Source: Hyphomicrobiales bacterium (GTDB taxonomy: Bacteria; Pseudomonadota; Alphaproteobacteria; Rhizobiales; Rhizobiaceae). From it: a stretch of 64,000 bases of DNA. Where the stretch lies: the NCBI GenBank assembly GCA_900469965.1, contig UBZP01000026.1, forward strand, positions 1 to 64,000, written 5' to 3'. Positions 1-64,000 of the stretch are shown here, in pieces. Position 1 is the first letter of the stretch. Each line of letters starts with the position of its first letter. The notes under the pieces were generated by a model. That model was not told where the DNA came from. It saw only the letters and a program-made list of their open reading frames with translations, and did no database searches. The translations under genes were made by a program, and so were the position numbers.

Positions 1-135
1 ACGGCGCGTGCTGTGCCTATCGGCCGCTATAGGCCGGCTTGCCTGCAGTCTCACGACCGTGATGGCGTCGAAACGGGCCCTTCATCCGGGTGAAGGGACG
101 TTTCGTATTGGCGCAACCTTTACTGGAGGCTGCAA

Positions 136-492
136 CTATCTCTCCATCATGAACTCCGGCACGATATCCCGGAAAACCAAGTGCAACTGCTCGCTGTCCG
201 GCCACCGCAGCGCCTTGACCACGTATGGATCAAGGCCGGTCAGCCGGCAAAACATCTCACGTGGTGAGACCAGCACGCCATTGCCCCAATCGTCAATGTC
301 GCCCTGCGTCGGCAGGCGCACAGTGACCGCCCGCAGCCAACGCCCGTTCACTTTCAGCGGAATCATCAGCCGGTAGGTCTGGTCACCGCCCTTGCCGGCG
401 GTGATGATCGGCGCAGCATCCACCGGCTCAGGCGCATCTACGGCGGACACGTCCGGCCCGCCGATCATCGCATCGAGCTCGTGCGCGTCCAT
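136..492 (-). CDS. Phage tail assembly protein (P2 gpE / Mu gp41-like)
   Basis: A 118-residue protein directly downstream of the tail-tube gene, 3 bases away. Small acidic proteins in this position (P2 gpE, Mu gp41) act as chaperones for the tape-measure protein during tail assembly. No catalytic motif is visible; the assignment rests on position after sheath and tube and on typical length. In P2 this gene also makes a longer product by a -1 frameshift, and here the -1 frame stays open from before residue 118 down to about position 17. The tape-measure gene should follow beyond the left edge of the window. Confidence 0.7.
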   Translation of the reverse strand: MDAHELDAMIGGPDVSAVDAPEPVDAAPIITAGKGGDQTYRLMIPLKVNGRWLRAVTVRLPTQGDIDDWGNGVLVSPREMFCRLTGLDPYVVKALRWPDSEQLHLVFRDIVPEFMMER

Positions 493-495
493 CGC

Positions 496-1005
496 TTACG
501 CTCCAAGCGCCTGGCGGACGTCGCCAAACAGATCCACGCCCTTGCGGCGAATGATCCGCTCCTCGAAATCGATGTACCAGAGCTCCTCGCCATCGATCTG
601 CAACTCGTAGTGCGTCACCTCGCGGATGACGTGGTTGCAGCCCTGGAACTCGGTCGGCGCGCTCTGGTCCGGTTCCCAGTCCGAGATCGCGCCTTCGATG
701 ATGGCGCGGCCGGCATAGTGCTTGCCGCTCCTGTCGCGGTAGGCGCCAGCGAACACCCAGCGGTCGGCTTTGCCGAACCCGGCAAAGATGTCGGTGTCGA
801 TGCCCTTGACGGCGAAGGCCGGCTCCAGCGGCTGGACGCGCGGCAGATTGAAGTCGACCGCCATCACCCCGCCGCCCGGATTGTGGTTGGCGCTGGCGAA
901 CTTGATCGGCGGGATCGTCAGCTTGTCGATTGTCGTGGCTCGCGAGGAGCCGGCCACCTGGGCACGGCGCACGTCGACGGCGGTGAGCATGAGAAGCTTC
1001 TGCAT
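496..1005 (-). CDS. Major tail tube protein (P2 FII family)
   Basis: A 169-residue protein that forms the inner tube of a contractile tail. It begins MQKLLMLTAVDV and carries the family's central segment GGGVMAVDFNLPRVQPLEPAF followed by a region on a single internal scaffold (GIDTDIFAGFGKADRW). Length matches P2 FII (about 170 residues). It follows the sheath gene by 28 bases and precedes the tail assembly gene, the normal sheath-tube-E order of P2-like phages. The family call is firm. Confidence 0.9.
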   Translation of the reverse strand: MQKLLMLTAVDVRRAQVAGSSRATTIDKLTIPPIKFASANHNPGGGVMAVDFNLPRVQPLEPAFAVKGIDTDIFAGFGKADRWVFAGAYRDRSGKHYAGRAIIEGAISDWEPDQSAPTEFQGCNHVIREVTHYELQIDGEELWYIDFEERIIRRKGVDLFGDVRQALGA

Positions 1006-1033
1006 CGGTTCAGTCCTTTCGGCGGAGCTGTGG

Positions 1034-2266
1034 TCAGGCGGCGCTGTTCAGGCGCGCGACGATTTCGTTGACGAGGCCTTCGACCGCCGGGCGATAGCGA
1101 CGGATCTCGTGGTCGGCCCGCTTGAACGCCGGCGCCGGCTCAATGCCGATGTCGATCTTGAGCGTACCGAGGCGGATCTCCTCCGGGCTGTTCTTGCTGG
1201 CCTTGAACATCTGGCTCTGCGGCGTGTAGCCGAGGATGTCGCCGGCGGCCTGGTGATCGCGCAGCATGAAGGCGATCGAGTTGATCCAGGCCTCGACGAG
1301 GTCGGCGGTGATCTTGCGCCCAAGGAACTGCCGGGTGATCTGCATGATCTTCACCGTCAGGTAGTCGCAACCGCGCACCTGATGGATCTGCTTCCAGAGC
1401 TCGCTCGTCGCGGTGTTGTCCGTGCCGATGAACATGAACCCACCGTCGGCGACGGCGCCATCGACATTCACCTCGCCCGGTACGACGATCGAGACATCCC
1501 CGTCGAGCAGCTGCTGGCCTTCGGTCGAGCCGTCCAGCAGCGAGAACGGAATGCGACGGGACAGGCCGGCAAGCCCGCGGATCGGCCGATTGGCGATCGG
1601 GTTGAACGGCTTGCCGAGGTTTTCGTTGTCGATGCGGGCGAACAGGCCGGCGACCCGTGCCGCCATCGAGCGGGTGACGAGGTTCGTCCCCTCGTAGACC
1701 CGCGCCATGACGCCGATCGGCATCAGCCGTTCGGAGTTCATCGTCTCGCGTGCGTCGATCGCATTGTCGCGAGAGGTGTCGTCGACGTCGACGGGTGCGA
1801 TCGCCAGCAGCTTGCCGCAGGCCGTCTCGAGCGCGGCGACCACCGGATTGGTCGTCTGCAGATCGGCACGCCAGGCGGTCCGCCCCGCGACGATGATGCG
1901 CGGCGTGGCATTGACGAGCGGCGGAATGGATTCGACCCCCTCGAGCACCTCGGCGATGGCCGCGGCCGTCTCGGCGACCGTCTGCCCCTCGGCAACGCGC
2001 ACGACGGTCACGTCGGCGCCGGAATTGAGCCCGTCGAGCTGCGCGTTGATGCCCTTGACCATGTCGGCCAGGAGACCGGAGCCGAGCGCGGTGACGGCCT
2101 CCTTGTCGGAAGACGAGATGCGCACGGCGGTATCGACCGGATACTCCGTCGCCGATGCGTCAGCCGACGTCTCGATCACGAGGATCTTGGAGAAATCGGC
2201 GCCGAGCACCGGAACCGGCTCGTCGTCGGGCCGGAAAAACTGCATGCCGAAGATCGGTGCGGTCAT
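1034..2266 (-). CDS. Contractile tail sheath protein (P2 FI family)
   Basis: A 410-residue sheath subunit. The start (MTAPIFGMQFFRPDDEPVPV) and the ILVIETSADA segment are typical of P2-type sheath proteins, which handle 'VIGTAPDA'-like strands there. The C-terminal half has the conserved sequence around WKQIHQVRGCDYLTV and RQFLGRKITADLVE, the part that contacts the tube and neighbouring sheath subunits. The length is normal (about 390-420). It is the clearest evidence that this prophage is a myovirus. Confidence 0.93.
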   Translation of the reverse strand: MTAPIFGMQFFRPDDEPVPVLGADFSKILVIETSADASATEYPVDTAVRISSSDKEAVTALGSGLLADMVKGINAQLDGLNSGADVTVVRVAEGQTVAETAAAIAEVLEGVESIPPLVNATPRIIVAGRTAWRADLQTTNPVVAALETACGKLLAIAPVDVDDTSRDNAIDARETMNSERLMPIGVMARVYEGTNLVTRSMAARVAGLFARIDNENLGKPFNPIANRPIRGLAGLSRRIPFSLLDGSTEGQQLLDGDVSIVVPGEVNVDGAVADGGFMFIGTDNTATSELWKQIHQVRGCDYLTVKIMQITRQFLGRKITADLVEAWINSIAFMLRDHQAAGDILGYTPQSQMFKASKNSPEEIRLGTLKIDIGIEPAPAFKRADHEIRRYRPAVEGLVNEIVARLNSAA

Positions 2267-2325
2267 GAAACTGCTCCTTCAAATGGCCTTTCGGCCGGTT
2301 AGCGATGTGTGGTGCGGAACGTCGA

Positions 2326-2748
2326 CTACAGGCCGGCGGCCCAGAGCCAGAGCGCGTCGACCTGCCCGACCGGCAGATCGAACTGCACGGCGAGATCGGC
2401 GACCAGCGGGTGATCGCGCTCGATCAGACCGGCGGCGCGCCATTCGATCAAGAGCGCGGCGTGTTCCGCGGGATCGGTGGCCGGATCGGCAATCAGGCCG
2501 ATCTTCGCCTCGACCATCTCCTCGGTAATGCCGATGGACAGGAGTCCTAGCAGCATCTGCCGCCGACTGATCGGCAGCAATGGGGCCGGTGCGGGAACGT
2601 AGGCCGGGATCGTGTTCCCTTCGGCCTCCCATTCCGCGATCATCTGGCGATGGCGGTTGGCGGGGTCGTCGGGCACCACGACCTCCAGACCCTCGATGAC
2701 CGCCCGGATCGATCCCGTGTCGGTGTAACCATGAACGTCCATCGTCAA
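2326..2748 (-). CDS. Hypothetical protein after tail fibre (possible fibre chaperone)
   Basis: A 140-residue acidic protein whose start overlaps the stop of the fibre-like gene by 4 bases, so it is translationally coupled. The segment NRHRQMIAEWEAEGNTIPAY followed by PAPAP resembles the C-terminal part of small tail-fibre assembly proteins, which often have an 'R..I..W..EGN....Y' pattern. The remainder is helical with a hydrophobic C-terminus (DALWLWAAGL). It may assist folding of the fibre or replace a tail-fibre assembly factor; the family could not be named with certainty. Confidence 0.6.
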   Translation of the reverse strand: MTMDVHGYTDTGSIRAVIEGLEVVVPDDPANRHRQMIAEWEAEGNTIPAYVPAPAPLLPISRRQMLLGLLSIGITEEMVEAKIGLIADPATDPAEHAALLIEWRAAGLIERDHPLVADLAVQFDLPVGQVDALWLWAAGL

Positions 2749-4457
2749 AGCTCCGCGTCAAAGGTGTATTCGCCGCTGTAGGCCCGGTAGGCGCCGGTAG
2801 CGGTCACGGTGACGCGCAGGGTGCATCCTGTGGTTCCGACCGACGTCCCCGGGGTCGAGCAATTCTCTTGCGTGGGTTCGACCCGGATCGCCGCCGTTGG
2901 CGTGGCCCGCATTGTCACCGGAAAATTGATCCTGCCGGCATCCCGGATGGAGCCGGCCGTGGCGTAGCGGTTGCCGTGGCCGCCGGTCCATTGCTCCTCC
3001 AGGAAGAAGTAGCGCTGGCACAACGCCAGCTCCTGCTGGATGTGGCGCGGCGAAAATGGATCAGGCTCCTTCGAAGCATCGCCGGCAACGAGGGAATGCC
3101 GCGAGGTTCGCAGCTGGAAAGCCTGATAGGGCGCCTTTTCCACCAACGAAACCTGCAGATAGTCGTTGCCACTGCCCCCGATCGTCTTGCCCGAAACAGA
3201 CGGGATCGGGGTCACGACGTCATAGCGTTGCCAATCGCCGGTGCCCACGATGGCCGGGAGGTCCACCGTGACGGTTGCGCTCCCGCCGCCGCCAAATGCT
3301 TGCGTAATGCGTGGCACCAACTGCTTTCCCGCCGGCAAATGCGCGTAGAACGTCCACGTCGCCAGCATGCCCCCCAACGTTCGAACGTCTTCGATCCGTT
3401 GCATCAAGAGCGCGTTGTCCACGGTGGAAGCAGCCGTGCAATCGATGAGGCAGGCGTAGCGCGGGCCACCCGGCACAGCCGTCTGGCCAAGCGAATGGCT
3501 GACCCGACTGACGGCGACGGCGGCGGACCGCTGGCAAAGCCAGCGGTCGGCATTGTAGGCGTTGCTTCCCGCGAACCCCGAGACCCCGCGCTGCCAGATC
3601 TCAAAGCCTCCGTTGATGATCTTGTTGCGGAACCCACCCAGCAGATCAGCGCCGATGTTGGACCGCGCCTGCCCTTGCTCACCCTGCGAGAACGCCTGGT
3701 CGCCATCGACCCGGACACGGCCGGCCAACTGCTGATTGACGGCCGTAGAGAGTATAGAGAAAGACTCGGCGATCTCCTCGGTCGTCATCGTGCCGATCTG
3801 GTCGGCGGTGACCTGGTGCGGATTGTTGCGGTCCGCCGCATGTTCCTTAAATGCCGCGGCATCGGTGGCGGTCGCCTCGGCCAGTTGTTCGAGCACTTCC
3901 TGGACTGTCTGGCCGTCATGGCCGGAAACCGGTGCGACCGGCACCTGCGCCGCCATACCGACCAGGGCGCCGGCGGAGATCGTCCAGGACGACACCTCGC
4001 CGGCCCCGCGTGACGACAGGATGTCGACGGCAAGCTCGCCGGTTGTCTTGCTGTAGGTCAGCCGGCGGCCCCACATAACCTTGGTGGCATCGTCATTGGC
4101 GACGATCACCAGCATGGCGGCCGGCGCAAACTTCGTTCGCTCGATCTCGTTGATCACGAAGGTCCGCACGCCCGCGCCGAGGATGACCGGCGAAACCGAT
4201 CCGGCCGTCAGGATCGTGCCGAGGTCGGCCGCCTCCTTCAGTGCCGTCCGGATCGGATTGACGACGGTATCGATCTGCTGGGTGCCATAGGCACGCAGGG
4301 CTGCCTCCAGCTCGGCGACCGTCGTCGCCCGGTCCTCGCCCGCGGCGACACGCGCGTCGATGTCGCGGAAAATCCAAAGGAGGATTTCTGCGACGGTCCG
4401 CTCGTCCTCGCCGGAGCGCTGGATCGCGTCTTCATATTCGGCGATGCGCGAAACCAT
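2745..4457 (-). CDS. Tail fibre-like receptor-binding protein
   Basis: A 570-residue protein placed between the baseplate-proximal structural gene and the small putative chaperone. The motif NNPHQVTADQIG at about residues 212-223 is the collar/fibre repeat found in phage tail fibres. From about residue 280 there is a segment starting NKIINGGFEIWQRG that heads a beta-rich, carbohydrate-binding-like domain common in alphaproteobacterial prophage fibres. The C-terminal domain is rich in Thr, Val and Gly, as expected for a host-contact tip. The ATG lies 1 base beyond the stop of the upstream gene. Confidence 0.75.
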   Translation of the reverse strand: MVSRIAEYEDAIQRSGEDERTVAEILLWIFRDIDARVAAGEDRATTVAELEAALRAYGTQQIDTVVNPIRTALKEAADLGTILTAGSVSPVILGAGVRTFVINEIERTKFAPAAMLVIVANDDATKVMWGRRLTYSKTTGELAVDILSSRGAGEVSSWTISAGALVGMAAQVPVAPVSGHDGQTVQEVLEQLAEATATDAAAFKEHAADRNNPHQVTADQIGTMTTEEIAESFSILSTAVNQQLAGRVRVDGDQAFSQGEQGQARSNIGADLLGGFRNKIINGGFEIWQRGVSGFAGSNAYNADRWLCQRSAAVAVSRVSHSLGQTAVPGGPRYACLIDCTAASTVDNALLMQRIEDVRTLGGMLATWTFYAHLPAGKQLVPRITQAFGGGGSATVTVDLPAIVGTGDWQRYDVVTPIPSVSGKTIGGSGNDYLQVSLVEKAPYQAFQLRTSRHSLVAGDASKEPDPFSPRHIQQELALCQRYFFLEEQWTGGHGNRYATAGSIRDAGRINFPVTMRATPTAAIRVEPTQENCSTPGTSVGTTGCTLRVTVTATGAYRAYSGEYTFDAEL

Positions 4458-6701
4458 TTAGATCGCCTCGTCTCTGCGATAGGTGACACTGTGTGCGTCG
4501 TCGAGTGACGTGGCACCCAGCGTCGTCTTGATGCGGTATTCATCGATGTTCGGCACGGTGAACTTCCACTTGCGGTCGACGCCACCGTCCGGACGACGAA
4601 AGTCCTTCACCGACGCAGCGTTGACCTCGGTCGCAAACCCCGCCCCATGCAGGATGGTGCAGCCCCAGTCGTGCCTGGCCTCGTCGAAGTCGTACGACAC
4701 CTGAGTGACGTTGATCGCCGACGTCGTGCCGGCGAGCGTGCGCGTCGTCGACACATGCACCGAGGACGTGCGCGGCCGCGTCGCGATCACCCGCGACTTC
4801 GACAGGTCGATCCCCGGCATCATGTCGAGCGTGCCGAGGAAGACGAGTCGCAGCGGCACGAGGTTCGGAAGACCCGCAAGCACCGTCTCGTCGTCGTCCG
4901 ACAGGTTGCGCCAGACACCGTTGATCCGCGCCTGCACGACGAGGTCGGTGCCCGCCGGCTGATGGCCGGTCAGGATCGTCTGGATTTCGCGGATGCCGCC
5001 GGAAAGGCTGATGTCCTCGATGTCGACCGTGACCTTGGAGGCGTGGAACTTCGAGGCGAACAGGCGGAACATCATGTCCTTCGCGAGATCCACCTGCCAG
5101 GTGACGCCGTCGGTCGATGCCACCAGCGTGCCGTTGGAAAGCCCGTTCGAGACGGCGCAGCCGACGACATGGGCGCCGGTCGTCGTGAGCACGATGGCAT
5201 ACCGCTTGCCGCGATCGAGCCAGAACGGGTCGGGGTTGACCGTCGTCCAGGCACGCTTCTTGATCGAGGCGACCGGAAGCGTCACCGAACCGACGATCTG
5301 CTTCAGATCGGGATCGCCGTCACTGCCGAGCGCGCAGATCTTGATGTGCACGTCACCGGTGGCGCCGACGTCGGTAAACCACAGGTCCAGACGACGATGC
5401 CAGCCGGCCTGCGCGCAGAGAAAGGTCTGCGCGATCCGCGAGCCCGTGGTCGTGACGTCGACCGTGTCGACGTCCCAATAGGCCTCGGTGATCTTGAGCC
5501 ACCAGCCCAGCTTGCTGCCGCCGAGCTGGTCGATCTTCCACTTCTTGTCCGTCAGGTCGATCGTCTGCCAGTCGCCGGTCGAGGGGTTTCTGACCCGGAC
5601 CTTCGGGTTTTCCTTGAGGAACTCCTCGGCAAAGGAGCGGCCGGCCTTGGTCGCATAGAACTTGTACGTCCGCGACAGCTGCAGCTTCTTTCCGACCGTC
5701 GTCGAGACCGCGTAGCTGGCGATCGAGACGTCGCTGTCGTACTCGTCGCATTCCAGCCGCAGCACGCTGCTCGAGGACGGCATGATCAGGCCGCTCTCGG
5801 AAATGTCGAGCTTGCTGTCGGTCGGGTTCAAAAGCTTGATCAGCTTGCCGGCACTTCCCACCTCGCCCATCTGCATGGCTCCGCCCTCGACGCGGGCGGT
5901 GTAGCCCGGAAAGGCTTCGTCGCTCTCCTCGTCGTTGGAGAACCAGTCCGAACCGAAGGAAGTGCCCGTGTCGGCCATGTCCAGCCGGTTGCGGATGTTA
6001 AGGACGTCGCTCACCAAGTGACTGACGCGGCGATTTTCCGCCTTGTCCGAGAGTTCCGAAGCCAGTCCGGCGATCTCGGAGCGCAGCGTCTCGAACATCG
6101 AGGAGAACTTACGGTCCTGCGCCTGCAGCAGCGTGATGGCATTGACGGCACTTTCCAGCGAAAGCGCCTTCGTGGCGGCTTCCATCACCGGATCGACGGT
6201 GATGCCGGTGGTGCCCAGCGTCAGTTCGGCGACGACGATCCAGCCGGCACTGACGGCCGGCCGCGAGGGAGAGTTGGACGACGGACCGGCGGCCAGATCG
6301 ATGACCGCCTCGCGGACCTTGCGGGTGGCGACCGGCTTTGGCTGCGCTGACCGGGTCGCCGCATTGATCAGGAACTTACGGTTCTGCACTTCGGTGTCGA
6401 CCTCTTGGCCGGACACAAGCACGAGAACCTTGCGCAATCCGGACGACGGCAGAAGCGAGGTCAGGTTCTCGGTCGTCGTCACGGCCTTGCGGAAGATCGC
6501 GCCGGACCGGGCAAAGGTGCCCGAACCGATGGCGATGTCGAGCGGTCCAGTCTTGGTAACGGCGAGGCCGACATAGCGGCCCTCGTCGAACAGCAGCTCG
6601 CGAACGATGCGGTCCAGGCTATCCTGGCCAAACTGCTGCATAGCCGCCAGTTCACTCGCCGGTACCTCCTGCGACGGATAGAAATTGACGCGCTTTTCCA
6701 T
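4458..6701 (-). CDS. Large phage structural protein (baseplate/fibre region, DUF4815-like)
   Basis: A 747-residue protein downstream of gpI. Its N-terminus (MEKRVNFYPSQEVPASELAA) and the following 'GTFARSGAIFRKAV' region look like the head of DUF4815-type phage proteins that sit at the baseplate and connect to fibres. About residues 185-240 are helical and probably coiled coil (SLESAVNAITLLQAQDRKF). The C-terminal two thirds are beta-rich. No enzyme motif was seen. Its location between gpI and the fibre gene supports a structural role in the distal tail; the exact role is inferred. Confidence 0.65.
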   Translation of the reverse strand: MEKRVNFYPSQEVPASELAAMQQFGQDSLDRIVRELLFDEGRYVGLAVTKTGPLDIAIGSGTFARSGAIFRKAVTTTENLTSLLPSSGLRKVLVLVSGQEVDTEVQNRKFLINAATRSAQPKPVATRKVREAVIDLAAGPSSNSPSRPAVSAGWIVVAELTLGTTGITVDPVMEAATKALSLESAVNAITLLQAQDRKFSSMFETLRSEIAGLASELSDKAENRRVSHLVSDVLNIRNRLDMADTGTSFGSDWFSNDEESDEAFPGYTARVEGGAMQMGEVGSAGKLIKLLNPTDSKLDISESGLIMPSSSSVLRLECDEYDSDVSIASYAVSTTVGKKLQLSRTYKFYATKAGRSFAEEFLKENPKVRVRNPSTGDWQTIDLTDKKWKIDQLGGSKLGWWLKITEAYWDVDTVDVTTTGSRIAQTFLCAQAGWHRRLDLWFTDVGATGDVHIKICALGSDGDPDLKQIVGSVTLPVASIKKRAWTTVNPDPFWLDRGKRYAIVLTTTGAHVVGCAVSNGLSNGTLVASTDGVTWQVDLAKDMMFRLFASKFHASKVTVDIEDISLSGGIREIQTILTGHQPAGTDLVVQARINGVWRNLSDDDETVLAGLPNLVPLRLVFLGTLDMMPGIDLSKSRVIATRPRTSSVHVSTTRTLAGTTSAINVTQVSYDFDEARHDWGCTILHGAGFATEVNAASVKDFRRPDGGVDRKWKFTVPNIDEYRIKTTLGATSLDDAHSVTYRRDEAI

Positions 6702-6712
6702 GGGTCATGACC

Positions 6713-7945
6713 TCATAGTTTCAGATCGGAGAAATGGTTGATTTTGCCCAGCGCGGTGCCGAGCGGGATTTCGAAATCGAGCAGGGTCGTGTCCCGATGC
6801 GAGGAGACGGTGTCGACCGCGCGGCACAAAAGGTCGACCGCGCGGAAGTCGTCGTCCGCCATGACGGCGCAATCGTTCAGGTACGAATGGTTGCAGACGA
6901 GCGAAGCCGCTGCGATCGTCATCGGCAACAGCGTGGCAATTTCCGCCGTGTGGTAGTCCATGCTGAACCGATCGAAGTCGAGGAACGAGGCGGCCGGCGT
7001 CCAGTCCGGCGCGGTCTCGCTGATGCGGAATGACTGGTAGGTTGCCCGCAGCGGATCGATCTGATCGAGAAACTGCCCTTCCCAGAAGTCGTCGCAGAAG
7101 AGGCCGATATAGTCTTCGTCATAGATCGAGCCGAAAGCGGGCGTGACGTCCTGGACGCGATCGATGGGCGCAACCAGCGGCCAGGCGTCCTCCATCCCGT
7201 AGACAAACGAGACGGTCGCGCAGGATTTGACCGGCGGAGAACCGTCCAGATAACCGTCGACGCTTTCGACATCGTCGAGATAGAAGCCGGCGCCGGCCTG
7301 GCCGGGCCAAAAGAACGCGATCACCTCACCCAGGCGTTTCCACCGCGGATCGGGGCGACGCTCGAACAGGACCTCGGTCTCGACGCTGTCGCGAATCAGG
7401 TAGGCGCGTTCGGTCGTCGGCGGCGCGCCGAGAAAGAAGCATGGCGTGCCCTCGTCGTCCGCGAAGAACATGCCGACATCGATCATGTCCTCGGGAAACG
7501 CGGTGTCGCCGAGATAGCCGACTTCGAGATCATTCTCGCGGACGGCGACCAACCGAACCTCCGGCAGTTCCGCCATCCATTGCCGCCAGAGCCTGTCGTC
7601 GTCCTCGTCCGACGCGGTCAGGTAAAACCCTTGCGGCGGAACCGTGATCATGACCGTCTCGCCATCCGCAACCGAGATGGCCCAACGCACCGCGTCTTCC
7701 GTGCCGAGCTTGCCGGCGACCTGCGGCCATTGGCTGATGACCGCGCGCTTCTTTGCCGTGCTCCAGCGCTCTTCCCAGATCGGCAGCCCGACCGCATGGG
7801 CGAGGAACGGCAACGCCGCTTCCGGGCACAACTCCGGATCCCAGTAGAGGGCATAGTCCGGATCCAGCGGATCGAGCCGGCCGCTCGCAAGGTCGAACAG
7901 CACGCCCTCGATCGGCGTGGCGTTTATCGGGGCAAGGGACGTCAC
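6713..7945 (-). CDS. Tail protein I (P2 gpI-like)
   Basis: A 410-residue protein that overlaps baseplate gene J by 4 bases. The first 120 residues contain the gpI signature: WDPELCPEAALPFLAHAVGL, then WSTAKKRAVISQWPQVAGKLGTEDAV, matching the 'lp.lA...gv..W....s...kR..i......h...GT..al' pattern. The family domain is about 180 residues, so this protein has a long acidic C-terminal extension with several repeats of aromatic and Asp residues. The extension is unusual and may link the baseplate to the fibre proteins encoded next. Confidence 0.82.
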   Translation of the reverse strand: MTSLAPINATPIEGVLFDLASGRLDPLDPDYALYWDPELCPEAALPFLAHAVGLPIWEERWSTAKKRAVISQWPQVAGKLGTEDAVRWAISVADGETVMITVPPQGFYLTASDEDDDRLWRQWMAELPEVRLVAVRENDLEVGYLGDTAFPEDMIDVGMFFADDEGTPCFFLGAPPTTERAYLIRDSVETEVLFERRPDPRWKRLGEVIAFFWPGQAGAGFYLDDVESVDGYLDGSPPVKSCATVSFVYGMEDAWPLVAPIDRVQDVTPAFGSIYDEDYIGLFCDDFWEGQFLDQIDPLRATYQSFRISETAPDWTPAASFLDFDRFSMDYHTAEIATLLPMTIAAASLVCNHSYLNDCAVMADDDFRAVDLLCRAVDTVSSHRDTTLLDFEIPLGTALGKINHFSDLKL

Positions 7946-8802
7946 GTGTCTTCAACCTCGATCACGATCGATGCGGGATCACACCAGCCGACCTCGTCGA
8001 CCGCGAGCACCACGTCGCCTCCGTCGGTCAGGTCGCTGACGGCGACCACACCCGGGACATACGCCGTGGCGATGATGGCGTTACGCAGGATGGTCACGCC
8101 GATCTGATAGCGATCGACGACAAACGTCCGGGCCGCGCTGAGGGCGGCGTCGCGGATCGGGCCGCTGTTGCGTCCTTCGGCCACGCGAATACGCTGCCTG
8201 ATCTGATAGGGAACGACGGTTGCCGTGCGCGCCGACACGACGTCCGTCAAAGGCTTGGCATCGGTGGCACTGACCGCCGCCTGGACCGCGTTGATCGCCG
8301 CAGCGGGCACCGGCGCGCCATTCTGCGCAGCAAGGACGATGTCGACGTCGCCGCGCCGGCCATGCACGGCCGGCCCGAGCAGCGCCACGTCACCCCGCGC
8401 CGGCCATGCTTCCAGAATGCGCGCGCGGTAGCCGAGCACCGAGCCGGCCGAAGGTCGCGCCAGCGAGACGAGATAACGCTCGAGCAGCTGCACGTCGCTT
8501 TCCCCGGACGCCCGCCCGACGCCCGTCCGGGCAACGATTGCATCGAGGTCGCTTCCCTTGGCAAAGGCCGGGATCACCGCCTTCAGGGCATCGTTCACTC
8601 GGGCGCGCACCGCCACCTCGTGCGCGGCAAACCCTTCGAGAACGATCTTGACCGGATCGGTCTCAAGGCCGCCGACGTCATAGTCGATGCCCTTTTCCTG
8701 GAACTGCGCGGCTGCTGCGGCGACGAGCTCGGCGAGCACAGGTTCATAGGCCAGCGGCTGGATTGCCGCGGGCGCTGCAAGGCCCGAAAGATCGAGGATC
8801 AT
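7942..8802 (-). CDS. Baseplate assembly protein J
   Basis: A 286-residue baseplate wedge protein. It shows the gpJ sequence near residues 60-110 (RARVNDALKAVIPAFAKGSD followed by LDAIVARTGVGR) and the Ser/Thr-Asp pattern of this family further on (VPYQIRQRIRVAEG). It overlaps gpW-like and gpI genes at both ends by 4 bases, giving the canonical V-W-J-I order of P2-type baseplates. Length agrees with P2 gpJ (about 300). Confidence 0.88.
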   Translation of the reverse strand: MILDLSGLAAPAAIQPLAYEPVLAELVAAAAAQFQEKGIDYDVGGLETDPVKIVLEGFAAHEVAVRARVNDALKAVIPAFAKGSDLDAIVARTGVGRASGESDVQLLERYLVSLARPSAGSVLGYRARILEAWPARGDVALLGPAVHGRRGDVDIVLAAQNGAPVPAAAINAVQAAVSATDAKPLTDVVSARTATVVPYQIRQRIRVAEGRNSGPIRDAALSAARTFVVDRYQIGVTILRNAIIATAYVPGVVAVSDLTDGGDVVLAVDEVGWCDPASIVIEVEDT

Positions 8803-9194
8803 GATTGGACGACCACTTTCGCTTCGCGAAACAGCATGGTGAAAGACAGGACCCGCTCGACGGTAAAATCGCCGAGATGGCCCGCCGGCCGATAGTCGAC
8901 ATCGATCGCAAGACCGAGATGGCCGAGCCGGATCTGCTCGACACTTCCTTGCGGGATGATGCGCCGGACGCGGAATCGCGGCTCCCAGAGATCGATCGCC
9001 GTGGCGATGATCTGCTGGAAGGCGGCAAACAGCGCCGGCGTCACGAGGCGGCCGAGCAATTCGAGTATCCCGCCGCCGAACTCCCGCCGCATCACCCGGT
9101 CGCCGATCAGTGTGGTCAGGATCACTTCGACGCCCTGATGGGCAGACGCCAGGTTCTCGATCGGCTTGAAGGTCAGACGATCAATCCCCGTCAT
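8799..9194 (-). CDS. Baseplate wedge protein W (GPW/gp25 family)
   Basis: A 131-residue lysozyme-like-fold baseplate protein. It contains the GPW/gp25 core: IENLASAHQGVEVILTTLIG followed by DRVMRREFGGGILELL, the family's 'l.TppGer.mrp.fG..l' region, although the usual TPxGER is changed to TLIGDRV. It starts 14 bases inside the previous small gene and overlaps gpJ by 4 bases. In contractile tails this protein is the innermost wedge subunit that binds gpJ. Confidence 0.88.
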   Translation of the reverse strand: MTGIDRLTFKPIENLASAHQGVEVILTTLIGDRVMRREFGGGILELLGRLVTPALFAAFQQIIATAIDLWEPRFRVRRIIPQGSVEQIRLGHLGLAIDVDYRPAGHLGDFTVERVLSFTMLFREAKVVVQS

Positions 9195-9381
9195 GGCCCC
9201 TCGCTTTCCGCCGCCGTCTCGTAGTAGCGACCACCTCGACGCGGCGGATGCGCCCGTGCGCGAGGTCGAACGCCGCCTCTGCCGCCGTCAGCAGCACCGG
9301 ACTTCCGGTCACAGGGGCGCCATTGACATGCGTCACGCCCGCGCAAACCGCGTAGGGTGTCCGTTCGGCCTGCTGTTCCAT
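9181..9381 (-). CDS. Small conserved-position protein between baseplate V and W
   Basis: A 66-residue protein whose ATG touches the stop of the gpV gene and whose end runs 14 bases into the W gene, so it is tightly coupled in the baseplate operon. It is Ala/Arg-rich with a very basic tail (TTRRRRKARGHDGD). No known family is recognised. Small proteins occupy the V-W gap in several alphaproteobacterial P2-like phages, so it is probably translated. Confidence 0.6.
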   Translation of the reverse strand: MEQQAERTPYAVCAGVTHVNGAPVTGSPVLLTAAEAAFDLAHGRIRRVEVVATTRRRRKARGHDGD

Positions 9382-9902
9382 CAGTGCGGTCCATCCGTGT
9401 CTGCGCCGCCCGGCAGGATGCCGCCGTGCACATGCGTCGATCCAATGTTCTTGCCGTCGTGCCTGACCTCGCCGCCGCTGATCGTCACGCCGGCCGCCGA
9501 TACCTCGAAGGTGACATCGCCCACTGCGACCCGGAGCGTGCCACCGGCGATCGACAGTCGCACGCCGGCGTCCTCGAAGACGTTCGCGTCCATGTCGTCG
9601 TTGGGCGACGGATAGGCGTCCGAATAACCGCCGCGGATCAGGAAGCCCTGGCGCGGATCGCCGGTCGGATTGACGACGCCGACCACCTGACCCTTTTTGA
9701 GCGGGACGCTGGACTTGCCGGTCTCCGGATGCGGATACCAGGGCGACAGGAAGGGACCGTTCGGCCCCTCCCCGAGCTTGAGGCGGTAACCCTTGACGGG
9801 GTCGATCTGTTCGACCGGCCCCATCTTCATCGCCTTGCCGAAGGCCGTCTTCAGCATCTGCAGGTCGGTGACGATGCCGACGAGAACATCCTCAATCATC
9901 AT
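9381..9902 (-). CDS. Baseplate assembly protein V (spike)
   Basis: A 173-residue spike protein of the gpV/gp45 type. The OB-fold segment KKGQVVGVVNPTGDPRQGFL and the beta-helical C-terminal region (VRLSIAGGTLRVAVGD...VTISGG) are followed by THVHGGILPGGADTDGP, which matches the 'tHtH.v..g....p' metal-binding tip motif of phage spikes. It heads the baseplate block and overlaps the upstream gene by 11 bases. Confidence 0.9.
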   Translation of the reverse strand: MMIEDVLVGIVTDLQMLKTAFGKAMKMGPVEQIDPVKGYRLKLGEGPNGPFLSPWYPHPETGKSSVPLKKGQVVGVVNPTGDPRQGFLIRGGYSDAYPSPNDDMDANVFEDAGVRLSIAGGTLRVAVGDVTFEVSAAGVTISGGEVRHDGKNIGSTHVHGGILPGGADTDGPH

Positions 9903-10677
9903 CGCTCACCGTGACGTCGGGAAGGCCGACGCCGTCGATCTTCGCGGTCGACAGCGCGTCCTCTTCGCTGACCAGCGGCGCGATGCCGACGGCGAGAAGC
10001 GTCTTCCCGGAACCGAACAGCTGGTAGCGAAGTCTTTGCCAGTCGGTCGCGTCGTCGTCGGCGTCAAGCAAGGAGCGCAGCAGCGCGCCCAATTCCGCAT
10101 ATTCGGCACTCGCCTCGAGCAAGGCGAGCCCCTGTCCGATCGTCTCGCTCACCCCCTGCCCCGGCGCCGGTTCCGGCACGGTGAGCAGCGAGACCTCGGT
10201 GAAGCGCGAGGCATGCCGGTGGCCGCTCTTCGGATTGACGCCGCGGGCGTCGCGGATCAGCCCGACGTTGAGGACCAGGTGGCGGAACAGTTCAGCCCAC
10301 GGATTGTCCGTGTCAGTCAACGCCCTGCGCCATTGCCGCTCGAGCACGTTGAGCGTTGCCTCATAGCCCGCATCGGTCTCGCCGATTCCGACGGTGACCG
10401 TTTCCTCTCCCTCGATTTCCACACGCACGGCGGAAGCGACTGCCGCCTGCACGAGCATGGTGAACTTGACGTTCCGTCCGAAGAAACCGGCATCATTGCC
10501 GCCGTCTTCCGGCTGCTCGCTCTCCTCGATCGAGACCACGAGGATCGGTCGCTCGTTGCCCTTGAGAATATCGGGCAGTGGGCCGATGCGACTATCGAAC
10601 ACGGCATCGCTGGCAAGCGTGCGACCGCGCATGGCCTGGACCGCGGCGATCTGCAGGAGCTGGCGGACGACACTCAT
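9892..10677 (-). CDS. Phage structural protein, probable tail-terminator/completion factor
   Basis: A 261-residue protein between the head-tail joining genes and gpV. It begins with a helix (VVRQLLQIAAVQAMRGRTLA) and a segment VKFTMLVQAAVA typical of tail-completion-type beta sandwiches, and ends in a very acidic stretch. It overlaps neighbours at both ends. In lambda/P2 hybrids this slot holds neck or tail-terminator proteins. No family was identified with certainty. Confidence 0.6.
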   Translation of the reverse strand: MSVVRQLLQIAAVQAMRGRTLASDAVFDSRIGPLPDILKGNERPILVVSIEESEQPEDGGNDAGFFGRNVKFTMLVQAAVASAVRVEIEGEETVTVGIGETDAGYEATLNVLERQWRRALTDTDNPWAELFRHLVLNVGLIRDARGVNPKSGHRHASRFTEVSLLTVPEPAPGQGVSETIGQGLALLEASAEYAELGALLRSLLDADDDATDWQRLRYQLFGSGKTLLAVGIAPLVSEEDALSTAKIDGVGLPDVTVSDDD

Positions 10678-11051
10678 GACTTGACCTTCGAGACGTAGAG
10701 GATGACGAGGCCCGGCTGATCGCCGTTGACCGCGTCGACGCGAAACCGGTCACCGTTCGCCCGCCGGACGATATCGCCCTCGCGCGGCAACCACGAAAGC
10801 GCGGTCCGCTCGATCGAGAACGTCGCGCGCGCCAGCGTGCCGAACACACGGTTCTTCGCCTCGCGGCGATCGCCGAGCTGCTCGGTCCCCGGATCGATGT
10901 CGTAGCGGGCACGGACGGCTTCCTGATTGGCACGACTGCCGTCGGGCCGGCCGCCGAGTTCGCCGGCGACCATCGCCAGGAGGGTGACATCCTCGCCGAA
11001 TGCCGCCCGCGTCAGGCCGGGAAGCGACGCGCGGGCGGTGGCGAAGTCCAT
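10674..11051 (-). CDS. Head-tail joining protein (lambda FII-like position)
   Basis: A 125-residue protein starting MDFATARASLPGLTRAAFGED. Small beta proteins with this start and a C-terminal 'GD.V.......RVDAV..D..GL..LYVSKV' pattern occupy the head-tail joining slot of lambda-type heads in alphaproteobacterial prophages. It overlaps the downstream gene by 4 bases and sits 4 bases after the putative FI-like gene. The role is inferred from length and position. Confidence 0.62.
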   Translation of the reverse strand: MDFATARASLPGLTRAAFGEDVTLLAMVAGELGGRPDGSRANQEAVRARYDIDPGTEQLGDRREAKNRVFGTLARATFSIERTALSWLPREGDIVRRANGDRFRVDAVNGDQPGLVILYVSKVKS

Positions 11052-11055
11052 GCCC

Positions 11056-11409
11056 CTACCCCTTCAGCGCGGCGAGCGCGTCCTCGGCAGCCTTCAGATT
11101 CGCCTCGGCGTCGGCCTTGGCGACCAGGTCGTCACCGGCTGCCTCGACCGCGGCCCGCGCATCGACGACGGCGGTTTCCGCCTCGGTGATGTCGGCTTCA
11201 CTCGGCTTGGCGGGAGACCCCTTTTTCGACGGCTGCGCCTTTACGTCCGTCTCGTAGGCGAACCGGTCCTCGATCAGATGCCGGCCATAGACTTCCGGCA
11301 CGCTGATCGGTTCGTGCGCCGGAACGCGGACATCCTTCTGCGTCTTGAGAACGGCGGCGGGGATGGTGCCGCCGTTGCGAAATGCGATGGTGATTTCCTT
11401 CTTGGCCAT
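11056..11409 (-). CDS. Small head-region protein (lambda FI-like position)
   Basis: A 117-residue protein read from ATG 11409 (MAKKEITIAFRNGG); the frame is open upstream but crosses a hairpin, so the internal start is preferred. The C-terminal half is an Ala/Asp/Lys-rich helix. The location, between major capsid and head-tail joining genes, is that of lambda FI, which helps DNA packaging. No sequence proof of that role is visible. Confidence 0.65.
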   Translation of the reverse strand: MAKKEITIAFRNGGTIPAAVLKTQKDVRVPAHEPISVPEVYGRHLIEDRFAYETDVKAQPSKKGSPAKPSEADITEAETAVVDARAAVEAAGDDLVAKADAEANLKAAEDALAALKG

Positions 11410-11459
11410 GACAGCTTCCTTCCTGTTGCCGGAGGCCTCGATCGAGGCATCGGGAAACA

Positions 11460-11487
11460 GGAAGGCCGGGCACAAGCCCAGCCTTCC
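11460..11487 (-). terminator. Hairpin after major capsid gene
   Basis: A 12-bp stem with one mismatch (GGAAGGCTGGGC / GCCCGGCCTTCC on the minus strand) and a 4-base loop follows the capsid stop by 25 bases. Only a short T-containing tract follows, so it may be an attenuating or processing hairpin rather than a full terminator. Highly expressed capsid genes are often followed by such elements. Confidence 0.55.
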
Positions 11488-11511
11488 CGTGCAACGCATT
11501 GGCAGGGTCGA

Positions 11512-12522
11512 TCAGGTGAGCGTCAGCTTGCGCAGCACCTGCGGGCGGGTGCAGAGCGAGATCGCGTTCATCTGCACCTCGAGGTCGTAGCCCTTGCCGT
11601 TCCGCTTCTCGATCGCCTTCGAATAGAAGGGCAGACCGCGGGTATTGACGGTCTCGATATAGTCGGCCGGGGCAAAGCGCGTCAGGAACAGGTCGGGCAC
11701 GCCCTTGATGATGACCCGTGCCTCGGTCGCCGCGATGTAGGGCGCGCCGAGATCCGCCGTGGCCCTGGCGCCGGTCTTGTAGCGCTCCCAGGTGGCGCCG
11801 CCGAACTTGAAGGTGTCGGGGACGTCCTGGCGCAGCACCTCGGCGCCGGCATGATACAGGAACGTGTCCTGCACCGACTTGTGCTGCCAGAGCGACTTGT
11901 GGAAGTCGCGGCCGGTGAAGACATGAATGCCGTCATAGGGCTCGTCGAGCGCGTCCTCGATCGCATAGACGACGTCCTGCCAGAGCGAGCCGACCTTCGC
12001 CGTCTCGACATCGAGCTCGAGCGAGACGGCCGCCGGCACGGCAATGCCGAAGAGCGAGTAGAGATCGTGCAGCACCGTTCCCGACTTCGACGTCACGATG
12101 CCCTTGATCGCGCCGACGCGCTGGTGCTCCAGCGTCATCGTCAGGTCGGCTGCATGCCGCCGGGCCTTGCGGTTGACGCGATCGGCAAGATTTTCCGGCG
12201 TGTTCTCGGTGCCGAACTCGCGCACACCCTGGACCTCATCGGCGAGGATGGCGTCGTCGCGCTGATAGTGATCGACGACGAACGGCACCTTGGTGCGGCC
12301 CTCGTCGCCGGTGGTCTCACCCGGCCCGCCGCGGGTCGAGGGCTCGACCAGCGCCAGCTTGCCGTCGCGCTTCTCGACGGAAATCATGGTGGTCGTGACG
12401 CCGTCCTCGTCGAAGATGCCGGTGGCGGACACCTGGCCGGGGCGGTAGGGCTCGGAATTGACGGCGGCGGTCAGGCTTTCCAGGCCGAAGGGATCGCCGG
12501 TATGGACGTTGGGTGCAGACAT
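11512..12522 (-). CDS. Major capsid protein (lambda gpE family)
   Basis: A 336-residue HK97-fold capsid subunit of the lambda E type. Signature parts are FVVDHYQRDDAILADEVQGVREFGT (near residues 76-100, in two parts), DLTMTLEHQRVGAIKGIV and the ALLDEPYDGIHVFTGRDF-like middle region (here DALDEPYDGIHVFTGRDF). The C-terminal part has FLTRFAPADYIETVNT, typical of the family. It follows the decoration gene by 12 bases. Length agrees with lambda gpE (341). Confidence 0.93.
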   Translation of the reverse strand: MSAPNVHTGDPFGLESLTAAVNSEPYRPGQVSATGIFDEDGVTTTMISVEKRDGKLALVEPSTRGGPGETTGDEGRTKVPFVVDHYQRDDAILADEVQGVREFGTENTPENLADRVNRKARRHAADLTMTLEHQRVGAIKGIVTSKSGTVLHDLYSLFGIAVPAAVSLELDVETAKVGSLWQDVVYAIEDALDEPYDGIHVFTGRDFHKSLWQHKSVQDTFLYHAGAEVLRQDVPDTFKFGGATWERYKTGARATADLGAPYIAATEARVIIKGVPDLFLTRFAPADYIETVNTRGLPFYSKAIEKRNGKGYDLEVQMNAISLCTRPQVLRKLTLT

Positions 12523-12534
12523 GGGCGGCTCTCC

Positions 12535-12915
12535 TTAGCGGGCCTTGATGCCGACGGCGCGGAGCTGCGTCAGCTTGGCGTTGCGTTTGGTGGCGTCGTT
12601 GACCGAGGCGTGGAAGAGGAGCACCGGCTCCTTCACCTCGGCGTCCTTGTTGACGACCACGGCTTCGACGTCGGCGCTGGTGGCGTCGACGGCATAGGCG
12701 AGCACCGCCGAGGCGGTCTCGGCACCTTCGCTTCCGGCGACCTGCGCATTCGGCGAGGCGGTGTACTTGCCGCTGGCGGTGATCTTGCCGAGCACCGTGC
12801 CAGCCTCGAGCGTGCCGGCGCCGGAGACGATGGTCACCGTGTCGCGCGACAGAAGCCCGTTCGCCTCCGACAGGATGAAGGCGAGCGGGCGGGGCTTGTC
12901 GGTAAAACTCTCCAT
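12535..12915 (-). CDS. Head decoration protein (lambda gpD family)
   Basis: A 126-residue trimeric capsid-stabilising protein. The family pattern is visible: AFILSEANGLLSRDTVTIVSG, then TVLGKITASGKYT and a C-terminal segment with VVNKDAEVKEPVLLF. It lies between scaffold and major capsid genes as gpD does in lambda. Length (lambda gpD 110) is normal for this branch. Confidence 0.9.
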   Translation of the reverse strand: MESFTDKPRPLAFILSEANGLLSRDTVTIVSGAGTLEAGTVLGKITASGKYTASPNAQVAGSEGAETASAVLAYAVDATSADVEAVVVNKDAEVKEPVLLFHASVNDATKRNAKLTQLRAVGIKAR

Positions 12916-12917
12916 GA

Positions 12918-13478
12918 TCAGGCTCCCTTCACGGCCTGGCGACGCGCGTCATAGATCGCGCTCGCACTGAGTTTCGGCTGGGCCGCGGTTTCCGCAGCGG
13001 CGGACGGCCGGGCAAGCGGCGCCGCCTCGACGCGGCGCTGCGCATAGGCGTCGGCCTCCGAGGCTGCAGCCGGCCTGGCAGCGGACACATTCGCCGTGAC
13101 GAAGGCGACGACGGCGTCGGCGGCCATGTCGGGCGAAGCGACGGCGAGGTCGAGCGCCGCCGTCATGCGGGCCGCGTCACCCTTGATTCCATCCGCCGAC
13201 AGAACCGCACTGATACGGTCCGTTGCGGCCTTGTAGCCGTCGGCACCACCACCCTGGGCGGCAGCAGCGACGGCGGCGAGTGCGCCGGTCGCTGCAGCCG
13301 CAGCGCCGGGCGCTGTCTGGATTGCAGACATGTCACCTCCGGGGGTTTGTGCCTCGTCGAGCCGAGGCGTTTCGACGATGGACGCCAAGGCGTCCGGTTC
13401 GCCCTCTTCAAGGGAATCGGGCAGTGGCCCGGGCAGCACGGCCGCCCGGATTACGGAAAGCAGTTTGCTCATGCTCAT
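12918..13478 (-). CDS. Putative capsid scaffold protein
   Basis: A 186-residue Ala-rich, low-complexity protein that overlaps the S49 protease gene by 4 bases. In lambda the scaffold Nu3 is translated in frame from the end of the protease gene C; here a separate gene occupies that slot. The middle (AAAATGALAAVAAAAQ) looks disordered and the C-terminus has short basic helices, typical of scaffolds. Function is inferred from position. Confidence 0.65.
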   Translation of the reverse strand: MSMSKLLSVIRAAVLPGPLPDSLEEGEPDALASIVETPRLDEAQTPGGDMSAIQTAPGAAAAATGALAAVAAAAQGGGADGYKAATDRISAVLSADGIKGDAARMTAALDLAVASPDMAADAVVAFVTANVSAARPAAASEADAYAQRRVEAAPLARPSAAAETAAQPKLSASAIYDARRQAVKGA

Positions 13479-14395
13479 CTCCGGTTGACGGCCTTGACGA
13501 AGGCCTCGAAGGCTTCCAGCGGATCGCCGATCGCATCGACGAGGCCGATCGAGACGGCTTCGTCCGCCTCAAACACGTCGGCCTGCGTCGAAAGCGCCTT
13601 GGCCTTGGTGATGCGATTGGCCCGACCCTTTGCGACGGTTGCGGCGAACTTGTCGCGCATCTTCTCGGCCGTTGCCTGCCAGCGGGCGGCAAGGTCCGGG
13701 TCCAACGCCTCATAGGGATTGCCGGTCGCCTTCCGTGCGCCGGCGCGGATGATCGTGACCTTGATGCCTTCCTGCTCGAGCCAGCCGGTGTAGTCGGCAT
13801 GGATCATGATGACGCCGATTGAGCCGGCGCCGCCGAACTCCGGCATGACGATCGAGCGTGCCTGCGAGGCGAGCAGGTAACCGGCCGAATAGGCGAAGTC
13901 CGTCAGGATCGAAAGCGTCGGCTTCTCCTTCGACAAGGCCTGCATCATCGCAGCCGTCTCGAACCCACCGCTGACTTCGCCGCCGAAGCTGTCGACCTCG
14001 AAGACGACGCCGCACACATGCGGCGATTTCCGCGCCATCGCGATCTGCGCCTGGAGCCCTTGGTACGAGGTCTCGCCGGAATTCGAACCGATCCATCCGC
14101 CCTTGTGCACGAGTGTGCCCTCGATCGCGATGATCGCGACCCCGTCGATCATGTCGAACGGCAACAGGTTTGCGCCGGTGTAGGCGCGCTCGATGCGCCC
14201 GCCGATCTTGCCGGCGAGCGGACGGCCATCGGCGCCCGCGACATGATCGACAGCCCCTTGCGGATTGGCGATGACGACGGTGTCGCCGGCGATCCGGCCA
14301 CCAAGTCCGCGCAGGAAGGCTTCGGCCTTGCGTTCATCGTAGAGCAGCGGCGTATTGAACAGCCGCTGCGCTATCTGGGCATAGGCAAATGACAT
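13475..14395 (-). CDS. Head maturation protease, S49 (SppA/lambda C-like)
   Basis: A 306-residue serine protease of the S49 (ClpP-fold) family. It contains VFEVDSFGGEVSGGFETA, the oxyanion and substrate strand, and AYSAGYLLASQA, holding the nucleophilic Ser. GSIGVIMIHADYTGWLEQEG follows, as in SppA and lambda gpC. It should cut the scaffold and portal N-terminus during prohead maturation. It follows the portal and joining genes, the usual lambda head order. Confidence 0.92.
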   Translation of the reverse strand: MSFAYAQIAQRLFNTPLLYDERKAEAFLRGLGGRIAGDTVVIANPQGAVDHVAGADGRPLAGKIGGRIERAYTGANLLPFDMIDGVAIIAIEGTLVHKGGWIGSNSGETSYQGLQAQIAMARKSPHVCGVVFEVDSFGGEVSGGFETAAMMQALSKEKPTLSILTDFAYSAGYLLASQARSIVMPEFGGAGSIGVIMIHADYTGWLEQEGIKVTIIRAGARKATGNPYEALDPDLAARWQATAEKMRDKFAATVAKGRANRITKAKALSTQADVFEADEAVSIGLVDAIGDPLEAFEAFVKAVNRR

Positions 14396-14404
14396 CGGTG
14401 AGCC

Positions 14405-14674
14405 TCAGCAAGAGCGGAGACGCTTGGCAAAGCGCGTGCGTTTTCCGCTGGTTTTAAGGGTGCAGGCGGCAGACAGGCGGTCGAGCTCCCTGTCGAGCGC
14501 CGCCATGCTCGTCGGCGAGAAACGGACCATTTCCCGTGTAACCGGCGACTGGATCGACATCTCCTCGACCCGCTCGCCGGACAGCATCTGCAGCTTGACC
14601 GCATAAAGCGCCTGGTAGAGCGCACAGGGATCGTCGCCGTCGATGAGAGCGCCGTTGATCTTGACCGCCGCCAT
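14405..14674 (-). CDS. Head-tail joining protein W (gpW family)
   Basis: An 89-residue protein that starts inside the portal stop codon (TGATG overlap). The arrangement 'ALYQALYAVKLQMLSGERV' then 'REMVRFSPTSMAALDRELDRL' matches the gpW fold, in which a beta hairpin carrying V.R.VRYS connects two helices. In lambda it plugs the portal after packaging. The basic tail is slightly longer than in lambda gpW (68). Confidence 0.85.
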   Translation of the reverse strand: MAAVKINGALIDGDDPCALYQALYAVKLQMLSGERVEEMSIQSPVTREMVRFSPTSMAALDRELDRLSAACTLKTSGKRTRFAKRLRSC

Positions 14675-16275
14675 CAGGACCGTGCCTTCCTCTGCTCATC
14701 GTCTTCGGCGCCGGCAGACTGCCCGCCGCCGACATTGCGAACGAACGGCGACGGCATGCCGGCATCCACATAGCGACGATGTTCGAGCAGCCGCTGCTCG
14801 AACACCTCGTCCGGGTCGAGCCCCTGCTCGGCACATTCATGCGCAAGGGTCGTCGTGCCGTTGGCGATCCTCTCCGACGAGGCCTTGGCCGCCTTGCCGT
14901 CGTCGGCGGTCGGCTTGGCCGGACCCTGCCACAGCGCCCAGCTGACCCGCTCGCGATTGGCCGCAAAGGCCTCATAGCCGCCCTTGAACGGGATCCGGCC
15001 CTCGCCGATCTCCTCGTCGAGCCAGCTCTCGTAGGGCACCTGGTAGTGCGGTGCGGCGATCCTCTCGCGCCGGCGCAGGACGACCGGCCACAGCGCCGAC
15101 GTCTCCATCCGGACCGACGAATAGGTCGCGTCCGAATAGTCCATCGTCAGGCCGCCATAGGTGGTGCCTAGCGCCCGCGCCATGTCGCGCGACAGCGCCT
15201 TGGCAAACGGCAGGTATTCGCCGCCCGGCATCTTCGCCGTCTCGAACGCCAGCTTTTCGCCCGGCGCCAGGTGCGAGACCGTTGGGTCACCGCTGACGTT
15301 AATGGTCGACTCCGCCGCCTTGTCCAGCCGGGCGCTCAAGTAGTCGGCAAAGTCGCCTTCGAGCCCGCCTTCGTCCAGCGCCGCCATCGCCTCGAACGCA
15401 TCCTTGCTCGGCGCGTCGCTCGTCAGCGTGATCGCGAACACCGTCTGCAACACCGCCATCTGCAGCGTCGCATCGTCGAGAATCTCGTGCTGAAGATGCC
15501 GGCGGAAGGCCGGCGCCAGCAACGAGATGCCGCGCACGTCGGTCGCGTCCATCGGGTCGAAGGCGTGCAGGATGAGCGCCCTGCCCTCACGATCCCGGGC
15601 GGCATAGTCACGGGTCACGTCGAGCCCGGTTTCGCGCGTGCGAAACCGGTAGTGCGTCGCCCGTCCGTTCTCGTCATGGAAAATGCCCTGGAACAGGCCC
15701 TCCAGTTCCCGCGTCTCGCGTACCAGGCGCGACGGCGGCACCATCAGCATCTTCGTGCCGGAGGTGATGCCGTAGCGCCGCCGCTGGATCCGGTCCATGT
15801 AGGACAGGACGCCGGTGCTCTCGCCGAAAGCGATCCACCAGCGCAACCCGATATCGGCCATCTGCGGAACCGTCAGCTTGCCGCGCAGGTCGCACTCGGC
15901 GGCGTTCCACGCCCACATTTTCCACCGCTTCTTGACGATGGCGATGAACTCGGCCCGCTCCTGGTCGTCGTAGCCGAGGCCGGTGAGGTCAGGCTGCGGG
16001 TTGAGCGTCAGTTCCGTGCCGACCGTGTCGGCCAGGATCTGGTCGCAAGCGCCTTTCAGGCGACCCGAGTTCTGGATCAGGTCCATGGCGAGTGCTGCGG
16101 TGCGATCCCACACCCGCCGGACCTCGTCGCGATGCTCGCGAAGATAGGCCGGACGGGCGGCGATCACGCCGGAACGGGTGTCGCGCAGATAGGCGCGCGG
16201 GCGCGGCTGTTCGCCGTCCTGAACGGCGCGGCCCGCGGGCACCCTGATCCTCGGCTTCGTCAACGGTTCTTCCAT
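14674..16275 (-). CDS. Portal protein (lambda gpB family)
   Basis: A 533-residue portal subunit. The ATG at 16275 (MEEPLTKPRI) overlaps the terminase gene by 16 bases and is preferred over the longer open frame, whose N-terminus would be antisense-like Arg-rich sequence. Family features are WMWAWNAAECDLRG (in parts), FGESTGVLSYMDR, HAFDPMDATDVRGISLLAPA and the stem region DYLSARLDKAAESTI. The dodecameric ring would be the packaging gate. Confidence 0.92.
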   Translation of the reverse strand: MEEPLTKPRIRVPAGRAVQDGEQPRPRAYLRDTRSGVIAARPAYLREHRDEVRRVWDRTAALAMDLIQNSGRLKGACDQILADTVGTELTLNPQPDLTGLGYDDQERAEFIAIVKKRWKMWAWNAAECDLRGKLTVPQMADIGLRWWIAFGESTGVLSYMDRIQRRRYGITSGTKMLMVPPSRLVRETRELEGLFQGIFHDENGRATHYRFRTRETGLDVTRDYAARDREGRALILHAFDPMDATDVRGISLLAPAFRRHLQHEILDDATLQMAVLQTVFAITLTSDAPSKDAFEAMAALDEGGLEGDFADYLSARLDKAAESTINVSGDPTVSHLAPGEKLAFETAKMPGGEYLPFAKALSRDMARALGTTYGGLTMDYSDATYSSVRMETSALWPVVLRRRERIAAPHYQVPYESWLDEEIGEGRIPFKGGYEAFAANRERVSWALWQGPAKPTADDGKAAKASSERIANGTTTLAHECAEQGLDPDEVFEQRLLEHRRYVDAGMPSPFVRNVGGGQSAGAEDDEQRKARS

Positions 16276-18353
16276 CGGTTCGGTTTCTTTTCCCGCGGGG
16301 GCCGCTTCGGCTTGCCCGCAAACGGCCCTTCTTCGGCAACGCTGAACAGGTCCGGCTCTGCCGGTCTGCCGTGGACGGAAAGCAAAAGATCCGCCCAACG
16401 CTCGGCATTGAGACGGCGCTGGTGCTTCAGCTGCCACGCCAGCGCAAACGCATAGACCGTGGCGTCGAACCAGTCGTTCGCCCGGCCAATGACCTTCTTC
16501 CAGACGCGGCCCGCTTTGGGGTTGATCAGCCGGCGCGCCCGTCGGTTGATCGTTTCCCGCGCCTCTTCCTCGGCATCGACCAGCCGCTCGGCGGTCATCT
16601 CCTCGGCAAAGCCCTGGTCGCAAAGGTCGGCTGCGATGTGCAGCGTGCCGCGCGGCCAGCTGCCCTTTTCGTCCGGCCCCTGCACCAGGTTGGCGAGACC
16701 GGCGGTCACCGCCGTCTTGATGTCGTAGTTGCCAACCGGATAGAGCATCACCTTGGCGACGATTCGCTTGCGGTGATCGCGTATATCCTTCTTCGCTGGC
16801 GTACCGAGCCAGGGAAGGCCGGGCTGGTGGCGACCGTCGAGCGCGAAGACGTTCGGGCGACCGGCACAGAAGCGATAGACGCGGTCGGTGGCGAAACCGG
16901 AGTCGACGCCGGAAAGGTCAATGCCCTTCTCGCCACCACCGGCGGTCGGATACGTCCGCATCAAGGCATCGGCGAGTGCGATCCACGGTTCGTCCGTCTG
17001 TTCCGGCGCGCCCTCGAAGACCTCGCGGTCAATGAGGTAGCACTGCTCACCGGGCCCGACCGCATAGACGACCCATTTGATGCCGTAGCTCTGTACGTCG
17101 GCGGCGGACACGATCAGGCCGGCCTCGGCCGGGATCCTGCGCGCCGGGCGCAGCGCGCCCTTGGCCGCATCGACGATCTTCTCCCACTCGACGGTCAGCC
17201 CGCCGGGATCGTATGGCTCGGCCAGATCCTGCTGGTAGAACACCCGCAGCTTCGTCGTGTCGCCCTGCGCAGTTTGCCACCGGTCCCAAATGTCGGACCA
17301 GCGTTCACGCGGCGCATACGCGGCCCAGAGATGATAGCTCGGCTGCCAGTCGCGGCATCGGCCTTCGCAGGGCAGGCACTGATAGCGGGCGATCTCACCG
17401 GCCGGAATGACCAGCGGGATTGCCGGCTCTCCGTCTCGAACACGACGGGCGATCCAGACGCCCCGGTGATCCATCTCGCCCTTGTGGCCGTCCAGGATGA
17501 CACTGTCGCAGGACAGGCACCGGAAATGCACCGGAAGCCCCTGCAGCTCGTCGGCTCCGCGCATCTGGTCGAAGACGAACGGCTGGAACATCTCGCAGTG
17601 CGGACACGGCACATAGCGATAGCGCTGGTCACCGGCGTCGAAGTCGGCGCTGATGGCGCATTCACCTGCGATACCGGGCGTCGACCCCTGCCATTCCTTG
17701 GCGAAATCGCCATACATCTTCTGCCGAGCCCGAGCCTGGTCGCGCGGGCTGCCGCGACCATCCACGTCCTTCGGATAACCGGTCACCTCGTCCATGGCGA
17801 GATACTTGATCGACACCATCTGCAGGCCCTTGGAAGAGCCTGCATTGACGACCTGACAGAACCCGCCGGCATAGCGCTTGAACGACGTCGTCGAGCCCGC
17901 CTCGTCGCGGCTGTTGACCGGCATCACCTTGTGGCTGATACGCGGGCTCGCCTCGATCGTCGGCTGCAGCTTGATCCGGTTGAACTTCGTCGCCTCTTCC
18001 AGCGTCGGCAACACGATCATCATCGAGCCGGGCGCCTGATCGACGATGAAGCAGAACCAATTCTCGATCGCCGTCGACTTGCCGAGCTGGGCTGCCCACC
18101 GGCAGCTGACACGCCGCGCCGGATGATCCGGATGCAGGCAGTCCTGCGGCTCGCGCAGATAGGGAACGCGATCGGTCCGAAAGGGACCGGGCCAGGGCGA
18201 ACCGGATTCCGACGAAACGATGCGATGACGGTCGGCGTGCTCGCTGATCGTCAGTTCTTCGACCGGCCGGCTCGCAGCCTCAAGCCCGCGGAAGAGCGAG
18301 ACCGAACCACGGGGCAGCCGGGGAAACCGCAGCCGCACATCATGGATCGTCAT
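16260..18353 (-). CDS. Terminase large subunit (lambda gpA / GpA family)
   Basis: A 697-residue packaging motor. The ATPase region shows RWAAQLGKSTAIENW as a Walker-A-like loop (Q-LGKS), YLAMDEVTGYPKDVDGRG as the Walker-B/DE region, and a zinc-like cluster CPHCEMFQPF...FRCLSCDSV typical of gpA. The C-terminal nuclease domain includes SAADVQSYGIKWVVYAVG and GEKGIDLSGVDSGF. It overlaps the small-subunit gene by 4 bases. The gpA type implies cos-style cutting. Confidence 0.93.
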   Translation of the reverse strand: MTIHDVRLRFPRLPRGSVSLFRGLEAASRPVEELTISEHADRHRIVSSESGSPWPGPFRTDRVPYLREPQDCLHPDHPARRVSCRWAAQLGKSTAIENWFCFIVDQAPGSMMIVLPTLEEATKFNRIKLQPTIEASPRISHKVMPVNSRDEAGSTTSFKRYAGGFCQVVNAGSSKGLQMVSIKYLAMDEVTGYPKDVDGRGSPRDQARARQKMYGDFAKEWQGSTPGIAGECAISADFDAGDQRYRYVPCPHCEMFQPFVFDQMRGADELQGLPVHFRCLSCDSVILDGHKGEMDHRGVWIARRVRDGEPAIPLVIPAGEIARYQCLPCEGRCRDWQPSYHLWAAYAPRERWSDIWDRWQTAQGDTTKLRVFYQQDLAEPYDPGGLTVEWEKIVDAAKGALRPARRIPAEAGLIVSAADVQSYGIKWVVYAVGPGEQCYLIDREVFEGAPEQTDEPWIALADALMRTYPTAGGGEKGIDLSGVDSGFATDRVYRFCAGRPNVFALDGRHQPGLPWLGTPAKKDIRDHRKRIVAKVMLYPVGNYDIKTAVTAGLANLVQGPDEKGSWPRGTLHIAADLCDQGFAEEMTAERLVDAEEEARETINRRARRLINPKAGRVWKKVIGRANDWFDATVYAFALAWQLKHQRRLNAERWADLLLSVHGRPAEPDLFSVAEEGPFAGKPKRPPREKKPNRWKNR

Positions 18354-18976
18354 TGCAGCGCCATCCCTTCCTTGGTGTCGGCCAGACCGCCCTCGCCCGC
18401 TTCCTCTTCGCGCCGCGCAGCGTCCAGCCGCATCAGGATCTCGCGATTGAAGACGCCAAGGCCGATCTTGATGAAGCTCTTCAGCGCCAGCCGAATGGTG
18501 CGTTCGTCCCAGCCATATTTGAGCGAGAGCGAGGCGGCCTCACTTTCGACCGCCCGCTCGAAGGCGCTCTGCATCAGCACGACGGCATCACGCCCGGCCT
18601 GGTCGACTTCGGCAACCGGCGTCAGTTCCTTGCGGCGCTCGGCGAGATCCATCTCGCGCAGTTCCGCATCGGCCTGCGCTTTGCGCGCCGCGCCATCCGA
18701 CTGGCTCCCGGCGAAGCGCGGCGCCGGTGCCCCGACCCGACCGGCCGCGGTCGGCGCCGGGTTCGGTTGCGCCGCAATCGGCCGCAGCCGCACATTCGCC
18801 TGGCGATGTTCGAGCAGCGCTCCGAATTCGACGAGGTTCGACTTGCCGGACGGGCGCAGTGCCAGTGCCTCGCTGTGCTGCTTCAGGTAGCGCGACAGCG
18901 TCGACCGGTCGACGGCATCGCCGCGCGCGGTCAGCCGCGCCGCGGCTTCCGTAATTGAAATCCAGTCTTCTTCCAT
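18350..18976 (-). CDS. Terminase small subunit-like DNA-binding protein
   Basis: A 208-residue protein with an N-terminal winged-helix/HTH segment (WISITEAAARLTARGDAVDR, then STLSRYLKQHSEALAL), as in lambda Nu1, followed by a Pro/Ala linker and a helical C-terminal half (AERRKELTPVAEVDQAGRDA). It directly precedes and overlaps the large subunit, as small subunits do. It should recognise the packaging site. Confidence 0.82.
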   Translation of the reverse strand: MEEDWISITEAAARLTARGDAVDRSTLSRYLKQHSEALALRPSGKSNLVEFGALLEHRQANVRLRPIAAQPNPAPTAAGRVGAPAPRFAGSQSDGAARKAQADAELREMDLAERRKELTPVAEVDQAGRDAVVLMQSAFERAVESEAASLSLKYGWDERTIRLALKSFIKIGLGVFNREILMRLDAARREEEAGEGGLADTKEGMALQ

Positions 18977-18995
18977 CGTGCATCATCCGTGCAGG

Positions 18996-19017
18996 ACACG
19001 CGTGCAAGCACGTGTGT
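18996..19017. repeat. Inverted repeat upstream of terminase genes
   Basis: ACACGCGTGC and GCACGTGTGT form a 10-bp stem with one mismatch around a 2-base centre. It is in the 148-base gap between the small terminase gene and the tail gene to its right. That gap is where cos/cosB sites lie in lambda-type phages. The hairpin lacks a T-tract, so a terminator for the upstream gene is less likely. Confidence 0.35.
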
Positions 19018-19124
19018 TGCGTGTACCGCTTTCAACGACACCTACTGGTAAAATCTCAGGCGCCTTTACGCCCGTGGGCGGTTCGAGAGCCGAAACGGTC
19101 CCTAAACCGGGGGGTGGGGTGGCC

Positions 19125-19751
19125 TCAGTCGAAGAAGCCGGGGACGAGGTAGCCGATCTCGTGCATGACGCGATCAGGCAGTTCGCTCGTCACCGTTTCC
19201 ATGAACGCCTTGGCCGTCGCCCCCTTGACCATTTCGGCCGGGATCACGACGCCAGAGTCCACGAACTCGAGCGGCGTCCGCTCTTTGCCGGCGCGACGGT
19301 AGACGTGTCCATTCAGGCCATTGGCCGCGACGCGGTTCGGAAACCGGCCAGCCTTCATGAAGGTGCCAGCGAAAACCTGGCGCTTGCCGAATGGGGCTGC
19401 CGATACGCCGGCACGCGTTTCGCGGGCGCCGAGGTATTTCATCGAGATATCGCCACCGGAGGCGCGGATCTCGTAAACGAGGCTTGCGCCCTCTGCGACC
19501 GAAATGCTCCGAGACGATTTCGACATGAATGCGCCGCTGGCCTTGTTGACCTTGAGCGCCCTCTTAATCGTTCCGTAAGGCAGGCCCGTCTGCCGGGCGA
19601 GTTCCCGCGTGACCTTCGTCAGCGCCTTGCCGCCGGTGTGGTTGACCGCGCGCTGCAGAACGATCTGCTTTTGCGCGCTATTCAAACGCCCGAGGGCGTT
19701 CGCTGTCCGCTCGATGCCGGAAATATCATTCCATCTGATCGACAAAACCAT
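19125..19751 (-). CDS. Minor tail protein Z-like
   Basis: A 208-residue basic protein with the sequence LQRAVNHTGGKALTKVTREL followed by ARQTGLPYGTIKRALKV, a combination seen in prophage minor tail protein Z (GPZ)-type proteins. It lies upstream of the terminase genes rather than among the tail genes, which is known for some alphaproteobacterial prophages. The molecular role in this phage is uncertain. Confidence 0.62.
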   Translation of the reverse strand: MVLSIRWNDISGIERTANALGRLNSAQKQIVLQRAVNHTGGKALTKVTRELARQTGLPYGTIKRALKVNKASGAFMSKSSRSISVAEGASLVYEIRASGGDISMKYLGARETRAGVSAAPFGKRQVFAGTFMKAGRFPNRVAANGLNGHVYRRAGKERTPLEFVDSGVVIPAEMVKGATAKAFMETVTSELPDRVMHEIGYLVPGFFD

Positions 19752-19813
19752 TTGCGAAAGCCTTTACCTTTTTGGCTTACCCAACGCCGAGACGGAGTTG
19801 CGAAGGACAAGAT

Positions 19814-20122
19814 ATGACCGGCCGCCCCATGCCCAGCGATATCAGCAACGAGGCACACGACCTTGCCGCCCGTCTGCTCGATGAGCAGGGATACGTTTCA
19901 GAGCTTGATCCGCCCTACGCAAAGAACATTCTCCAGTTTTGCCGAGACGCAATCGAGCAGAAAGCCCGCGAACTCGGCTACTCAGGCGGCGCGCTCGACG
20001 GGACTGCTCCAGAGGTGGAGAGTGGCGGCTGGATCTGGGTCGTCTACGACACCGAGCGCTATGAGCGTGAAGAGATCAACATGCTCGTCAAGCGTCGGGT
20101 TGCGCGTCTGAACCGAAGGTAG
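19814..20122 (+). CDS. Hypothetical protein, opposite to the phage late operon
   Basis: A 102-residue protein read from the ATG at 19814 (MTGRPMPSDISNEAHD). It has an internal helix CRDAIEQKARELGYSGG and a tryptophan-rich strand GGWIWVVYDTERYE. It is alone on the plus strand, with a good terminator 15 bases downstream, so it is likely an independently expressed 'moron' gene. No family recognised. Confidence 0.6.
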   Translation: MTGRPMPSDISNEAHDLAARLLDEQGYVSELDPPYAKNILQFCRDAIEQKARELGYSGGALDGTAPEVESGGWIWVVYDTERYEREEINMLVKRRVARLNRR

Positions 20123-20137
20123 TGCTAGCCACTCAAG

Positions 20138-20172
20138 AAAAAACCCGCCGGGCGTTTGCCTAGCGGGTTTCT
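20138..20172 (+). terminator. Rho-independent terminator
   Basis: AAACCCGC and GCGGGTTT form a stem with a GC-rich loop (CGGGCGTTTGCCTA). The run of A before and the TTTCT after make it usable in both directions. It would end the plus-strand gene at 20122 and probably also the early minus-strand operon after the gene at 20246. Confidence 0.75.
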
Positions 20173-20245
20173 CTGACCTTTTTCAGTGTGCTTACTCTAT
20201 GTCAACCAACTGGCGCATTTCAAGGCTCGAAAAAACCAGACATTA

Positions 20246-21025
20246 TCACGCATTTACAAGGAGTTGCCCGCTTTCTACCCGCCGCAGCCATGGGTGCCGA
20301 TCAGGGCGAAACGGCAAGAGAACGTGATTTGCCAGCCGGGGCGCGAGCGATTCGTGCAGCAATCCGAGCGCGTCCTGCCAGAGCTGCCAGTCGAGGCGCG
20401 CGAGAATGGCGCCGCGAACGGACGTGGCAAGTTCATACTTGCGATACGCTCCCCGCATCGGCCGGCGCCTGGCCGGGTCGCGACCATCGGCCTCGTATTC
20501 ATAGATGCGCCCGAATGCATCCTTGGCCTTGCGCTTGACGAACCAGCGGGGCTTTCCGTTCATGGACACGAGCTGGGTGAACGGTTCTTCCGCCTCCCAG
20601 TCAGGGCCATGGCCCAATACCGCGGACGAGAGCACAAGAGTGACGACGTGATCGCCATTGACGAGGTCGCCCCGCAACCGCTGTTCCTCGACCACGCGGG
20701 CCACCTCCGCCGCCACCAGCCCATGATCGTCGCGCCATTCGGGAAACGGCCGCCATTCCGACGAAACTTCAAAGCCGCCTCGTGAGGCCAGCGCCATCAC
20801 GGCATCGGCGGCAGCCACCGCGTCCGCATGCGGTTCATCCCGGTCAGGAGCCTGTCCGAGCGGCGCACTCCCGCCGTCGATGCGGGTGCCAAGCATGCCG
20901 ACACGCTCGATCACCGCCCAGGCGGAGGCGCCATAGCCGAGCTTTTCCGTTTCTTCAGGCGGGCGGCCTACCAGTTCGACCGCAAAAGCCCAGGTCAACA
21001 AACGCTCGATGCTCACTTTTCTCAT
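20246..21025 (-). CDS. Hypothetical early phage protein
   Basis: A 259-residue protein at the end of the replication block. The N-terminus (MRKVSIERLLTWAFAVELV) and an aromatic, Arg-rich C-terminal third (RKYELATSVRGAILARLDWQ) are seen. It lies downstream of the iteron-like array. The same kind of protein, beginning 'V.IE.LL.WAY..EL', occurs before the terminator region in rhizobial prophages. No catalytic motif was found; function unknown. Confidence 0.62.
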   Translation of the reverse strand: MRKVSIERLLTWAFAVELVGRPPEETEKLGYGASAWAVIERVGMLGTRIDGGSAPLGQAPDRDEPHADAVAAADAVMALASRGGFEVSSEWRPFPEWRDDHGLVAAEVARVVEEQRLRGDLVNGDHVVTLVLSSAVLGHGPDWEAEEPFTQLVSMNGKPRWFVKRKAKDAFGRIYEYEADGRDPARRRPMRGAYRKYELATSVRGAILARLDWQLWQDALGLLHESLAPRLANHVLLPFRPDRHPWLRRVESGQLLVNA

Positions 21026-21050
21026 GATTTACCCTCTTTTGCGATGGATT

Positions 21051-21364
21051 GGACAGCAAGGACAGCAACCATCTCAAAAATGGACAGATAGATGGTGACC
21101 TTGGACAGATAAAACGCAATAAAAACAATGCTTGGACAGGTAGGACAGATAATCTCAGGGTTTATGTGATGCGAGGTCCAGCTTTTCCTTCATACCTTCC
21201 GCACCAAACCCTCAAAGAACACACGTGCGCGCGCATCATATAAACCCGGAAAATTGCTGTCCTTGCTGTCCTTGCTGTACAGGCATTTGTTTTCATTGCG
21301 ATATTTCTCCGCGTTGCATGTCTCTTGCTGTCCATTTGCTGTCCGTTTGCTGTCCTTGCTGTCC
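21051..21364. repeat. Iteron-like GGACAG array, candidate phage replication origin
   Basis: Six GGACAG copies lie on the plus strand (starting 21051, 21060, 21082, 21103, 21134 and 21143). Six more are in the opposite orientation as CTGTCC (starting 21257, 21266, 21328, 21339, 21350 and 21359), plus one variant CTGTAC at 21275. Spacing is mostly 9-11 or about 20 bases. An A-rich stretch (21109-21130) lies inside the first cluster. The array fills the only long gap (21026-21447) in the replication genes, just downstream of a P4-type primase/helicase. The P4 alpha protein binds short iterons of similar size (GGTGAACAG type), so origin function is likely but unproven. Confidence 0.7.
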
Positions 21365-21447
21365 ACCCACACCCTTGGAGAGGGGCCAGAAGGACGCATT
21401 CGGAGGCTGCTGCCCTTGCAGTCCGACGAAGGGTCCGGGTGCTCCGG

Positions 21448-23262
21448 TCATGGATAGGTCTCCGGCAGAGGCTCATCATCGGAGTAGCGGTAGGACGGCT
21501 GGCTGTCGGGATGGCTGCTCGGCCGCCGGAACTCGTCGCGAATGCGAATGCCCAGGTATAACGTGCCGTTTGAGCGGGCGCGGCGAAACTGGTGCATGAG
21601 GTCGTCCGGGCCGCGCCAGCTCTTGTGCGTCTGGTCGGGCAATCGCCGCGTAAACGTCTGCTGCTTGAATTCCGACAAGCCTTCCCGCTTGGCATAGTTC
21701 GTATAGGCGATGAACAGGTCTTCCGGAGTGCACCGATCCTCGTCCTTGCCGGTTATGTGGCAGGCGTTGCGTAGGAAGGCGCCGATCGGGTCGCTCTCCT
21801 CACGGTATTCCGCGGTCGCGGCCGAGACGCCGGCGGGCACCTGCAGGCCGTGCTCGAGATATTCCAGCGCCCCTCGCACCATCCAGGCGAAGATGCCCGC
21901 CTTCTCCACCCGCAGCTTCCGTGGCAGATCGCGGTCCACCTCCTCTTCGGCGATCTGGATTTCGAACGGTACCAAGTGCACGCGTCGCCAGATACCGTCG
22001 GAATCGTCATGGATGATCGGCTTGTGGTTGCCCGACAGAATGATCTTGAACTGCGGCACCAGCTCGAAGAAGTCCTGATGCAGGCGCCGCACGGCGATCA
22101 CCTCGCCGCCGGTCAGGGCCTTGATCAGCGCATCCTTGAGACGAACGCCCATTTCCGGCTCCGAAGCCGCGACCAGCCGGGCGCCCGGCAGGCGCGCAAG
22201 GTCGGGCGTCGCCTCGGCGCCGGCCCGCTTGCTGTCGCCGGCGAAGCTGTCGATCGACATGGAGACGGCATAGTCGCCGAGGATCTCGACCATCAGGTCG
22301 ACAAAGGTGGATTTGCCGTTCCGGCCCGCGCCATAGAAGAACAGCAGGCATTGCTCGACCGTCAGCCCCAGCAGGCAATAGCCCATGTAGCGTTGCAGGA
22401 AGTGACGGATATCGACGTTCGGCATCACCTTTTGCAGGAATTTCGCAAACAGGGGTGCCGCGGCCTTGGCGTCGAAATCCACCTGCGCAAGCTTCGAGAT
22501 GAAATCGGACGCCCTATGCCGATCGAGGCGGATTGCCCATTTGCGCGAACCGTCCACCTCGGCGCAGTAGAAACGCAATGTGCCGTTCCGGCAATTGATG
22601 GCGTGAAGATCGCAATTGAGGTCGTTCACCTCTCGCGACACGTATGGGATGGCCTCGGTGAGCATGTTGTTGATCTTCGAGGTCCCGGCCGAGGACTTGG
22701 CATGCCCATGCCGAGAGGACATCCGGCCGGCGCGATCCTTGTTGACGACCAGCATGGCGTCAACGGCCGCCTGCAAGGCGTCATGCTTCTCGATTTCCTC
22801 GGCAGTCCATTTCTTGTCCGGCTTGCCGAGTTCCTTCAGCTCCTCGATGGCAAGCTTTCCCGCCTCGATTTTCGCCCGTTCGTCGTCGTTGCAGTCCAGC
22901 ATCACCGCTTCGTCGTCGATGAACTCCGCCGTCAGGTGCGCCAGCCGCCGCACGACCGCACCCGAGGCGTCCTCGAGCCAGCGGCCGTCGGTATAGCCGT
23001 GCCAGCCGACGTTCGTCACATGCAGGACCTGGTCACCGTAGCGTTCGATGAAGCGCCTGGCATTGCCGATATCGGTTTCGGGCTCACGCGAGCAATGTTC
23101 GAGGATCTCCTCGGCTGACAGCGCGACGGACTCGTCTTCAGGTTCCGGCTCTGCAACCGTCAGAGGGTCCGGGTTCTGCTGGTAGTCACCGCGCTGCATC
23201 TGCGCCTGAGCGATGATGCGAGCGACGGCTTCTGGAATGCCGCTCTTTGGCTTGTCTGACAC
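21448..23262 (-). CDS. P4-family primase/helicase (D5-like, SF3)
   Basis: A 604-residue replication protein. Walker A is in LLFFYGAGRNGKSTFVDL (about residue 315), followed by the SF3 B motif region and VPQFKIILSGNHKPII, the sensor-like Asn typical of SF3 C motif. The N-terminal part matches the D5_N region (VSREVNDLNCDLHAINCRNG). The C-terminal HTH-like region (SEFKQQTFTRRLPDQ) is the usual P4/D5 tail. With the Toprim gene upstream it gives a complete helicase-primase. It overlaps none and starts 1 base after its neighbour. Confidence 0.92.
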   Translation of the reverse strand: MSDKPKSGIPEAVARIIAQAQMQRGDYQQNPDPLTVAEPEPEDESVALSAEEILEHCSREPETDIGNARRFIERYGDQVLHVTNVGWHGYTDGRWLEDASGAVVRRLAHLTAEFIDDEAVMLDCNDDERAKIEAGKLAIEELKELGKPDKKWTAEEIEKHDALQAAVDAMLVVNKDRAGRMSSRHGHAKSSAGTSKINNMLTEAIPYVSREVNDLNCDLHAINCRNGTLRFYCAEVDGSRKWAIRLDRHRASDFISKLAQVDFDAKAAAPLFAKFLQKVMPNVDIRHFLQRYMGYCLLGLTVEQCLLFFYGAGRNGKSTFVDLMVEILGDYAVSMSIDSFAGDSKRAGAEATPDLARLPGARLVAASEPEMGVRLKDALIKALTGGEVIAVRRLHQDFFELVPQFKIILSGNHKPIIHDDSDGIWRRVHLVPFEIQIAEEEVDRDLPRKLRVEKAGIFAWMVRGALEYLEHGLQVPAGVSAATAEYREESDPIGAFLRNACHITGKDEDRCTPEDLFIAYTNYAKREGLSEFKQQTFTRRLPDQTHKSWRGPDDLMHQFRRARSNGTLYLGIRIRDEFRRPSSHPDSQPSYRYSDDEPLPETYP

Positions 23263-24510
23263 TTAGGCAGGCTCCTTTTGCATGGCATGGACGATGGCGC
23301 TGGCGAAGTCCTCGCCCTCCGGCGGCCACCAGATGTCGATCGTCCGGCCCTCGCGCGTGAGCCGGGTTTCGGCACGCGCCATGGCAGCGGCGGTCTTGAC
23401 GAACTCGCTGTCGCCGTCGGCGAGCAGGACGAGTGTGGTGACGTGGTCGGCGATCCGGACGGCATCGTCCGGTCCCTGGTCGGGCTTTGGGACCGGCCCC
23501 TGGATGCGTACCGGCTTCAACACACCCTTGGCGTCCGCCTTTTTGAGGGTCGGGTGGCTGAAGGCGGATCGCTGATCAGCCGGACCGGCAAGATTGCCGA
23601 GGTCGCCGGTCGCGAAATAGAAGGTATCGGCGCGGAAGCCCTCGGCGCCGGCGACCGCCAGCACCGTCTCGATCCCCTCGCCGCCCAACCAGCGCAGCGC
23701 CGCCATCTCGCCCAGAAGCGGAATGAGCGAGCCCTTCTTCGCGCCGCGCATTTTCTTTGTCGGCAGGGGCTTGCCCGTGTCGTCGAGGCCAAGGTCGGGC
23801 CGGAATTTCGGCGCATGCCGCAGATCGATCCATGTCACATGGCAGCCGGTGACACGGCCGGCGAGATCCACGAACGGCGCAACCATCGCCGGGCCGGCAT
23901 AGGGCGAGACCGGCCGGCCGAAGTCATCCTCCCCGTGCCAGTAGCTTTGCGAGCTGGAAAAGCGGACGCTCTCGAAGACGCTTGGCGGCACGTCGAAACC
24001 GGTGCGCAGGCAAAGATAGCGCGCGACTTCGGATCCGCGTGCATCCCCGGCATTGAAGAAAATGCCCCTCGCCTGCTTTGCCTCGCGCTCGCGAAAGCTG
24101 TTCTGGTCGGCCGCTCGCTTTGCCGCCGCCTGCTCGCTTCGGCGACGGCGCTCGGCGAGACGCTCCAGGCGTGCGGCGCGCTCGTCGTCGCTCTCACGCT
24201 CTCCGCCTTGCGGGATGGCTTCGCCCAGCACCGCGGCACATGCCTCGAGGAAGCCGGTCCGGTCGCGGGTATCGAGTTCCAGCACATGCGCCATAAGCCC
24301 GATGCCGTCGCGGCCACCAATAGCACCGCGGCAATTCCATGCCGGTAGCGCCAGATTGATCGAAAACCGGTCCTTGCCCCCGCAGGCAGGGCACGCCCCG
24401 GTATAGCCCTTGCGGGTCAGTTTCAACCCGGCAGCCGTTGCCGCCTCAGCGATGCTGACGCGGCGCGCGCGGTCGATGAACTCGCCGATTTCATCTGCCG
24501 CGTCGCTCAT
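23263..24510 (-). CDS. Zinc-finger/Toprim primase protein
   Basis: A 415-residue protein read from ATG 24510 (MSDAADEIGEF). The N-terminus carries a CHC2-like zinc site: GACPACGGKDRFSIN followed by WNCRG. A Toprim-like glutamate motif is in WLGGEGIETVLAVAG at about residue 245. TLVLLADGDSEF is the second acidic strand (D-x-D). The middle is a charged helix. It partners the P4-type helicase encoded next. The longer frame to 24558 would add a hydrophobic stretch with no support. Confidence 0.9.
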   Translation of the reverse strand: MSDAADEIGEFIDRARRVSIAEAATAAGLKLTRKGYTGACPACGGKDRFSINLALPAWNCRGAIGGRDGIGLMAHVLELDTRDRTGFLEACAAVLGEAIPQGGERESDDERAARLERLAERRRRSEQAAAKRAADQNSFREREAKQARGIFFNAGDARGSEVARYLCLRTGFDVPPSVFESVRFSSSQSYWHGEDDFGRPVSPYAGPAMVAPFVDLAGRVTGCHVTWIDLRHAPKFRPDLGLDDTGKPLPTKKMRGAKKGSLIPLLGEMAALRWLGGEGIETVLAVAGAEGFRADTFYFATGDLGNLAGPADQRSAFSHPTLKKADAKGVLKPVRIQGPVPKPDQGPDDAVRIADHVTTLVLLADGDSEFVKTAAAMARAETRLTREGRTIDIWWPPEGEDFASAIVHAMQKEPA

Positions 24511-24615
24511 CGGCCCCCCCCGGAAAATAACGAGAAATGCGGACAAAAACGCCCGCACTTACTTGCCGTGCGGACAAAAATGTCCGATAACGTATTCATT
24601 GAAACGGAGATCGAC

Positions 24616-24813
24616 ATGGACAAGCGGGATCGCTTCATTGCCGAACTGAGAGACGAAGCCAAAGCGGCGGGCCTCTCCTTCCGGGTCAACAAATCGAAGG
24701 GCAAAGGGGGCCATGCAACAGTGTTTGTAGGAGACCGCTTCACCACCCTCCCCAGCCGGGAGATAGACCCGAAGACGGCGGCGAAGATCAGGAAGGGGTT
24801 GGGGCTCAAGTGA
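24616..24813 (+). CDS. hicA: HicA-type mRNA interferase toxin
   Basis: A 65-residue protein (MDKRDRFIAELRDEAKAAGL...). The dsRBD-like fold is recognisable by the catalytic histidine in GKGGHATVFVG and the C-terminal helix DPKTAAKIRKGLGL. Length (about 60-80) is normal. Alternative starts at 24568 and 24580 would add up to 16 residues. The partner hicB follows after 62 bases. The pair is on the opposite strand to the phage early operon, so it is probably a cargo toxin-antitoxin module. Confidence 0.85.
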   Translation: MDKRDRFIAELRDEAKAAGLSFRVNKSKGKGGHATVFVGDRFTTLPSREIDPKTAAKIRKGLGLK

Positions 24814-24875
24814 GCCCCTTCCCCGCGTTGTCCATGGAAGGAAGGCCAATCACGGCCAGAATGGAGAAGAGAGCG

Positions 24876-25307
24876 ATGTTGAAGACCTACGCCTATGCGG
24901 CCCGCTTCGAGCCGACCGAGAAGCCCGGCGGTTTCACCGTCACCTTCGACGACGTGCCCGAAGCGATCACCGAGGGCGATGATATGGCAGAAGCCCGCGC
25001 TATGGCGGCCGACGCGCTCGGCGTGGCGCTGTTGACCTATCTTGAACTGGGCAGGCCATTGCCGGATGCTGTGACTGAAGGCGAGACGATCACGCCGGAG
25101 CCGGAGACGGCCGCAAAGATCGCCGTCATCGAGACGTTCAAGGCCAGCGGTCTTTCCGGCCGCGAGCTGGCGCGCCGCCTTGGCAAGGACGAAAAGGAGG
25201 TGCGCCGGGTGCTGGATCCGAACCACGCCACGAAACTGCCCGTTCTGTCTTCGGCGCTGTCCGCCATGGGCAAGCGCCTGGTGGTGGGGCTGGAGGCGGC
25301 GGAGTAG
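24876..25307 (+). CDS. hicB: HicB-family antitoxin
   Basis: A 143-residue antitoxin. It opens with MLKTYAYAARFEPTEKPGGF and carries the partial RNase H-like HicB fold: VTFDDVPEAITEGDDMAEAR followed by AADALGVALLTYLELGR. The C-terminus is an HTH (FKASGLSGRELARRLGKDEK) used for operator binding. The ATG at 24876 is chosen because GAGAAGAGAG lies just upstream. Order toxin-antitoxin is normal for hicAB. Confidence 0.88.
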   Translation: MLKTYAYAARFEPTEKPGGFTVTFDDVPEAITEGDDMAEARAMAADALGVALLTYLELGRPLPDAVTEGETITPEPETAAKIAVIETFKASGLSGRELARRLGKDEKEVRRVLDPNHATKLPVLSSALSAMGKRLVVGLEAAE

Positions 25308-25340
25308 CAATCCGCACGCAACGAAGAAGGGACGTCCGCC

Positions 25341-25586
25341 ATGGACCCCAAACGATGGGATAAGGCGGTGGAAATCGAACTCGGCAGGACCGGGCATATC
25401 CATCGTGTGACCAGCACTCAGGAGGCTGCCGAAATCCTGCTGGCGAAATGGCCGATCAAAGGCGGGAGGATGCACCTCGCCGCCCGAATTGCCTGCCTGG
25501 ATGTTCTCGAAGGCGTGCAGCCCCCCGAATATGCGCGGGAGGCGTTTCTCGCCGCCGCCGATGAGGCGGGGATGTTCGTGAGATGA
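25341..25586 (+). CDS. DUF982 family protein, paralogue 1
   Basis: An 81-residue protein of the rhizobial DUF982 type: start MDPKRWDKAVEIELGRTGHI, then 'VTSTQEAAEILLAKWP' and 'REAFLAAADEAGMFVR'. The Ala-rich helix pair and the 'P.EYAR.AF..AA.EA' end are the family hallmarks. Function unknown. It is 33 bases after hicB, with AAGAAGGGA as ribosome site. It is the first of three copies in tandem. Confidence 0.78.
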   Translation: MDPKRWDKAVEIELGRTGHIHRVTSTQEAAEILLAKWPIKGGRMHLAARIACLDVLEGVQPPEYAREAFLAAADEAGMFVR

Positions 25587-25597
25587 GGCCTTCATCG

Positions 25598-25703
25598 TCA
25601 TTCCGCCGCCTCCGCAAAGACGGATATCGGCCGCCCCTGCGCGCGCTCCAGCGCATGGGTTGCAACCGGATTGACCCAGAGAACTTCGACACGCTCGCGG
25701 GCG
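25598..25703 (-). pseudogene. Possible 3' relic of a DNA methyltransferase gene
   Basis: On the minus strand this stretch encodes ARERVEVLWVNPVATHALE and GRPISVFAEAAE before a stop. The pattern 'RERVEVLW.NP' looks like the tail of some rhizobial phage DNA methyltransferases, but I cannot confirm it. It lies opposite the spacer between two DUF982 genes, where the plus strand codes nothing convincing. Together with the truncated methyltransferase start at 26.9 kb it may mark where the cassette entered. Confidence 0.3.
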
Positions 25704-25790
25704 CCGTCGCTTTGCCCTCCGCCCGCATGGAACCACAGCCTGGACCGCCCGTTTTTGGGCAGCGGCACGTGTGCGGAAGGGAGGCCCGGC

Positions 25791-26039
25791 ATGGACGCGA
25801 AACTGTGGAACAAGCCCGTTGAGGTCGAGCTCGGCAGAATCGGCCACTTCCGCGCGATTACGAGCACGCGCGAGGCGGCCGAGTGCCTCCTGACGCGATG
25901 GCCGGAATCGGCCGGTCCAGCCCATGCCGCCGCGCGCCGCGCCTGCCTTGCCGTGCTCGAGGGGAAAGCAGAGCCGGAGGTTGCCCGTCAGGCCTTCATC
26001 GATGCGGCCGAAGAATCGGGGATTTTCGTACGTTCCTAG
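25791..26039 (+). CDS. DUF982 family protein, paralogue 2
   Basis: An 82-residue protein read from ATG 25791 (MDAKLWNKPVEVELGRIGHF), preceded by GGAAGGGAGG. It aligns end to end with the copies before and after: 'ITSTREAAECLLTRWP', 'AHAAARRACLAVLEGK', 'VARQAFIDAAEESGIFVRS'. The frame is open further upstream, but the homology with its paralogues begins at this methionine. Function unknown. Confidence 0.8.
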   Translation: MDAKLWNKPVEVELGRIGHFRAITSTREAAECLLTRWPESAGPAHAAARRACLAVLEGKAEPEVARQAFIDAAEESGIFVRS

Positions 26040-26104
26040 TAAGACGGGAACATGACGGTTCATGATGCCGAGTTGCTTGATCACTCGACTGGTCGCATGA
26101 CGGC

Positions 26105-26938
26105 TCACAGCACGGCCCTCCGCAGGGAACTAACGCGATGGACGCGAAACGCTGGGACAAGCCAGTGACGGTGGAGGCCGAAAAGGTCGGAATGCTGCGC
26201 AGCATTGCAAGCACCATGGAAGCGGCGGAATTTCTTCTCCTGCATTGGCCGCTTGACTGGACCGGTCCCGCACACGTTCGTGCGCGACATGCCTGCATCC
26301 AGGTTCTGGGGGGAAAAAGCCCGCCCGAGCACGCCCGCGAGGCCTTCATCAATGCCTGCGAAGAGGCGGAGATATTCATTCAGTCGGAGTGAGGCCATCA
26401 GGCAGGCCACCTCCCCGCCGCGCAGGCGCGTGATGTTGTCGAGTATCGCCTGGGCCCGCTCCTGGGCGTCGAAATCGCGCCGTGCGATCGCCAGCAGCTT
26501 GCTGGTATGCACGACCGGGCCGTATCGAGCGGTTTCGATCGCACCCGCGCGCACGGCGAGCGCACGCTTGGACTGCGTATCGAAGTGAACCCAGCTCGCG
26601 TTCCGGTGCTTGCCGAACGAAAGCGTCTGGTGCCCCTGAATCCACTTGCGCTGCACCCCGATCCGATCGGCCATCGCCAGCAGCTCCGCGTCACTGTCGG
26701 CCCACATGTGGCACATGATCATGGAGCCGAAGGCCGCTTTCATGTCGTCGACATAGACCGCCATCACGCCGCCTTCCTGGTTGATGGCATAGTCCGGCGA
26801 GCGCCCGAGCGCCATCTCGATCCCGGTCGAGGCCCCGCCGCCGCCGGCGAAGCTGTCGATGATGATCGGCTCGCCGATTGACGGCGCTGCAAGGTTGCCC
26901 GCAAGAATGGTGCCGGCGAAGAGAGTTTCGCGAAACAT
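26105..26938 (-). CDS. Fused remnant: C5-methyltransferase start joined to a DUF4031 protein
   Basis: A 277-residue frame in three parts. Residues 1-54 carry the start of a phage C5-cytosine methyltransferase (IIIDSFAGGGGASTGIEMAL, motif I, then SPDYAINQ). Residue 59 is Met 26764, where a DUF4031 domain begins (MAVYVDDMKAAFGSMIMCHM ... LSFGKHRNASWVHFD). The codons before that Met (GAA GGC GGC GTG) look like the former ribosome site of a separate DUF4031 gene, so a deletion probably removed most of the methyltransferase. From about residue 180 the frame continues through DNA that is antisense to the third DUF982 gene, so the natural stop also seems lost. The methyltransferase part cannot be active. 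Confidence 0.65.
   Translation of the reverse strand: MFRETLFAGTILAGNLAAPSIGEPIIIDSFAGGGGASTGIEMALGRSPDYAINQEGGVMAVYVDDMKAAFGSMIMCHMWADSDAELLAMADRIGVQRKWIQGHQTLSFGKHRNASWVHFDTQSKRALAVRAGAIETARYGPVVHTSKLLAIARRDFDAQERAQAILDNITRLRGGEVACLMASLRLNEYLRLFAGIDEGLAGVLGRAFSPQNLDAGMSRTNVCGTGPVKRPMQEKKFRRFHGACNAAQHSDLFGLHRHWLVPAFRVHRVSSLRRAVL
26138..26392 (+). CDS. DUF982 family protein, paralogue 3
   Basis: An 84-residue copy of the same family: MDAKRWDKPVTVEAEKVGML, 'IASTMEAAEFLLLHWP', 'ARHACIQVLGGKSPPEHARE', 'EEAEIFIQSE'. It is opposite the extended end of the DUF4031 frame, overlapping it fully. Codon-by-codon similarity to the other two copies shows that the plus strand is the real coding strand here. 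Function unknown. Confidence 0.78.
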   Translation: MDAKRWDKPVTVEAEKVGMLRSIASTMEAAEFLLLHWPLDWTGPAHVRARHACIQVLGGKSPPEHAREAFINACEEAEIFIQSE

Positions 26939-27174
26939 CACGCCTCCCCCTTCCGGAGAGCCGACCCGTCAGAGGGCAGGATTTCTGGATATAGCTGCCG
27001 GACGATGTCCCGTGCTGTCTGGATCGTGCGTGCAACTGCGTCTTCGCCAACGCCTAGGAGACGCGCGATATCGAAGGTATCGAACCGCTTCGTGGCCCAG
27101 AGCTCGAGGCAGATTTCCGCTTCGTTTGCCGTCAGGAGGCGGGACGGTTTTCGAGCTGCTTGCCTGTTGTTCAT
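26938..27174 (-). CDS. Small HTH protein of the early operon
   Basis: A 78-residue basic protein. ANEAEICLELWATKRFDTFD followed by IARLLGVGEDAVARTIQTAR forms a clear helix-turn-helix in which 'FDIARLLGVGEDAVARTI' is the recognition unit. It overlaps its upstream neighbour by 4 bases and its stop overlaps the next start (TGATG). Likely a phage DNA-binding regulator; no named family. Confidence 0.68.
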   Translation of the reverse strand: MNNRQAARKPSRLLTANEAEICLELWATKRFDTFDIARLLGVGEDAVARTIQTARDIVRQLYPEILPSDGSALRKGEA

Positions 27175-27485
27175 GCTACGCTCCTGATCCGAAGTTCCGC
27201 GAGATCCCGCTCGCCGGCGATCCGCAGGCGGCCGGCGGCGATGCAGGCGTCGAGCGTCCGATCGAGATCAAGCGCGGCCTGATCCCGCGACCAGGTCTCG
27301 CGGTTGATGGCGATGAAGGGAGTTCCCGGCGACCAGCCGCGCAGGTGGTGTGCCCGCGTGACGCTGCGCATCCTATCGAGGTTATCGAGATCGAGACCGA
27401 ACTCAGAGACAGCGCGCCGGCATTCCAGCAAGGTAGGCGCGACGATCAAGAGGATCCGTTGGCGACGTTCACGCATGGGCGTCAC
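27171..27485 (-). CDS. Hypothetical early phage protein
   Basis: A 104-residue protein overlapping both neighbours (17 bases at its start, 4 at its end). Its body RRAVSEFGLDLDNLDRMRSV followed by GWSPGTPFIAINRETWSRDQ suggests an alpha/beta fold, perhaps a small nucleotide-binding protein; 'R...LIVAPTLLECRRA' is a strand-helix start. An alternative start at 27476 (MRERR) would shorten it by three residues. No family recognised. Confidence 0.6.
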   Translation of the reverse strand: MTPMRERRQRILLIVAPTLLECRRAVSEFGLDLDNLDRMRSVTRAHHLRGWSPGTPFIAINRETWSRDQAALDLDRTLDACIAAGRLRIAGERDLAELRIRSVA

Positions 27486-27987
27486 CGTCGGAGATCAGGG
27501 CAATCTCGGCACGCCCCGCATCTTTCAATTCCCATATTGCGGGGCTGAAAGCCTTGCCGGGCTTTCTCAGCTCGATCATGTTCTTGTCGCGCAGCTGGTC
27601 CATCGCCGTCTTGACCACGCCGGTGCTGAGATCCGCGCGGCGCGCGATCGTGTCGCGGTCGAGCTGGATCACACCGTCTTCCGACTGCGCGAAGAGCCGC
27701 AGGATGCGACGCGCAGATCGCCCGATACCCACCTGCTGCGGCCGGCCGCCCTTTGCATCCGGGTCGGCGCCACCTTCGAAGCTTGCAAGGCGAAAGAGCG
27801 GACGGTGCGCCCGGAGTGCGACGACCTCGTCTGCCGTGCGGCCGATCGCCTTGCCGATCGATGCGGCCGTCACCTTATGTTCGGAGATCAGCAGCACGAG
27901 CTCGCACTGCGCCTGCGGCGACAACGCCGAAAACGCCGCGGCCGAAACCGCAGTCGGGGTCGTGGAGAAAAGCGAAATCGATGTCAT
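27469..27987 (-). CDS. Winged-helix early phage protein
   Basis: A 172-residue protein starting at ATG 27987, which overlaps the upstream stop by 4 bases. The first half has FSALSPQAQCELVLLISEHK and a short HTH (TAASIGKAIGRTADEVVALR). The second half has a MarR-like winged helix (TIARRADLSTGVVKTAMDQL followed by NMIELRKPGKAF). Both indicate a DNA-binding regulator with two recognition units. The open frame upstream of 27987 is Arg-rich antisense-type sequence and was rejected. Confidence 0.65.
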   Translation of the reverse strand: MTSISLFSTTPTAVSAAAFSALSPQAQCELVLLISEHKVTAASIGKAIGRTADEVVALRAHRPLFRLASFEGGADPDAKGGRPQQVGIGRSARRILRLFAQSEDGVIQLDRDTIARRADLSTGVVKTAMDQLRDKNMIELRKPGKAFSPAIWELKDAGRAEIALISDGDAHA

Positions 27988-28382
27988 GACCACGTTTGCC
28001 TTGGCTTGGTTTCCGGGGCCGTCTCCGGTTCGACGACGGCGAAATGTGACGGTGCCTCTTCGGCCAGGATCTGCCCCAGCAGCGCGGCCTCCTCGGCGCG
28101 ACGGGCGGCTTTCCATTCGTTGAGGCGATCCTGAAAGGCTGCTGAAACGCCGGACACGCCGCCGCGCGCGCGGCGATCCATCCAGGCAAACTCCGCCATA
28201 GACCGGTGGGCGCCATACCAGCGGCCGATGCCGCGCGCGCCGTCCGGCAATGTCGCTATCTGCATCGGCGCGCTGACGACACGGACGAAGTCGGGCACCT
28301 CCAGGAGCGTCGAAACTCCGAGGACGTCGCGTACCGCCTGCCGCGGATCGTCGGTGACGATGAAGAGGCGGACGTCAGCCAT
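27984..28382 (-). CDS. Hypothetical early phage protein
   Basis: A 132-residue protein (MADVRLFIVTDDPRQAVRDV). The start at 28382 overlaps the stop of the small zinc-ribbon gene; a longer start at 28394 is possible. There is an N-terminal alpha/beta unit and a charged helical tail (ERLNEWKAARRAEEAALLGQ-type). No family recognised. It belongs to the tightly overlapping early operon. Confidence 0.58.
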   Translation of the reverse strand: MADVRLFIVTDDPRQAVRDVLGVSTLLEVPDFVRVVSAPMQIATLPDGARGIGRWYGAHRSMAEFAWMDRRARGGVSGVSAAFQDRLNEWKAARRAEEAALLGQILAEEAPSHFAVVEPETAPETKPRQTWS

Positions 28383-28500
28383 GCGCGCCCCCACGCACCG
28401 GGTGCTCGGCAGGCTTCCTGCAGGTCTCGCAGAAGCGCTCGATCACTTCGCCGGCGCCGAGCGGCTTGCGGCAATGCGGGCATTCCGTAACGAGCCTCAT
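28375..28500 (-). CDS. 41-residue zinc-ribbon protein
   Basis: A very short gene filling the gap between the GcrA-like and the next early gene. It begins MRLVTECPHCRKPLGAGEVI and has two CxxC knuckles (CPHC and CETC, 14 residues apart) typical of a zinc ribbon. Its ATG overlaps the GcrA stop by 4 bases (ATGA) and its own stop overlaps the next start, which supports translation by coupling. Probably a DNA- or RNA-binding accessory protein. Confidence 0.65.
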   Translation of the reverse strand: MRLVTECPHCRKPLGAGEVIERFCETCRKPAEHPVRGGAHG

Positions 28501-29018
28501 GATCTGTCCCTCGCCATCAGCCGCAGATGCGCGGCGCAATAGCTGGCCCCCTCGCCCGTCGCGGCACCACAGCAGGGCGTCATATGTCCGGACCGTGTCT
28601 CAAACGCCTCAAGCGGAAAGCGGCACTGGGCATGACCGAGATCCATGAAGGCGATGGGCTCTTCGCCCGGAAGCCGGAAGCGCGACAGATCCCGAACGCT
28701 GGCGATCGGTCGACCTGCCTGTGCGACAGGCGCCGCCCAGGGGACGCGGCCGAGGGACGAGACCTGCCGCACCGTGAGCTTCTCCACGGGGGGCCGCGCC
28801 AGCCTTGCCTGCCTCGGCTTGGCCTTCCGAGGGGCGACAGTCGCCAGCCGCGATGGAAACCGGTCTCGATTTCGCGTGGCATAGCCGCAGACGGCGCTGC
28901 GCGTCGTTCCGATCCGCGTCGCGATTGCCGCCGCCGAGAGGCCTTCGCGCCAGAGCTGCTGCGCCTTGGCGGCGACGCTGTCGGTCCATACGAACCCGTT
29001 TGCCGACGCAGCGCTCAT
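28497..29018 (-). CDS. GcrA-family cell-cycle regulator, phage-encoded
   Basis: A 173-residue protein with the GcrA N-terminal HTH: WTDSVAAKAQQLWREGLSAA followed by IATRIGTTRSAV. The family's C-terminal sigma-factor-binding part also shows, with QCRFPL and CCGAATGEGASYCAAH. Host GcrA activates promoters carrying CcrM-methylated GANTC together with sigma70. A phage copy could tie early transcription to the host methylation cycle. It overlaps both neighbours by 4 bases. Confidence 0.88.
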   Translation of the reverse strand: MSAASANGFVWTDSVAAKAQQLWREGLSAAAIATRIGTTRSAVCGYATRNRDRFPSRLATVAPRKAKPRQARLARPPVEKLTVRQVSSLGRVPWAAPVAQAGRPIASVRDLSRFRLPGEEPIAFMDLGHAQCRFPLEAFETRSGHMTPCCGAATGEGASYCAAHLRLMARDRS

Positions 29019-29467
29019 GGCGCACCGCCGATCAGCGCCTTCTCGAGGTCCTGCAATTGCGCGATGGCGTTGCGAACGAGCGGCAAGAGTTCGCGCCGCT
29101 CGTGCGGATCGACGTGGTTATCGAGTAAGGCCGTGATGAGGGCGGAGAGCAGCCGCCCCTTCGTATCCGCCACCGCCCCAACCTGGGCCATGGTCACCGG
29201 CCGCATATCGGCAGCGTCGGGCACGAGCCGAAACCCGGAGAGCGCGGCGAGTTGCGCCGTGATCATCGGATCGCCGAGCACGCGCTCCAGGTCGGCGACG
29301 ACGTCGATCGCCATGAAGTTGTCGTCGTCACCGAGCGAGCCGTATTTCGAAAGCTGCGCTTCGCGCACCCGGGTCTCCGGCGCGAAGTTCGCCGCCCCCA
29401 CCTGCCGCAGCGCGCGATTGGTCGCCGCCTTTAGGTCCCGCCGGTCGTGCTCATTCGTAGGGCGCAA
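29015..29467 (-). CDS. CII-like phage regulatory protein
   Basis: A 150-residue protein with the alphaproteobacterial phage CII-like pattern: LKAATNRALRQVGAANFAPE, 'TRVREAQLSKYGSL' and 'MAIDVVADLERVLGDP'. In these proteins 'LS.YG....D.F.A.DVVADLE...G' is diagnostic. The start is probably TTG 29467, because AGGGAGG lies 5 bases upstream; a further TTG at 29488 lacks such a site. It heads the early leftward operon after the Cro-like gene. Confidence 0.72.
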   Translation of the reverse strand: MRPTNEHDRRDLKAATNRALRQVGAANFAPETRVREAQLSKYGSLGDDDNFMAIDVVADLERVLGDPMITAQLAALSGFRLVPDAADMRPVTMAQVGAVADTKGRLLSALITALLDNHVDPHERRELLPLVRNAIAQLQDLEKALIGGAP

Positions 29468-29583
29468 GTCATCCTCCCTGAAAATCAAGGAAATCTTTTC
29501 GGAAAATCTTTCGGTGAAGCGCGGAAACGCGTGGGCTACGGTGACCGCATCAGATCAAGGGGGACCGCATGACGACGACCACA

Positions 29584-29799
29584 TCACTCAGCAGCCTCCG
29601 AAGCATGCTGACCAAAAACGTCAGGTCGAAGCTCGTGCCGGGATATGCCGGTAACGCGCTCGACCTCGAGAACGCGGCCAGCGGGCACCTTCTCCCACTG
29701 CAAGACGGCAGATGGAGTAATTTGCAGTTGACGAGCAAGCTCGCTGGCGCTGCCAGCGAGCCTGAACACGCGATCAAGTGAGTGAGGCTGCGTAACCAT
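29584..29799 (-). CDS. Cro-like (YdaS-type) repressor
   Basis: A 71-residue protein read from ATG 29799 (MVTQPHSLDRVFRLAGSASE). The HTH is LARQLQITPSAVLQWEKVPA, with 'GR.LEVERVTGISRHELRPD' after it, the typical end of YdaS/Cro proteins that pair with an S24 repressor. It diverges from the repressor gene across an 81-base operator region. It should repress the lysogenic promoter in the lytic cycle. Confidence 0.85.
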   Translation of the reverse strand: MVTQPHSLDRVFRLAGSASELARQLQITPSAVLQWEKVPAGRVLEVERVTGISRHELRPDVFGQHASEAAE

Positions 29800-29808
29800 G
29801 CATAGATA

Positions 29809-29821
29809 TAAGCATTGCTTA
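29809..29821. promoter_or_regulatory. Operator palindrome TAAGCATTGCTTA
   Basis: A perfect TAAGC-nnn-GCTTA palindrome in the Cro/repressor intergenic region, 10 bases upstream of the Cro-like ATG. Half-site-like sequences (AAGCAATAATTAT at 29834, TTATAAGC at 29873) occur nearer the repressor. The same palindrome recurs at 30903. Probable binding site of the S24 repressor and/or Cro. Confidence 0.65.
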
Positions 29822-29880
29822 GATATACGGTCAAGCAATAATTATATAGACCACCTGCCGCGCTTCGGACAGTTATAAGC

Positions 29881-30573
29881 ATGGCTAAGAGCGAACTAGC
29901 AGCTAAGGTGGGCACAGCGATCCGCACGGCGCGCAAGCGTCGCGGTCTGGTTCAACGCAACATTGCGGAAGCGTTAGAGATCGATGTCGCCGCCGTTGGC
30001 ATGTGGGAAGGTGGCCGAAATCTTCCAACGACCGAAAACCTTGTAAAAACTGCAGAGCTACTAGGCATCGACCCGGCCGCCCTTTCTCGAGGCGAGCTCG
30101 TCTACATTGACCAGGCAGGGCTTGCCGATGCGGAAATCGTGTCGGACCCTGCCCCACCACCAACCGGGCCGATGGATGTACAACTGCTCGGCGTTTCTTA
30201 CGGCGGCGACGATGGCGACTTCTCCTTCAACGGCCAGATTGCAGGATACGTTCGGCGCCCACCAGGCGCTGCAACACTCACAAATGTCTTCGCAACCCAC
30301 GTGCTCAGCGACAGCATGGTACCTCGCTACGACCCTGGCGAGGTCATCTACTGCGGCGGCCGTGAGCCTGTACCCGGCGATCACATTGTGATCGAAATGT
30401 ATCCGGAACGAGAAGGCGAAGCAGGAAAATCTTTTGTAAAAAAGCTTAAGCGGCGCACTGAAAAAGAAATCATCGCCGAACAATACAACCCAATTGGGGA
30501 AGTGACGTTCGATCGGTACCGCGTCAAAAACATCTGGCGTGTCATCCCGTGGAAAGAGCTTTTTGGGTTCTAA
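29881..30573 (+). CDS. S24-type prophage repressor (CI/LexA-like)
   Basis: A 230-residue repressor. The N-terminal HTH_XRE is IRTARKRRGLVQRNIAEALE followed by DVAAVGMWEGGRNLP. The C-terminal S24 peptidase holds the Ser in LSDSMVPRYDPGEVIYCGG and the Lys in SFVKKLKRR. The self-cleavage Ala-Gly is in NGQIAGYVRRPPG. Such repressors are inactivated by RecA-ssDNA, giving SOS induction. No strong ribosome site precedes the ATG. The operators on both sides suggest it controls the early and rightward operons. Confidence 0.93.
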   Translation: MAKSELAAKVGTAIRTARKRRGLVQRNIAEALEIDVAAVGMWEGGRNLPTTENLVKTAELLGIDPAALSRGELVYIDQAGLADAEIVSDPAPPPTGPMDVQLLGVSYGGDDGDFSFNGQIAGYVRRPPGAATLTNVFATHVLSDSMVPRYDPGEVIYCGGREPVPGDHIVIEMYPEREGEAGKSFVKKLKRRTEKEIIAEQYNPIGEVTFDRYRVKNIWRVIPWKELFGF

Positions 30574-30829
30574 GCACTTGAGCCTCCGCCCTTAGGGCAA
30601 TTCGATCATGCAGAAGCCAAGCCTGCACCGAGATATTCTTTCCGGGCAGTCCCTCACCCCTGCATGACGAGCAGGAAAAGCGGCGAGACAGGGCATCTAG
30701 CGGCGTTTGGAGACTTACGCCAAGCCCAACGAGTTCCGCCGGCTTGCGCCAGCGACTGCGCCCGCAGTCTCCGCACTCGATTGCAATCCTGTCAGTGTGG
30801 CCCAGTAGGGCCGACGCTCGACCGGTCAT
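30542..30829 (-). CDS. Zinc-ribbon hypothetical protein
   Basis: A 95-residue protein with IAIECGDCGRSRWRKPAELV and CSSCRGEG, giving two CxxC pairs that frame 'TPLDALSRRF', a pattern seen in small rhizobial zinc proteins. GGAGG lies 7 bases upstream of the ATG. Its end is convergent with, and overlaps, the last 32 bases of the repressor gene. No function known. It diverges from the rightward operon across the second operator. Confidence 0.62.
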   Translation of the reverse strand: MTGRASALLGHTDRIAIECGDCGRSRWRKPAELVGLGVSLQTPLDALSRRFSCSSCRGEGLPGKNISVQAWLLHDRIALRAEAQVLRTQKALSTG

Positions 30830-30902
30830 TCACCTCGCCTCCTATGTTCTCTTTACGTTCTCATAATTACGGGTTTCTGCAGCCGAGTCGAGTCGCTTGT
30901 TC

Positions 30903-30915
30903 TAAGCGCTGCTTA
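30903..30915. promoter_or_regulatory. Second operator palindrome TAAGCGCTGCTTA
   Basis: TAAGC-nnn-GCTTA again, 73 bases before the rightward operon's first ATG and upstream of TTATAATT/CTTATAATTATCGCTTATG sequences that look like -10 regions and half sites. It matches the operator at 29809 in all ten fixed positions, so the rightward operon is probably under the same repressor. Confidence 0.62.
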
Positions 30916-30987
30916 TAATTTTTGCTTGCGTTCACTTATAATTATCGCTTATGTTCGCGAAACTCCTGGAACGAAGGAACCGCGAAT

Positions 30988-31218
30988 ATGATCCGTTACA
31001 TCACGCTCGAAGATGGCATGGCCGATGACGGCCGGCGGCCTAACAAAGTCGAACGTCATCCCAAGCCCGGCTACGTCCTTCCCGGCAACGATTGGTATTC
31101 GGACACGCTCGCCGGGCCGCCGCAGGTCAGCTCCGGTCTCGGCGCGCTCCTCGTCGGCATTCTTCTCGGTTCGGTTATGTCCTCCAGTATGATCGCGCTC
31201 GGCGCGTGGCTCTTCTGA
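30988..31218 (+). CDS. Small single-pass membrane protein
   Basis: A 76-residue protein (MIRYITLEDGMADDGRRPNK...) with a soluble N-terminal half and one C-terminal membrane segment (GALLVGILLGSVMSSSMIAL). GAAGGA precedes the start. Its stop overlaps the next ATG (TGATG). First gene of the repressor-flanked rightward operon. Function unknown. Confidence 0.65.
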   Translation: MIRYITLEDGMADDGRRPNKVERHPKPGYVLPGNDWYSDTLAGPPQVSSGLGALLVGILLGSVMSSSMIALGAWLF

Positions 31219-31895
31219 TGGGAGCAGCCATGCGCCTTGTCGACAATCCGGTCGAGACAATGTGGGCCGATGGCCGCGTCGTCGATCTGGGCAACCCCGA
31301 TCACGAGATCGTCGATTTCGCCGAGATCGCGAACACCCTTTCAAAGGTCGCGCGTTTCAACGGGCGCAATCCGGGCCTCGCGCTTTCGGTGGCACAGCAC
31401 TGCGTCATGGGCGCGCAGGCAATGGTAAACGAGGGCGCCACCCGTCTCGAGGCGGCGCTCTTCCTGCTGCACGACGCACACGAATGGGCGCTCGGCGACT
31501 TGATCCGCCCCAGCGCCGATCTGTTCGCTGCCGTGTGCGCGGAGCTCTATGGCGAGACGCACCTCCACGATGCGATCGCCGCCTGCAAGGCGGCCTGGGA
31601 CGAAGCAATCTATTTCGCCGCCGGCCTGCCGGGCCCTGAAGCCTGGACGAAACGGCAGGCAAAGCTCGTCAGGGACATGGACGCGCGCATGCAGCGCGCC
31701 GAGGCCATCGCCATCTTCGGCCCGTCAGCCAGCGCCAAGTTCCCGAAGGCCGCCACCCCGAAACTGACCGGCGCGATCAATCCCTGGCCACCCGGTAAGG
31801 CTGAGGAACAGTTCATGCTCGCAGCCCGGCGCCTGATCGGCGACGAGCAGATCTTCGGCCAGACATCGCTTGCAGCCCTGCGGAGAGCCCTATGA
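31218..31895 (+). CDS. HD-domain phosphohydrolase
   Basis: A 225-residue protein of the phage HD family. H in SVAQHCVMGAQ, the pair in LLHDAHEWALGDLIRP and a distal Asp-rich helix give the H...HD...D metal site of YfbR-like nucleotidases. It begins MGAAMRLVDNPVETMWADGR; an alternative is Met 5 (31230). It may hydrolyse deoxynucleotides or a signalling nucleotide. It is coupled to both neighbours (1-base and 4-base overlaps). Confidence 0.8.
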   Translation: MGAAMRLVDNPVETMWADGRVVDLGNPDHEIVDFAEIANTLSKVARFNGRNPGLALSVAQHCVMGAQAMVNEGATRLEAALFLLHDAHEWALGDLIRPSADLFAAVCAELYGETHLHDAIAACKAAWDEAIYFAAGLPGPEAWTKRQAKLVRDMDARMQRAEAIAIFGPSASAKFPKAATPKLTGAINPWPPGKAEEQFMLAARRLIGDEQIFGQTSLAALRRAL

Positions 31896-32233
31896 AGCCC
31901 CCCGCCTGCACGCCGATAGCGGCCATCGGCGAAACCCGCCGACTACTGATGACCAGCACGGGCGGCTCCATCCTGGTCGGCACGGCGAACGACGGCGGTC
32001 CACTGGTAGCCGACTTCACCGCCGGCGCCTTCATCCTCGCCGACAACGACGACCAGTTGATCGTCGGCCCGATCCAGATCGAGGCTGCCCAGGCGCTGGC
32101 CCGCAGGGTCGCAGAAAGCGATCCGCGCGCCCTGACCGAGCCCCAAGGCAGGCTGATCCTCGCAACCGCCCTGCTCGCACTCGCCCACATGTGGCCGCGC
32201 GTCCCGCATACCCTCAGTGGAGCCGCCAAATGA
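31892..32233 (+). CDS. Hypothetical protein of the rightward operon
   Basis: A 113-residue protein, overlapping both neighbours by 4 bases. It has a strand-rich start (TRRLLMTSTGGSILVGTAND) and a helical C-terminus (GRLILATALLALAHMWP). No family recognised. Coupling to the HD protein and to the PrtN-like gene suggests a shared role. Confidence 0.58.
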   Translation: MKPPACTPIAAIGETRRLLMTSTGGSILVGTANDGGPLVADFTAGAFILADNDDQLIVGPIQIEAAQALARRVAESDPRALTEPQGRLILATALLALAHMWPRVPHTLSGAAK

Positions 32234-32523
32234 TAACCACCTCACAATTCGGCGCCGAAGGGTTCTCCACCTCGTTCCTGCTCTTCGCGCAATATGGTGG
32301 CCGGGCGATCATACCGGTCGAGGAAGTTTGCCGCGACTATTTCAGCCACCTGACGCCGGACAAGTTCCTCCGGAAAGTCGGCTCCGGCGAGATCGCGATC
32401 CCTGTCATACGGGCAGAAACCTCTCAGAAGTGCCAGAAAGGCATACATCTCCACGACCTCGCTGCCTATCTCGACAGGCGACGCGATGCCGCTTTGAAGG
32501 AATTTCGACAATTGCACCGTTAG
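32230..32523 (+). CDS. PrtN-family activator (pyocin activator-like)
   Basis: A 97-residue protein: TSFLLFAQYGGRAIIPVEEV, then CRDYFSHLTPDKFLRKVGSG, IAIPVIRAE, SQKCQKGIHLHDLAAYLDRR. These follow the PrtN pattern 'T.FLL.A.Y....I....VC.DYF..LT..KF..KV..G.I.LP.....S.K..KG....DLA.YLD..R'. In Pseudomonas PrtN turns on pyocin genes after SOS. Here it ends the operon that carries the second repressor operator, so it may activate late functions after induction. Confidence 0.85.
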   Translation: MITTSQFGAEGFSTSFLLFAQYGGRAIIPVEEVCRDYFSHLTPDKFLRKVGSGEIAIPVIRAETSQKCQKGIHLHDLAAYLDRRRDAALKEFRQLHR

Positions 32524-32723
32524 ACACCGCATGGTGAAAACGGGCGGATCCCGCTGAGGCGGCGGTTGCTGTTCTACGTTGAACTGGTGGATGGCTCGCA
32601 GGAGGCTGAAGCGACTCGGCAATCATGGTCGCGCGGGGCCATCTCCCGCCAGTCCGGCTTTTGCGAGAGCATCAGGTTAGCTGACATCGTGAAACCGTGA
32701 GGAGTGGAGACAGAGATCGCTCG

Positions 32724-33170
32724 CTAGGCTGAAAAGCGCGTACTTTCTTCCTCCAAGAGGAAGGCTTCGAGTCGCTTCGTTAGACAATCTAAGTCCCTAG
32801 TCTGGCACTCCCAGATCACAAGAACCTTCCATCCAAGTGCCTCCAGCGCCACTTGACTTGATTCGTCTCGCCGCACGTTATCGTCGAATTTCTTCTGCCA
32901 GTATTCGCCACGAGTCTTCGGTGTTGTCGTCCCTGCGCATCCCTTATGTCGATGCCAGAAACATCCATGAACGAAAATGACCTTTCTATGCCGAGAAAGG
33001 ACAAGATCGGGTGTACCGGGTAACCCTCGGACGTGGAGCCTATATCGGAACCCTAACCTGTGGGTCGCGTGCCGCACCAGCATTTCAGGCCTGCTATCAG
33101 TCGCCTTTACCTTGGCCATCAAGCGACGGCGATGGTCAGGTACATCAGCAAATAAATCGCGCGTCTTCAT
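32724..33170 (-). CDS. vsr: Very short patch repair (Vsr) endonuclease
   Basis: A 148-residue endonuclease with a full Vsr set: KVKATDSRPEMLVRHATHRL, then GFRYRLHVRGLPGTPDLVLS, VIFVHGCFWHRHKGC and a C-terminal ALGWKVLVIWECQTRD. The catalytic Asp lies in GTPDLV, and the Cys/His residues are at the HGCFWHRHKGC zinc site. It nicks next to T in T:G mismatches left by 5-methylcytosine deamination and is normally paired with a C5 methyltransferase. Here that partner lies 5.8 kb away on the other strand. Its start overlaps the adenine methyltransferase stop by 4 bases. Confidence 0.93.
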   Translation of the reverse strand: MKTRDLFADVPDHRRRLMAKVKATDSRPEMLVRHATHRLGFRYRLHVRGLPGTPDLVLSRHRKVIFVHGCFWHRHKGCAGTTTPKTRGEYWQKKFDDNVRRDESSQVALEALGWKVLVIWECQTRDLDCLTKRLEAFLLEEESTRFSA

Positions 33171-34666
33171 GCAAGGGATGTAGCGCCTGGTGCAAATCCG
33201 AACAGACCTTTGAAAGTCTCTTCGAACTCTTGGAAGTCGTCACTACTCAGACCTTCACGAACATCGTGGGACAGCTGGCTCCACTGCGGCAGAGGCGTTC
33301 TCAGCAGGAACCGCTTGTAGAAGCGCATCCAACCGTGTTTGAGAGCCGGAGCTTCAGCTTTCGCAGTTACCTCAAGGAGACCCCCATTCAGGACACGTTG
33401 GAGCACATCTGTGGGCCACTCCCCTGACCAGATCGCGTAGAGGGAATGCGCCGGGATTGCCTGCGTTCGATCTATGGTGACGAAAGGCTTATTCGATAGT
33501 TCCGGCATCAGAAGCTTCGGACCGGTTGACCATAAAGCTGGGACCGCATCGATCGTCCGCCAATATTGGTCCTTGTCCCTAAATTGGCTTCTTCTACTGA
33601 GCGCTTCCCGCCGTTTGCTGACCCACGTTTTGAAGCCGGGCCAATCCGATGGATCAATCAGAACGCCCCTACGATCATATGGCACGACGACCCGTAACCG
33701 AGCGGTATCGACAGCCGAACCGATCAGATCTTTTCTATCGAGGAAGGGGCGAACAAGTTCATCCTCCACTTCAGCGATCTCATCAGGATCAAGTATGAAT
33801 GTCCGTCCAGCACCGAGCGCTGGACCAACGCGAACAATGCAGCCGGCCTCGTGGAGACTTCCATGCCGTGCGAGGAGCTCACGCAGCATCGCCTGGGCTT
33901 CTTGTCTCCTGTTTGATGATAGGTGATGAATTGGTTTGCCGGCTGGCGTCAGCAAGACGATCGCGCTGTAAGCGCCGACCGTTTTCATGAATGGATCCGA
34001 TGGGCGCTCGTCGGCCACTGTGATGGTCCAACCTCGCGATTTTGTATCTTGGAGAAAGCCATCTCCGTACTGCGCGAACATCCATCTATCGCTGGTCAAC
34101 GCCGCGATCGAACCGCCGTCGCTTATCCATTCTAGCATCTTATTCAGGAATGCAACCGACAGATCGCCGCGCGTACCCACGGCCGGCAGGGTTTCCCGAT
34201 AGAGGCTTGCCAGGACGGCAGGAAGGTTCTTCCAGCGAACGTAGGGCGGATTTGCCGCAACGTGAGTGGCGCGCTCGGGTTTCTCCAACAGAAAATCTCG
34301 CTCGCCCACCCACTTCAAGACAAGTTGGTCAGCGTGCTCCGGAGGAATGCCTTCCTCGATCAGCAAATTTCGCAGTAGCTTTCGCACGATCGCCGCGGCC
34401 CCTGGATGGAGTTCGAAACTCCTGATCCGCGGCTCAAGATCGCCCAATGAAGGTGTTCGACCGTTAGAGCGGAAAGAATGGAGAAGGCGACGGACTCCTT
34501 CCATAAGGATGGACCCTTCCCCGGCACAGGGCTCAAGGAGAGTCGCCTGCGAAAGATCCGCGTTTGAGGTCCAGCCAATCAAATCGAGCAATCGAGCTGC
34601 AGTTGGGGCGGACGTGTATATCGCGCAACGATCGTGCAATTGCTCTATCGCTGCGTGCAGTTCCAT
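33167..34666 (-). CDS. N6-adenine DNA methyltransferase (TaqI/Eco57I type)
   Basis: A 499-residue methyltransferase. The SAM-binding motif I is LLEPCAGEGSILMEGVRRLL and the catalytic motif IV is AANPPYVRW, characteristic of N6-adenine enzymes. WISDGGSIAALTSDRWMFAQ is motif V-VI-like. The C-terminal half (from about residue 270) should hold the target-recognition domain; no nuclease motif is visible, so it is more likely a modification than a IIG enzyme. The gene diverges from the GHKL protein across 146 bases and is coupled to vsr. Confidence 0.85.
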   Translation of the reverse strand: MELHAAIEQLHDRCAIYTSAPTAARLLDLIGWTSNADLSQATLLEPCAGEGSILMEGVRRLLHSFRSNGRTPSLGDLEPRIRSFELHPGAAAIVRKLLRNLLIEEGIPPEHADQLVLKWVGERDFLLEKPERATHVAANPPYVRWKNLPAVLASLYRETLPAVGTRGDLSVAFLNKMLEWISDGGSIAALTSDRWMFAQYGDGFLQDTKSRGWTITVADERPSDPFMKTVGAYSAIVLLTPAGKPIHHLSSNRRQEAQAMLRELLARHGSLHEAGCIVRVGPALGAGRTFILDPDEIAEVEDELVRPFLDRKDLIGSAVDTARLRVVVPYDRRGVLIDPSDWPGFKTWVSKRREALSRRSQFRDKDQYWRTIDAVPALWSTGPKLLMPELSNKPFVTIDRTQAIPAHSLYAIWSGEWPTDVLQRVLNGGLLEVTAKAEAPALKHGWMRFYKRFLLRTPLPQWSQLSHDVREGLSSDDFQEFEETFKGLFGFAPGATSLA

Positions 34667-34812
34667 TCATTCGTCCTCTGGCAATTTCCCTTCACTGCTT
34701 ATAACAATACCGTTGGCCGAAGGGCAGCTAGAAAACCGTTGATATAGCCGAGGGTTGAACAATTGATGAGCGTCCAACGGACAAGCCTTTTGACGCGGCA
34801 GATTCTTTTCAA

Positions 34813-37098
34813 ATGACAGGCTTCAGCGTCGATACCAAGCTTTTTCAAGAGCTCGGCGAACTGTTGGTGGCGAAAGAGAGCACAGCTCTCGTCGAGCTGA
34901 TCAAGAATGCCTATGATGCAGATGCGACCTTGGTAACAGTGACCGGCGTCAATCTCGGCAATGCCTCAAGCGGCAGCATTGTGGTATCCGACGATGGTGT
35001 GGGCATGGACAGCGGCGAATTCCGGCGCGGCTTTCTGACCATCGCGGGCCGCACCAAAAATTCTGGCGACCGTCGATCGCCGGTCTTTGGTCGTCGTTAC
35101 ACCGGCGAAAAGGGGGTTGGACGTCTCGCTTCCCACAAACTGGGGATGGTCGTAGAAGTTGAGTCGCGCAAAGCCGGACCGGCACCCAGAGGCGCAGTCG
35201 CGCTCCCGCCGGCGATATCGGAGGTGATTGCTCGAATAGACTGGGGCGCGATCGAGGCACTCGAAACGCTAGACCAAATTGATGGGACCGGGGCGGTGCG
35301 CGTCGATGAGCGAGCGATTCCATCCAAGTTCAGTAGCGGTACGACATTGACGATCGCCCCGCTGAGGACGGCATGGTCCGACCGTATACGCTCGAGCTTT
35401 TTGCGTGAGGCCGCCACGCTCGCGCCCCTAGCCGCAACATGGAAGAAACTACCGGTTGGCACTGTGGCCGAGGAGCTGCTGTTCGATGCTCTGCCGATCC
35501 GAGATCAGCAGACTGGCGATCCGGGCTTCGAAGTCGTCTTCGGCGGAGATCTCAGTCTTGGCGACCGCCTGTTGCCAGATGTGGCGGAAGGGGCAAGTTG
35601 GATAGCCGAACTCTCATTTGATAGGGACACTGGAATTCTCAGGATAGCTTTGTCGCCCACGAAAGCTGAGCTCCGTAAATATCCAAGCGCAGAGGGATTC
35701 CGCTTGGAAACGAATCTTGGCCCCGACGCGGGCCCGTCCTTTACGGGAAGGATACTCCAACGTTCTGGCAAAGTCTGGGATCCGGAGGTGCAGGGCATTC
35801 GTGTATTCATGGAAGGTTTTCGGGTGTCGCCCTATGGCGATCTTCGTGACGACTGGCTGGGTTTAGAACGAACCTATTTGTCTCGCCAAAAGCGTCAATT
35901 GACGAGTCTTGAGGCCCTTGACCCCGACCGAATTCCGGCGGGCTTGAAGGACGAAGAATTGGTAACCCAAGGCAACCAAGCCTACATGGGTGGTATTTTT
36001 CTACATAGGTCAAGCAGTCCTGGCTTGGAAATGGTGGTCAGCCGCGAAGGGTTTCTTCCAAGTGCAGCGTTCGATTTCATCACACAATGGACTCGTGTGA
36101 CGACAGATTTGATCGTTCGGCTGGGATCCGTTGTTCGCAAAGAGATTAAGGAGATCAAGCACCAGCAGCGCTTAGCGCAACGCGACGCAGGCATTCGCTC
36201 GGACGTAAACGAAACTCCGACCGCGCTGCGCGTCAGAGAACAAGCGCTACATGTCGAGCGAAGCTTCGCCAACATCCAGGAAGCCGTCGAGCGCAACGAT
36301 TTCCTCACAGCGGCGCGTGAAGCCAAAGAGCTGCAGCCGAACCTGTCCGAAATTCGCGAGATGGCCGATCAGTTCGGCAGCGAAGCCGTACAGTGGCGAG
36401 TCTTGGCTTCACTCGGCGCCGAACTCGCGGCATTCGTTCACGAAATCAATGCCGTTGGCCTTCAGATTTCCGCCCTGGCTCAAGAGCTTGAAGACGCCCT
36501 GACGATCGACGACCTTAGACGTACTCGAACGGCGATCCGGAAGGCTCGTCAAAAAGCATTGGATCTTGCCGACCGGATTCGGCGAAATGCCACCTATTTG
36601 GTTGATGCGACGAGCTTCGAGGGACGCCGCCGGCGCGCGCGATTGTCTTTGCGGGACAGATTTGAAACCGTACGAACATTCTTCGAGTCTAGGATCGCGC
36701 AAAGGAAGATCACCCTCGTCGATAACATTCCAACCGATATGCGAACGCCTCCGATGTTCCCATCCGAGCTGTCCGGCATATTTACAAACCTACTGTCCAA
36801 TGCGGTCAAGTTCAGCGACGTCGGTGGACGGATCGAAGTCGTGGCACGAGAGCACGGCGGCTTCTGCGAAGTTCAGATCTCCAACACTGGTGTTGCCGTA
36901 GAGCTATCCCGCGCCAGGCGCTTGTTCGATGCATTTCAGTCGACTACCGAGCGACCTGACGCGATACTTGGTCAAGGCATGGGTATGGGACTGACGATCA
37001 CCCGCGCTTTCGTTCAGGAGTATGGCGGCGAAATTGAATTTGTCGTCCCTCCAGATGGTTTCTCTACGGCCATACGTTTCCGTATTCCAACTAGGTAA
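34813..37098 (+). CDS. Dual GHKL protein: MORC/MutL-like ATPase fused to histidine-kinase-like domain
   Basis: A 761-residue protein. Domain 1 (1-about 230): N-box ESTALVELIKNAYDADATLV, G1 VVSDDGVGMDSGEF, G2 GEKGVGRLASHKLG, as in Hsp90/MutL/MORC ATPases. About 420-520 is a charged helical linker. A histidine near residue 545 (FVHEINAVGLQISALAQELE) could be a phosphoacceptor region. Domain 2 (640-761): N-box FTNLLSNAVKFSD and G2 GQGMGMGLTITR, as in sensor kinases, but the G1 motif reads ISNTGVAV, without the usual Asp. A receiver-like gene follows 4 bases later. MORC/MutL-type ATPases associated with restriction systems have been described; this exact fusion I cannot place. Confidence 0.82.
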   Translation: MTGFSVDTKLFQELGELLVAKESTALVELIKNAYDADATLVTVTGVNLGNASSGSIVVSDDGVGMDSGEFRRGFLTIAGRTKNSGDRRSPVFGRRYTGEKGVGRLASHKLGMVVEVESRKAGPAPRGAVALPPAISEVIARIDWGAIEALETLDQIDGTGAVRVDERAIPSKFSSGTTLTIAPLRTAWSDRIRSSFLREAATLAPLAATWKKLPVGTVAEELLFDALPIRDQQTGDPGFEVVFGGDLSLGDRLLPDVAEGASWIAELSFDRDTGILRIALSPTKAELRKYPSAEGFRLETNLGPDAGPSFTGRILQRSGKVWDPEVQGIRVFMEGFRVSPYGDLRDDWLGLERTYLSRQKRQLTSLEALDPDRIPAGLKDEELVTQGNQAYMGGIFLHRSSSPGLEMVVSREGFLPSAAFDFITQWTRVTTDLIVRLGSVVRKEIKEIKHQQRLAQRDAGIRSDVNETPTALRVREQALHVERSFANIQEAVERNDFLTAAREAKELQPNLSEIREMADQFGSEAVQWRVLASLGAELAAFVHEINAVGLQISALAQELEDALTIDDLRRTRTAIRKARQKALDLADRIRRNATYLVDATSFEGRRRRARLSLRDRFETVRTFFESRIAQRKITLVDNIPTDMRTPPMFPSELSGIFTNLLSNAVKFSDVGGRIEVVAREHGGFCEVQISNTGVAVELSRARRLFDAFQSTTERPDAILGQGMGMGLTITRAFVQEYGGEIEFVVPPDGFSTAIRFRIPTR

Positions 37099-37102
37099 CC
37101 TC

Positions 37103-38233
37103 ATGCCAGACATTGTATATATTGATGATGAGCCAGGTGATTTTCTATCCAAGGCAGGAGCGCGCAGCACACGGGTAGAGCCTTTCGAGTTCGAGGAAGG
37201 TGGCTCAAACGATGCTGCCTTCGCCGCGGCAAAAGCAGCGAATGTTTGGCTGTTTGACTTTTTCCTGATCACCCCAGCCCATTCGGAACTCGGAGACGAG
37301 AATGGATTGAGTCTCTTCCAGAAATGGAAAGTGACAAACGGGGGACGCCCGACCACAGTGGTAGTCAGCAGTGACATTGAGAAAGCTGTGGGGGAACCAC
37401 TTGGTCGTTTGGAGCGTCATCATGTGATTGCACAAAAGCACGGCGTAGAATGGGTGGGAACGAAAACAGAGGAAACGTTTGATCGAATCATAGAACTTGC
37501 TGATGCTGCCGACCTTATTGGCAAAAATCTTCAGATCACCCCCCTCGATAACAAGCAATTCGGCACCTACGATCCGAGAAAGCTCTGCTTTGACGTTCTG
37601 AACGCACCCCACGACGCAGAATGGGCGAATAGCGCAATGCGCCAGATCGACCGCGCCCGTCCGCCAAGGGAGATTCCGACTGCGTCTGGTGCAATTGCTG
37701 CTCAGTCTATCGTCGGTTGGCTGATCACACATGTACTACCTTACCCATCGTTTTTGCTTACGGACAGGCAAGCGGCTCTTCGCCTTGAGCTGACACCGGC
37801 GAGTTTCAGAGCCCTCGTCGACGCTGTGGAAACCAAGGGTGGCAACAAACCCAATCAAGCCAAGCTCAATGCCAGCAAGTACAATGGCCCGCTATCAAAA
37901 TTCTTAGGACCGCGGTGGTGGCGCGCTGCGATCGACGATCTCGCATGGCATCTATCACAGGATGGTGCCGGCTTTCGTCCCGCCCTACAAGAACTCTCGG
38001 ACACCCTCGCGGTCTCGTGGTTGGAACAATCAGAACCAGTTTTAATATCCGATGCGGATCTTGTCGAAACTGATGAGATCGCAGAAGCAAGCGACTGCGT
38101 GCGAGTGACCAATGAAGATTTTCCCGCAAGCATTGATCCAGCTTGGGTGCGGATAGAAGCAGCGCGCTCAGATAGGAAACTAGCAGCAAAGGTCATCTTT
38201 GAGGATCGCGAACTTCTGGAAGCTGGCGAATGA
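37103..38233 (+). CDS. Receiver-domain protein with large C-terminal helical domain
   Basis: A 376-residue protein. Residues 1-130 look like a response-regulator receiver: DIVYIDDEPGDFLS (acidic pair), NVWLFDFFLITPAHSELGDE (phospho-Asp), TTVVVSSDIEKAVGE (Thr/Ser) and VIAQKHGVEWVG (Lys). The rest (130-376) is mainly helical with no recognised output domain or HTH. The ATG at 37103 is chosen because it directly follows the kinase-like gene; the open frame upstream overlaps that gene. It is the obvious partner of the histidine-kinase-like domain. Confidence 0.75.
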   Translation: MPDIVYIDDEPGDFLSKAGARSTRVEPFEFEEGGSNDAAFAAAKAANVWLFDFFLITPAHSELGDENGLSLFQKWKVTNGGRPTTVVVSSDIEKAVGEPLGRLERHHVIAQKHGVEWVGTKTEETFDRIIELADAADLIGKNLQITPLDNKQFGTYDPRKLCFDVLNAPHDAEWANSAMRQIDRARPPREIPTASGAIAAQSIVGWLITHVLPYPSFLLTDRQAALRLELTPASFRALVDAVETKGGNKPNQAKLNASKYNGPLSKFLGPRWWRAAIDDLAWHLSQDGAGFRPALQELSDTLAVSWLEQSEPVLISDADLVETDEIAEASDCVRVTNEDFPASIDPAWVRIEAARSDRKLAAKVIFEDRELLEAGE

Positions 38234-38934
38234 AGATAAGTCTAAAAGCATATGCCAATGAACTGAGTTTCTGGATCGAGCCTCTGAAGTCATTCGTCGG
38301 TAAAGAGTCTCACCGCACACTGTCAAATCTCAAGGATCAGCTTGAGAACGGACGGGACAATCTTCGTCCCACGTTTGACTGGAAATTAGACAAGCCGATC
38401 GTGACGATACTGGCCGATCGCTACGATGGAGCCGATAAATCCCCTCACAAAGTTAAAATAGGATGGCAATTCGAATCCACTTTCCAAAGTAACGAGCAAT
38501 CAAGGAAAACGGGGGTCTGGACAGTTACGAAAATGGTCACCCACATCCGTGTATATAACGCGGACAATGATGAAGAGATCCTACATTTTCATCATGACCT
38601 AAAGAACCCCGGGCAGCTTGGCCCGCATGTTCACATGCAATTCTCTGAGCACTATCTTAAGGACAAAGGTCGCATACCCATCGCCGTACCCCGATTTCCG
38701 GTGTCGGCAATATTGCCCACCGATTGCTTCGATCTGGTCCTCGCCGAGTTTTTTCCGTTCGAATGGCCTAAGTCTCAGTCTGGCTCTCACGGCTTAACAA
38801 CCCTCCGCAGCAGTCAACGGACCCGGTTCATCGCAATCTCAGATGCCTTGCGAAAGCAATGGGATGCATCGCCGAAGCTAACACCGATCGCCGCCACTCA
38901 AAACTGCTATATGACAGACTTGCAGATAGCCTGA
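38230..38934 (+). CDS. Unrecognised protein of the defence operon
   Basis: A 234-residue protein overlapping the receiver gene by 4 bases and the cytosine methyltransferase start by 1 base. There is a helical start (KAYANELSFWIEPLKSFVGK), a strand-rich middle with WTVTKMVTHIRVYNADNDEE, and a His cluster (ILHFHHDLKNPG, GPHVHMQF) that could bind metal. It may be the missing nuclease or effector, since the cluster otherwise has only Vsr. No family identified. Confidence 0.75.
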   Translation: MKISLKAYANELSFWIEPLKSFVGKESHRTLSNLKDQLENGRDNLRPTFDWKLDKPIVTILADRYDGADKSPHKVKIGWQFESTFQSNEQSRKTGVWTVTKMVTHIRVYNADNDEEILHFHHDLKNPGQLGPHVHMQFSEHYLKDKGRIPIAVPRFPVSAILPTDCFDLVLAEFFPFEWPKSQSGSHGLTTLRSSQRTRFIAISDALRKQWDASPKLTPIAATQNCYMTDLQIA

Positions 38935-40040
38935 TGCGAATCGTCAGTCTTTTCAGCGGATGCGGTGGTTTCGAAGCTGGTTTCGACGAGCTCCACCAAA
39001 CTGTGCTTGTAAACGACGTCGCCCCGAGCGCGCGCGACGTACTTCGGCAACGATTTACCAATATTCCTCTGATAGAGGACGTTCGAAACGTCCAACCAAG
39101 GGATATCATCGCCGCCGACGCTCTCGTCGCGGGCTTCCCATGCCAAGATGTCTCAATCGTTGGTGGGCAACGCGGCTTGGCAGGTACTCGATCGGCTTTG
39201 GTCGAGCATGTCTTCCGTCTAGCGTCTGCAACCCGTCCGTCACATATAATATTGGAGAATGTGCAGTCCATCCGCTTCGTTCATGGCGGTCGAGTTTTAC
39301 TGTATCTCATGCACGCTGCGGAACGCCTCGGTTACGCCTGGGCATATCGAACGTTGGACAGCAGAGCTTTCGGATTACCTCAACGACGCCGACGCTTTTA
39401 CTTCATTGCATCACGGGATTCCGATCCGGGCGAGGTGCTCCTCTCTGATGCAGGCATTCCCCTACCTACGCCCGCGCTAGACCAATCGTTGCCGGTCGGC
39501 TTTTATTGGACAGAAGGCAGAAGCGGCCATGGCTTGACTGCCGACGCGATACCGCCGTTGAAGACCGGTTCGTCAATCGGCATACCTTCGCCGCCAGCCG
39601 TCCTGTTTCCAGATGGAGGCGTCAAAGTTCCGACCATCGAGACGGCTGAGAGGTTCCAGGGGTTTCCAGAGGGCTGGACGGAAGCTGCACCTCCGCGCCT
39701 TCGATGGGGACTAGTTGGAAACGCGGTGAGCGTCCCGGTAGTCCGATGGATTTCTAATCGGATGAATTCTCCTGCACCATGGGACCGCAAACTTTCTTCA
39801 CCCATGCCAGACGGACCTATGTGGCCGTTGGCCGCTTGGGGAGATGGACGAGGCTTACGTCTTGCAGTGAGCGTCCAGGAAGCGCCAAGTTCACTTGAAC
39901 TTGGGCGAATAAGCAATGGCGACTATTCGTGGAGCGATTTGTCAGAGCGCGCTCTTTCAGGATTTGTGACGAGGGCTCGCGAGAGCCGATTGCGCTATCC
40001 GGGAGGTTTCTTAGAGCAGCTTGAGGCCAGATTACGATAG
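38934..40040 (+). CDS. C5-cytosine DNA methyltransferase
   Basis: A 368-residue enzyme with the full motif set: I VSLFSGCGGFEAGFDE, IV AGFPCQDVSIVGGQRGLAGT (catalytic Cys), VI ILENVQSI, VIII LPQRRRRFYFIASR, IX ETAERFQGFPEGWTE and X WGLVGNAVSVPVVRW. The region 200-240 holds the target-recognition domain, which is short. A start further upstream (38859) is open but lies inside the previous gene; ATG 38934 with the TGATG overlap is preferred. The Vsr enzyme of the same module should repair its deamination products. Confidence 0.93.
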   Translation: MRIVSLFSGCGGFEAGFDELHQTVLVNDVAPSARDVLRQRFTNIPLIEDVRNVQPRDIIAADALVAGFPCQDVSIVGGQRGLAGTRSALVEHVFRLASATRPSHIILENVQSIRFVHGGRVLLYLMHAAERLGYAWAYRTLDSRAFGLPQRRRRFYFIASRDSDPGEVLLSDAGIPLPTPALDQSLPVGFYWTEGRSGHGLTADAIPPLKTGSSIGIPSPPAVLFPDGGVKVPTIETAERFQGFPEGWTEAAPPRLRWGLVGNAVSVPVVRWISNRMNSPAPWDRKLSSPMPDGPMWPLAAWGDGRGLRLAVSVQEAPSSLELGRISNGDYSWSDLSERALSGFVTRARESRLRYPGGFLEQLEARLR

Positions 40041-40155
40041 GCGCGTTCACAGCTTATTCAAAAGCACTAAAAAGTCCGAAACGGGCGGAATGCAGACGCC
40101 GCCCTGTTCACACCGTTCACGTAGCACCAAGACCAAGCCCAAAGACGTTACAGAT

Positions 40156-40220
40156 TTGCTACATTAACATACGCGAAATTGTTGTATTTGAATTATTTAA
40201 CGTTGCAGACCAGTCGATCA
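40156..40220. other. Inner att-like sequence (dusA-type)
   Basis: TTGCTACA (40156), ATTGTTGTATTTGAATTATTT (from 40178) and ACCAGTCGATCA (40209-40220) recur at the same spacing at 42432-42497. On the minus strand the core reads GTGATCGACTGG (VIDW), similar to the APMIDW codons of dusA. It lies in the 404-base gap between the cytosine methyltransferase and the TIM-barrel gene. Probable relic attachment site. Confidence 0.6.
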
Positions 40221-40340
40221 CGCCTGCAGGCGTTTGCGTTCTCTCGCCAAATTTCTGCTCAGTTCCGACGCGCGCGCCCGTATGGCGGCGTTGTCGGGAA
40301 GAACGTAGGTGAGTCCTCCCACCCTCCCGACGCACCACAT
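40218..40340 (-). other. Short open frame ending in the att core
   Basis: The minus strand encodes a 40-residue frame (MWCVGRVGGLTYVLPDNAAI then RARASELSRNLARERKRLQA) whose TGA overlaps the att core. The helical, charged C-terminus looks protein-like, and the frame is open further upstream without a good start. It may be the truncated end of an element-borne gene, or the 5' leader that an element supplied to dusA. Not confirmed. Confidence 0.3.
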
Positions 40341-40444
40341 TACGCCCACAGGCGCCCGAGGCCGGTCTTGGGCCTGGGAGCGCGTAGGCAGCCGTTCGAC
40401 GAGACAGAAGCTGTCAGCTAGTTACATGTTTCGCGCAACCGCGA

Positions 40445-41167
40445 TCAAGCTGCAAATCCCCGAGAGCCCGCTGCGGCAGTATGCGTCACGAGCTCTTCTG
40501 TCGCGGCTATCTCTCGTGCAATTTCAGTTCGCCCGACCATAGACTCGATAATGACCGGTGTACGAGACAAGATGGTGGCAAAAGGCTCGTACGCTCGTCT
40601 TGCAGCGAATGACATCGCGAAATGCGAGCCCTTGCTGTTTATTTCACTGATATGGAACTGGGCCAAGCGATCTGCGAACCGCCGCAGAATGCGCACCGCT
40701 TGGTTCATCGAAGAGTCTATCTGCCGGGCATGAGCAAGGTCGAGGCAAAGCTTAGCTTCCGGCAGCCTGTCAAAAAACGGCTCTAATTCGTCTGCAGTTC
40801 TCCCTATTGGTTTTCGGGAGTCCATGTTTTCCAAGCAGAGCCGCGCTCCTATACCACGCCAATAGTCAAAGTTGGCGATGGTATCTGGGTGAACGACAAT
40901 ATTTAAGCCAAAATCCGCAATCACCATAAGCTTTCGAACCAAGGATTTCTCATCATCGAAATTGGTCGGCGCGTGAAAGCTAATGTAACGGTACCGTTGG
41001 CTTAAACGAGGCAGAAGACCAGGCAGCGCCTCCAACAACGCGGGCAGTTCAGCGGCGCGTAATGCAGACAACTCCACTGCTGATGTACGTGTTGGCTCAA
41101 GCAGCTCTAACGCGGTAACAAAATCGTCTTTGGCTATCGCGCCCGTTGAAAAACCGATGGTGATCAT
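40445..41167 (-). CDS. TIM-barrel protein, AP-endonuclease-2/xylose-isomerase-like
   Basis: A 240-residue protein. Barrel-strand motifs are visible: TIGFSTGAI (strand 1), SAVELSALR (2), ISFHAPTNF (3), IVVHPDTI (4), LCLENMDS (5), LCLDLAHARQ (6), FHISEINS (7) and VIIESMV (8). The His/Glu/Asp residues at strand ends are those of metal-dependent AP endonuclease 2-type and sugar isomerase enzymes. The start overlaps the upstream stop by 1 base, so it is coupled to the nucleotidyltransferase. Substrate unknown. Confidence 0.78.
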   Translation of the reverse strand: MITIGFSTGAIAKDDFVTALELLEPTRTSAVELSALRAAELPALLEALPGLLPRLSQRYRYISFHAPTNFDDEKSLVRKLMVIADFGLNIVVHPDTIANFDYWRGIGARLCLENMDSRKPIGRTADELEPFFDRLPEAKLCLDLAHARQIDSSMNQAVRILRRFADRLAQFHISEINSKGSHFAMSFAARRAYEPFATILSRTPVIIESMVGRTEIAREIAATEELVTHTAAAGSRGFAA

Positions 41168-42222
41168 CAGAATACTCCGTATTTTTTTACCAACTTGGCC
41201 ACTGCTGGATCCGCGTCGAACAATAAATCGGTTAGCGCCGTGTCAAATCGACTTGCTATTTCTCTAGTCTGTAAAAATACCTTGTCTTCATACGCTTCTT
41301 CCGGCGACAAGCCTTCAAGCCGCTTGCGCATGGTCTCATCATCAAGAATGGCGAGAAACGCATCATAGTTGTCAAAAATATTTGTGGCCAAAGAAGGCGC
41401 ATAGCGCTCGACGATTTCAGCTAACGACAAAAGCGGCGGCCGCTTCGTCCAGGCGAGCAGATGGTCAACGAGATCCTGAGCTTCATAGTCATTGTCCGCC
41501 TGAGAGCGGTTCTCAAGCGCCCACGAAAGACACATAAAAAAGCCGGAGACAAACAGTAGCTTCCGCGACATCCGAAGCTTTATGTTTCGTAGCGCCCACT
41601 TTTGACCCGCCCGTGCCCGGTACTTGTTGGCGTAGTCAACCGCCATGGTCCGCCAAAAGCGAACGACATCATTCAAGAGAAAACGGGGAATCCGGTCTGG
41701 ACGTTTATTGCTTCCGATGAAGCTGGCATCTTCTTGGACATAGCGGTTCAGAACTGCTTGCACGATGCGGGCGTGCGTCTCTACGCTCCCAGCTACATTA
41801 ATGGGCGTAGACTCTAACAAAAGTAACAGGCGGCGGGTCATATTTTTGTTAGAATCCTCATCGCCACCAACCGCATGTACCAGATCGTGGCTGAAGATGA
41901 GGCCCCCGAAAACTTCTGTCGGACCCGGTTTTCCAAACCCTTCATTCTCAAGATCGGACGTGAGTTTGTGCACTATCTGCAGATGTAAGGAATCTGCGCG
42001 TCCATCGATGAGCACCGTCCAGTCAAGATCACTCCCAATCGTGTATTCGCCACGGGCCAACGAGCCGAACACGACAAAACTCCCTTCGTCCGTGGGGAGC
42101 AAACCCTCCGCAAGTTTGGCAAGAACCCTCAAACGATCCGCGCTACGGCCTTCGGCTTGGCTAATGTGGCTCCATCGCGAGGGATCGCCCCCTCTGAGTC
42201 GGTCAAGTGCGGTTTGTGTCAT
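41167..42222 (-). CDS. MNT-type nucleotidyltransferase-domain protein
   Basis: A 351-residue protein from ATG 42222 (MTQTALDRLRGGDPSRWSHI). The polymerase-beta-fold motif is FVVFGSLARGEYTIGSDLDW, with G-S and D-x-D as in MNT antitoxins and aminoglycoside nucleotidyltransferases. The next 250 residues are helical (RFLLNDVVRFWRTMAVDYAN, ALRNIKLRMSRKLLFVSGFF) with no HEPN motif recognised. The 59 residues upstream in the open frame are not supported. Its position at the island end, and the visibly AT-richer codons, indicate transfer. Candidate defence or toxin-antitoxin component. Confidence 0.75.
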   Translation of the reverse strand: MTQTALDRLRGGDPSRWSHISQAEGRSADRLRVLAKLAEGLLPTDEGSFVVFGSLARGEYTIGSDLDWTVLIDGRADSLHLQIVHKLTSDLENEGFGKPGPTEVFGGLIFSHDLVHAVGGDEDSNKNMTRRLLLLLESTPINVAGSVETHARIVQAVLNRYVQEDASFIGSNKRPDRIPRFLLNDVVRFWRTMAVDYANKYRARAGQKWALRNIKLRMSRKLLFVSGFFMCLSWALENRSQADNDYEAQDLVDHLLAWTKRPPLLSLAEIVERYAPSLATNIFDNYDAFLAILDDETMRKRLEGLSPEEAYEDKVFLQTREIASRFDTALTDLLFDADPAVAKLVKKYGVF

Positions 42223-42431
42223 AGGATGCTCGCCTTGAATCAGTCTCCCATTTTTTAAACCTTTCGCGTGGCTTTGTCTCTCTTGTGTCGACGGAACCGT
42301 TCGCTCTGTAGAATGAACGGTACCGGTGTATCGAGAACAATGGACCGACTGAGCGGCTGATATGAAGCGCAAAGGGCCTCCGCCTCGTGATGCTAACATA
42401 GCAGATGACTCACCAAGACCTTGCTACAATT

Positions 42432-42497
42432 TCGCTACACCGACGACGTCCACATTGTTTTATTTTGGTTATTTCGAACTTTCAAACCAGTCGATCA
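42432..42497. other. Right-end attachment site in dusA
   Basis: TCGCTACA (42432), ATTGTTTTATTTTGGTTATTT (from 42454) and the core ACCAGTCGATCA (42486-42497). A second TTGCTACA lies at 42421. The core is inside dusA codons for MIDW. To the right the sequence is native dusA 5' end; to the left it is element DNA. This marks the right boundary of the inserted material. Confidence 0.75.
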
Positions 42498-42549
42498 TCG
42501 GCGCCGTGGCGAAGAGCTTCGTCCCCGTCTTGCGTGCCTTGTGGTACAT
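42469..42549 (-). pseudogene. dusA: dusA 5' end cut by integration
   Basis: Reading from ATG 42549 (AGGA 8 bases upstream) gives MYHKARKTGTKLFATAPMID, then WFESSK and a stop. APMIDW is the N-terminal signature of tRNA-dihydrouridine synthase A, after which normal dusA continues with TD. Here element sequence follows and stops the frame after 26 residues. The rest of dusA, restored with an element-derived start, should lie left of this window. dusA is a known hot spot for tyrosine-recombinase elements. Confidence 0.82.
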
Positions 42550-42750
42550 GGTCGGTTCCTGTGGGTCGGGTTGCCGATGCCGCGATGGCCGCGTGCGATC
42601 GCGCACCGTGCCGTGCTGCCGGAAAAGATGGTTTCGCGGCGCTCATAGCGCAAGACGGGCGAAAAAACCACCCTCGCCGCCACAGGCCGCGTGTTCCCGC
42701 GCCGCCGGGCGATGCTAGACTGTGCCCAGGAGAATCGAAAAGAGACCGCC

Positions 42751-43281
42751 ATGCCGCTCTATGCGCTCGCCGACCGCGTTCCGTCCCTGCCCGCCGAAGA
42801 CCACTTCTGGATCGCGCCCGATGCGCGGGTGATCGGCCTGGTGACGATCGGCGCGGACGTCGGCATCTGGTTCGGCGCGGTGCTGCGCGGCGACAACGAG
42901 CCGATCGTGATCGGCGCCCGCACGAACATCCAGGAGAACACCGTCGTCCACACCGACCCCGGCAAGCCGGTGACGATCGGCGAAGGCTGCACCATCGGCC
43001 ACGGCGCGATCATCCACGGCTGCACGATCGGCAACAATTCGCTGGTCGGCATGGGCGCCACCGTGCTGAACGGCGCCGTCATCGGCGACAACTGCCTGAT
43101 CGGCGCCAATGCGCTGGTGACGGAGGGCAAGGTCTTTCCCGACAATTCGCTGATCGTCGGCGCCCCGGCGCGGGTCGTGCGCACGCTCGACGCGGCCGCG
43201 ATCGCCGGGCTGAAGGCGTCCGCCGAGAGCTACGTGCGCAACTGGCAGCGCTTCAAGGCGGAGCTCCGGCGGATCGACTGA
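42751..43281 (+). CDS. Gamma-carbonic anhydrase family protein
   Basis: A 176-residue left-handed beta-helix protein. Hexapeptide repeats run from ARVIGLVTIGADVGIWFGAV to IGANALVTEGKVFPDN. The three zinc histidines are in NTVVHTD and IGHGAIIHG. The C-terminal helix is AAAIAGLKASAESYVRNWQR. Start MPLYALADRVP at 42751. Members (YrdA, PaaY-like) are often active CO2 hydratases or acetyl-CoA-linked. It diverges from dusA. Confidence 0.9.
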   Translation: MPLYALADRVPSLPAEDHFWIAPDARVIGLVTIGADVGIWFGAVLRGDNEPIVIGARTNIQENTVVHTDPGKPVTIGEGCTIGHGAIIHGCTIGNNSLVGMGATVLNGAVIGDNCLIGANALVTEGKVFPDNSLIVGAPARVVRTLDAAAIAGLKASAESYVRNWQRFKAELRRID

Positions 43282-43364
43282 GCGGCCCGCCGGGCGGGAG
43301 GATCGGGGAACCAGGGTCCGGCGGCATCTGCGGCGGTGATCCTGCCGAACGACGGGCCACGGCC

Positions 43365-43760
43365 TCAGGCGCAGCCGGCGCAGTGGCCGCGGATCTCGAT
43401 CGTGGTCTTGCCGGGGCGGAAGTTGCGGTCCCTGGCGAAGCCGGCCAGCCGCTCCTCGATCATGTGGTCGTGGAACTCGGTGACCTTGCCGCAGCTCTCG
43501 CAGATGGTGAAGGCGGTCAGCCCGTGCGAGCAGCAGTCCTGGTCGGGATGGGCGCAGGCGACGAAGGCGTTGATGCTCTCCAGCCGATGGACGAGGCCGA
43601 CGTCCTGCAGCTTCTCCAGCGCGCGATAGACCTGCAGCGGCGCGCGAAACCCCTCGCCCCGCAGCTTGTCGAGGATGGTGTAGGCACTGAGCGGCGCCTC
43701 GGCCTGCGAGAGCGCCTCGAGCACCAGGGTCTGGTTGCGGGTCAGCTGTTGCGCCGTCAT
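43365..43760 (-). CDS. zur: Zinc uptake regulator Zur (Fur family)
   Basis: A 131-residue Fur-family repressor. The winged helix is AYTILDKLRGEGFRAPLQVY followed by RALEKLQDVGLVHRLESINA. Metal sites are HPDQDCCSHGL, CESCGKVTEFHD and the C-terminal HCAGCA. It overlaps znuB by 4 bases, and palindromes of Zur-box type lie between znuA and znuC, so the regulator controls its own operon. Confidence 0.9.
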   Translation of the reverse strand: MTAQQLTRNQTLVLEALSQAEAPLSAYTILDKLRGEGFRAPLQVYRALEKLQDVGLVHRLESINAFVACAHPDQDCCSHGLTAFTICESCGKVTEFHDHMIEERLAGFARDRNFRPGKTTIEIRGHCAGCA

Positions 43761-44590
43761 CGGCGGTCTCCTCCGGATTGCGCCGGCGCGATCGCGCCGT
43801 GTTCCCTCCGGCCGAGCGGCAGGAGGCTTGCGAGAAAGATCATGAGTGCGGCCACGACGATCGAGGGGCCGGACGGCGTGTCGAACTTCAGCGAGCCGAA
43901 CAGGCCGCCGGTGACCGCGACGGCGCCGAGCAGCGAGGCCATGACGGCCATGACCTCGGGGCTCGCCGAAAACCGCCGTGCGGTCGCGGCGGGGATGATC
44001 AAGAGCGAGGTGATCAGGAGGATGCCGACGATCTTCATGGCGATCGCGATCACCACCGCCATCAGCAGCATGAAGGCCAGGCGCGCCCGTTCCGGCTCCA
44101 GCCCTTCCGCCGCCGCCAGTTCCGGGTTGACCGTCGAGGCGATCAGCGGCCGCCAGAGATAGACCATCGCCAGCAGCACGAGGATGCCGCCGCCCCAGAC
44201 GAGGCTGACGTCGGCCTCGGTGACGGCGAGGATGTCGCCGAACAGGAAGCCGACCAGATCGATCCGCACCCAGGTCATGAAGGAGACGAGGACGAGACCG
44301 GTGGCCAGCGTCGCATGCGAGAGAATGCCGAGCAGCGCATCCGTCGACAGGCTGCCGCGCTTCTGCAGCAACAGCAGCGCCAGGGAAACGATGGCGGCGA
44401 CCGCAAAGACGCTGAGGGTCAGGTTGAGATGGAACAGCAGCGACAGCGCCACGCCGAGCAGGGCCGAATGGGCCATGGTGTCGCCGAAATAGGCCATGCG
44501 CCGCCAGATGACGAAGCAGCCGAGCGGCCCGGTGGTCAGGGCGAGGCCGACGCCGGCGAGAAGCGCGCGGATGAAGAAGTCGTCAAGCAT
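43757..44590 (-). CDS. znuB: Zinc ABC transporter permease ZnuB
   Basis: A 277-residue integral membrane protein of the ABC-3 family, read from ATG 44590 (MLDDFFIRALLAGVGLALTT). GCFVIWRRMAYFGDTMAHSA carries the conserved EAA-like loop of the family. Eight or so membrane segments are visible up to PSIVVAALMIFLASLLPL. It overlaps znuC by 8 bases and zur by 4, giving the operon znuC-znuB-zur. Confidence 0.92.
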   Translation of the reverse strand: MLDDFFIRALLAGVGLALTTGPLGCFVIWRRMAYFGDTMAHSALLGVALSLLFHLNLTLSVFAVAAIVSLALLLLQKRGSLSTDALLGILSHATLATGLVLVSFMTWVRIDLVGFLFGDILAVTEADVSLVWGGGILVLLAMVYLWRPLIASTVNPELAAAEGLEPERARLAFMLLMAVVIAIAMKIVGILLITSLLIIPAATARRFSASPEVMAVMASLLGAVAVTGGLFGSLKFDTPSGPSIVVAALMIFLASLLPLGRREHGAIAPAQSGGDRR

Positions 44591-45527
44591 CGCGCTGCTC
44601 CGCCGGTTCATCCCCGCCGGTCGCAGCCGGGTTAGAATGATCGATGCCGCAGCCGCAATCCGGTCCGTGCGCATGCACGATCCGCATCGGCCCGGCGCGG
44701 CCGACGGACGGGCCATCATCGTGATGGTGGCCGTCGTCGGGATGGCAGTGATCGGTGACCGAGCCGTCCGCATGCAGGACGCGGCCGTCGGCGAGATGGG
44801 TGTGGTCGTGATGATGATGGTAGAAGGCGAGCGTCTGGCTCGCCCTTGCGCCGAACAGGCGCAGATATTCCGGGCTGCGGCTGACGGCCTCGGGCGTGCC
44901 GCGGCAGCAGACGTGGCCGTTGAGGCAGATCACCGTGTCGGTCTCGGCCATGACCACATGCAGGTCGTGCGAGATCAGAAGGATGCCGCAGCCGGTGGTG
45001 TTGCGGATCGTCTTAATAAGATCGTAGAGGGCGATCTCGCCGGCGAAATCCACGCCCTGCACCGGTTCGTCCAGCACCAGCAGGTCCGGCTTGCGCGCGA
45101 TCGCGCGGGCCAGCAGCGCCCGCTGGAACTCGCCGCCGGACAGGTGCTGCACCTCGGCGCGGGCGAGATGGCGGATTCCGGTCGCCTCGAGGGCGGCGTC
45201 GATCTCCCTCCCCCGCAGCGGCGAGGTCAGCGTCATCAACCGGTCGACGGTGAGCGGCATCGTCCAGTCGATCGCAAGCTTCTGCGGCACGTAGCCGACC
45301 TTGAGGTCGGGGATGCGCGTCACCTGCCCCTCGTCGGGGCGGGCGACGCCGATCGCCATCTTCGCCGTCGTGGACTTGCCCGATCCGTTGGGTCCGATCA
45401 GGGTGACGATCTCGCCGCGGGAAATGGAAAAGTCGACGCCGCGCACGAGCCAGCGTCCCTTCCTGTACAGTCCGGCGGCCGAAAGCGACACCAGCGTCGA
45501 CCGGTCGGGAACATTCGTCTGCAGCAT
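44583..45527 (-). CDS. znuC: Zinc ABC transporter ATPase ZnuC
   Basis: A 314-residue ATPase: Walker A LIGPNGSGKSTTAK, signature HLSGGEFQRALLARAI, Walker B LLVLDEPVQGVD, switch His in LLISHDLHVV. The C-terminus is His-rich (YHHHHDHTHLADG, DHCHPDDGHHHDDG) and probably buffers zinc. The ATG at 45527 is preferred over 45569 because the latter lies inside the Zur-box region. Confidence 0.93.
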   Translation of the reverse strand: MLQTNVPDRSTLVSLSAAGLYRKGRWLVRGVDFSISRGEIVTLIGPNGSGKSTTAKMAIGVARPDEGQVTRIPDLKVGYVPQKLAIDWTMPLTVDRLMTLTSPLRGREIDAALEATGIRHLARAEVQHLSGGEFQRALLARAIARKPDLLVLDEPVQGVDFAGEIALYDLIKTIRNTTGCGILLISHDLHVVMAETDTVICLNGHVCCRGTPEAVSRSPEYLRLFGARASQTLAFYHHHHDHTHLADGRVLHADGSVTDHCHPDDGHHHDDGPSVGRAGPMRIVHAHGPDCGCGIDHSNPAATGGDEPAEQRDA

Positions 45528-45569
45528 GTGAACCGTCCGAAACCTCGATTGCCTCTTGCTATGGCACAC

Positions 45570-45605
45570 GTTATAGCATAACGCAACTTATGTAATAACA
45601 TTACA
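45570..45605. promoter_or_regulatory. Two palindromes, probable Zur boxes
   Basis: GTTATAGCATAAC (45570-45582) and TGTAATAACATTACA (45591-45605) are both inverted repeats in the znuC/znuA divergent gap. The second matches the alphaproteobacterial Zur-box core of TGTAAT and ATTACA arms. Two boxes fit repression of two divergent promoters. Confidence 0.75.
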
Positions 45606-45645
45606 CACGCTTTCACACCTGCCTTCCATCCGGAGTTCTCCCAAG

Positions 45646-46716
45646 ATGAAGCCTTCCTCTCTCCTCCTCTCCACCGCGTCTCTCTCCGCCGCGCTGCTCG
45701 CCGCAACCGTCGGGCCAGCCAGGGCGGATGCGCCGGACGTCGTCGTCTCGATCAAGCCGGTGCATTCGCTCGTCGCCGCCATCATGCAGGGGGTCGGCGA
45801 GCCGAAGCTGATCGTCGACGGCGCGGCGTCGCCGCACACCTATGCGCTGAAGCCATCCAATGCCGCAGCCCTCCAGGACGCCGACGTCATCTTCTGGGTC
45901 GGGCATGGCCTCGAGGCCTTCCTGGAGAAGCCGCTGGAAGCGCTGGGAGGCAAGGCGACGATCGTCGAGCTCGAGGATGCGCCGGGCCTGACGAAACTGA
46001 AGTTCCGGGAAGGCGGCGCCTTCGAGGCGCACGATCACGGGCATGAGACGGAGGGGCACGAGGCGGACGGCCACGAGGCGGAAGCCCACGGAACGGAGGA
46101 TGGCGGCCATGAGCCCGCGGAGGCGGCTGCGCACGACCATGAGGGCGGCGACGATCATGCGGCGGACGGCGGGCACGATCACGACCACGAGGGCGGCTTC
46201 GACACCCATCTCTGGCTCGATCCGATGAACGCCAAGGCCATGGCGGCGGCCATCGAGGCCGCGCTGGCCGAAGCAGATCCGGCGAATGCCGCCACCTACA
46301 AGGCCAACCTGGCCGCGCTCGACGCCAATATCGACGCGCTCGACACCGAGATCGCCGCCACGCTCGCCCCGGTCAAGGACAAGCCGTTCGTCGTCTTCCA
46401 CGACGCCTACCAGTACTTCGAACATCGCTACGGCGTGCGGGTCGCAGGCTCGATCACGGTGAGCCCGGAGACCATGCCGGGTGCGGAACGCGTTTCGGAG
46501 ATCCACGGCAAGGTGAAGGAACTGGGCGCAGCCTGCATCTTCGCCGAGCCGCAGTTCGAGCCGAAGCTCGTCAATGTCGTGATGGAGGGAACGTCGGCCA
46601 GGGCCGGCACGCTGGACCCGGAAGCGGCAACGCTCGCCGCCGGCCCGGCCCTCTACTTCGACATGATGCGGGCGCTTGCGACCTCGATGAAGGATTGCCT
46701 GTCCCAGGCCGAATGA
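45646..46716 (+). CDS. znuA: Zinc ABC transporter substrate-binding protein ZnuA
   Basis: A 356-residue periplasmic protein with a signal peptide (LLLSTASLSAALLAATVGPA, cut after ARA). The metal-binding histidines appear in SPHTYALKPSNAA, GFDTHLWLDPMNA and VVFHDAYQYFEHRYG. A His/Glu-rich loop at residues 126-185 (HDHGHETEGHEADGHE...) is typical of zinc-specific members. It completes the uptake system with znuBC. Confidence 0.93.
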   Translation: MKPSSLLLSTASLSAALLAATVGPARADAPDVVVSIKPVHSLVAAIMQGVGEPKLIVDGAASPHTYALKPSNAAALQDADVIFWVGHGLEAFLEKPLEALGGKATIVELEDAPGLTKLKFREGGAFEAHDHGHETEGHEADGHEAEAHGTEDGGHEPAEAAAHDHEGGDDHAADGGHDHDHEGGFDTHLWLDPMNAKAMAAAIEAALAEADPANAATYKANLAALDANIDALDTEIAATLAPVKDKPFVVFHDAYQYFEHRYGVRVAGSITVSPETMPGAERVSEIHGKVKELGAACIFAEPQFEPKLVNVVMEGTSARAGTLDPEAATLAAGPALYFDMMRALATSMKDCLSQAE

Positions 46717-46842
46717 CGGGCGCTCGCCGCGGTCCGGCCCGCGCGGCGAGGCCGCACCGCGAACGCGGCGCCGCCGGACCCGGGCTCTGGACCGCGGCGA
46801 CCAACGGCGCGATGCCGGGCAGAGCGCGATCACCGAAAAGGA

Positions 46843-46872
46843 AGAGGGCCGCCCGTTGCGGGGCGGCCCTCT
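46843..46872 (-). terminator. Rho-independent terminator of tig
   Basis: A 12-bp perfect GC-rich stem (AGAGGGCCGCCC / GGGCGGCCCTCT) with a 6-base loop lies 25 bases after the tig stop and is followed by TCCTTTT on the minus strand. It also separates tig from znuA. Confidence 0.88.
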
Positions 46873-46897
46873 CCAATTCGCGGCAATCGGCCCGAGA

Positions 46898-48379
46898 TTA
46901 CTCGGCGCTGTCGTCTGCGGCCTTCTTCTTGGCCGGAGCCTTCTTCTTCGGTGCGGCGGCCTCTTCGCCTTCGGCGGCGTCTGCCTTGGCGGCGGCCTTC
47001 TTCTTCGGAGCGGCCTTCTTGCCTTCGGACTTGCCGTCCTCGGCATCGTCGTCAGCCAGAAGCTCTTCCTTGGAGACGGTCTTGTCCGTGACTGCGACCT
47101 CGGTCAGCAGGTGGTCGACGACCTTCTCCTCGAAGAGCGGCGCGCGCAGCGAGGCCGAAGCGCCCGGCGTCTTGCGGAAGTAGTCGAGGATTTCCTTCTC
47201 CTGGCCCGGGAACTGGCGCAGCTGCTCGAACAGCGAACGCTGCATTTCCTCGTCGCTGACCTGGACGCCAGCCTTCTCGCCGATCTCGGAGAGGACGAGG
47301 CCGAGGCGGACGCGGCGCTCGGCGAGCTTGCGGTACTCCTCGCGGGCTTCCTCTTCGGTGGTGTCTTCGTCGGCGAAGGTCTTGCCGGCCTGCTGCAGGT
47401 CGGTGTTGACCTGACGCCAGATGTTTTCGAACTCGGCATCGACCAGGCGCTGCGGCGTGTCGAACTTGTACATCTCGTCGAGCTGGTCGAGGATCTGGCG
47501 CTTGACCTTCTGGCGGGTGACCGAACCGTACTGGCTCTCGATCTGGCCGCGGACGACTTCGCGCAGGCGGTCTGCGGATTCGAGGCCGAGCTTGGAGGCC
47601 AGCTCGTCGTCGATCTTGACGTCGGCCGGAGCGGCGACGTCCTTGACCTTGATGTCGAAGGTGGCTTCCTTGCCGGCCAGGTGCGCGGCCGGATAGTCGG
47701 CCGGGAAGGTCACGGTGATGACCTTCTCGTCACCGGCCTTGACGCCGACGAGCTGGTCCTCGAAGCCGGGGATGAAGCGGTTGGAGCCGATGACGAGCTC
47801 GGCGTCCTCGTCCTTGCCGCCGTCGAAGGCTTCGCCGTCGACCTTGCCGAGGTAGTCCATGGTGACGCGGTCGCCGGTTGCGGCCTTGCCCTTCTTGGTC
47901 TCGTAGGAGCGGGCGCTCTCGGCGATCTTGAGGATCTGCTCCTCGACTTCCTTGTCGTCGATGTCGACGACTTCGCGGGTGATCTTGATGCCGGAGACGT
48001 CCTTCAGCTCGATGGCCGGAATGACTTCATAGGACAGGGTGAACTCGAAATCGGCCTGGGCGGCGAGGATCTTCTCGGCCTCGGCCTGGTCCTCGGTCAT
48101 GGCGATTTCCGGCTGGGTCGCCGACTTCTCGCCGCGCTCGGAGAGAATCGCGGTCGGACGCTCGCGGATGATCTCGTTGACGAGATCGGCCATGATCGAC
48201 TTGCCGTAGACCTTCTTGAGGTGGGCGACGGGCACCTTGCCCGGACGGAACCCGTTGATGCGAACGCGGTCCTTGGCTTCGGCCAGGCGCTCGTTCATCT
48301 GAGCTTCCATGTCCTTCGCGGGGATGACGACCTTGAGTTCGCGCTTCAGCCCTTCAGCGAGCGTTTCGATAACCTGCAT
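46898..48379 (-). CDS. tig: Trigger factor (ribosome-associated chaperone)
   Basis: A 493-residue chaperone. The ribosome-binding N-domain holds [20 protein letters not shown] (GFRxGKxP). The FKBP-type PPIase domain is [20 protein letters not shown] followed by [20 protein letters not shown]. The C-terminal arm is helical. An unusual 60-residue Lys/Ala-rich tail ([15 protein letters not shown]...[18 protein letters not shown]) follows. ATG 48379 has AAAGG upstream; TTG 48385 is an alternative. Confidence 0.95.
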
Positions 48380-48665
48380 GTTCAAACCTTTATTTCGATT
48401 TGGCGGTGCCCCGGCCGGTAACCGGCTCTGTCGGCGGGCACCCCTCCGGGTCCATTTGCCGGGAGTGGCTTTACTGTCATCGATGGCCTTTTGGCAAGCA
48501 AAATGGCGCTCTGGCGCCCGTTCGGTCCCATCAAACAGTGTCGACCGAACGCGAGGCGCCTATTCCGCGCCCGGGGCTATGCCCTGGGCCGCGCCCTCAC
48601 CCGGACGCTTTCCAGGCGGGACGGCATGTCACCGGCCCGGGCCGGCGTGCCAGCCTTCCGGTTGC

Positions 48666-48750
<85 letters not shown>

Positions 48751-49016
48751 GTTCAGAAAGCCACATGGCGGCTTGTCAATCCGGCGCCTTGAAGGGCGCG
48801 CTTCCCGAGCGCGCGTCTCTATAGCACCCGTTTCCCGAGGGTCAAAGGGAAATGTGGCGGTCGCGGGTGCCCCGCCGGCGATCCTCTCGACGAGGCGGTC
48901 AGAAGGGCCCGGCAGGCCGTCCGGGGCGATTCCCGGTCCTGTCAACAGGAGCGACGGGGGAGCAGCGGGGTGCAACCTCAGGCGGCGAAAACGGGTCGGA
49001 AATCGCATCAAAGCGC

Positions 49017-49189
49017 ATTTGTCCGACAATATTTGGGCGTCTTCGCTTGAAATGCGGCCGCCGGGAGGGCAAATGCGGGCAAAAGAGCGCCGGATCGCGT
49101 CCATTCCGGCGGATCCGCAGGGCATGCAGGCAGCGCATATCATCCATGCTCATATTGCACTGCACAAAACCGATTTGTCCGACTATATT
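49017..49189 (+). repeat. Two copies of a 17-base motif in non-coding DNA
   Basis: ATTTGTCCGACAATATT (49017-49033) and ATTTGTCCGACTATATT (49173-49189) differ at one base and lie 156 bases apart. Both end in a TATATT/AATATT element that could be a -10 box, with TTGTCC upstream. They may be paired promoters or regulator sites upstream of the sRNA loci. No gene is convincing in 48751-49320. Confidence 0.45.
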
Positions 49190-49334
49190 GCAATCATCGG
49201 ATCGGGAATGATCCAGCGCAACAGGGACAGGGCGCAGACATCGTCTTGCAGACCTGACCTTGAAAAAGTGGAAACGGCCATCCATCTGAACCCTGGTTCG
49301 GGAAGGCCCGGCAGCCGCAAGGCCGCTGACAGAA

Positions 49335-49456
49335 TTCGGGCCGGCGCACTCCTCCTCCCAGCGCTTGTCCGATACGATTGGCAACACTCCTCCTCCCAGT
49401 TGCCAATCATCCCAAATGACGCCCGCCGGATCTCCTCCCCCGGCGGGCGTTATTGC
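49335..49456 (+). ncRNA. Alpha-r14 (NfeR1-like) trans-acting sRNA, copy 1
   Basis: Three hairpins in a row each display the anti-Shine-Dalgarno loop: CCTCCTCCC at 49351 and 49389, CTCCTCCCC at 49432. Hairpin 2 has the perfect stem GATTGGCAAC/GTTGCCAATC. Hairpin 3 (ACGCCCGCCGG/CCGGCGGGCGT) is the terminator. The alpha-r14 family (NfeR1 of Sinorhizobium) has three such loops and about 120 bases. The 5' end is estimated. Confidence 0.78.
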
Positions 49457-49654
49457 GTTCACGGACCGGTTCCCAATTCACCCATCCCCCCGAATGATGC
49501 GTGGATTCAAGCTCTTCCGGGCACTTCTGCATGCTTTTTATGCATCTGCACCGAGCCGCCGCCCGTCCGTGCGGCAAGCCATCCCGTTTCTGCATGCTTG
49601 CCATTCACGATGGGCGCTTCAACGTCGCCGGGGCCGGCGCTATAACCGGGACAT

Positions 49655-49778
49655 CGATCGGGCACGGCACTCCTCCTCCCAGCCAGCCCCGATGCGATCG
49701 GCAGCACTCCTCCTCCCAAGCTGTCGATCAGAATCGACGCCCGCCGGACCTCCTCCCCCGGCGGGCGTTGTCGTTTCT
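49655..49778 (+). ncRNA. Alpha-r14 (NfeR1-like) trans-acting sRNA, copy 2
   Basis: The same three-loop layout: CCTCCTCCC at 49672, 49709 and 49749. Hairpin 2 is GATCGGCAGC/GCTGTCGATC, so both arms changed relative to copy 1 while pairing is kept, with one exchange. Hairpin 3 is followed by TTGTCGTTTCTT, a better terminator tail. Expected to bind ribosome sites of ABC-transporter and similar mRNAs, as known for this family. The 5' end is estimated. Confidence 0.78.
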
Positions 49779-49853
49779 TCCCGCCCCACGACAGCTCCGC
49801 GGCGCACCGAATCGGTGCTCAATTCCTAGCCAGCAATTTCATGCCTTTTTTAC

Positions 49854-49873
49854 TTGACATGCGCAGATCGCAT
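49854..49873 (+). promoter_or_regulatory. Possible promoter/operator of first DUF1127 gene
   Basis: TTGACA (49854-49859) is a good -35 box, though the -10 region is weak. It is followed by the inverted repeat ATGCG-CAGAT-CGCAT (49859-49873), which could be a regulator site. The gene begins 115 bases downstream. Confidence 0.4.
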
Positions 49874-49987
49874 GACTGCCATTCAGCATTATCTCTGTAT
49901 TGCAGGGCCGCCGCAGCCTATATTCCAGCCATCAGATGAACGCCGGCGCTGAATGGAAATGCCGGCCCCACACGAAGGGTAACGGAC

Positions 49988-50131
49988 ATGAACATCACTC
50001 GCTCGTTCAACACCTGGCGCAAGTATCGTCAGACCATCAACGAACTCGGCCGCATGAGCGACCGCGAACTGAACGACCTCGGCATCGGCCGCTCGGACAT
50101 CCGTCGCGTCGCCCGCGAAGCCGTCCGGTAA
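49988..50131 (+). CDS. DUF1127 family small protein 1
   Basis: A 47-residue basic protein (MNITRSFNTWRKYRQTINEL, then GRMSDRELNDLGIGRSDIRR). 'W..YR.T...L..MSDREL.DLGI.RSDI..V' is the DUF1127 pattern. Members in Agrobacterium and Rhodobacter are RNA-binding and influence RNA turnover and stress responses. It follows the sRNA loci and has its own terminator, so it is probably expressed as a single gene. Confidence 0.92.
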   Translation: MNITRSFNTWRKYRQTINELGRMSDRELNDLGIGRSDIRRVAREAVR

Positions 50132-50156
50132 AAAGCCGAACCCGTCAGGTCCGGCC

Positions 50157-50194
50157 AAACGCCTTCCGGAGAAATCCGGGGGGCGTTTCTTTTT
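50157..50194 (+). terminator. Terminator of DUF1127 gene 1
   Basis: AAACGCC...GGCGTTT forms the outer stem and TCCGGA...TCCGG the inner one, followed by CTTTTT. It is 25 bases after the stop. The rest of the gap to 50464 holds no gene but a TGCA-rich region (50343-50390) with ATTGCA and TGCACC repeats, probably the next promoter. Confidence 0.82.
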
Positions 50195-50464
50195 GTGCGC
50201 AGACGGCGCGGCACGCCGCGGCCGTGCCGGGTCCCCATGAACCGTCAGGCGCAGCCCGGCCGGTCGCAAACCGCCGGATGCGACCGGTCCGGAGCGGCTG
50301 GTTTTCGAGCATCGCGCGGCGTTGCACAGATTTTGCGCTCCTAATTGCACAATTGCATAGCAGCTGCATTTTCTTTGCACTGCACCATATTCAAGAGAAG
50401 GCGTATAAAGGCTCCAACGAACGAGGCCGACGCCGTCCCGTCAAACTCATCCAGGAGACCTGCC

Positions 50465-50608
50465 ATGAACCCGATCCGTCTTGCCAAGAACTGGCTCAGC
50501 TACCGCCGCACCCTCAACGAGCTCGGCAACCTGTCCACCCACACGCTGTCCGACATCGGCCTGACCCGTTACGACATCCGCGGCATCGCTGCCCGCTCCT
50601 TCCGCTAA
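50465..50608 (+). CDS. DUF1127 family small protein 2
   Basis: A 47-residue paralogue of the preceding gene (MNPIRLAKNWLSYRRTLNEL, then GNLSTHTLSDIGLTRYDIRG). Same length and pattern, with AGGAG 6 bases before the ATG. The two copies are diverged, sharing the R-T-(I/L)-N-E-L-G core. It is followed by its own terminator. Confidence 0.92.
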   Translation: MNPIRLAKNWLSYRRTLNELGNLSTHTLSDIGLTRYDIRGIAARSFR

Positions 50609-50665
50609 GCGAAGGACGCGCCGGAACCGGCGCGACTTCGGCGAACGACCGCGACAGACGCTTGG

Positions 50666-50690
50666 AACGGCACCATTCGGTGCCGTTTTC
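50666..50690 (+). terminator. Terminator of DUF1127 gene 2
   Basis: AACGGCACC and GGTGCCGTT form a stem with a short loop (ATTC) followed by TTCG. It ends 58 bases past the stop and just before trmFO. Confidence 0.75.
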
Positions 50691-50737
50691 GATTCCGGCG
50701 ATTGGAAGCCTCGGTCCTGCGTGATATGCAGCCGCCC

Positions 50738-52153
50738 ATGACGAACATGACCTCCCCTTCCCCCATCCATGTCATCGGCGGCGGACTGGCCGGCAGCGAG
50801 GCTGCCTGGCAGATCGCCGAAAGCGGCATTCCGGTCGTCCTGCACGAGATGCGCGGGGTGCGCGGCACCGACGCGCACAAGACCGACGGGCTCGCCGAGC
50901 TCGTCTGCTCCAATTCCTTCCGCTCGGACGACGCCACCAGCAATGCCGTCGGCGTGCTCCATGCCGAGATGCGGCTCGCCGGGTCGCTGATCATGCGCGC
51001 GGCCGATGCCAACCAGGTGCCGGCGGGCGGCGCGCTCGCGGTGGACCGGGACGGCTTCTCGGCCGCGGTGACCCGCGCGATCGAGGGCCATCCGCTGATC
51101 GAGGTCGTGCGCGAGGAGATCAAGGGGCTGCCGCCGGAGGACTGGGACCAGGCGATCATCGCGACCGGCCCGCTGACCGCGCCGGACCTGGCCGCAGCCA
51201 TCCAGGAACGGACCGGCGCCGATGCGCTCGCCTTCTTCGACGCCATCGCGCCGATCGTCCACACCCACTCGATCGACATGGACATCTGCTGGTACCAGTC
51301 GCGCTACGACAAGGTCGGGCCGGGCGGCACGGGCAAGGACTACATCAACTGCCCCATGGACGAAGCGCAGTACAACGCCTTCGTCGATGCGCTCATCGCC
51401 GCCGACACCACCGGCTTCAAGGAATGGGAGGGCACGCCCTACTTCGACGGCTGCCTGCCGATCGAGGTGATGGCGGAGCGCGGGCGCGAGACGCTGCGCC
51501 ACGGCCCGATGAAGCCGATGGGGCTGACCAATGCGCACAACCCGACCGTCAAGCCCTATGCGGTCGTGCAGCTGCGCCAGGACAACGCGCTCGGTTCGCT
51601 CTACAACATGGTCGGCTTCCAGACGAAGCTGAAATACGGCGCCCAGGGCGAAATATTCCGCATGATCCCGGGCCTGGAGAAGGCGGAGTTCGCCCGGCTC
51701 GGCGGCCTGCACCGCAACACCTACCTGCAGTCGCCCGCCCTGCTCGACCCCTCGCTGACGCTGAAGGGGCGGCCGGGCCTGCGGTTCGCCGGGCAGATCA
51801 CCGGCTGCGAAGGCTATGTCGAAAGCGCCAGCATCGGGCTTCTGGCCGGCCGCTTCGCCGCCGCCGAACGGCGCGGGCAGGCGCCGGCGCTGCCGCCTTC
51901 GACGACCGCCTTCGGCGCGCTGCTGAACCATATCACCGGCGGGCATATCCTGTCCGACGACGAGCCGGGCAAGCGCTCATTCCAGCCGATGAACATCAAT
52001 TTCGGCCTGTTTCCCGACCTCGAGCCGGGCGCCATCGTCAAGCCCGAGGGCGTCAAGCGCTTCCGCGGCAAGGACAAGGCGCTGGCAAAGAAGCAGGCGG
52101 TCGCCGCGCGGGCGCTGGACGACTGCCGCCGCTGGCTCGAATCGGCGCGCTGA
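50738..52153 (+). CDS. trmFO: tRNA U54 C5-methyltransferase TrmFO (folate/FAD)
   Basis: A 471-residue flavoprotein that makes ribothymidine at tRNA position 54 using methylene-tetrahydrofolate. N-terminal FAD site: [20 protein letters not shown]. Signature parts: [80 protein letters not shown] and [10 protein letters not shown]. Start MTNMTSPSP at 50738 is plausible; 50747 is an alternative. Confidence 0.95.
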
Positions 52154-52156
52154 GGC

Positions 52157-52609
52157 TCAGCTGTCGCGCTGAAGCGTGCGGGGGGCTTCCTCGATGCCGG
52201 CGGCCGGCAGCAGGCTGCCCAGCAGCCAGAGCGAGACCTCGGCCGCCTCGCGGCTGGTCGCGAACTCGAAGCTGCCGTTCTCGTGCGGATTGTCGTGGAA
52301 CTCGATGGCCAGTCCGCGACCGCTCGGGCTGTTGTGCACGAGCACGCCGCCCGGCTCGATCAGAATGCAGGTGAAGCGCGATCCGCGCGCCCGCATGCAG
52401 CCGACCTTGCCGTCGTGCAACCGCAGGAACACGTCGCCGCCGATCGTGCTTACGACCTCGCGGATCGCCTCCTGCGGGAAGACGCGGCCGAACTCGACGA
52501 TGGCAAGACCGGTGTGGTCGGCCCCGCTCTTGCGGTCGCTGCGCCGCTGCGCCCGCAAATAGACGTAGGCGGCCAGGGCAAGGCAGGCGATCACGACAGT
52601 CCAGATCAT
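52157..52609 (-). CDS. Membrane-anchored hypothetical protein
   Basis: A 150-residue protein with an N-terminal membrane segment (IWTVVIACLALAAYVYLRAQ) and a soluble domain with FGRVFPQEAIREVVSTIGGD, VFLRLHDGKVGCMRARG and the ELATSREAAEVSLWLL-type end (here FATSREAAEVSLWLLG). It has a typical place beside trmFO and the phytoene-synthase-like gene. Function unknown. Confidence 0.75.
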   Translation of the reverse strand: MIWTVVIACLALAAYVYLRAQRRSDRKSGADHTGLAIVEFGRVFPQEAIREVVSTIGGDVFLRLHDGKVGCMRARGSRFTCILIEPGGVLVHNSPSGRGLAIEFHDNPHENGSFEFATSREAAEVSLWLLGSLLPAAGIEEAPRTLQRDS

Positions 52610-52737
52610 TGCAGGGTCCTCCCGCGGGATTGAGTGCGCCCTGTCTAGTACGCGTAGCTTGCGCCAGTTTTACGCGATCTTCGAGGACGCCGCCGAAAGA
52701 CCGGCGGCAGCCTGGCGCAACCGGCGTCCAACAGACG

Positions 52738-53655
52738 TCAGAACCGGCCGGTTCGCAGCGTCTTCCACATCCACCATTGCCGCCGCCACTGCGCCGGCAG
52801 GAGCGAGCGTTCCAGCGCATCGGCGCCGGCTCGTTCCGCGCGGTCGAAGACGTGGCGCGCCAGCGCGACCGGCAGGAAGGCGGCCCGGTTCGAAGGCGCG
52901 ATCCCGCCGGCGGCCTCCGCCTTCCTCAGGTGCTCGCGGCCGAGCCCGGCGAAAGCCTCGACGGCGCGTGCGGTGCGGTCACGGTCCCGGCCCGCCATCA
53001 GCGTCGCCGCATCGAGCCCGGTGGCGGCCAGAAGGTCGCCGGGGATATAGACCTGCCCGCGCCGCCGGTGGATCGGCAGGAGCAGCAGCATGCCGGCGAT
53101 CGCCTGCGCCACCCCGGCATGGCCGGCGGCGGTTGCCGATTGCGCGGCGGCCTGCGGATCGAGCACGAGGCTCGCAAGCTGGATCAGCGCCGACGCCGTC
53201 TCGCCGGCATAGCCCTCGAGCGCCGCCCGGTCCGGCATCGGGTCGTCGTAGAGGTCGAATATCCGCGCCTCGATCATATCCGTCAGCACCGCGACGGGCA
53301 GCCTGTATTCGCCGACGCAGGCCAGCAGGCCGGCTGCGAGCGGATTGGCGCTCGCCTCGCCCGCAGCCGCACTGCCCTCGAGGGTGTCGCGCCACCATTG
53401 CAGCCGGATCTCGCCGGGGAGCGGTTCGCGCACCACGTCGCGCACGCGGGCGATCTCGGCGTTGAAGGCATAGAGGGCGGCAAGCGCGCCGCGCTTTTCG
53501 ACCGGCGCCAGCAGGCAGGCGAGATAGCGGTCGCGATCGGTCTCGCGCAGCGCCTCCAGGCAGCGGGCGTAGGCGTCGGCAGCGGCGGTCGCCGCGGGGG
53601 CGCGCGCTCCTGCCATGGCTTCTTTCGGGGGCATCGGAACTTCCGGACTGGGCAT
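52738..53655 (-). CDS. Squalene/phytoene synthase superfamily protein
   Basis: A 305-residue protein. Superfamily pattern: DRYLACLLAPVEKRGALAAL (DRYL..LF.P...R..L.ALYAFN), EIRLQWWRDTLEG, and IEARIFDLYDDPMPDRAALE. It has GEIRLQWWRD but only parts of the Asp-rich motifs, so it may be closer to the NDUFAF6-like complex I assembly branch than to a true phytoene synthase. No carotenoid genes are adjacent. Confidence 0.85.
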   Translation of the reverse strand: MPSPEVPMPPKEAMAGARAPAATAAADAYARCLEALRETDRDRYLACLLAPVEKRGALAALYAFNAEIARVRDVVREPLPGEIRLQWWRDTLEGSAAAGEASANPLAAGLLACVGEYRLPVAVLTDMIEARIFDLYDDPMPDRAALEGYAGETASALIQLASLVLDPQAAAQSATAAGHAGVAQAIAGMLLLLPIHRRRGQVYIPGDLLAATGLDAATLMAGRDRDRTARAVEAFAGLGREHLRKAEAAGGIAPSNRAAFLPVALARHVFDRAERAGADALERSLLPAQWRRQWWMWKTLRTGRF

Positions 53656-53672
53656 GGGCTGGAGCCGGCGGA

Positions 53673-54065
53673 TCAGACCGCGACCAGAGCCGCGGCGACG
53701 GCACGCGATTCGGCCAGCATGACGTTGAAGGTGCGCACGGCGGCACCGGTGGACATCGGATCGGAGCGGATATGGCGCTCGCGCAGGGCGGCGCGCACCT
53801 CCGCCGAGAGCGGCCGGATCTCGGCGCCGGTGCCGACCAAAAGCACCTCGATCTGCTCGGCCTCCGCCAGCACGCGGGCGAGATCGGCCACCGACAGTTC
53901 GCCCGCATCGGCCTTGTCCCAGCCGTAGATGCCGGACGGCAGGCAGAGGACGGAGCCGCGGTGCGACATGTCGGCGAAGCGGAAGCCGCCATTGCCGTAG
54001 GCGTCGATCGGCGCCCTGCCGGGGAAATGCGCCTGCCTTATCTCTATGCCTTTGGCCATCTTCAT
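53673..54065 (-). CDS. Mth938-domain protein (NDUFAF3-like)
   Basis: A 130-residue protein of the Mth938/DUF498 type: YGNGGFRFADMSHRGSVLCL, PSGIYGWD, EVLLVGTGAEIRPLSAEVRA and MSTGAAVRTFNVMLAESRAV. The eukaryotic homologue NDUFAF3 works with NDUFAF4/6 on complex I; here the gene sits beside a possible NDUFAF6 relative. ATGA overlap with secDF. Confidence 0.88.
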   Translation of the reverse strand: MKMAKGIEIRQAHFPGRAPIDAYGNGGFRFADMSHRGSVLCLPSGIYGWDKADAGELSVADLARVLAEAEQIEVLLVGTGAEIRPLSAEVRAALRERHIRSDPMSTGAAVRTFNVMLAESRAVAAALVAV

Positions 54066-56569
54066 GCCTTCGCGGACGGATTGCCGGGGCCCCGCAGACG
54101 ATAGCGATCGGGCCTCAGCCGGAACAGGATGAGGACCGGGCCGGCAATATAGATAGAAGAGAACGTGCCGACGGCAATGCCGAACAGCATGGTTACGGCA
54201 AAGGCGCGGAGGCTTTCGCCGCCGAAGATCGTCAGCGCCAGCAGCGCGATCAGCGTGGTCGCCGCCGTCAGCACCGTGCGCGACAGCGCCTGACTGATCG
54301 AGGCGTCGATCAGGAGCGGCAGCGGCATCTGCCGGAACTGCCTGAGGTTCTCGCGGATCCGGTCGTAGACGACGATCGTGTCGTTCAGCGAGTAGCCGAC
54401 GATCGTCAGCAGCGCGGCGATGCTGCCGATGTTGAACTCCATGCGGGTGACCGCGAAGAGGCCGATCGTCAGGAGAAGGTCGTGGGCGGTGGCGATCACC
54501 GCACCGATCGCGAACTGCCACTCGAAGCGGATCCAGATGTAGCCGATCAGTGCGGCGAGCGCGATCGCCATGCCGAGCGTCGCAGCCGAGATCAGGTCGC
54601 CCGAGACCGAGGGGCCGACGACCTCGACGCGGCGGATGTCGAAATCCGATTCCAGTTCGCCGCGCGCGACGAGCGCCGAGGTCTGTTCGGCATTCTCGCC
54701 GCCGCCCTGCGGCGGAATGCGGACCGTGGCCATGGCGGGATTGCGCCCGGGCTGGACGGTGACGTCGCCGAGGTTCGCCTCCTCCAGGCGGGCAGCGATC
54801 GCTGCGGGCTCGGCGATCCCCTCCCGGGCCTCGACCTGCAGCAGCGCGCCGCCGGTGAAATCGATGCCGAGGTTCAGGCCGTTCAGCGCGACCAGCAGCG
54901 CCACCGCCAGCGAGACCACCGCCGTCCCGGCGAAGGTATAGTTGCGGATTGCCATGAAAGGCAGGTGCAGGCTGGCGAACAGCCCGGTGCGGACGCTGCG
55001 CGGCAGGTGGGTGATGCCGCGCCAGCGCACCCAGCGCCAGGCGAGCCAGCGGGTCAGCGTGAAGGCCACGAAAAGGGTGGTGACGATGCCGATCCCGACG
55101 GTGACGGCGAAGCCGCGCATCGGCATCGAGCCGAGGAAATAGAGGACGAGGACGGCGATCATCGTGGTGACGCCGGCGTCGGTGACCGTGGAGAAGGCGC
55201 GGCTGAAGCCCGCCGCCAGCGCCTCGGGCAGAGGCCTGCCGCCGGCGGCCTCCTCGCGCATGCGCTCGTAGATCAGCACGTTCGAATCGACCGCCATGCC
55301 GATGATCAGCACCATGCCGGCAATGCCCGGAAGGGTCAGCGCGGTACCGGTCAGCACCAGGACGGCGACGATCAGCATCAGGTTGAACAGAAGGGCGATG
55401 ATCGCGATCGCGCCGAAGGCGCCGTACCAGAAGATCATGAAGAGGGCGACGGCGATACCGGCCGCCACGACGGCTGCGAGCGCCGCGCGGGCCGATTCGG
55501 CGCCGAGCGCCGGCTCGATCGAGCGTTCCTCGACCACGGTGAGCGCGGCCGGCAGGGCGCCGCTGCGCAGCACGACCGCGAGGTTTTCGGCGCCGGCCGC
55601 ATCGAAATCGCCGGAGATCTCGCCGCGGCCATCGACCAGCGGCCCGGCGACGATGAAGGCGGCGAGCACCTGGTCGTCGAGCAAGAGCGCCAGCGTGCGG
55701 CCGACATTGGCGGCGGTCGCTTCGGCCAGACGCCGGGTGGCGTCCGGTCCGAGCTGGTAGACGACCGTTGCCGCCTGGCCGTCGCCGCTGGCAATGACCT
55801 CGGCGGACACGACGTCGCGCGACGTGAAGATGCTGGCGCGGCGGACCAGGTAGCCGACCGGCGGCTCGCCCAGCGTATAGACGATCTGCGTGCCCGGCGG
55901 CGGGCCCTGCTCCAGCGCCTGCTGGAGGGAGACGCCGGTTTCGACGAGACTGGCCGAGAACCGGCCCCGCTGGTCGAGAACGTCCTTGAGCCGCTGGGGA
56001 TCGTCGTATCCCGGCACCTGCAGCGCGATGCGGTCGGGACCGGCGCGGGTGACGATCGCATTGGCGCCGCCGGCGCCGATGACGCGCTGGCGGACGACGT
56101 CCACCGCCGACACGACGGCCTCGGCGGCGGCGGCGTTGACCGATTCACCCAAGACCTCGAGCCGGATGATCCCGCCCGCTTCGGTCGCGCCCAGCCGGGT
56201 GCCGGCGACGGCGGCGAACTCGGCACGGGCGGCCTCGATCCGCGCCGCATCGGTGACGCGCACGACGACGTTGCGTCCGGTTCCCGACAGGCCGGTATAG
56301 GGGATCTGGGCATTTCTCAGCGTCTGCCCGACCTCGTTGACGACGGCCAGCAGCCGGTCGTTCTCCACGTCGGCGCGCTCGATCTTGAGCACGAGCCCGG
56401 CGCCGCCGCTGAGATCCAGGCCGGAGGCCAGCCGCAGAGAGGAGAGCCAGCCCGGCATGGCCGAGCGCTGCTGATCCGTAAGCAGCGTGGGCAGAAGAAC
56501 AAGAAGGCCCGCCACGACGGCGAGCCAGGCAAGCAGAGTTTTCCAGCGGGCGGGTTGCAGCATATCCAT
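54062..56569 (-). CDS. secDF: SecDF fusion, protein-export membrane proteins
   Basis: An 835-residue fusion of SecD and SecF. SecD part: LRLASGLDLSGGAGLVLKIE (DLxGG), the periplasmic P1 region, and MVLIIGMAVDSNVLIYERMR. SecF part: LNLGIDFTGGALLQVEAREG, YSLNDTIVVYDRIRENLRQF, ISQALSRTVLTAATTLIALL. Two sets of six membrane segments are visible. It uses the proton gradient to help SecYEG release exported chains. It is 84 bases after yajC. Confidence 0.95.
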   Translation of the reverse strand: MDMLQPARWKTLLAWLAVVAGLLVLLPTLLTDQQRSAMPGWLSSLRLASGLDLSGGAGLVLKIERADVENDRLLAVVNEVGQTLRNAQIPYTGLSGTGRNVVVRVTDAARIEAARAEFAAVAGTRLGATEAGGIIRLEVLGESVNAAAAEAVVSAVDVVRQRVIGAGGANAIVTRAGPDRIALQVPGYDDPQRLKDVLDQRGRFSASLVETGVSLQQALEQGPPPGTQIVYTLGEPPVGYLVRRASIFTSRDVVSAEVIASGDGQAATVVYQLGPDATRRLAEATAANVGRTLALLLDDQVLAAFIVAGPLVDGRGEISGDFDAAGAENLAVVLRSGALPAALTVVEERSIEPALGAESARAALAAVVAAGIAVALFMIFWYGAFGAIAIIALLFNLMLIVAVLVLTGTALTLPGIAGMVLIIGMAVDSNVLIYERMREEAAGGRPLPEALAAGFSRAFSTVTDAGVTTMIAVLVLYFLGSMPMRGFAVTVGIGIVTTLFVAFTLTRWLAWRWVRWRGITHLPRSVRTGLFASLHLPFMAIRNYTFAGTAVVSLAVALLVALNGLNLGIDFTGGALLQVEAREGIAEPAAIAARLEEANLGDVTVQPGRNPAMATVRIPPQGGGENAEQTSALVARGELESDFDIRRVEVVGPSVSGDLISAATLGMAIALAALIGYIWIRFEWQFAIGAVIATAHDLLLTIGLFAVTRMEFNIGSIAALLTIVGYSLNDTIVVYDRIRENLRQFRQMPLPLLIDASISQALSRTVLTAATTLIALLALTIFGGESLRAFAVTMLFGIAVGTFSSIYIAGPVLILFRLRPDRYRLRGPGNPSAKA

Positions 56570-56653
56570 CTCGAAATGCCCGGCGCGCTGCCGGCAGATA
56601 AGCCTGGGGCCGTCCGGCGGGCCACATCGGCGCCGCCGGACGGCAGGACCATA

Positions 56654-56989
56654 CTATTCCTTGACCGGCTCGCCCTTGACGCGGACCTCGGAGATGCCGC
56701 TGCGCACGACGCGGACCTTGATGCCCTCGGCGATCTCGACCTCGAGCTCCTTGTCGTCGATTACCTTCGTCACCTTGCCGACGACGCCGCCGCCGGTCAC
56801 GACCTGGTCGCCGCGTCGGATGTTCTTCAGGAGCTCCTCGCGGCGCTTCATGGCGGCGCGCTGGGGACGGATGATGAGGAAATACATCACCACGAAGATC
56901 AGCAGGAACGGCAGAACCGACATCAGAAGATCCGTACCGCCCGGGGAAGCAGCCGGCGCCGTCTGGGCGAAAGCCTCGGTAATCAACAT
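56654..56989 (-). CDS. yajC: Preprotein translocase subunit YajC
   Basis: A 111-residue protein with one N-terminal membrane segment (LLMSVLPFLLIFVVMYFLII) followed by RPQRAAMKRREELLKNIRRG and DQVVTGGGVVGKVTKVID, the family pattern 'RPQ.k..k...e....l..GD.VvT.gGi.G.v'. Located before secDF as usual. It joins the SecDF complex. Confidence 0.95.
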   Translation of the reverse strand: MLITEAFAQTAPAASPGGTDLLMSVLPFLLIFVVMYFLIIRPQRAAMKRREELLKNIRRGDQVVTGGGVVGKVTKVIDDKELEVEIAEGIKVRVVRSGISEVRVKGEPVKE

Positions 56990-57180
56990 TCAAAACTCCT
57001 CGAAACTGGACGCCGGGGGATGCATTTCCACCCGCAGCAGTGCGCGCGACTATAGGCAAGACCGGCCTGAATGCAACAATTGCGCCCAGATCCTGCCGGA
57101 AATTCAGGGTTTTCTCTCTTTTCCGCCGCATCCGTCCATGCTACCGCCCGCAAGACTGGTCAACGGGATGGAGCAGGCAC

Positions 57181-58050
57181 GTGCAGGACGAGCAGATTCG
57201 GTCGCTACTGAAGGAAATCACCGGCCTTCGCGCCGCCCTCGAACGGCTCGCAGGCCCCGCCCCCGCCGAGAACGACTGGAACGCCGCCGACTGCTTCGTC
57301 TGGGCGCCCCAGCGGCACTATCTGCAGCCGGTGGCCCGGCCGAACCGCGTCGACATCGGCCTGATCGTCGGCGTGGACCACGTCCGCGACATCCTGCTGG
57401 ACAACACGCTCCGCTTCGCCAAGGGCCTGCCGGCCAACAACGTGCTGCTCTGGGGCGCGCGCGGCATGGGCAAATCCTCGCTCGTCAAGGCCGTCCACGC
57501 CAGTGCGGCGGCGACCACCCAGACGGCGTTGAAGCTCGTCGAGGTGCACCGCGAGGACATTTCCACGCTGCCGACGCTGATGGAGATCCTCAAGGATGCG
57601 CCCGCCTGCGTCATCGTCTTCTGCGACGACCTCTCCTTCGATCACGACGACACCTCCTACAAATCGCTGAAGGCGGCGCTCGACGGGGGCGTCGAGGGAC
57701 GGCCGGACAACGTCATCCTCTACGCCACGTCGAACCGCCGCCACCTGCTGCCGCGCGACATGATGGAGAACGAGCAGTCGACCGCGATCAACCCCTCCGA
57801 GGCGGTCGAGGAAAAGGTCTCGCTCTCCGACCGGTTCGGCCTGTGGCTCGGCTTCTACAAGTGCAGCCAGGTCGACTATCTGGCGATGATCGACAGTTAT
57901 GCGGAGCATTTCGGCCTCGAAGGGGACCGCGACGCGATCCATGCCGAGGCGCTCGAATGGGCGACCACGCGCGGATCCCGCTCCGGCCGCGTCGCCTGGC
58001 AGTTCATCCAGGACCTCGCCGGCCGCATGGGCAAGACGCTCGCCCGGTAG
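57181..58050 (+). CDS. DUF815 AAA+ ATPase
   Basis: A 289-residue ATPase. Walker A GARGMGKSSLVKAVHA, Walker B VIVFCDDLSFDHDD, sensor-like NVILYATSNRRHLLPRDM, and the second conserved block SLSDRFGLWLGFYKCSQVDY. The start is GTG 57181 (VQDEQIRSLLKEITGL) with GGAG upstream. It is divergent from yajC, a common arrangement in Rhizobiales. The function is not established. Confidence 0.88.
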   Translation: MQDEQIRSLLKEITGLRAALERLAGPAPAENDWNAADCFVWAPQRHYLQPVARPNRVDIGLIVGVDHVRDILLDNTLRFAKGLPANNVLLWGARGMGKSSLVKAVHASAAATTQTALKLVEVHREDISTLPTLMEILKDAPACVIVFCDDLSFDHDDTSYKSLKAALDGGVEGRPDNVILYATSNRRHLLPRDMMENEQSTAINPSEAVEEKVSLSDRFGLWLGFYKCSQVDYLAMIDSYAEHFGLEGDRDAIHAEALEWATTRGSRSGRVAWQFIQDLAGRMGKTLAR

Positions 58051-58146
58051 GCGGCGAAGCCCTTTCTCGGTTCATCGCCCTGATGCAGAAAGCGGCCCCG
58101 TTGCCGGCGCGGCTTTTCGTTCTGCGATCTTGGGTCCCCCGTCGGA

Positions 58147-59658
58147 CTATTCGAGATAGGTCATCGGGTTCACGGCCGAGGCGTTCTTGCGGACCTCGAA
58201 ATGGAGCTTCGGCCGGGTGGCGTTGCCGCTCATGCCGGAGGCCGCGAGCGTCTGGCCGCGCTGGACCTTCTGGCCGCGCTGGACGTTGAGGCTGGACGCA
58301 TGGCCGTAGACGGTCACGGTGCCGTCGTCGTGGCGCACCAGCACGGCGTTTCCGAGTTCCTTCAGGCTGCTGCCCGAATAGATGACGACGCCGTTCTCGG
58401 CGGCCTTGACCGGCGTTCCCTCCGGAACGGAGATATCGATGCCGTCGTTACGGCTGCCCTCGACGTTTGCGCCGTAGCCGGCGATCACCGCCCCGCGGAC
58501 CGGCCAGCGATACTTGCCGATGCCGGTCGATTCGGGCGCTTCCTCGGTCACGTCCGTCTTGGTCTCGACTTCGCTGACGGTCTGCTTCTTTTCGACCGGC
58601 GCATAGGCCTCGGCGTTCTTCGTGGCGGGTGCTGCCTTCCTGGCGTCGGGCAGCGAGGCCGTCATCGTGCCGTCGGTCGCAGACTTGGACGCCGCGGGGA
58701 TATGCAGCTTCTGGCCGACCCGGATCGAGGCTCCGTCGAGGCCGTTCGCCTGTTTCAGCGCGTCGACCGAGACGCCGTTCCTGGCGGCGATCTTTGCGAG
58801 CGAATCGCCCGGCTGGACCTCGTAACCGCCCTCCGGCTTGCCGTCGCCGCCGGCTGCGACCTTGCCCTTGCCGGCCTCGCCGGCGGCCTTGTCGCGGCCC
58901 TTGGCCGAGCCCGGGAGAATGGCGACTTCGGCGCCGCTGTCCTGCTTGTTGCCCGGCTTCTTGCCGTTCGGATCCAGCGCGGTGTCGATCGAGGCCTTGG
59001 CGGCGCTGCGGGCAGTGCCGAAGACCGGAATGGTGATCTTCTGGCCCGGCTCGGCGTCGGCGGCACTCTTCAGGCCATTGGCCTTGAGGATTTCCTTTTC
59101 CGGCACGCCGTAGCGGCTCGACAGCGTCTTCAGGCTCTCGCCGGGACGCAGCATGACCACCGGCGCATTGGCCGTCGACCAGCCTTCGGCCCGCTTCGGG
59201 GCGGGTGCGGCGGCGCGAGCGGGCGGCTCGACCGCATCGGATAGCGTCGGCGCCGCATTGCCCGGCATCGGCTGGGCCACGGCCACTTCCCGTGCGCTCG
59301 AAGCCGGGGCGGCAACAGGATCGGAAAGGGTGGTACGCTCGACGCTCATCGGCGTGCTGGCGCGGCGCACGCCCGAACCGTCGGCCGTGTCGACGGGCAT
59401 CGGCGCGGCCGAGACGGGATCCTGGGAGACGTAGCCCTGATTGGCGGCGACAGCACCGTTGACGTCGCCGCGAGGGACGTAGCCGGAATTGCCCACCCTG
59501 CGCGGGATGGAGCCTGTCGTCATGTCGTCGGAAGAGGAAAACAGCCCCCCGAAGCGGGTGGCGTCGGAACTGCAGCCGGTTGCCACACCGGCCAGCAAAA
59601 CCGCCACGAGGACCCGTGGAGCGGTACTAGCAAAACGCGGCGATACACTCTTACGCAT
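58147..59658 (-). CDS. LysM/M23 lipoprotein, likely amidase activator (NlpD/DipM-like)
   Basis: A 503-residue lipoprotein (VLVAVLLAGVATGCSSDATR, Cys at the lipobox). Two LysM domains: LRPGESLKTLSSRYGVPEKE and VQPGDSLAKIAARNGVSVDA. C-terminal M23 domain: VRGAVIAGYGANVEGSRNDG followed by IDISVPEGTPV. Two zinc histidines are missing (RNDGIDI instead of HxGID; PKLHFE instead of HLHFE), so it is probably an inactive activator as in NlpD/EnvC rather than a hydrolase. Confidence 0.88.
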   Translation of the reverse strand: MRKSVSPRFASTAPRVLVAVLLAGVATGCSSDATRFGGLFSSSDDMTTGSIPRRVGNSGYVPRGDVNGAVAANQGYVSQDPVSAAPMPVDTADGSGVRRASTPMSVERTTLSDPVAAPASSAREVAVAQPMPGNAAPTLSDAVEPPARAAAPAPKRAEGWSTANAPVVMLRPGESLKTLSSRYGVPEKEILKANGLKSAADAEPGQKITIPVFGTARSAAKASIDTALDPNGKKPGNKQDSGAEVAILPGSAKGRDKAAGEAGKGKVAAGGDGKPEGGYEVQPGDSLAKIAARNGVSVDALKQANGLDGASIRVGQKLHIPAASKSATDGTMTASLPDARKAAPATKNAEAYAPVEKKQTVSEVETKTDVTEEAPESTGIGKYRWPVRGAVIAGYGANVEGSRNDGIDISVPEGTPVKAAENGVVIYSGSSLKELGNAVLVRHDDGTVTVYGHASSLNVQRGQKVQRGQTLAASGMSGNATRPKLHFEVRKNASAVNPMTYLE

Positions 59659-59829
59659 GTCAAACTACCCAATCGAAACACAACCAACTGCCGTGCAATG
59701 ATTAAAGCGCGTTAGAGTTACCGCCCGGTTAAGACCGGCCCCGCTGTGGCAATTTGATAACCATGATCGGCCCGCCGGCGCGGAGAAACCTCCGTCCCGG
59801 CAGGCCGAAATCCGGCGATCGAGCGTGCC

Positions 59830-60447
59830 TCAGAAGCTCGCGAGATACATCGAGGTGGCGTGGGAGACGCCGAGCCCGCGGAAGGCCTCGGCACCGAGGC
59901 CCGCCGTCGCCGCAGCCATCTGCGGAACGTCGCGGCGCTGCGTGTTGACGCCGGCGAGGATGGTGTCGATCACCGCCGGCGCCTCGCCGGCCGCATCGTC
60001 GTCCATCGCCTTTTCGGCATAGGCCAGCGAGCGCAGGGCGGAAACGGCAATCTGCCGGCTGCCGGCATAGCGCGGGCTCGACTGGTCCTGCGGCTGGAGC
60101 CGGTCGTAGTATTCGATATAGGCGCGGTAGTAGCTCTTCATGTCGCCCTCCTCACGGAAGTGGCGGAAGGCTGCATATTCGCGTTCCTCGAGGGCGGTCG
60201 ATACGACGTTGTTGCGCTCGTCTTCCGACAGGGCGGGAAGGCTCTGGTTGTCACGGGAGGCGCTGAGGACGAACAGGGCCTCGACTGATAGCGACACCCG
60301 ATCGGACGGATCGTGACTGCCTGCCGTGAACGCGCTCGAGCGCTGCCCTTCGGCCGTCTCGTCGCTGGTGCGTCCGGCGGCGCGGGCTGCAAGGTTGGCG
60401 AGGCTGTCCTGTGTCGCCGTCCCGGCGATCCTGTTCGAGATTTGCAT
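59830..60447 (-). CDS. Hypothetical protein
   Basis: A 205-residue protein (MQISNRIAGTATQDSLANLA). The ATG at 60447 has GAGGGAG 8 bases upstream. It is helical and acidic with a middle segment EYAAFRHFREEGDMKSYYRA and a C-terminus AFRGLGVSHATSMYLASF. No known domain. It is flanked by 170- and 248-base spacers, so probably monocistronic. Confidence 0.7.
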   Translation of the reverse strand: MQISNRIAGTATQDSLANLAARAAGRTSDETAEGQRSSAFTAGSHDPSDRVSLSVEALFVLSASRDNQSLPALSEDERNNVVSTALEEREYAAFRHFREEGDMKSYYRAYIEYYDRLQPQDQSSPRYAGSRQIAVSALRSLAYAEKAMDDDAAGEAPAVIDTILAGVNTQRRDVPQMAAATAGLGAEAFRGLGVSHATSMYLASF

Positions 60448-60695
60448 GCCCATCTCCCTCGGCACGGCGAGACTGCCCAATGGTGCCGTGCGTTGACGTG
60501 GATATCGTCTCGACTATCGGAATATGGCGCGAAGCTTGCGCGAGGCTTGCGCTGGTTAACAAGTCGTTAACCTTTTGGGCGCCGGCGACATGAATCCTGG
60601 CGTGACAGGGCTGCATGCGCGGGTGACGCCCGGCGCGAGATGTCGTCCCGTGCCGATGGAAAGGGCGTGCGAAAGGACAGTGCCCGCGATCCGGT

Positions 60696-61352
60696 TCAGA
60701 GCGCCTGCGCCAGATGCGGCACGATCGGCAGGTAGGGAACCTCGAAGAGGTCTTCGCGATCGAAGCGGCTGCCGGTCTTGACCAGCTTCAGCATGCGGCA
60801 CTCGGTGTCGCTGACCATCACGGGTGCGAGCAGCATGCCGCCGGAGACGAGCTGCTCGGCAAAGAGCCGCGGCATGGCCGGAAAGGCGGCCGTCACCAGG
60901 ATGCGGTCGAAGGTGCCCTCGCCCGGCATGCCGTTGCTGCCGTCGGCCTGGCGGACGATGACGTTGCGGATACCGGCCTTGTCCATGCTCTGCTGGGCGC
61001 CGGTGACCAGGGTGCGGTAGCGGTCGACGGTGAGCACGCGCTCGGTCAGCCGTCCCATGACGGCGGCGGTGAAGCCGCTGCCCGTGCCGATTTCCAGAAC
61101 CCGCTGGCCGGGCTTGAGCGCCAGCAGGTGCAGGAGCCTGACGGCGAGATCGACCCCTTCGACGAAGGAGCCGCAGTCGATCGGCAGCAGCCGGCTGGAA
61201 TAGGCGTCGCCGGCGAACTGCGGCGGCACGAACAGGGTGCGCGGCGTCTGCTCCACGGCCGTCAGGAGGTCGATGTCCTTGATGCCCTGGCCGCGCAGGC
61301 GGAGCGCCAGTGCGGCGAAACCTTCCTTCTCAACCACCCGTGCCGTGCTCAA
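60696..61352 (-). CDS. pcm: Protein-L-isoaspartate O-methyltransferase
   Basis: A 218-residue repair methyltransferase. SAM motif I is RVLEIGTGSGFTAAVMGRL, post I is VLTVDRYRTLVTGA, and FDRILVTAAFPAMPRLFAEQ is motif II. It lacks part of the usual N-terminal helix but length fits the rhizobial type. It follows surE by 12 bases, the well-known surE-pcm stationary-phase pair. Confidence 0.92.
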   Translation of the reverse strand: MSTARVVEKEGFAALALRLRGQGIKDIDLLTAVEQTPRTLFVPPQFAGDAYSSRLLPIDCGSFVEGVDLAVRLLHLLALKPGQRVLEIGTGSGFTAAVMGRLTERVLTVDRYRTLVTGAQQSMDKAGIRNVIVRQADGSNGMPGEGTFDRILVTAAFPAMPRLFAEQLVSGGMLLAPVMVSDTECRMLKLVKTGSRFDREDLFEVPYLPIVPHLAQAL

Positions 61353-61364
61353 TCGCCACCTCTC

Positions 61365-62123
61365 TCAGTCAGCAAGCGCCCGCTGGACGCGGTCCAGAAC
61401 CGTATAGTCCGTCAGGTCGAGCTTCAGCGGCGTGACGGAGATCGCATTCTCCCTGAGCGCGTGGATATCGGTGCCGGAGCGGAAATCGCCGCGCCGGTCG
61501 CCGAAGCGCAGCCAGAAATACGGGAAACCGCGGCCGTCCTTGCGCTCCTCGATGGTGATGCCGAAATCGAGCTTGCCCTGCGACGTCACCTCGACGCCGG
61601 TGACCGCATCGGCCGGGCAGTTGGGGAAATTCAGGTTGAAGAAGGTGCCGTCGGGCAGCTCGACCTCCAACAGCCGGCGGATCAGGTCCGGCGCGTACCG
61701 CTCGACCACCTCCCAGGGGACGGTGTGGCCGTCGACGTAGCGGAACGCCTGGCTCAGCGCCATGGCGCGGATGCCCTGCAGCGTGCCCTCGATGGCGCCG
61801 GCGATGGTGCCGGAATAGGTGACGTCGTCGGCCATGTTGGCGCCGGCGTTGACGCCCGAGAGCACCAGGTCGGCGGGACCGGGAAGGATCTCGCGCACAG
61901 CCATGATGACGCAGTCGGTCGGCGTGCCGCGCAGCGCGAAGCGCTTTTCCCCGACCTTGCGCAGCCGCAGCGGCTCGGACAGCGTCAGCGAATGCGCAAG
62001 CCCGCTCTGGTCGGTCTCCGGCGCCACGATCCAGACGTCGTCCGACAGCGAGCGGGCGATCCGTTCCAGAACCGCGAGCCCCTCGGCATGGACGCCGTCG
62101 TCATTGGTCAACAGGATGCGCAT
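61365..62123 (-). CDS. surE: 5'-nucleotidase SurE
   Basis: A 252-residue phosphatase with [20 protein letters not shown] (metal DD pair), [38 protein letters not shown] (catalytic Asn) and [20 protein letters not shown]. It acts on nucleoside monophosphates and short polyphosphate. It is 16 bases after serS, in the operon serS-surE-pcm. Confidence 0.95.
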
Positions 62124-62139
62124 GCGCGCCTTCGTCCTT

Positions 62140-63423
62140 TCAATTGGCCTTCTCGATCTTCTTCAGGCCGCCCATGTAGGGCAGGAGCACATCGGGGACG
62201 GTCACCGAACCATCCTCGTTCAGGTAGTTCTCCACCACCGCGATCAGCGCGCGGCCGACGGCGGTTCCCGAGCCGTTCAGCGTATGGACGAACTTCGGGT
62301 TCTTGTCGTCCTTGCCGCGATAGCGCGCATTCATGCGCCGGGCCTGGAAGTCACCGCAGACCGAGCAGGAGGAGATCTCGCGATAGGTATCCTGCCCCGG
62401 CAGCCAGACCTCGATGTCGTAGGTCTTGCGCGCGCCGAAGCCCATGTCGCCGGTGCAGAGCGTGACGACGCGATAGTGCAGGCCGAGGCGCTTGAGGATT
62501 TCCTCGGCGCAGGCGGTCATCCGCTCGTGTTCGGAAATCGAGCTTTCGGCATCGGTGATCGAGACGAGCTCGCACTTCATGAACTGGTGCTGGCGGAGCA
62601 TGCCGCGGGTGTCGCGGCCGGCGGAGCCTGCCTCGGAGCGGAAGCACGGCGTCAAAGCGGTGAAGCGCAGCGGCAGCTTCTCCTGCGCCAGGATCTCCTC
62701 GCGCACGAGGTTCGTCAGCGGCACCTCCGCGGTCGGGATCAGCCAGCGGCCGTCGGTGGTCTTGAACAGGTCCTCGGCGAACTTCGGCAACTGACCGGTA
62801 CCGTACATGGCGTCGTCGCGCACCAGCAGCGGCGGCTGCACTTCCATGTAGCCATGTTCCTGGGTGTGGGTGTCGAGCATGAACTGGCCGAGCGCGCGCT
62901 CCAGGCGGGCGAGCTGGCCCTTCAGGATGGTGAAGCGGGCGCCGGAGATGCGTGCCGCGCCCTCGAAGTCCATCCAGCCGAGCGCCTCGCCGATCTCGTA
63001 ATGCTCGAGCGGCTTGTGGTTCCAGGACGGCTTCTGGCCCCACTTGTGCTTTTCGACGTTGTCGTTCTCGTCGGTGCCGACGGGGACGTCGTCGAGGGGA
63101 ATGTTGGGAATGCGCGACAGCGCGTCGTTAAGCTCGGCGGTGACCCGGCGCTCCTCCTCCTCGGCGGCGGGGAGCTGCGTCTTGATCTCGGCGACCTCGG
63201 CCTTCAGCTTCTCGGCGAGCGCGGTATCCTTCTGCGCCATCGCAGCACCGATTTCCTTGGAGGCGGTGTTGCGGCGCGACTGCATGTCCTGCGCCGTCTG
63301 GATCAGGGTGCGGCGGGTTTCATCGAGCGCGATCAGGCTGGCCGACAGCGGCTCCGCGCCCCGCTTGGCGAGGGCGGCATCCAGTGCCTCGGCGTTTTCG
63401 CGGATCCATTTGATGTCAAGCAT
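62140..63423 (-). CDS. serS: Seryl-tRNA synthetase
   Basis: A 427-residue class II synthetase. N-terminal tRNA-binding coiled coil ([20 protein letters not shown]...[20 protein letters not shown]). Catalytic motifs: [16 protein letters not shown], motif 2 [20 protein letters not shown], motif 3 [18 protein letters not shown]. Length is normal. Confidence 0.97.
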
Positions 63424-63482
63424 TGTCGCTCCGAGCGTCGCAGGGTTTCGCCCCTCTCGCCCGACAGCGTCCGCCTACCGCA

Positions 63483-64000
63483 TCAGGCCTTGTCGGCCTC
63501 CTGCGATGTCGGCACCTGCGCCTTATCCTCCTCGTCGGAGTCCGCTTGCGCGTCGGCGCCCGCCCGCTGCCGTTCAATGAGTCGGGCCGTGTAGATGGCA
63601 ATCTCGTAGAGAAGGATGGTCGGCAGTGCAAGACCGATCTGGGAGACCGGGTCCGGCGGCGTCAGGATGGCTGCGGCGACGAAGGCGATCACGATCGCGT
63701 ACTTGCGCTTCTCCACCAGGGTCTGCGCCGTGATGAAGCCGGCGCGCACCAGCAGCGAGGAAACCACCGGCAGCTGGAAGACCAGGCCGAAGGCGAAGAT
63801 CAGCGACATGATCAGCCCGAGATATTCGGACACTTTCGGCAGCAGCTGGATCGATACCTGCCCCTCGCCGCCGCCCTGCTCCATCGACAGGAAGAACCAC
63901 ATCACCATCGGGGTGAAGAAGAAATAGACGAGGGCCGCGCCGATGAGAAACAGGATCGGGGACGCGATCAGGAACGGCAGGAACGCCGCGCGCTCGTTCT
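63483..64000 (-). CDS. tatC: Sec-independent translocase subunit TatC (C-terminal part)
   Basis: The minus-strand frame is open from the right edge to 63483 and begins upstream of the window. Visible parts are the membrane segment before FFFTPMVMWFFLSMEQ, YLGLIMSLIFAFGLVFQLPV (segment 4) and FVAAAILTPPDPVSQIGLAL, a TatC hallmark. A charged tail (ERQRAGADAQADSDEEDKAQ) follows. TatC recognises twin-arginine signal peptides. The N-terminus is missing here. Confidence 0.93.
   Translation of the reverse strand, partial: NERAAFLPFLIASPILFLIGAALVYFFFTPMVMWFFLSMEQGGGEGQVSIQLLPKVSEYLGLIMSLIFAFGLVFQLPVVSSLLVRAGFITAQTLVEKRKYAIVIAFVAAAILTPPDPVSQIGLALPTILLYEIAIYTARLIERQRAGADAQADSDEEDKAQVPTSQEADKA

Follow-up and report, generated by a model that had tools for sequence, protein, structure and literature searches.

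The locus and its genes

The stretch of DNA analyzed here (the window) is 64,000 nucleotides long, positions 1 to 64,000 of contig UBZP01000026.1 from a Hyphomicrobiales bacterium of the Rhizobiaceae (assembly GCA_900469965.1). Three adjoining minus-strand genes at 20246-24558 form a replication block, and an earlier reading made from the letters alone (the sequence-only reading) was right that this block has only one gap, the intergenic stretch 21026-21447. It holds an array of short repeats (iterons) in two facing clusters, and the features in and around it are the following.

20246-21025, minus strand: 259-aa protein, phrog_9306 (function not assigned); its start lies 25 nt beyond the array
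21051-21151, plus strand: iteron cluster 1, six GGACAGNWA units starting at 21051, 21060, 21082, 21103, 21134 and 21143
21152-21253, no strand: central 102 bp between the clusters, 49% GC
21158-21173 and 21232-21247: arms of an imperfect inverted repeat in the centre, with one mismatch, a G.T pair
21254-21364, minus strand: iteron cluster 2, six units (TWNCTGTCC on the plus strand) starting at 21254, 21263, 21325, 21336, 21347 and 21356
21272-21280, minus strand: degenerate third tandem copy in cluster 2
21367-21376, minus strand: second conserved motif, AAGGGTNNGG, at the helicase-side edge of the array
21429-21438, plus strand: opposed copy of AAGGGTNNGG, close to the helicase stop codon
21448-23262, minus strand: 604-aa D5/P4-type helicase (family name primase_Cterm), the proposed iteron reader; TIGR01613, PF08706 (D5_N), PF19263
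21538-21789, minus strand: predicted C-terminal winged-helix domain, residues 492-575 of the helicase (AlphaFold2, mean pLDDT 83)
21556-21588, minus strand: wing hairpin, residues 559-569 (FRRARSNGTLY), of which 561, 563, 565 and 566 covary with the iteron core
23263-24558, minus strand: 431-aa primase with Zn-ribbon and Toprim domains; PF08273, PF23639, PF13362 (this last match below its curated cut-off), phrog_510 DNA primase

The 604-aa protein scores 241.1 bits against TIGR01613 (cut-off 108.7) and 61.1 bits against PF08706 (curated cut-off 22.4). Its predicted fold, a D5-like AAA+ fold with a C-terminal winged helix, aligns over 399 residues (within residues 47-580) with the SaPI5 primase-helicase 7om0_D, at a Z-score of 25.8 and an rmsd of 4.5; other D5-family helicases rank as high as SaPI5, for instance 9ivf with a Z-score of 27.0. 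AlphaFold2 gives pLDDT values of 82-92 in ten-residue blocks from 491 to 580. We call residues 492-575 a winged helix because of the order of helices and strands and because of the SaPI5 match; a sequence search of the last 104 residues of the helicase against solved structures returned nothing meaningful (best E-value 0.23). The sequence-only reading had put a P4-type primase beside the array. What lies there is of the P4 type, but it is the helicase half (D5_N, AAA+, winged helix), and the primase domains sit in the 431-aa neighbor.

The predicted model of the 259-aa protein, with a pLDDT of 88, has no match among solved structures (best Foldseek E-value 1.3, best VIA-align Z-score 2.3). This protein is a possible replication partner.

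The window also encodes phage families for the small and large terminase subunits, a head maturation protease, a neck protein and a repressor, and for this reason we take the element to be a full-size temperate phage. Having structural-gene families of its own, it differs from a PICI, a small satellite island that uses the structural genes of a helper phage.

Several other loci in the window can be mentioned. At 24568-25307, adjoining the replication genes, an 81-aa ORF with no Pfam match lies beside a HicB-like antitoxin ORF (PF15919, just under its curated cut-off), possibly a toxin-antitoxin pair. Three consecutive ORFs with DUF982 domains lie on the plus strand at 25341-26392. At 32724-34666, the gene for a Vsr mismatch endonuclease adjoins that for an Eco57I-type methylase, which could be a restriction-modification remnant or cargo.

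The iteron array against its background

Twelve exact copies of the core GGACAG lie at 21051-21364, six on the plus strand (at the unit starts given above) and then six on the minus strand, starting at 21257, 21266, 21328, 21339, 21350 and 21359. At least twelve copies of a 6-base core, in two opposed clusters around about 100 bases, is what had been claimed, and it is what we count; the inner cores of the two clusters have 108 bp between them. An excess of the motif over background had been proposed as a check, and we find it at both scales: dinucleotide-preserving shuffles of the 422-bp gap contain on average 0.225 copies, and at most 3 in 2000 draws, versus the 12 observed, and the whole window has 45 copies versus 30.3 ± 5.2 expected. 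With the two strands merged, the best other 6-mer reaches nine copies in any 314-base stretch of the window, and only GGACAG gets to twelve. The core extends to the 9-bp unit GGACAGNWA in all 12 array copies; of the window's other 33 copies only two do so, and both are solitary, so that there is no second cluster of units in the window. Copies with one mismatch are found on the minus strand, GTACAG at 21275-21280 and GGACTG at 21419-21424.

The cores follow each other at 9, 22, 21, 31 and 9 bp in one cluster, and at 9, 62, 11, 11 and 9 bp in the other. Thus, of the regular 9-11-base spacing on one face of the helix that had been proposed, the main pitch of 9 bp stands, but this pitch is not a helical turn, spacings here range from 9 to 62 bp, and it is only some outer sites that look phased, by about two turns.

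The central region is lower in GC than the window (49% versus 64%), yet it is not AT-rich. Its fold has a z-score of -3.2 against 60 shuffles. We considered a conserved central hairpin and rejected it, as the z-scores of -3.2 in the window, -5.0 in the relative L127 and -7.0 in L188 are set against +1.7 in L070. An RNA element and a terminator were also rejected as readings of the array: Rfam has no match in 20200-21600 up to an E-value of 1, and no terminator is found in 20950-21500.

Conservation of the array in relatives

The set of relatives has 110 distinct helicases among the matches listed, the window's included, where distinct means not identical across the last 150 residues, so that many entries are close kin. 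At least 583 IMG/VR relatives were among the 600 stretches listed, of which 80 loci were kept. We say that a locus has an array if, at any point downstream in the DNA examined, a G....G core with NWA after it recurs exactly at least four times within 430 bases, and there are six or more units when one mismatch is allowed.

By this rule, 82 of the 109 distinct relatives have an array downstream of the helicase (83 of 110 with the window), as do 40 of the 43 relatives that, among six queries, are best matched by the window protein (41 of 44 with the window). None of 108 loci has an array upstream of the helicase, and neither does any of 550 shuffled downstream regions. The sequence-only reading had named absence from related prophages with the same primase as evidence that would count against it; the array is present in the 82, and by the rule it is absent from the other 27.

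The arrays have a common architecture. In 76 arrays, the window's included, the main same-strand pitch is 9 bp (270 of 489 neighbors) and a lesser peak lies at 20-21 bp (91 of 489); a plus unit faces a minus unit over 64-119 bp in 70 of the 76. The orientation of the outer units differs between arrays of the GGACAG type and those of the GGGACG type. The second motif, AAGGGTNNGG, has 74 copies in 33.4 kb of array regions versus 42 in 704 kb elsewhere, and it is present in 57 of the 76 loci (window included, and many of them close kin). In 16 of 83 cases, the distance from the helicase stop codon to the start of the array exceeds 400 nt; in phage RR1-A, ten GGACAG units lie 1885-2181 nt past the stop codon. 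Three of the helicases with displaced arrays (L001, L111 and L207) have wings like those that go with the same core where the array is adjacent. In 183 of the 212 sequences searched there is a relative of the 259-aa gene, and in the four loci compared (L001, L064, L108 and L109) it begins just beyond the array, whether the array is displaced or not.

Within the genus, the helicase is present in two of seven genomes, the window's own and one other, whose copy is 91% identical. Rhizobium rhizolycopersici also has a 91% match, and its C-terminal 300 residues are the same as those of that other copy. The array looks like the conserved cis element of a D5/P4-type phage helicase.

More distant phages offer some observations as well. 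The cyanophages Pan4 (L214) and Sc-Yong805-1 (L215) have helicases about 37% identical, and by eye, with no control, we see arrays of GGGAAG/GGGAGG iterons about 30-380 nt past the helicase stop codon, with a palindrome-like stretch at their center. Bacillus phage phi105 (L216) has six GTAACA repeats 43-208 nt past the stop codon of its P4-type helicase, a possible origin.

Covariation of the iteron core with the helicase wing

The core is not the same in all relatives, and its changes can be followed on a tree. The tree uses residues 61-505 of 75 of the 83 helicases that pass the array rule. The eight left out are L118, L207, L043, L044, L037 and L028, with a stop inside the automatically read frame, L198, with an odd reading, and L034, which was removed by name with near relatives; the frame of L034 is whole, and its core and wing agree with those of its near relatives. 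Ten core types are found among the 75 helicases, and they need 15 changes on the tree, versus 28.7 for shuffled labels.

Four residues at the wing tip of the predicted winged helix (561, 563, 565 and 566) covary with the core. The wing RxRSNGT is present in all 10 GGACAG loci and in no other among the 75, and KxKSGTT in 26 of the 45 GGGACG loci plus 3 GGGGCG loci. In one or two loci each, RSTGT goes with GAACAG, KMHSNGT with GGAGAG, KARSNGA with GGACGG and RMKSGGT with GGGCAG; five of the ten core types are each represented by one wing in no more than two loci. Glycine at residue 566 with A at core position 3, and arginine at residue 563 with C at core position 4, both give counts of 13/0/0/55 and a phi of 1.00 in the 68 loci (of 75) used for the comparison with the 259-aa protein, a selection that raised the phi of the wing, as the exceptions, L119 and L188, are among the seven loci omitted. 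With all 75 loci, each pair has a phi of 0.92. The best column of the 259-aa protein has a phi of 0.64 with the core in the same 68 loci.

How much of this could be shared ancestry? For four core labels (A at position 3, C at position 4, A at position 5, and C at position 5), the three best-associated of the columns scanned all belong to the wing. When traits with a frequency and a number of changes near those observed are simulated on the tree, the three best columns fall within five residues in 2, 0, 1 and 7 of 1000 draws, respectively. The maximum phi alone is a strong signal for C at position 4 and for A at position 5 (reached in 0 of 300 simulations each), a modest one for A at position 3 (12 of 300), and a weak one for C at position 5 (37 of 300). 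A paired test on the tree has 1-3 pairs only, and no power.

We also predicted each core from its nearest neighbor, using different parts of the protein. At the strictest limit (body identity of donors below 75%), 47.2 of 62 cores are predicted correctly from the 11-residue wing, and 31 from the 345-residue body. Other segments give 33.5 (residues 476-528), 34 (529-558) and 40 (the tail, 571-604), the 259-aa protein gives 33, and the best of 200 random 11-residue windows gives 42. A constant guess of GGGACG also gives 42 of 62, so that the margin of the wing is confined to the other cores. Of the 20 cores other than GGGACG, 13.7 are right with the wing, 6 with the body, 7 with the tail and 6 with the 259-aa protein, with other segments at 7 or less, and random windows at 8.5 or less. 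At looser limits the parts come together: with donors below 95%, the wing, tail, body and 259-aa protein give 53.1, 53.0, 51.0 and 51.0 of 64; below 85%, the wing and body give 49.9 and 47.0 of 64, and the body leads for the 22 cores that are not GGGACG (14.0 versus 13.2).

The code is not one-to-one. KxKSGTT goes with both GGGACG and GGGGCG, GGGAGG goes with several wings, and L027 has an RxRSNGT wing yet its repeats are GTACAG/ACACAG, with only ACAG in common with the prediction. Two comparisons between kin are informative. L052 (GAACAG) and L001 (GGACAG) are identical at 339 of 345 body positions and at 41 of 47 positions in 529-575, and wing residues 565 and 568 of L052 differ from both L001 and L012, which is also of the GGACAG type. 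L030 and L064, which differ in their iterons, are identical at 408 of 415 body positions, at 35 of 53 in 476-528, and at 27 of 47 in 529-575.

The planned hold-out sample, from genomes of the order and class, has no qualifying case: none of its 35 new distinct helicases, which share 32-45% identity with the best-matching of six queries, passes the array rule in about 1.5 kb or less downstream. Two of them, L218 and L219, each carry five copies of GGGAGG, the core that their wing predicts. Later viral scans, outside the plan, contributed 3 more helicases, of which L290 passes the rule, with the wing predicting its core right and the body wrong, and L255 and L260 fail it. Searches of the genus and relatives gave four further loci; of the three examined, two were already in the set, and the other is a new helicase, L296, which has eight copies of GGGAAG and shares its wing with L038. 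Of eight plasmid matches, the three examined (L298-L300) have no such array. This hold-out of the wing-to-core prediction is too small to count as a test.

What the array may be

We read the array as an origin opened by the phage's own helicase because of its parallels with P4 alpha and crr, and because of the fold alignment with the D5 family, SaPI5 included. It is very probably the origin, or an essential initiator-binding part of the origin, of a temperate phage in a Rhizobiaceae genome, and would work in the way described for P4 crr and PICI origins. The 604-aa AAA+ helicase would bind the 9-bp GGACAGNWA iterons via its C-terminal winged helix, assemble at the two facing sets, and open the approximately 100 bp between them, where the neighboring Zn-ribbon/Toprim primase would lay primers. 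The central region may thus be the melting site, and two oppositely loaded oligomers may give two-way replication. What had been proposed from the letters, a likely phage origin whose reader is the C-terminal domain of the 604-residue protein, is still the best-supported reading, with an array that is conserved (82 of 109) and that covaries with the tip of that domain.

Part of the evidence can be explained in other ways. It is improbable, in our estimation, that the array has no part in initiation and is an operator of the 259-aa gene, to which the protein it encodes or some other regulator binds. The position would suit an operator: the array is just upstream of the 259-aa gene start, on its promoter side, even where other genes separate it from the helicase (in L001 the last unit ends around 2190, and the match to the 259-aa gene starts at 2229, counted from the helicase stop codon), and two promoter-like sites, one per strand, overlap the iterons, versus 0.2 in shuffles. 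But the core tracks the helicase wing better than any column of the 259-aa protein (a phi of 1.00 versus 0.64 in the 68 loci), the 259-aa protein predicts 33 of 62 cores to the wing's 47.2 at the strictest limit, and 7 of the 75 array loci have no relative of the 259-aa gene at an E-value of 1e-3 (more than 3 kb beyond the array was examined in four of them, and less than 300 bases in three). Iteron-like arrays also occur in partition, incompatibility and packaging sites. We give very little credence to the array being one of those, given its place between the helicase and the 259-aa gene in relatives and its covariation with a helicase domain; as for packaging, the terminase genes lie away from the array, at 16260-18976.

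A different possibility keeps the array as an origin, and is compatible with that half of our explanation, but has the 3′ end of the helicase gene and the neighboring array recombine jointly, so that wing and iteron are correlated without the wing being the reader. L030 and L064 look like this, with near-identical bodies, different iterons and the whole end changed, and so does the tail, which predicts as well as the wing at loose donor limits. Yet at the strictest limit the tail is worse than the wing, 40 versus 47.2 of 62 and 7 versus 13.7 of 20, although it is nearer to the array, and residues 529-558 are worse too, at 34 of 62. Moreover, in 16 loci the array is not adjacent to the helicase, and in L052, whose body is nearly identical to that of L001, wing residues 565 and 568 are those that set it apart from both L001 and L012. 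We find joint recombination without a reading wing unlikely.

Returning to the origin opened by its own helicase, the fact that the letters of the iteron tag change with the wing-tip residues suggests that the wing of the helicase reads its own starting point. The constant bases (G1, G6 and NWA) would then be left to the recognition helix, and the wing would read those that vary. We lean, by a small margin, toward a more general proposal: that full-size temperate phages of alphaproteobacteria have diverging helicase-origin pairs, in which the bases that vary in a 9-bp iteron are set by some four wing residues, the evolving element of specificity is the wing and not the recognition helix, and wing and origin switch together.

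To our knowledge, few phage origins have been mapped outside model phages. If the proposal is true, the origin can be predicted from the helicase protein alone, which makes it possible to locate origins by rule in many alphaproteobacterial prophages, and provides a set of natural, pairwise different helicase-origin pairs. It would also be a directly testable answer to the question of how self-loading D5-type helicases choose their DNA, and it would extend the PICI-type origin to whole phages. The switching of wing and origin could perhaps be an escape from cross-replication by rival phages and satellites.

Comparison with known systems

Our literature searches found no published description of this array family. 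One of the closest systems is phage P4, in which, according to the part of PMC4234260 that we draw on, the alpha protein binds the repeats of the P4 origin via a winged-helix domain. P4 has a helicase of the same family, crr lies directly downstream of alpha, and the type 1 repeats of crr are in both orientations, some of them at a 9-bp pitch. On the alpha strand, the first unit at that pitch, GTGAACAGT, contains GAACAG, the core of L052. The likeness to P4 that the sequence-only reading had drawn is good for the comparable short repeats of crr, but not for the P4 origin proper: besides crr, P4 has an ori far away from it, annotated at 9086-9809, in which repeats of types 1 and 2 are present, and the window has no counterpart. 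And P4 alpha is one 777-aa protein, whereas in the window helicase and primase are two.

The geminivirus Rep and its iterons, as presented in sections of PMC12548392, are alike in concept only: position and pattern are conserved, and the sequence differs between close relatives. Rep is an unrelated rolling-circle initiator, and we claim no homology. The same sections report that iteron identity is not essential for geminivirus replication, a caution for the present reading.

In SCCmec, Cch2 is also a D5-type helicase, and the portion of PMC7581432 used here describes how its isolated C-terminal domain binds repeats just downstream of the gene; those are three AAGTG iterons, versus twelve units in two opposed sets in the window. 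The Rep-ori of SaPIs and PICIs, in the portions of PMC7581432 and PMC6092414 we rely on, has these features in common with the window: a helicase with a C-terminal DNA-binding domain (predicted in our case), an origin directly 3′ of its gene, and two iteron sets flanking a central region. The differences are that our array is in a phage with terminase and head genes, and that its center is not AT-rich. In 2018, the PICI-type origin was said to occur in no other known bacterial replicon (PMC6092414, in the portion used). The full-size-phage setting and the proposed wing-to-iteron code are new. What the array in the window has in common with both PICI origins and P4 crr is its place directly 3′ of the helicase gene, and its two sets of short iterons around a center.
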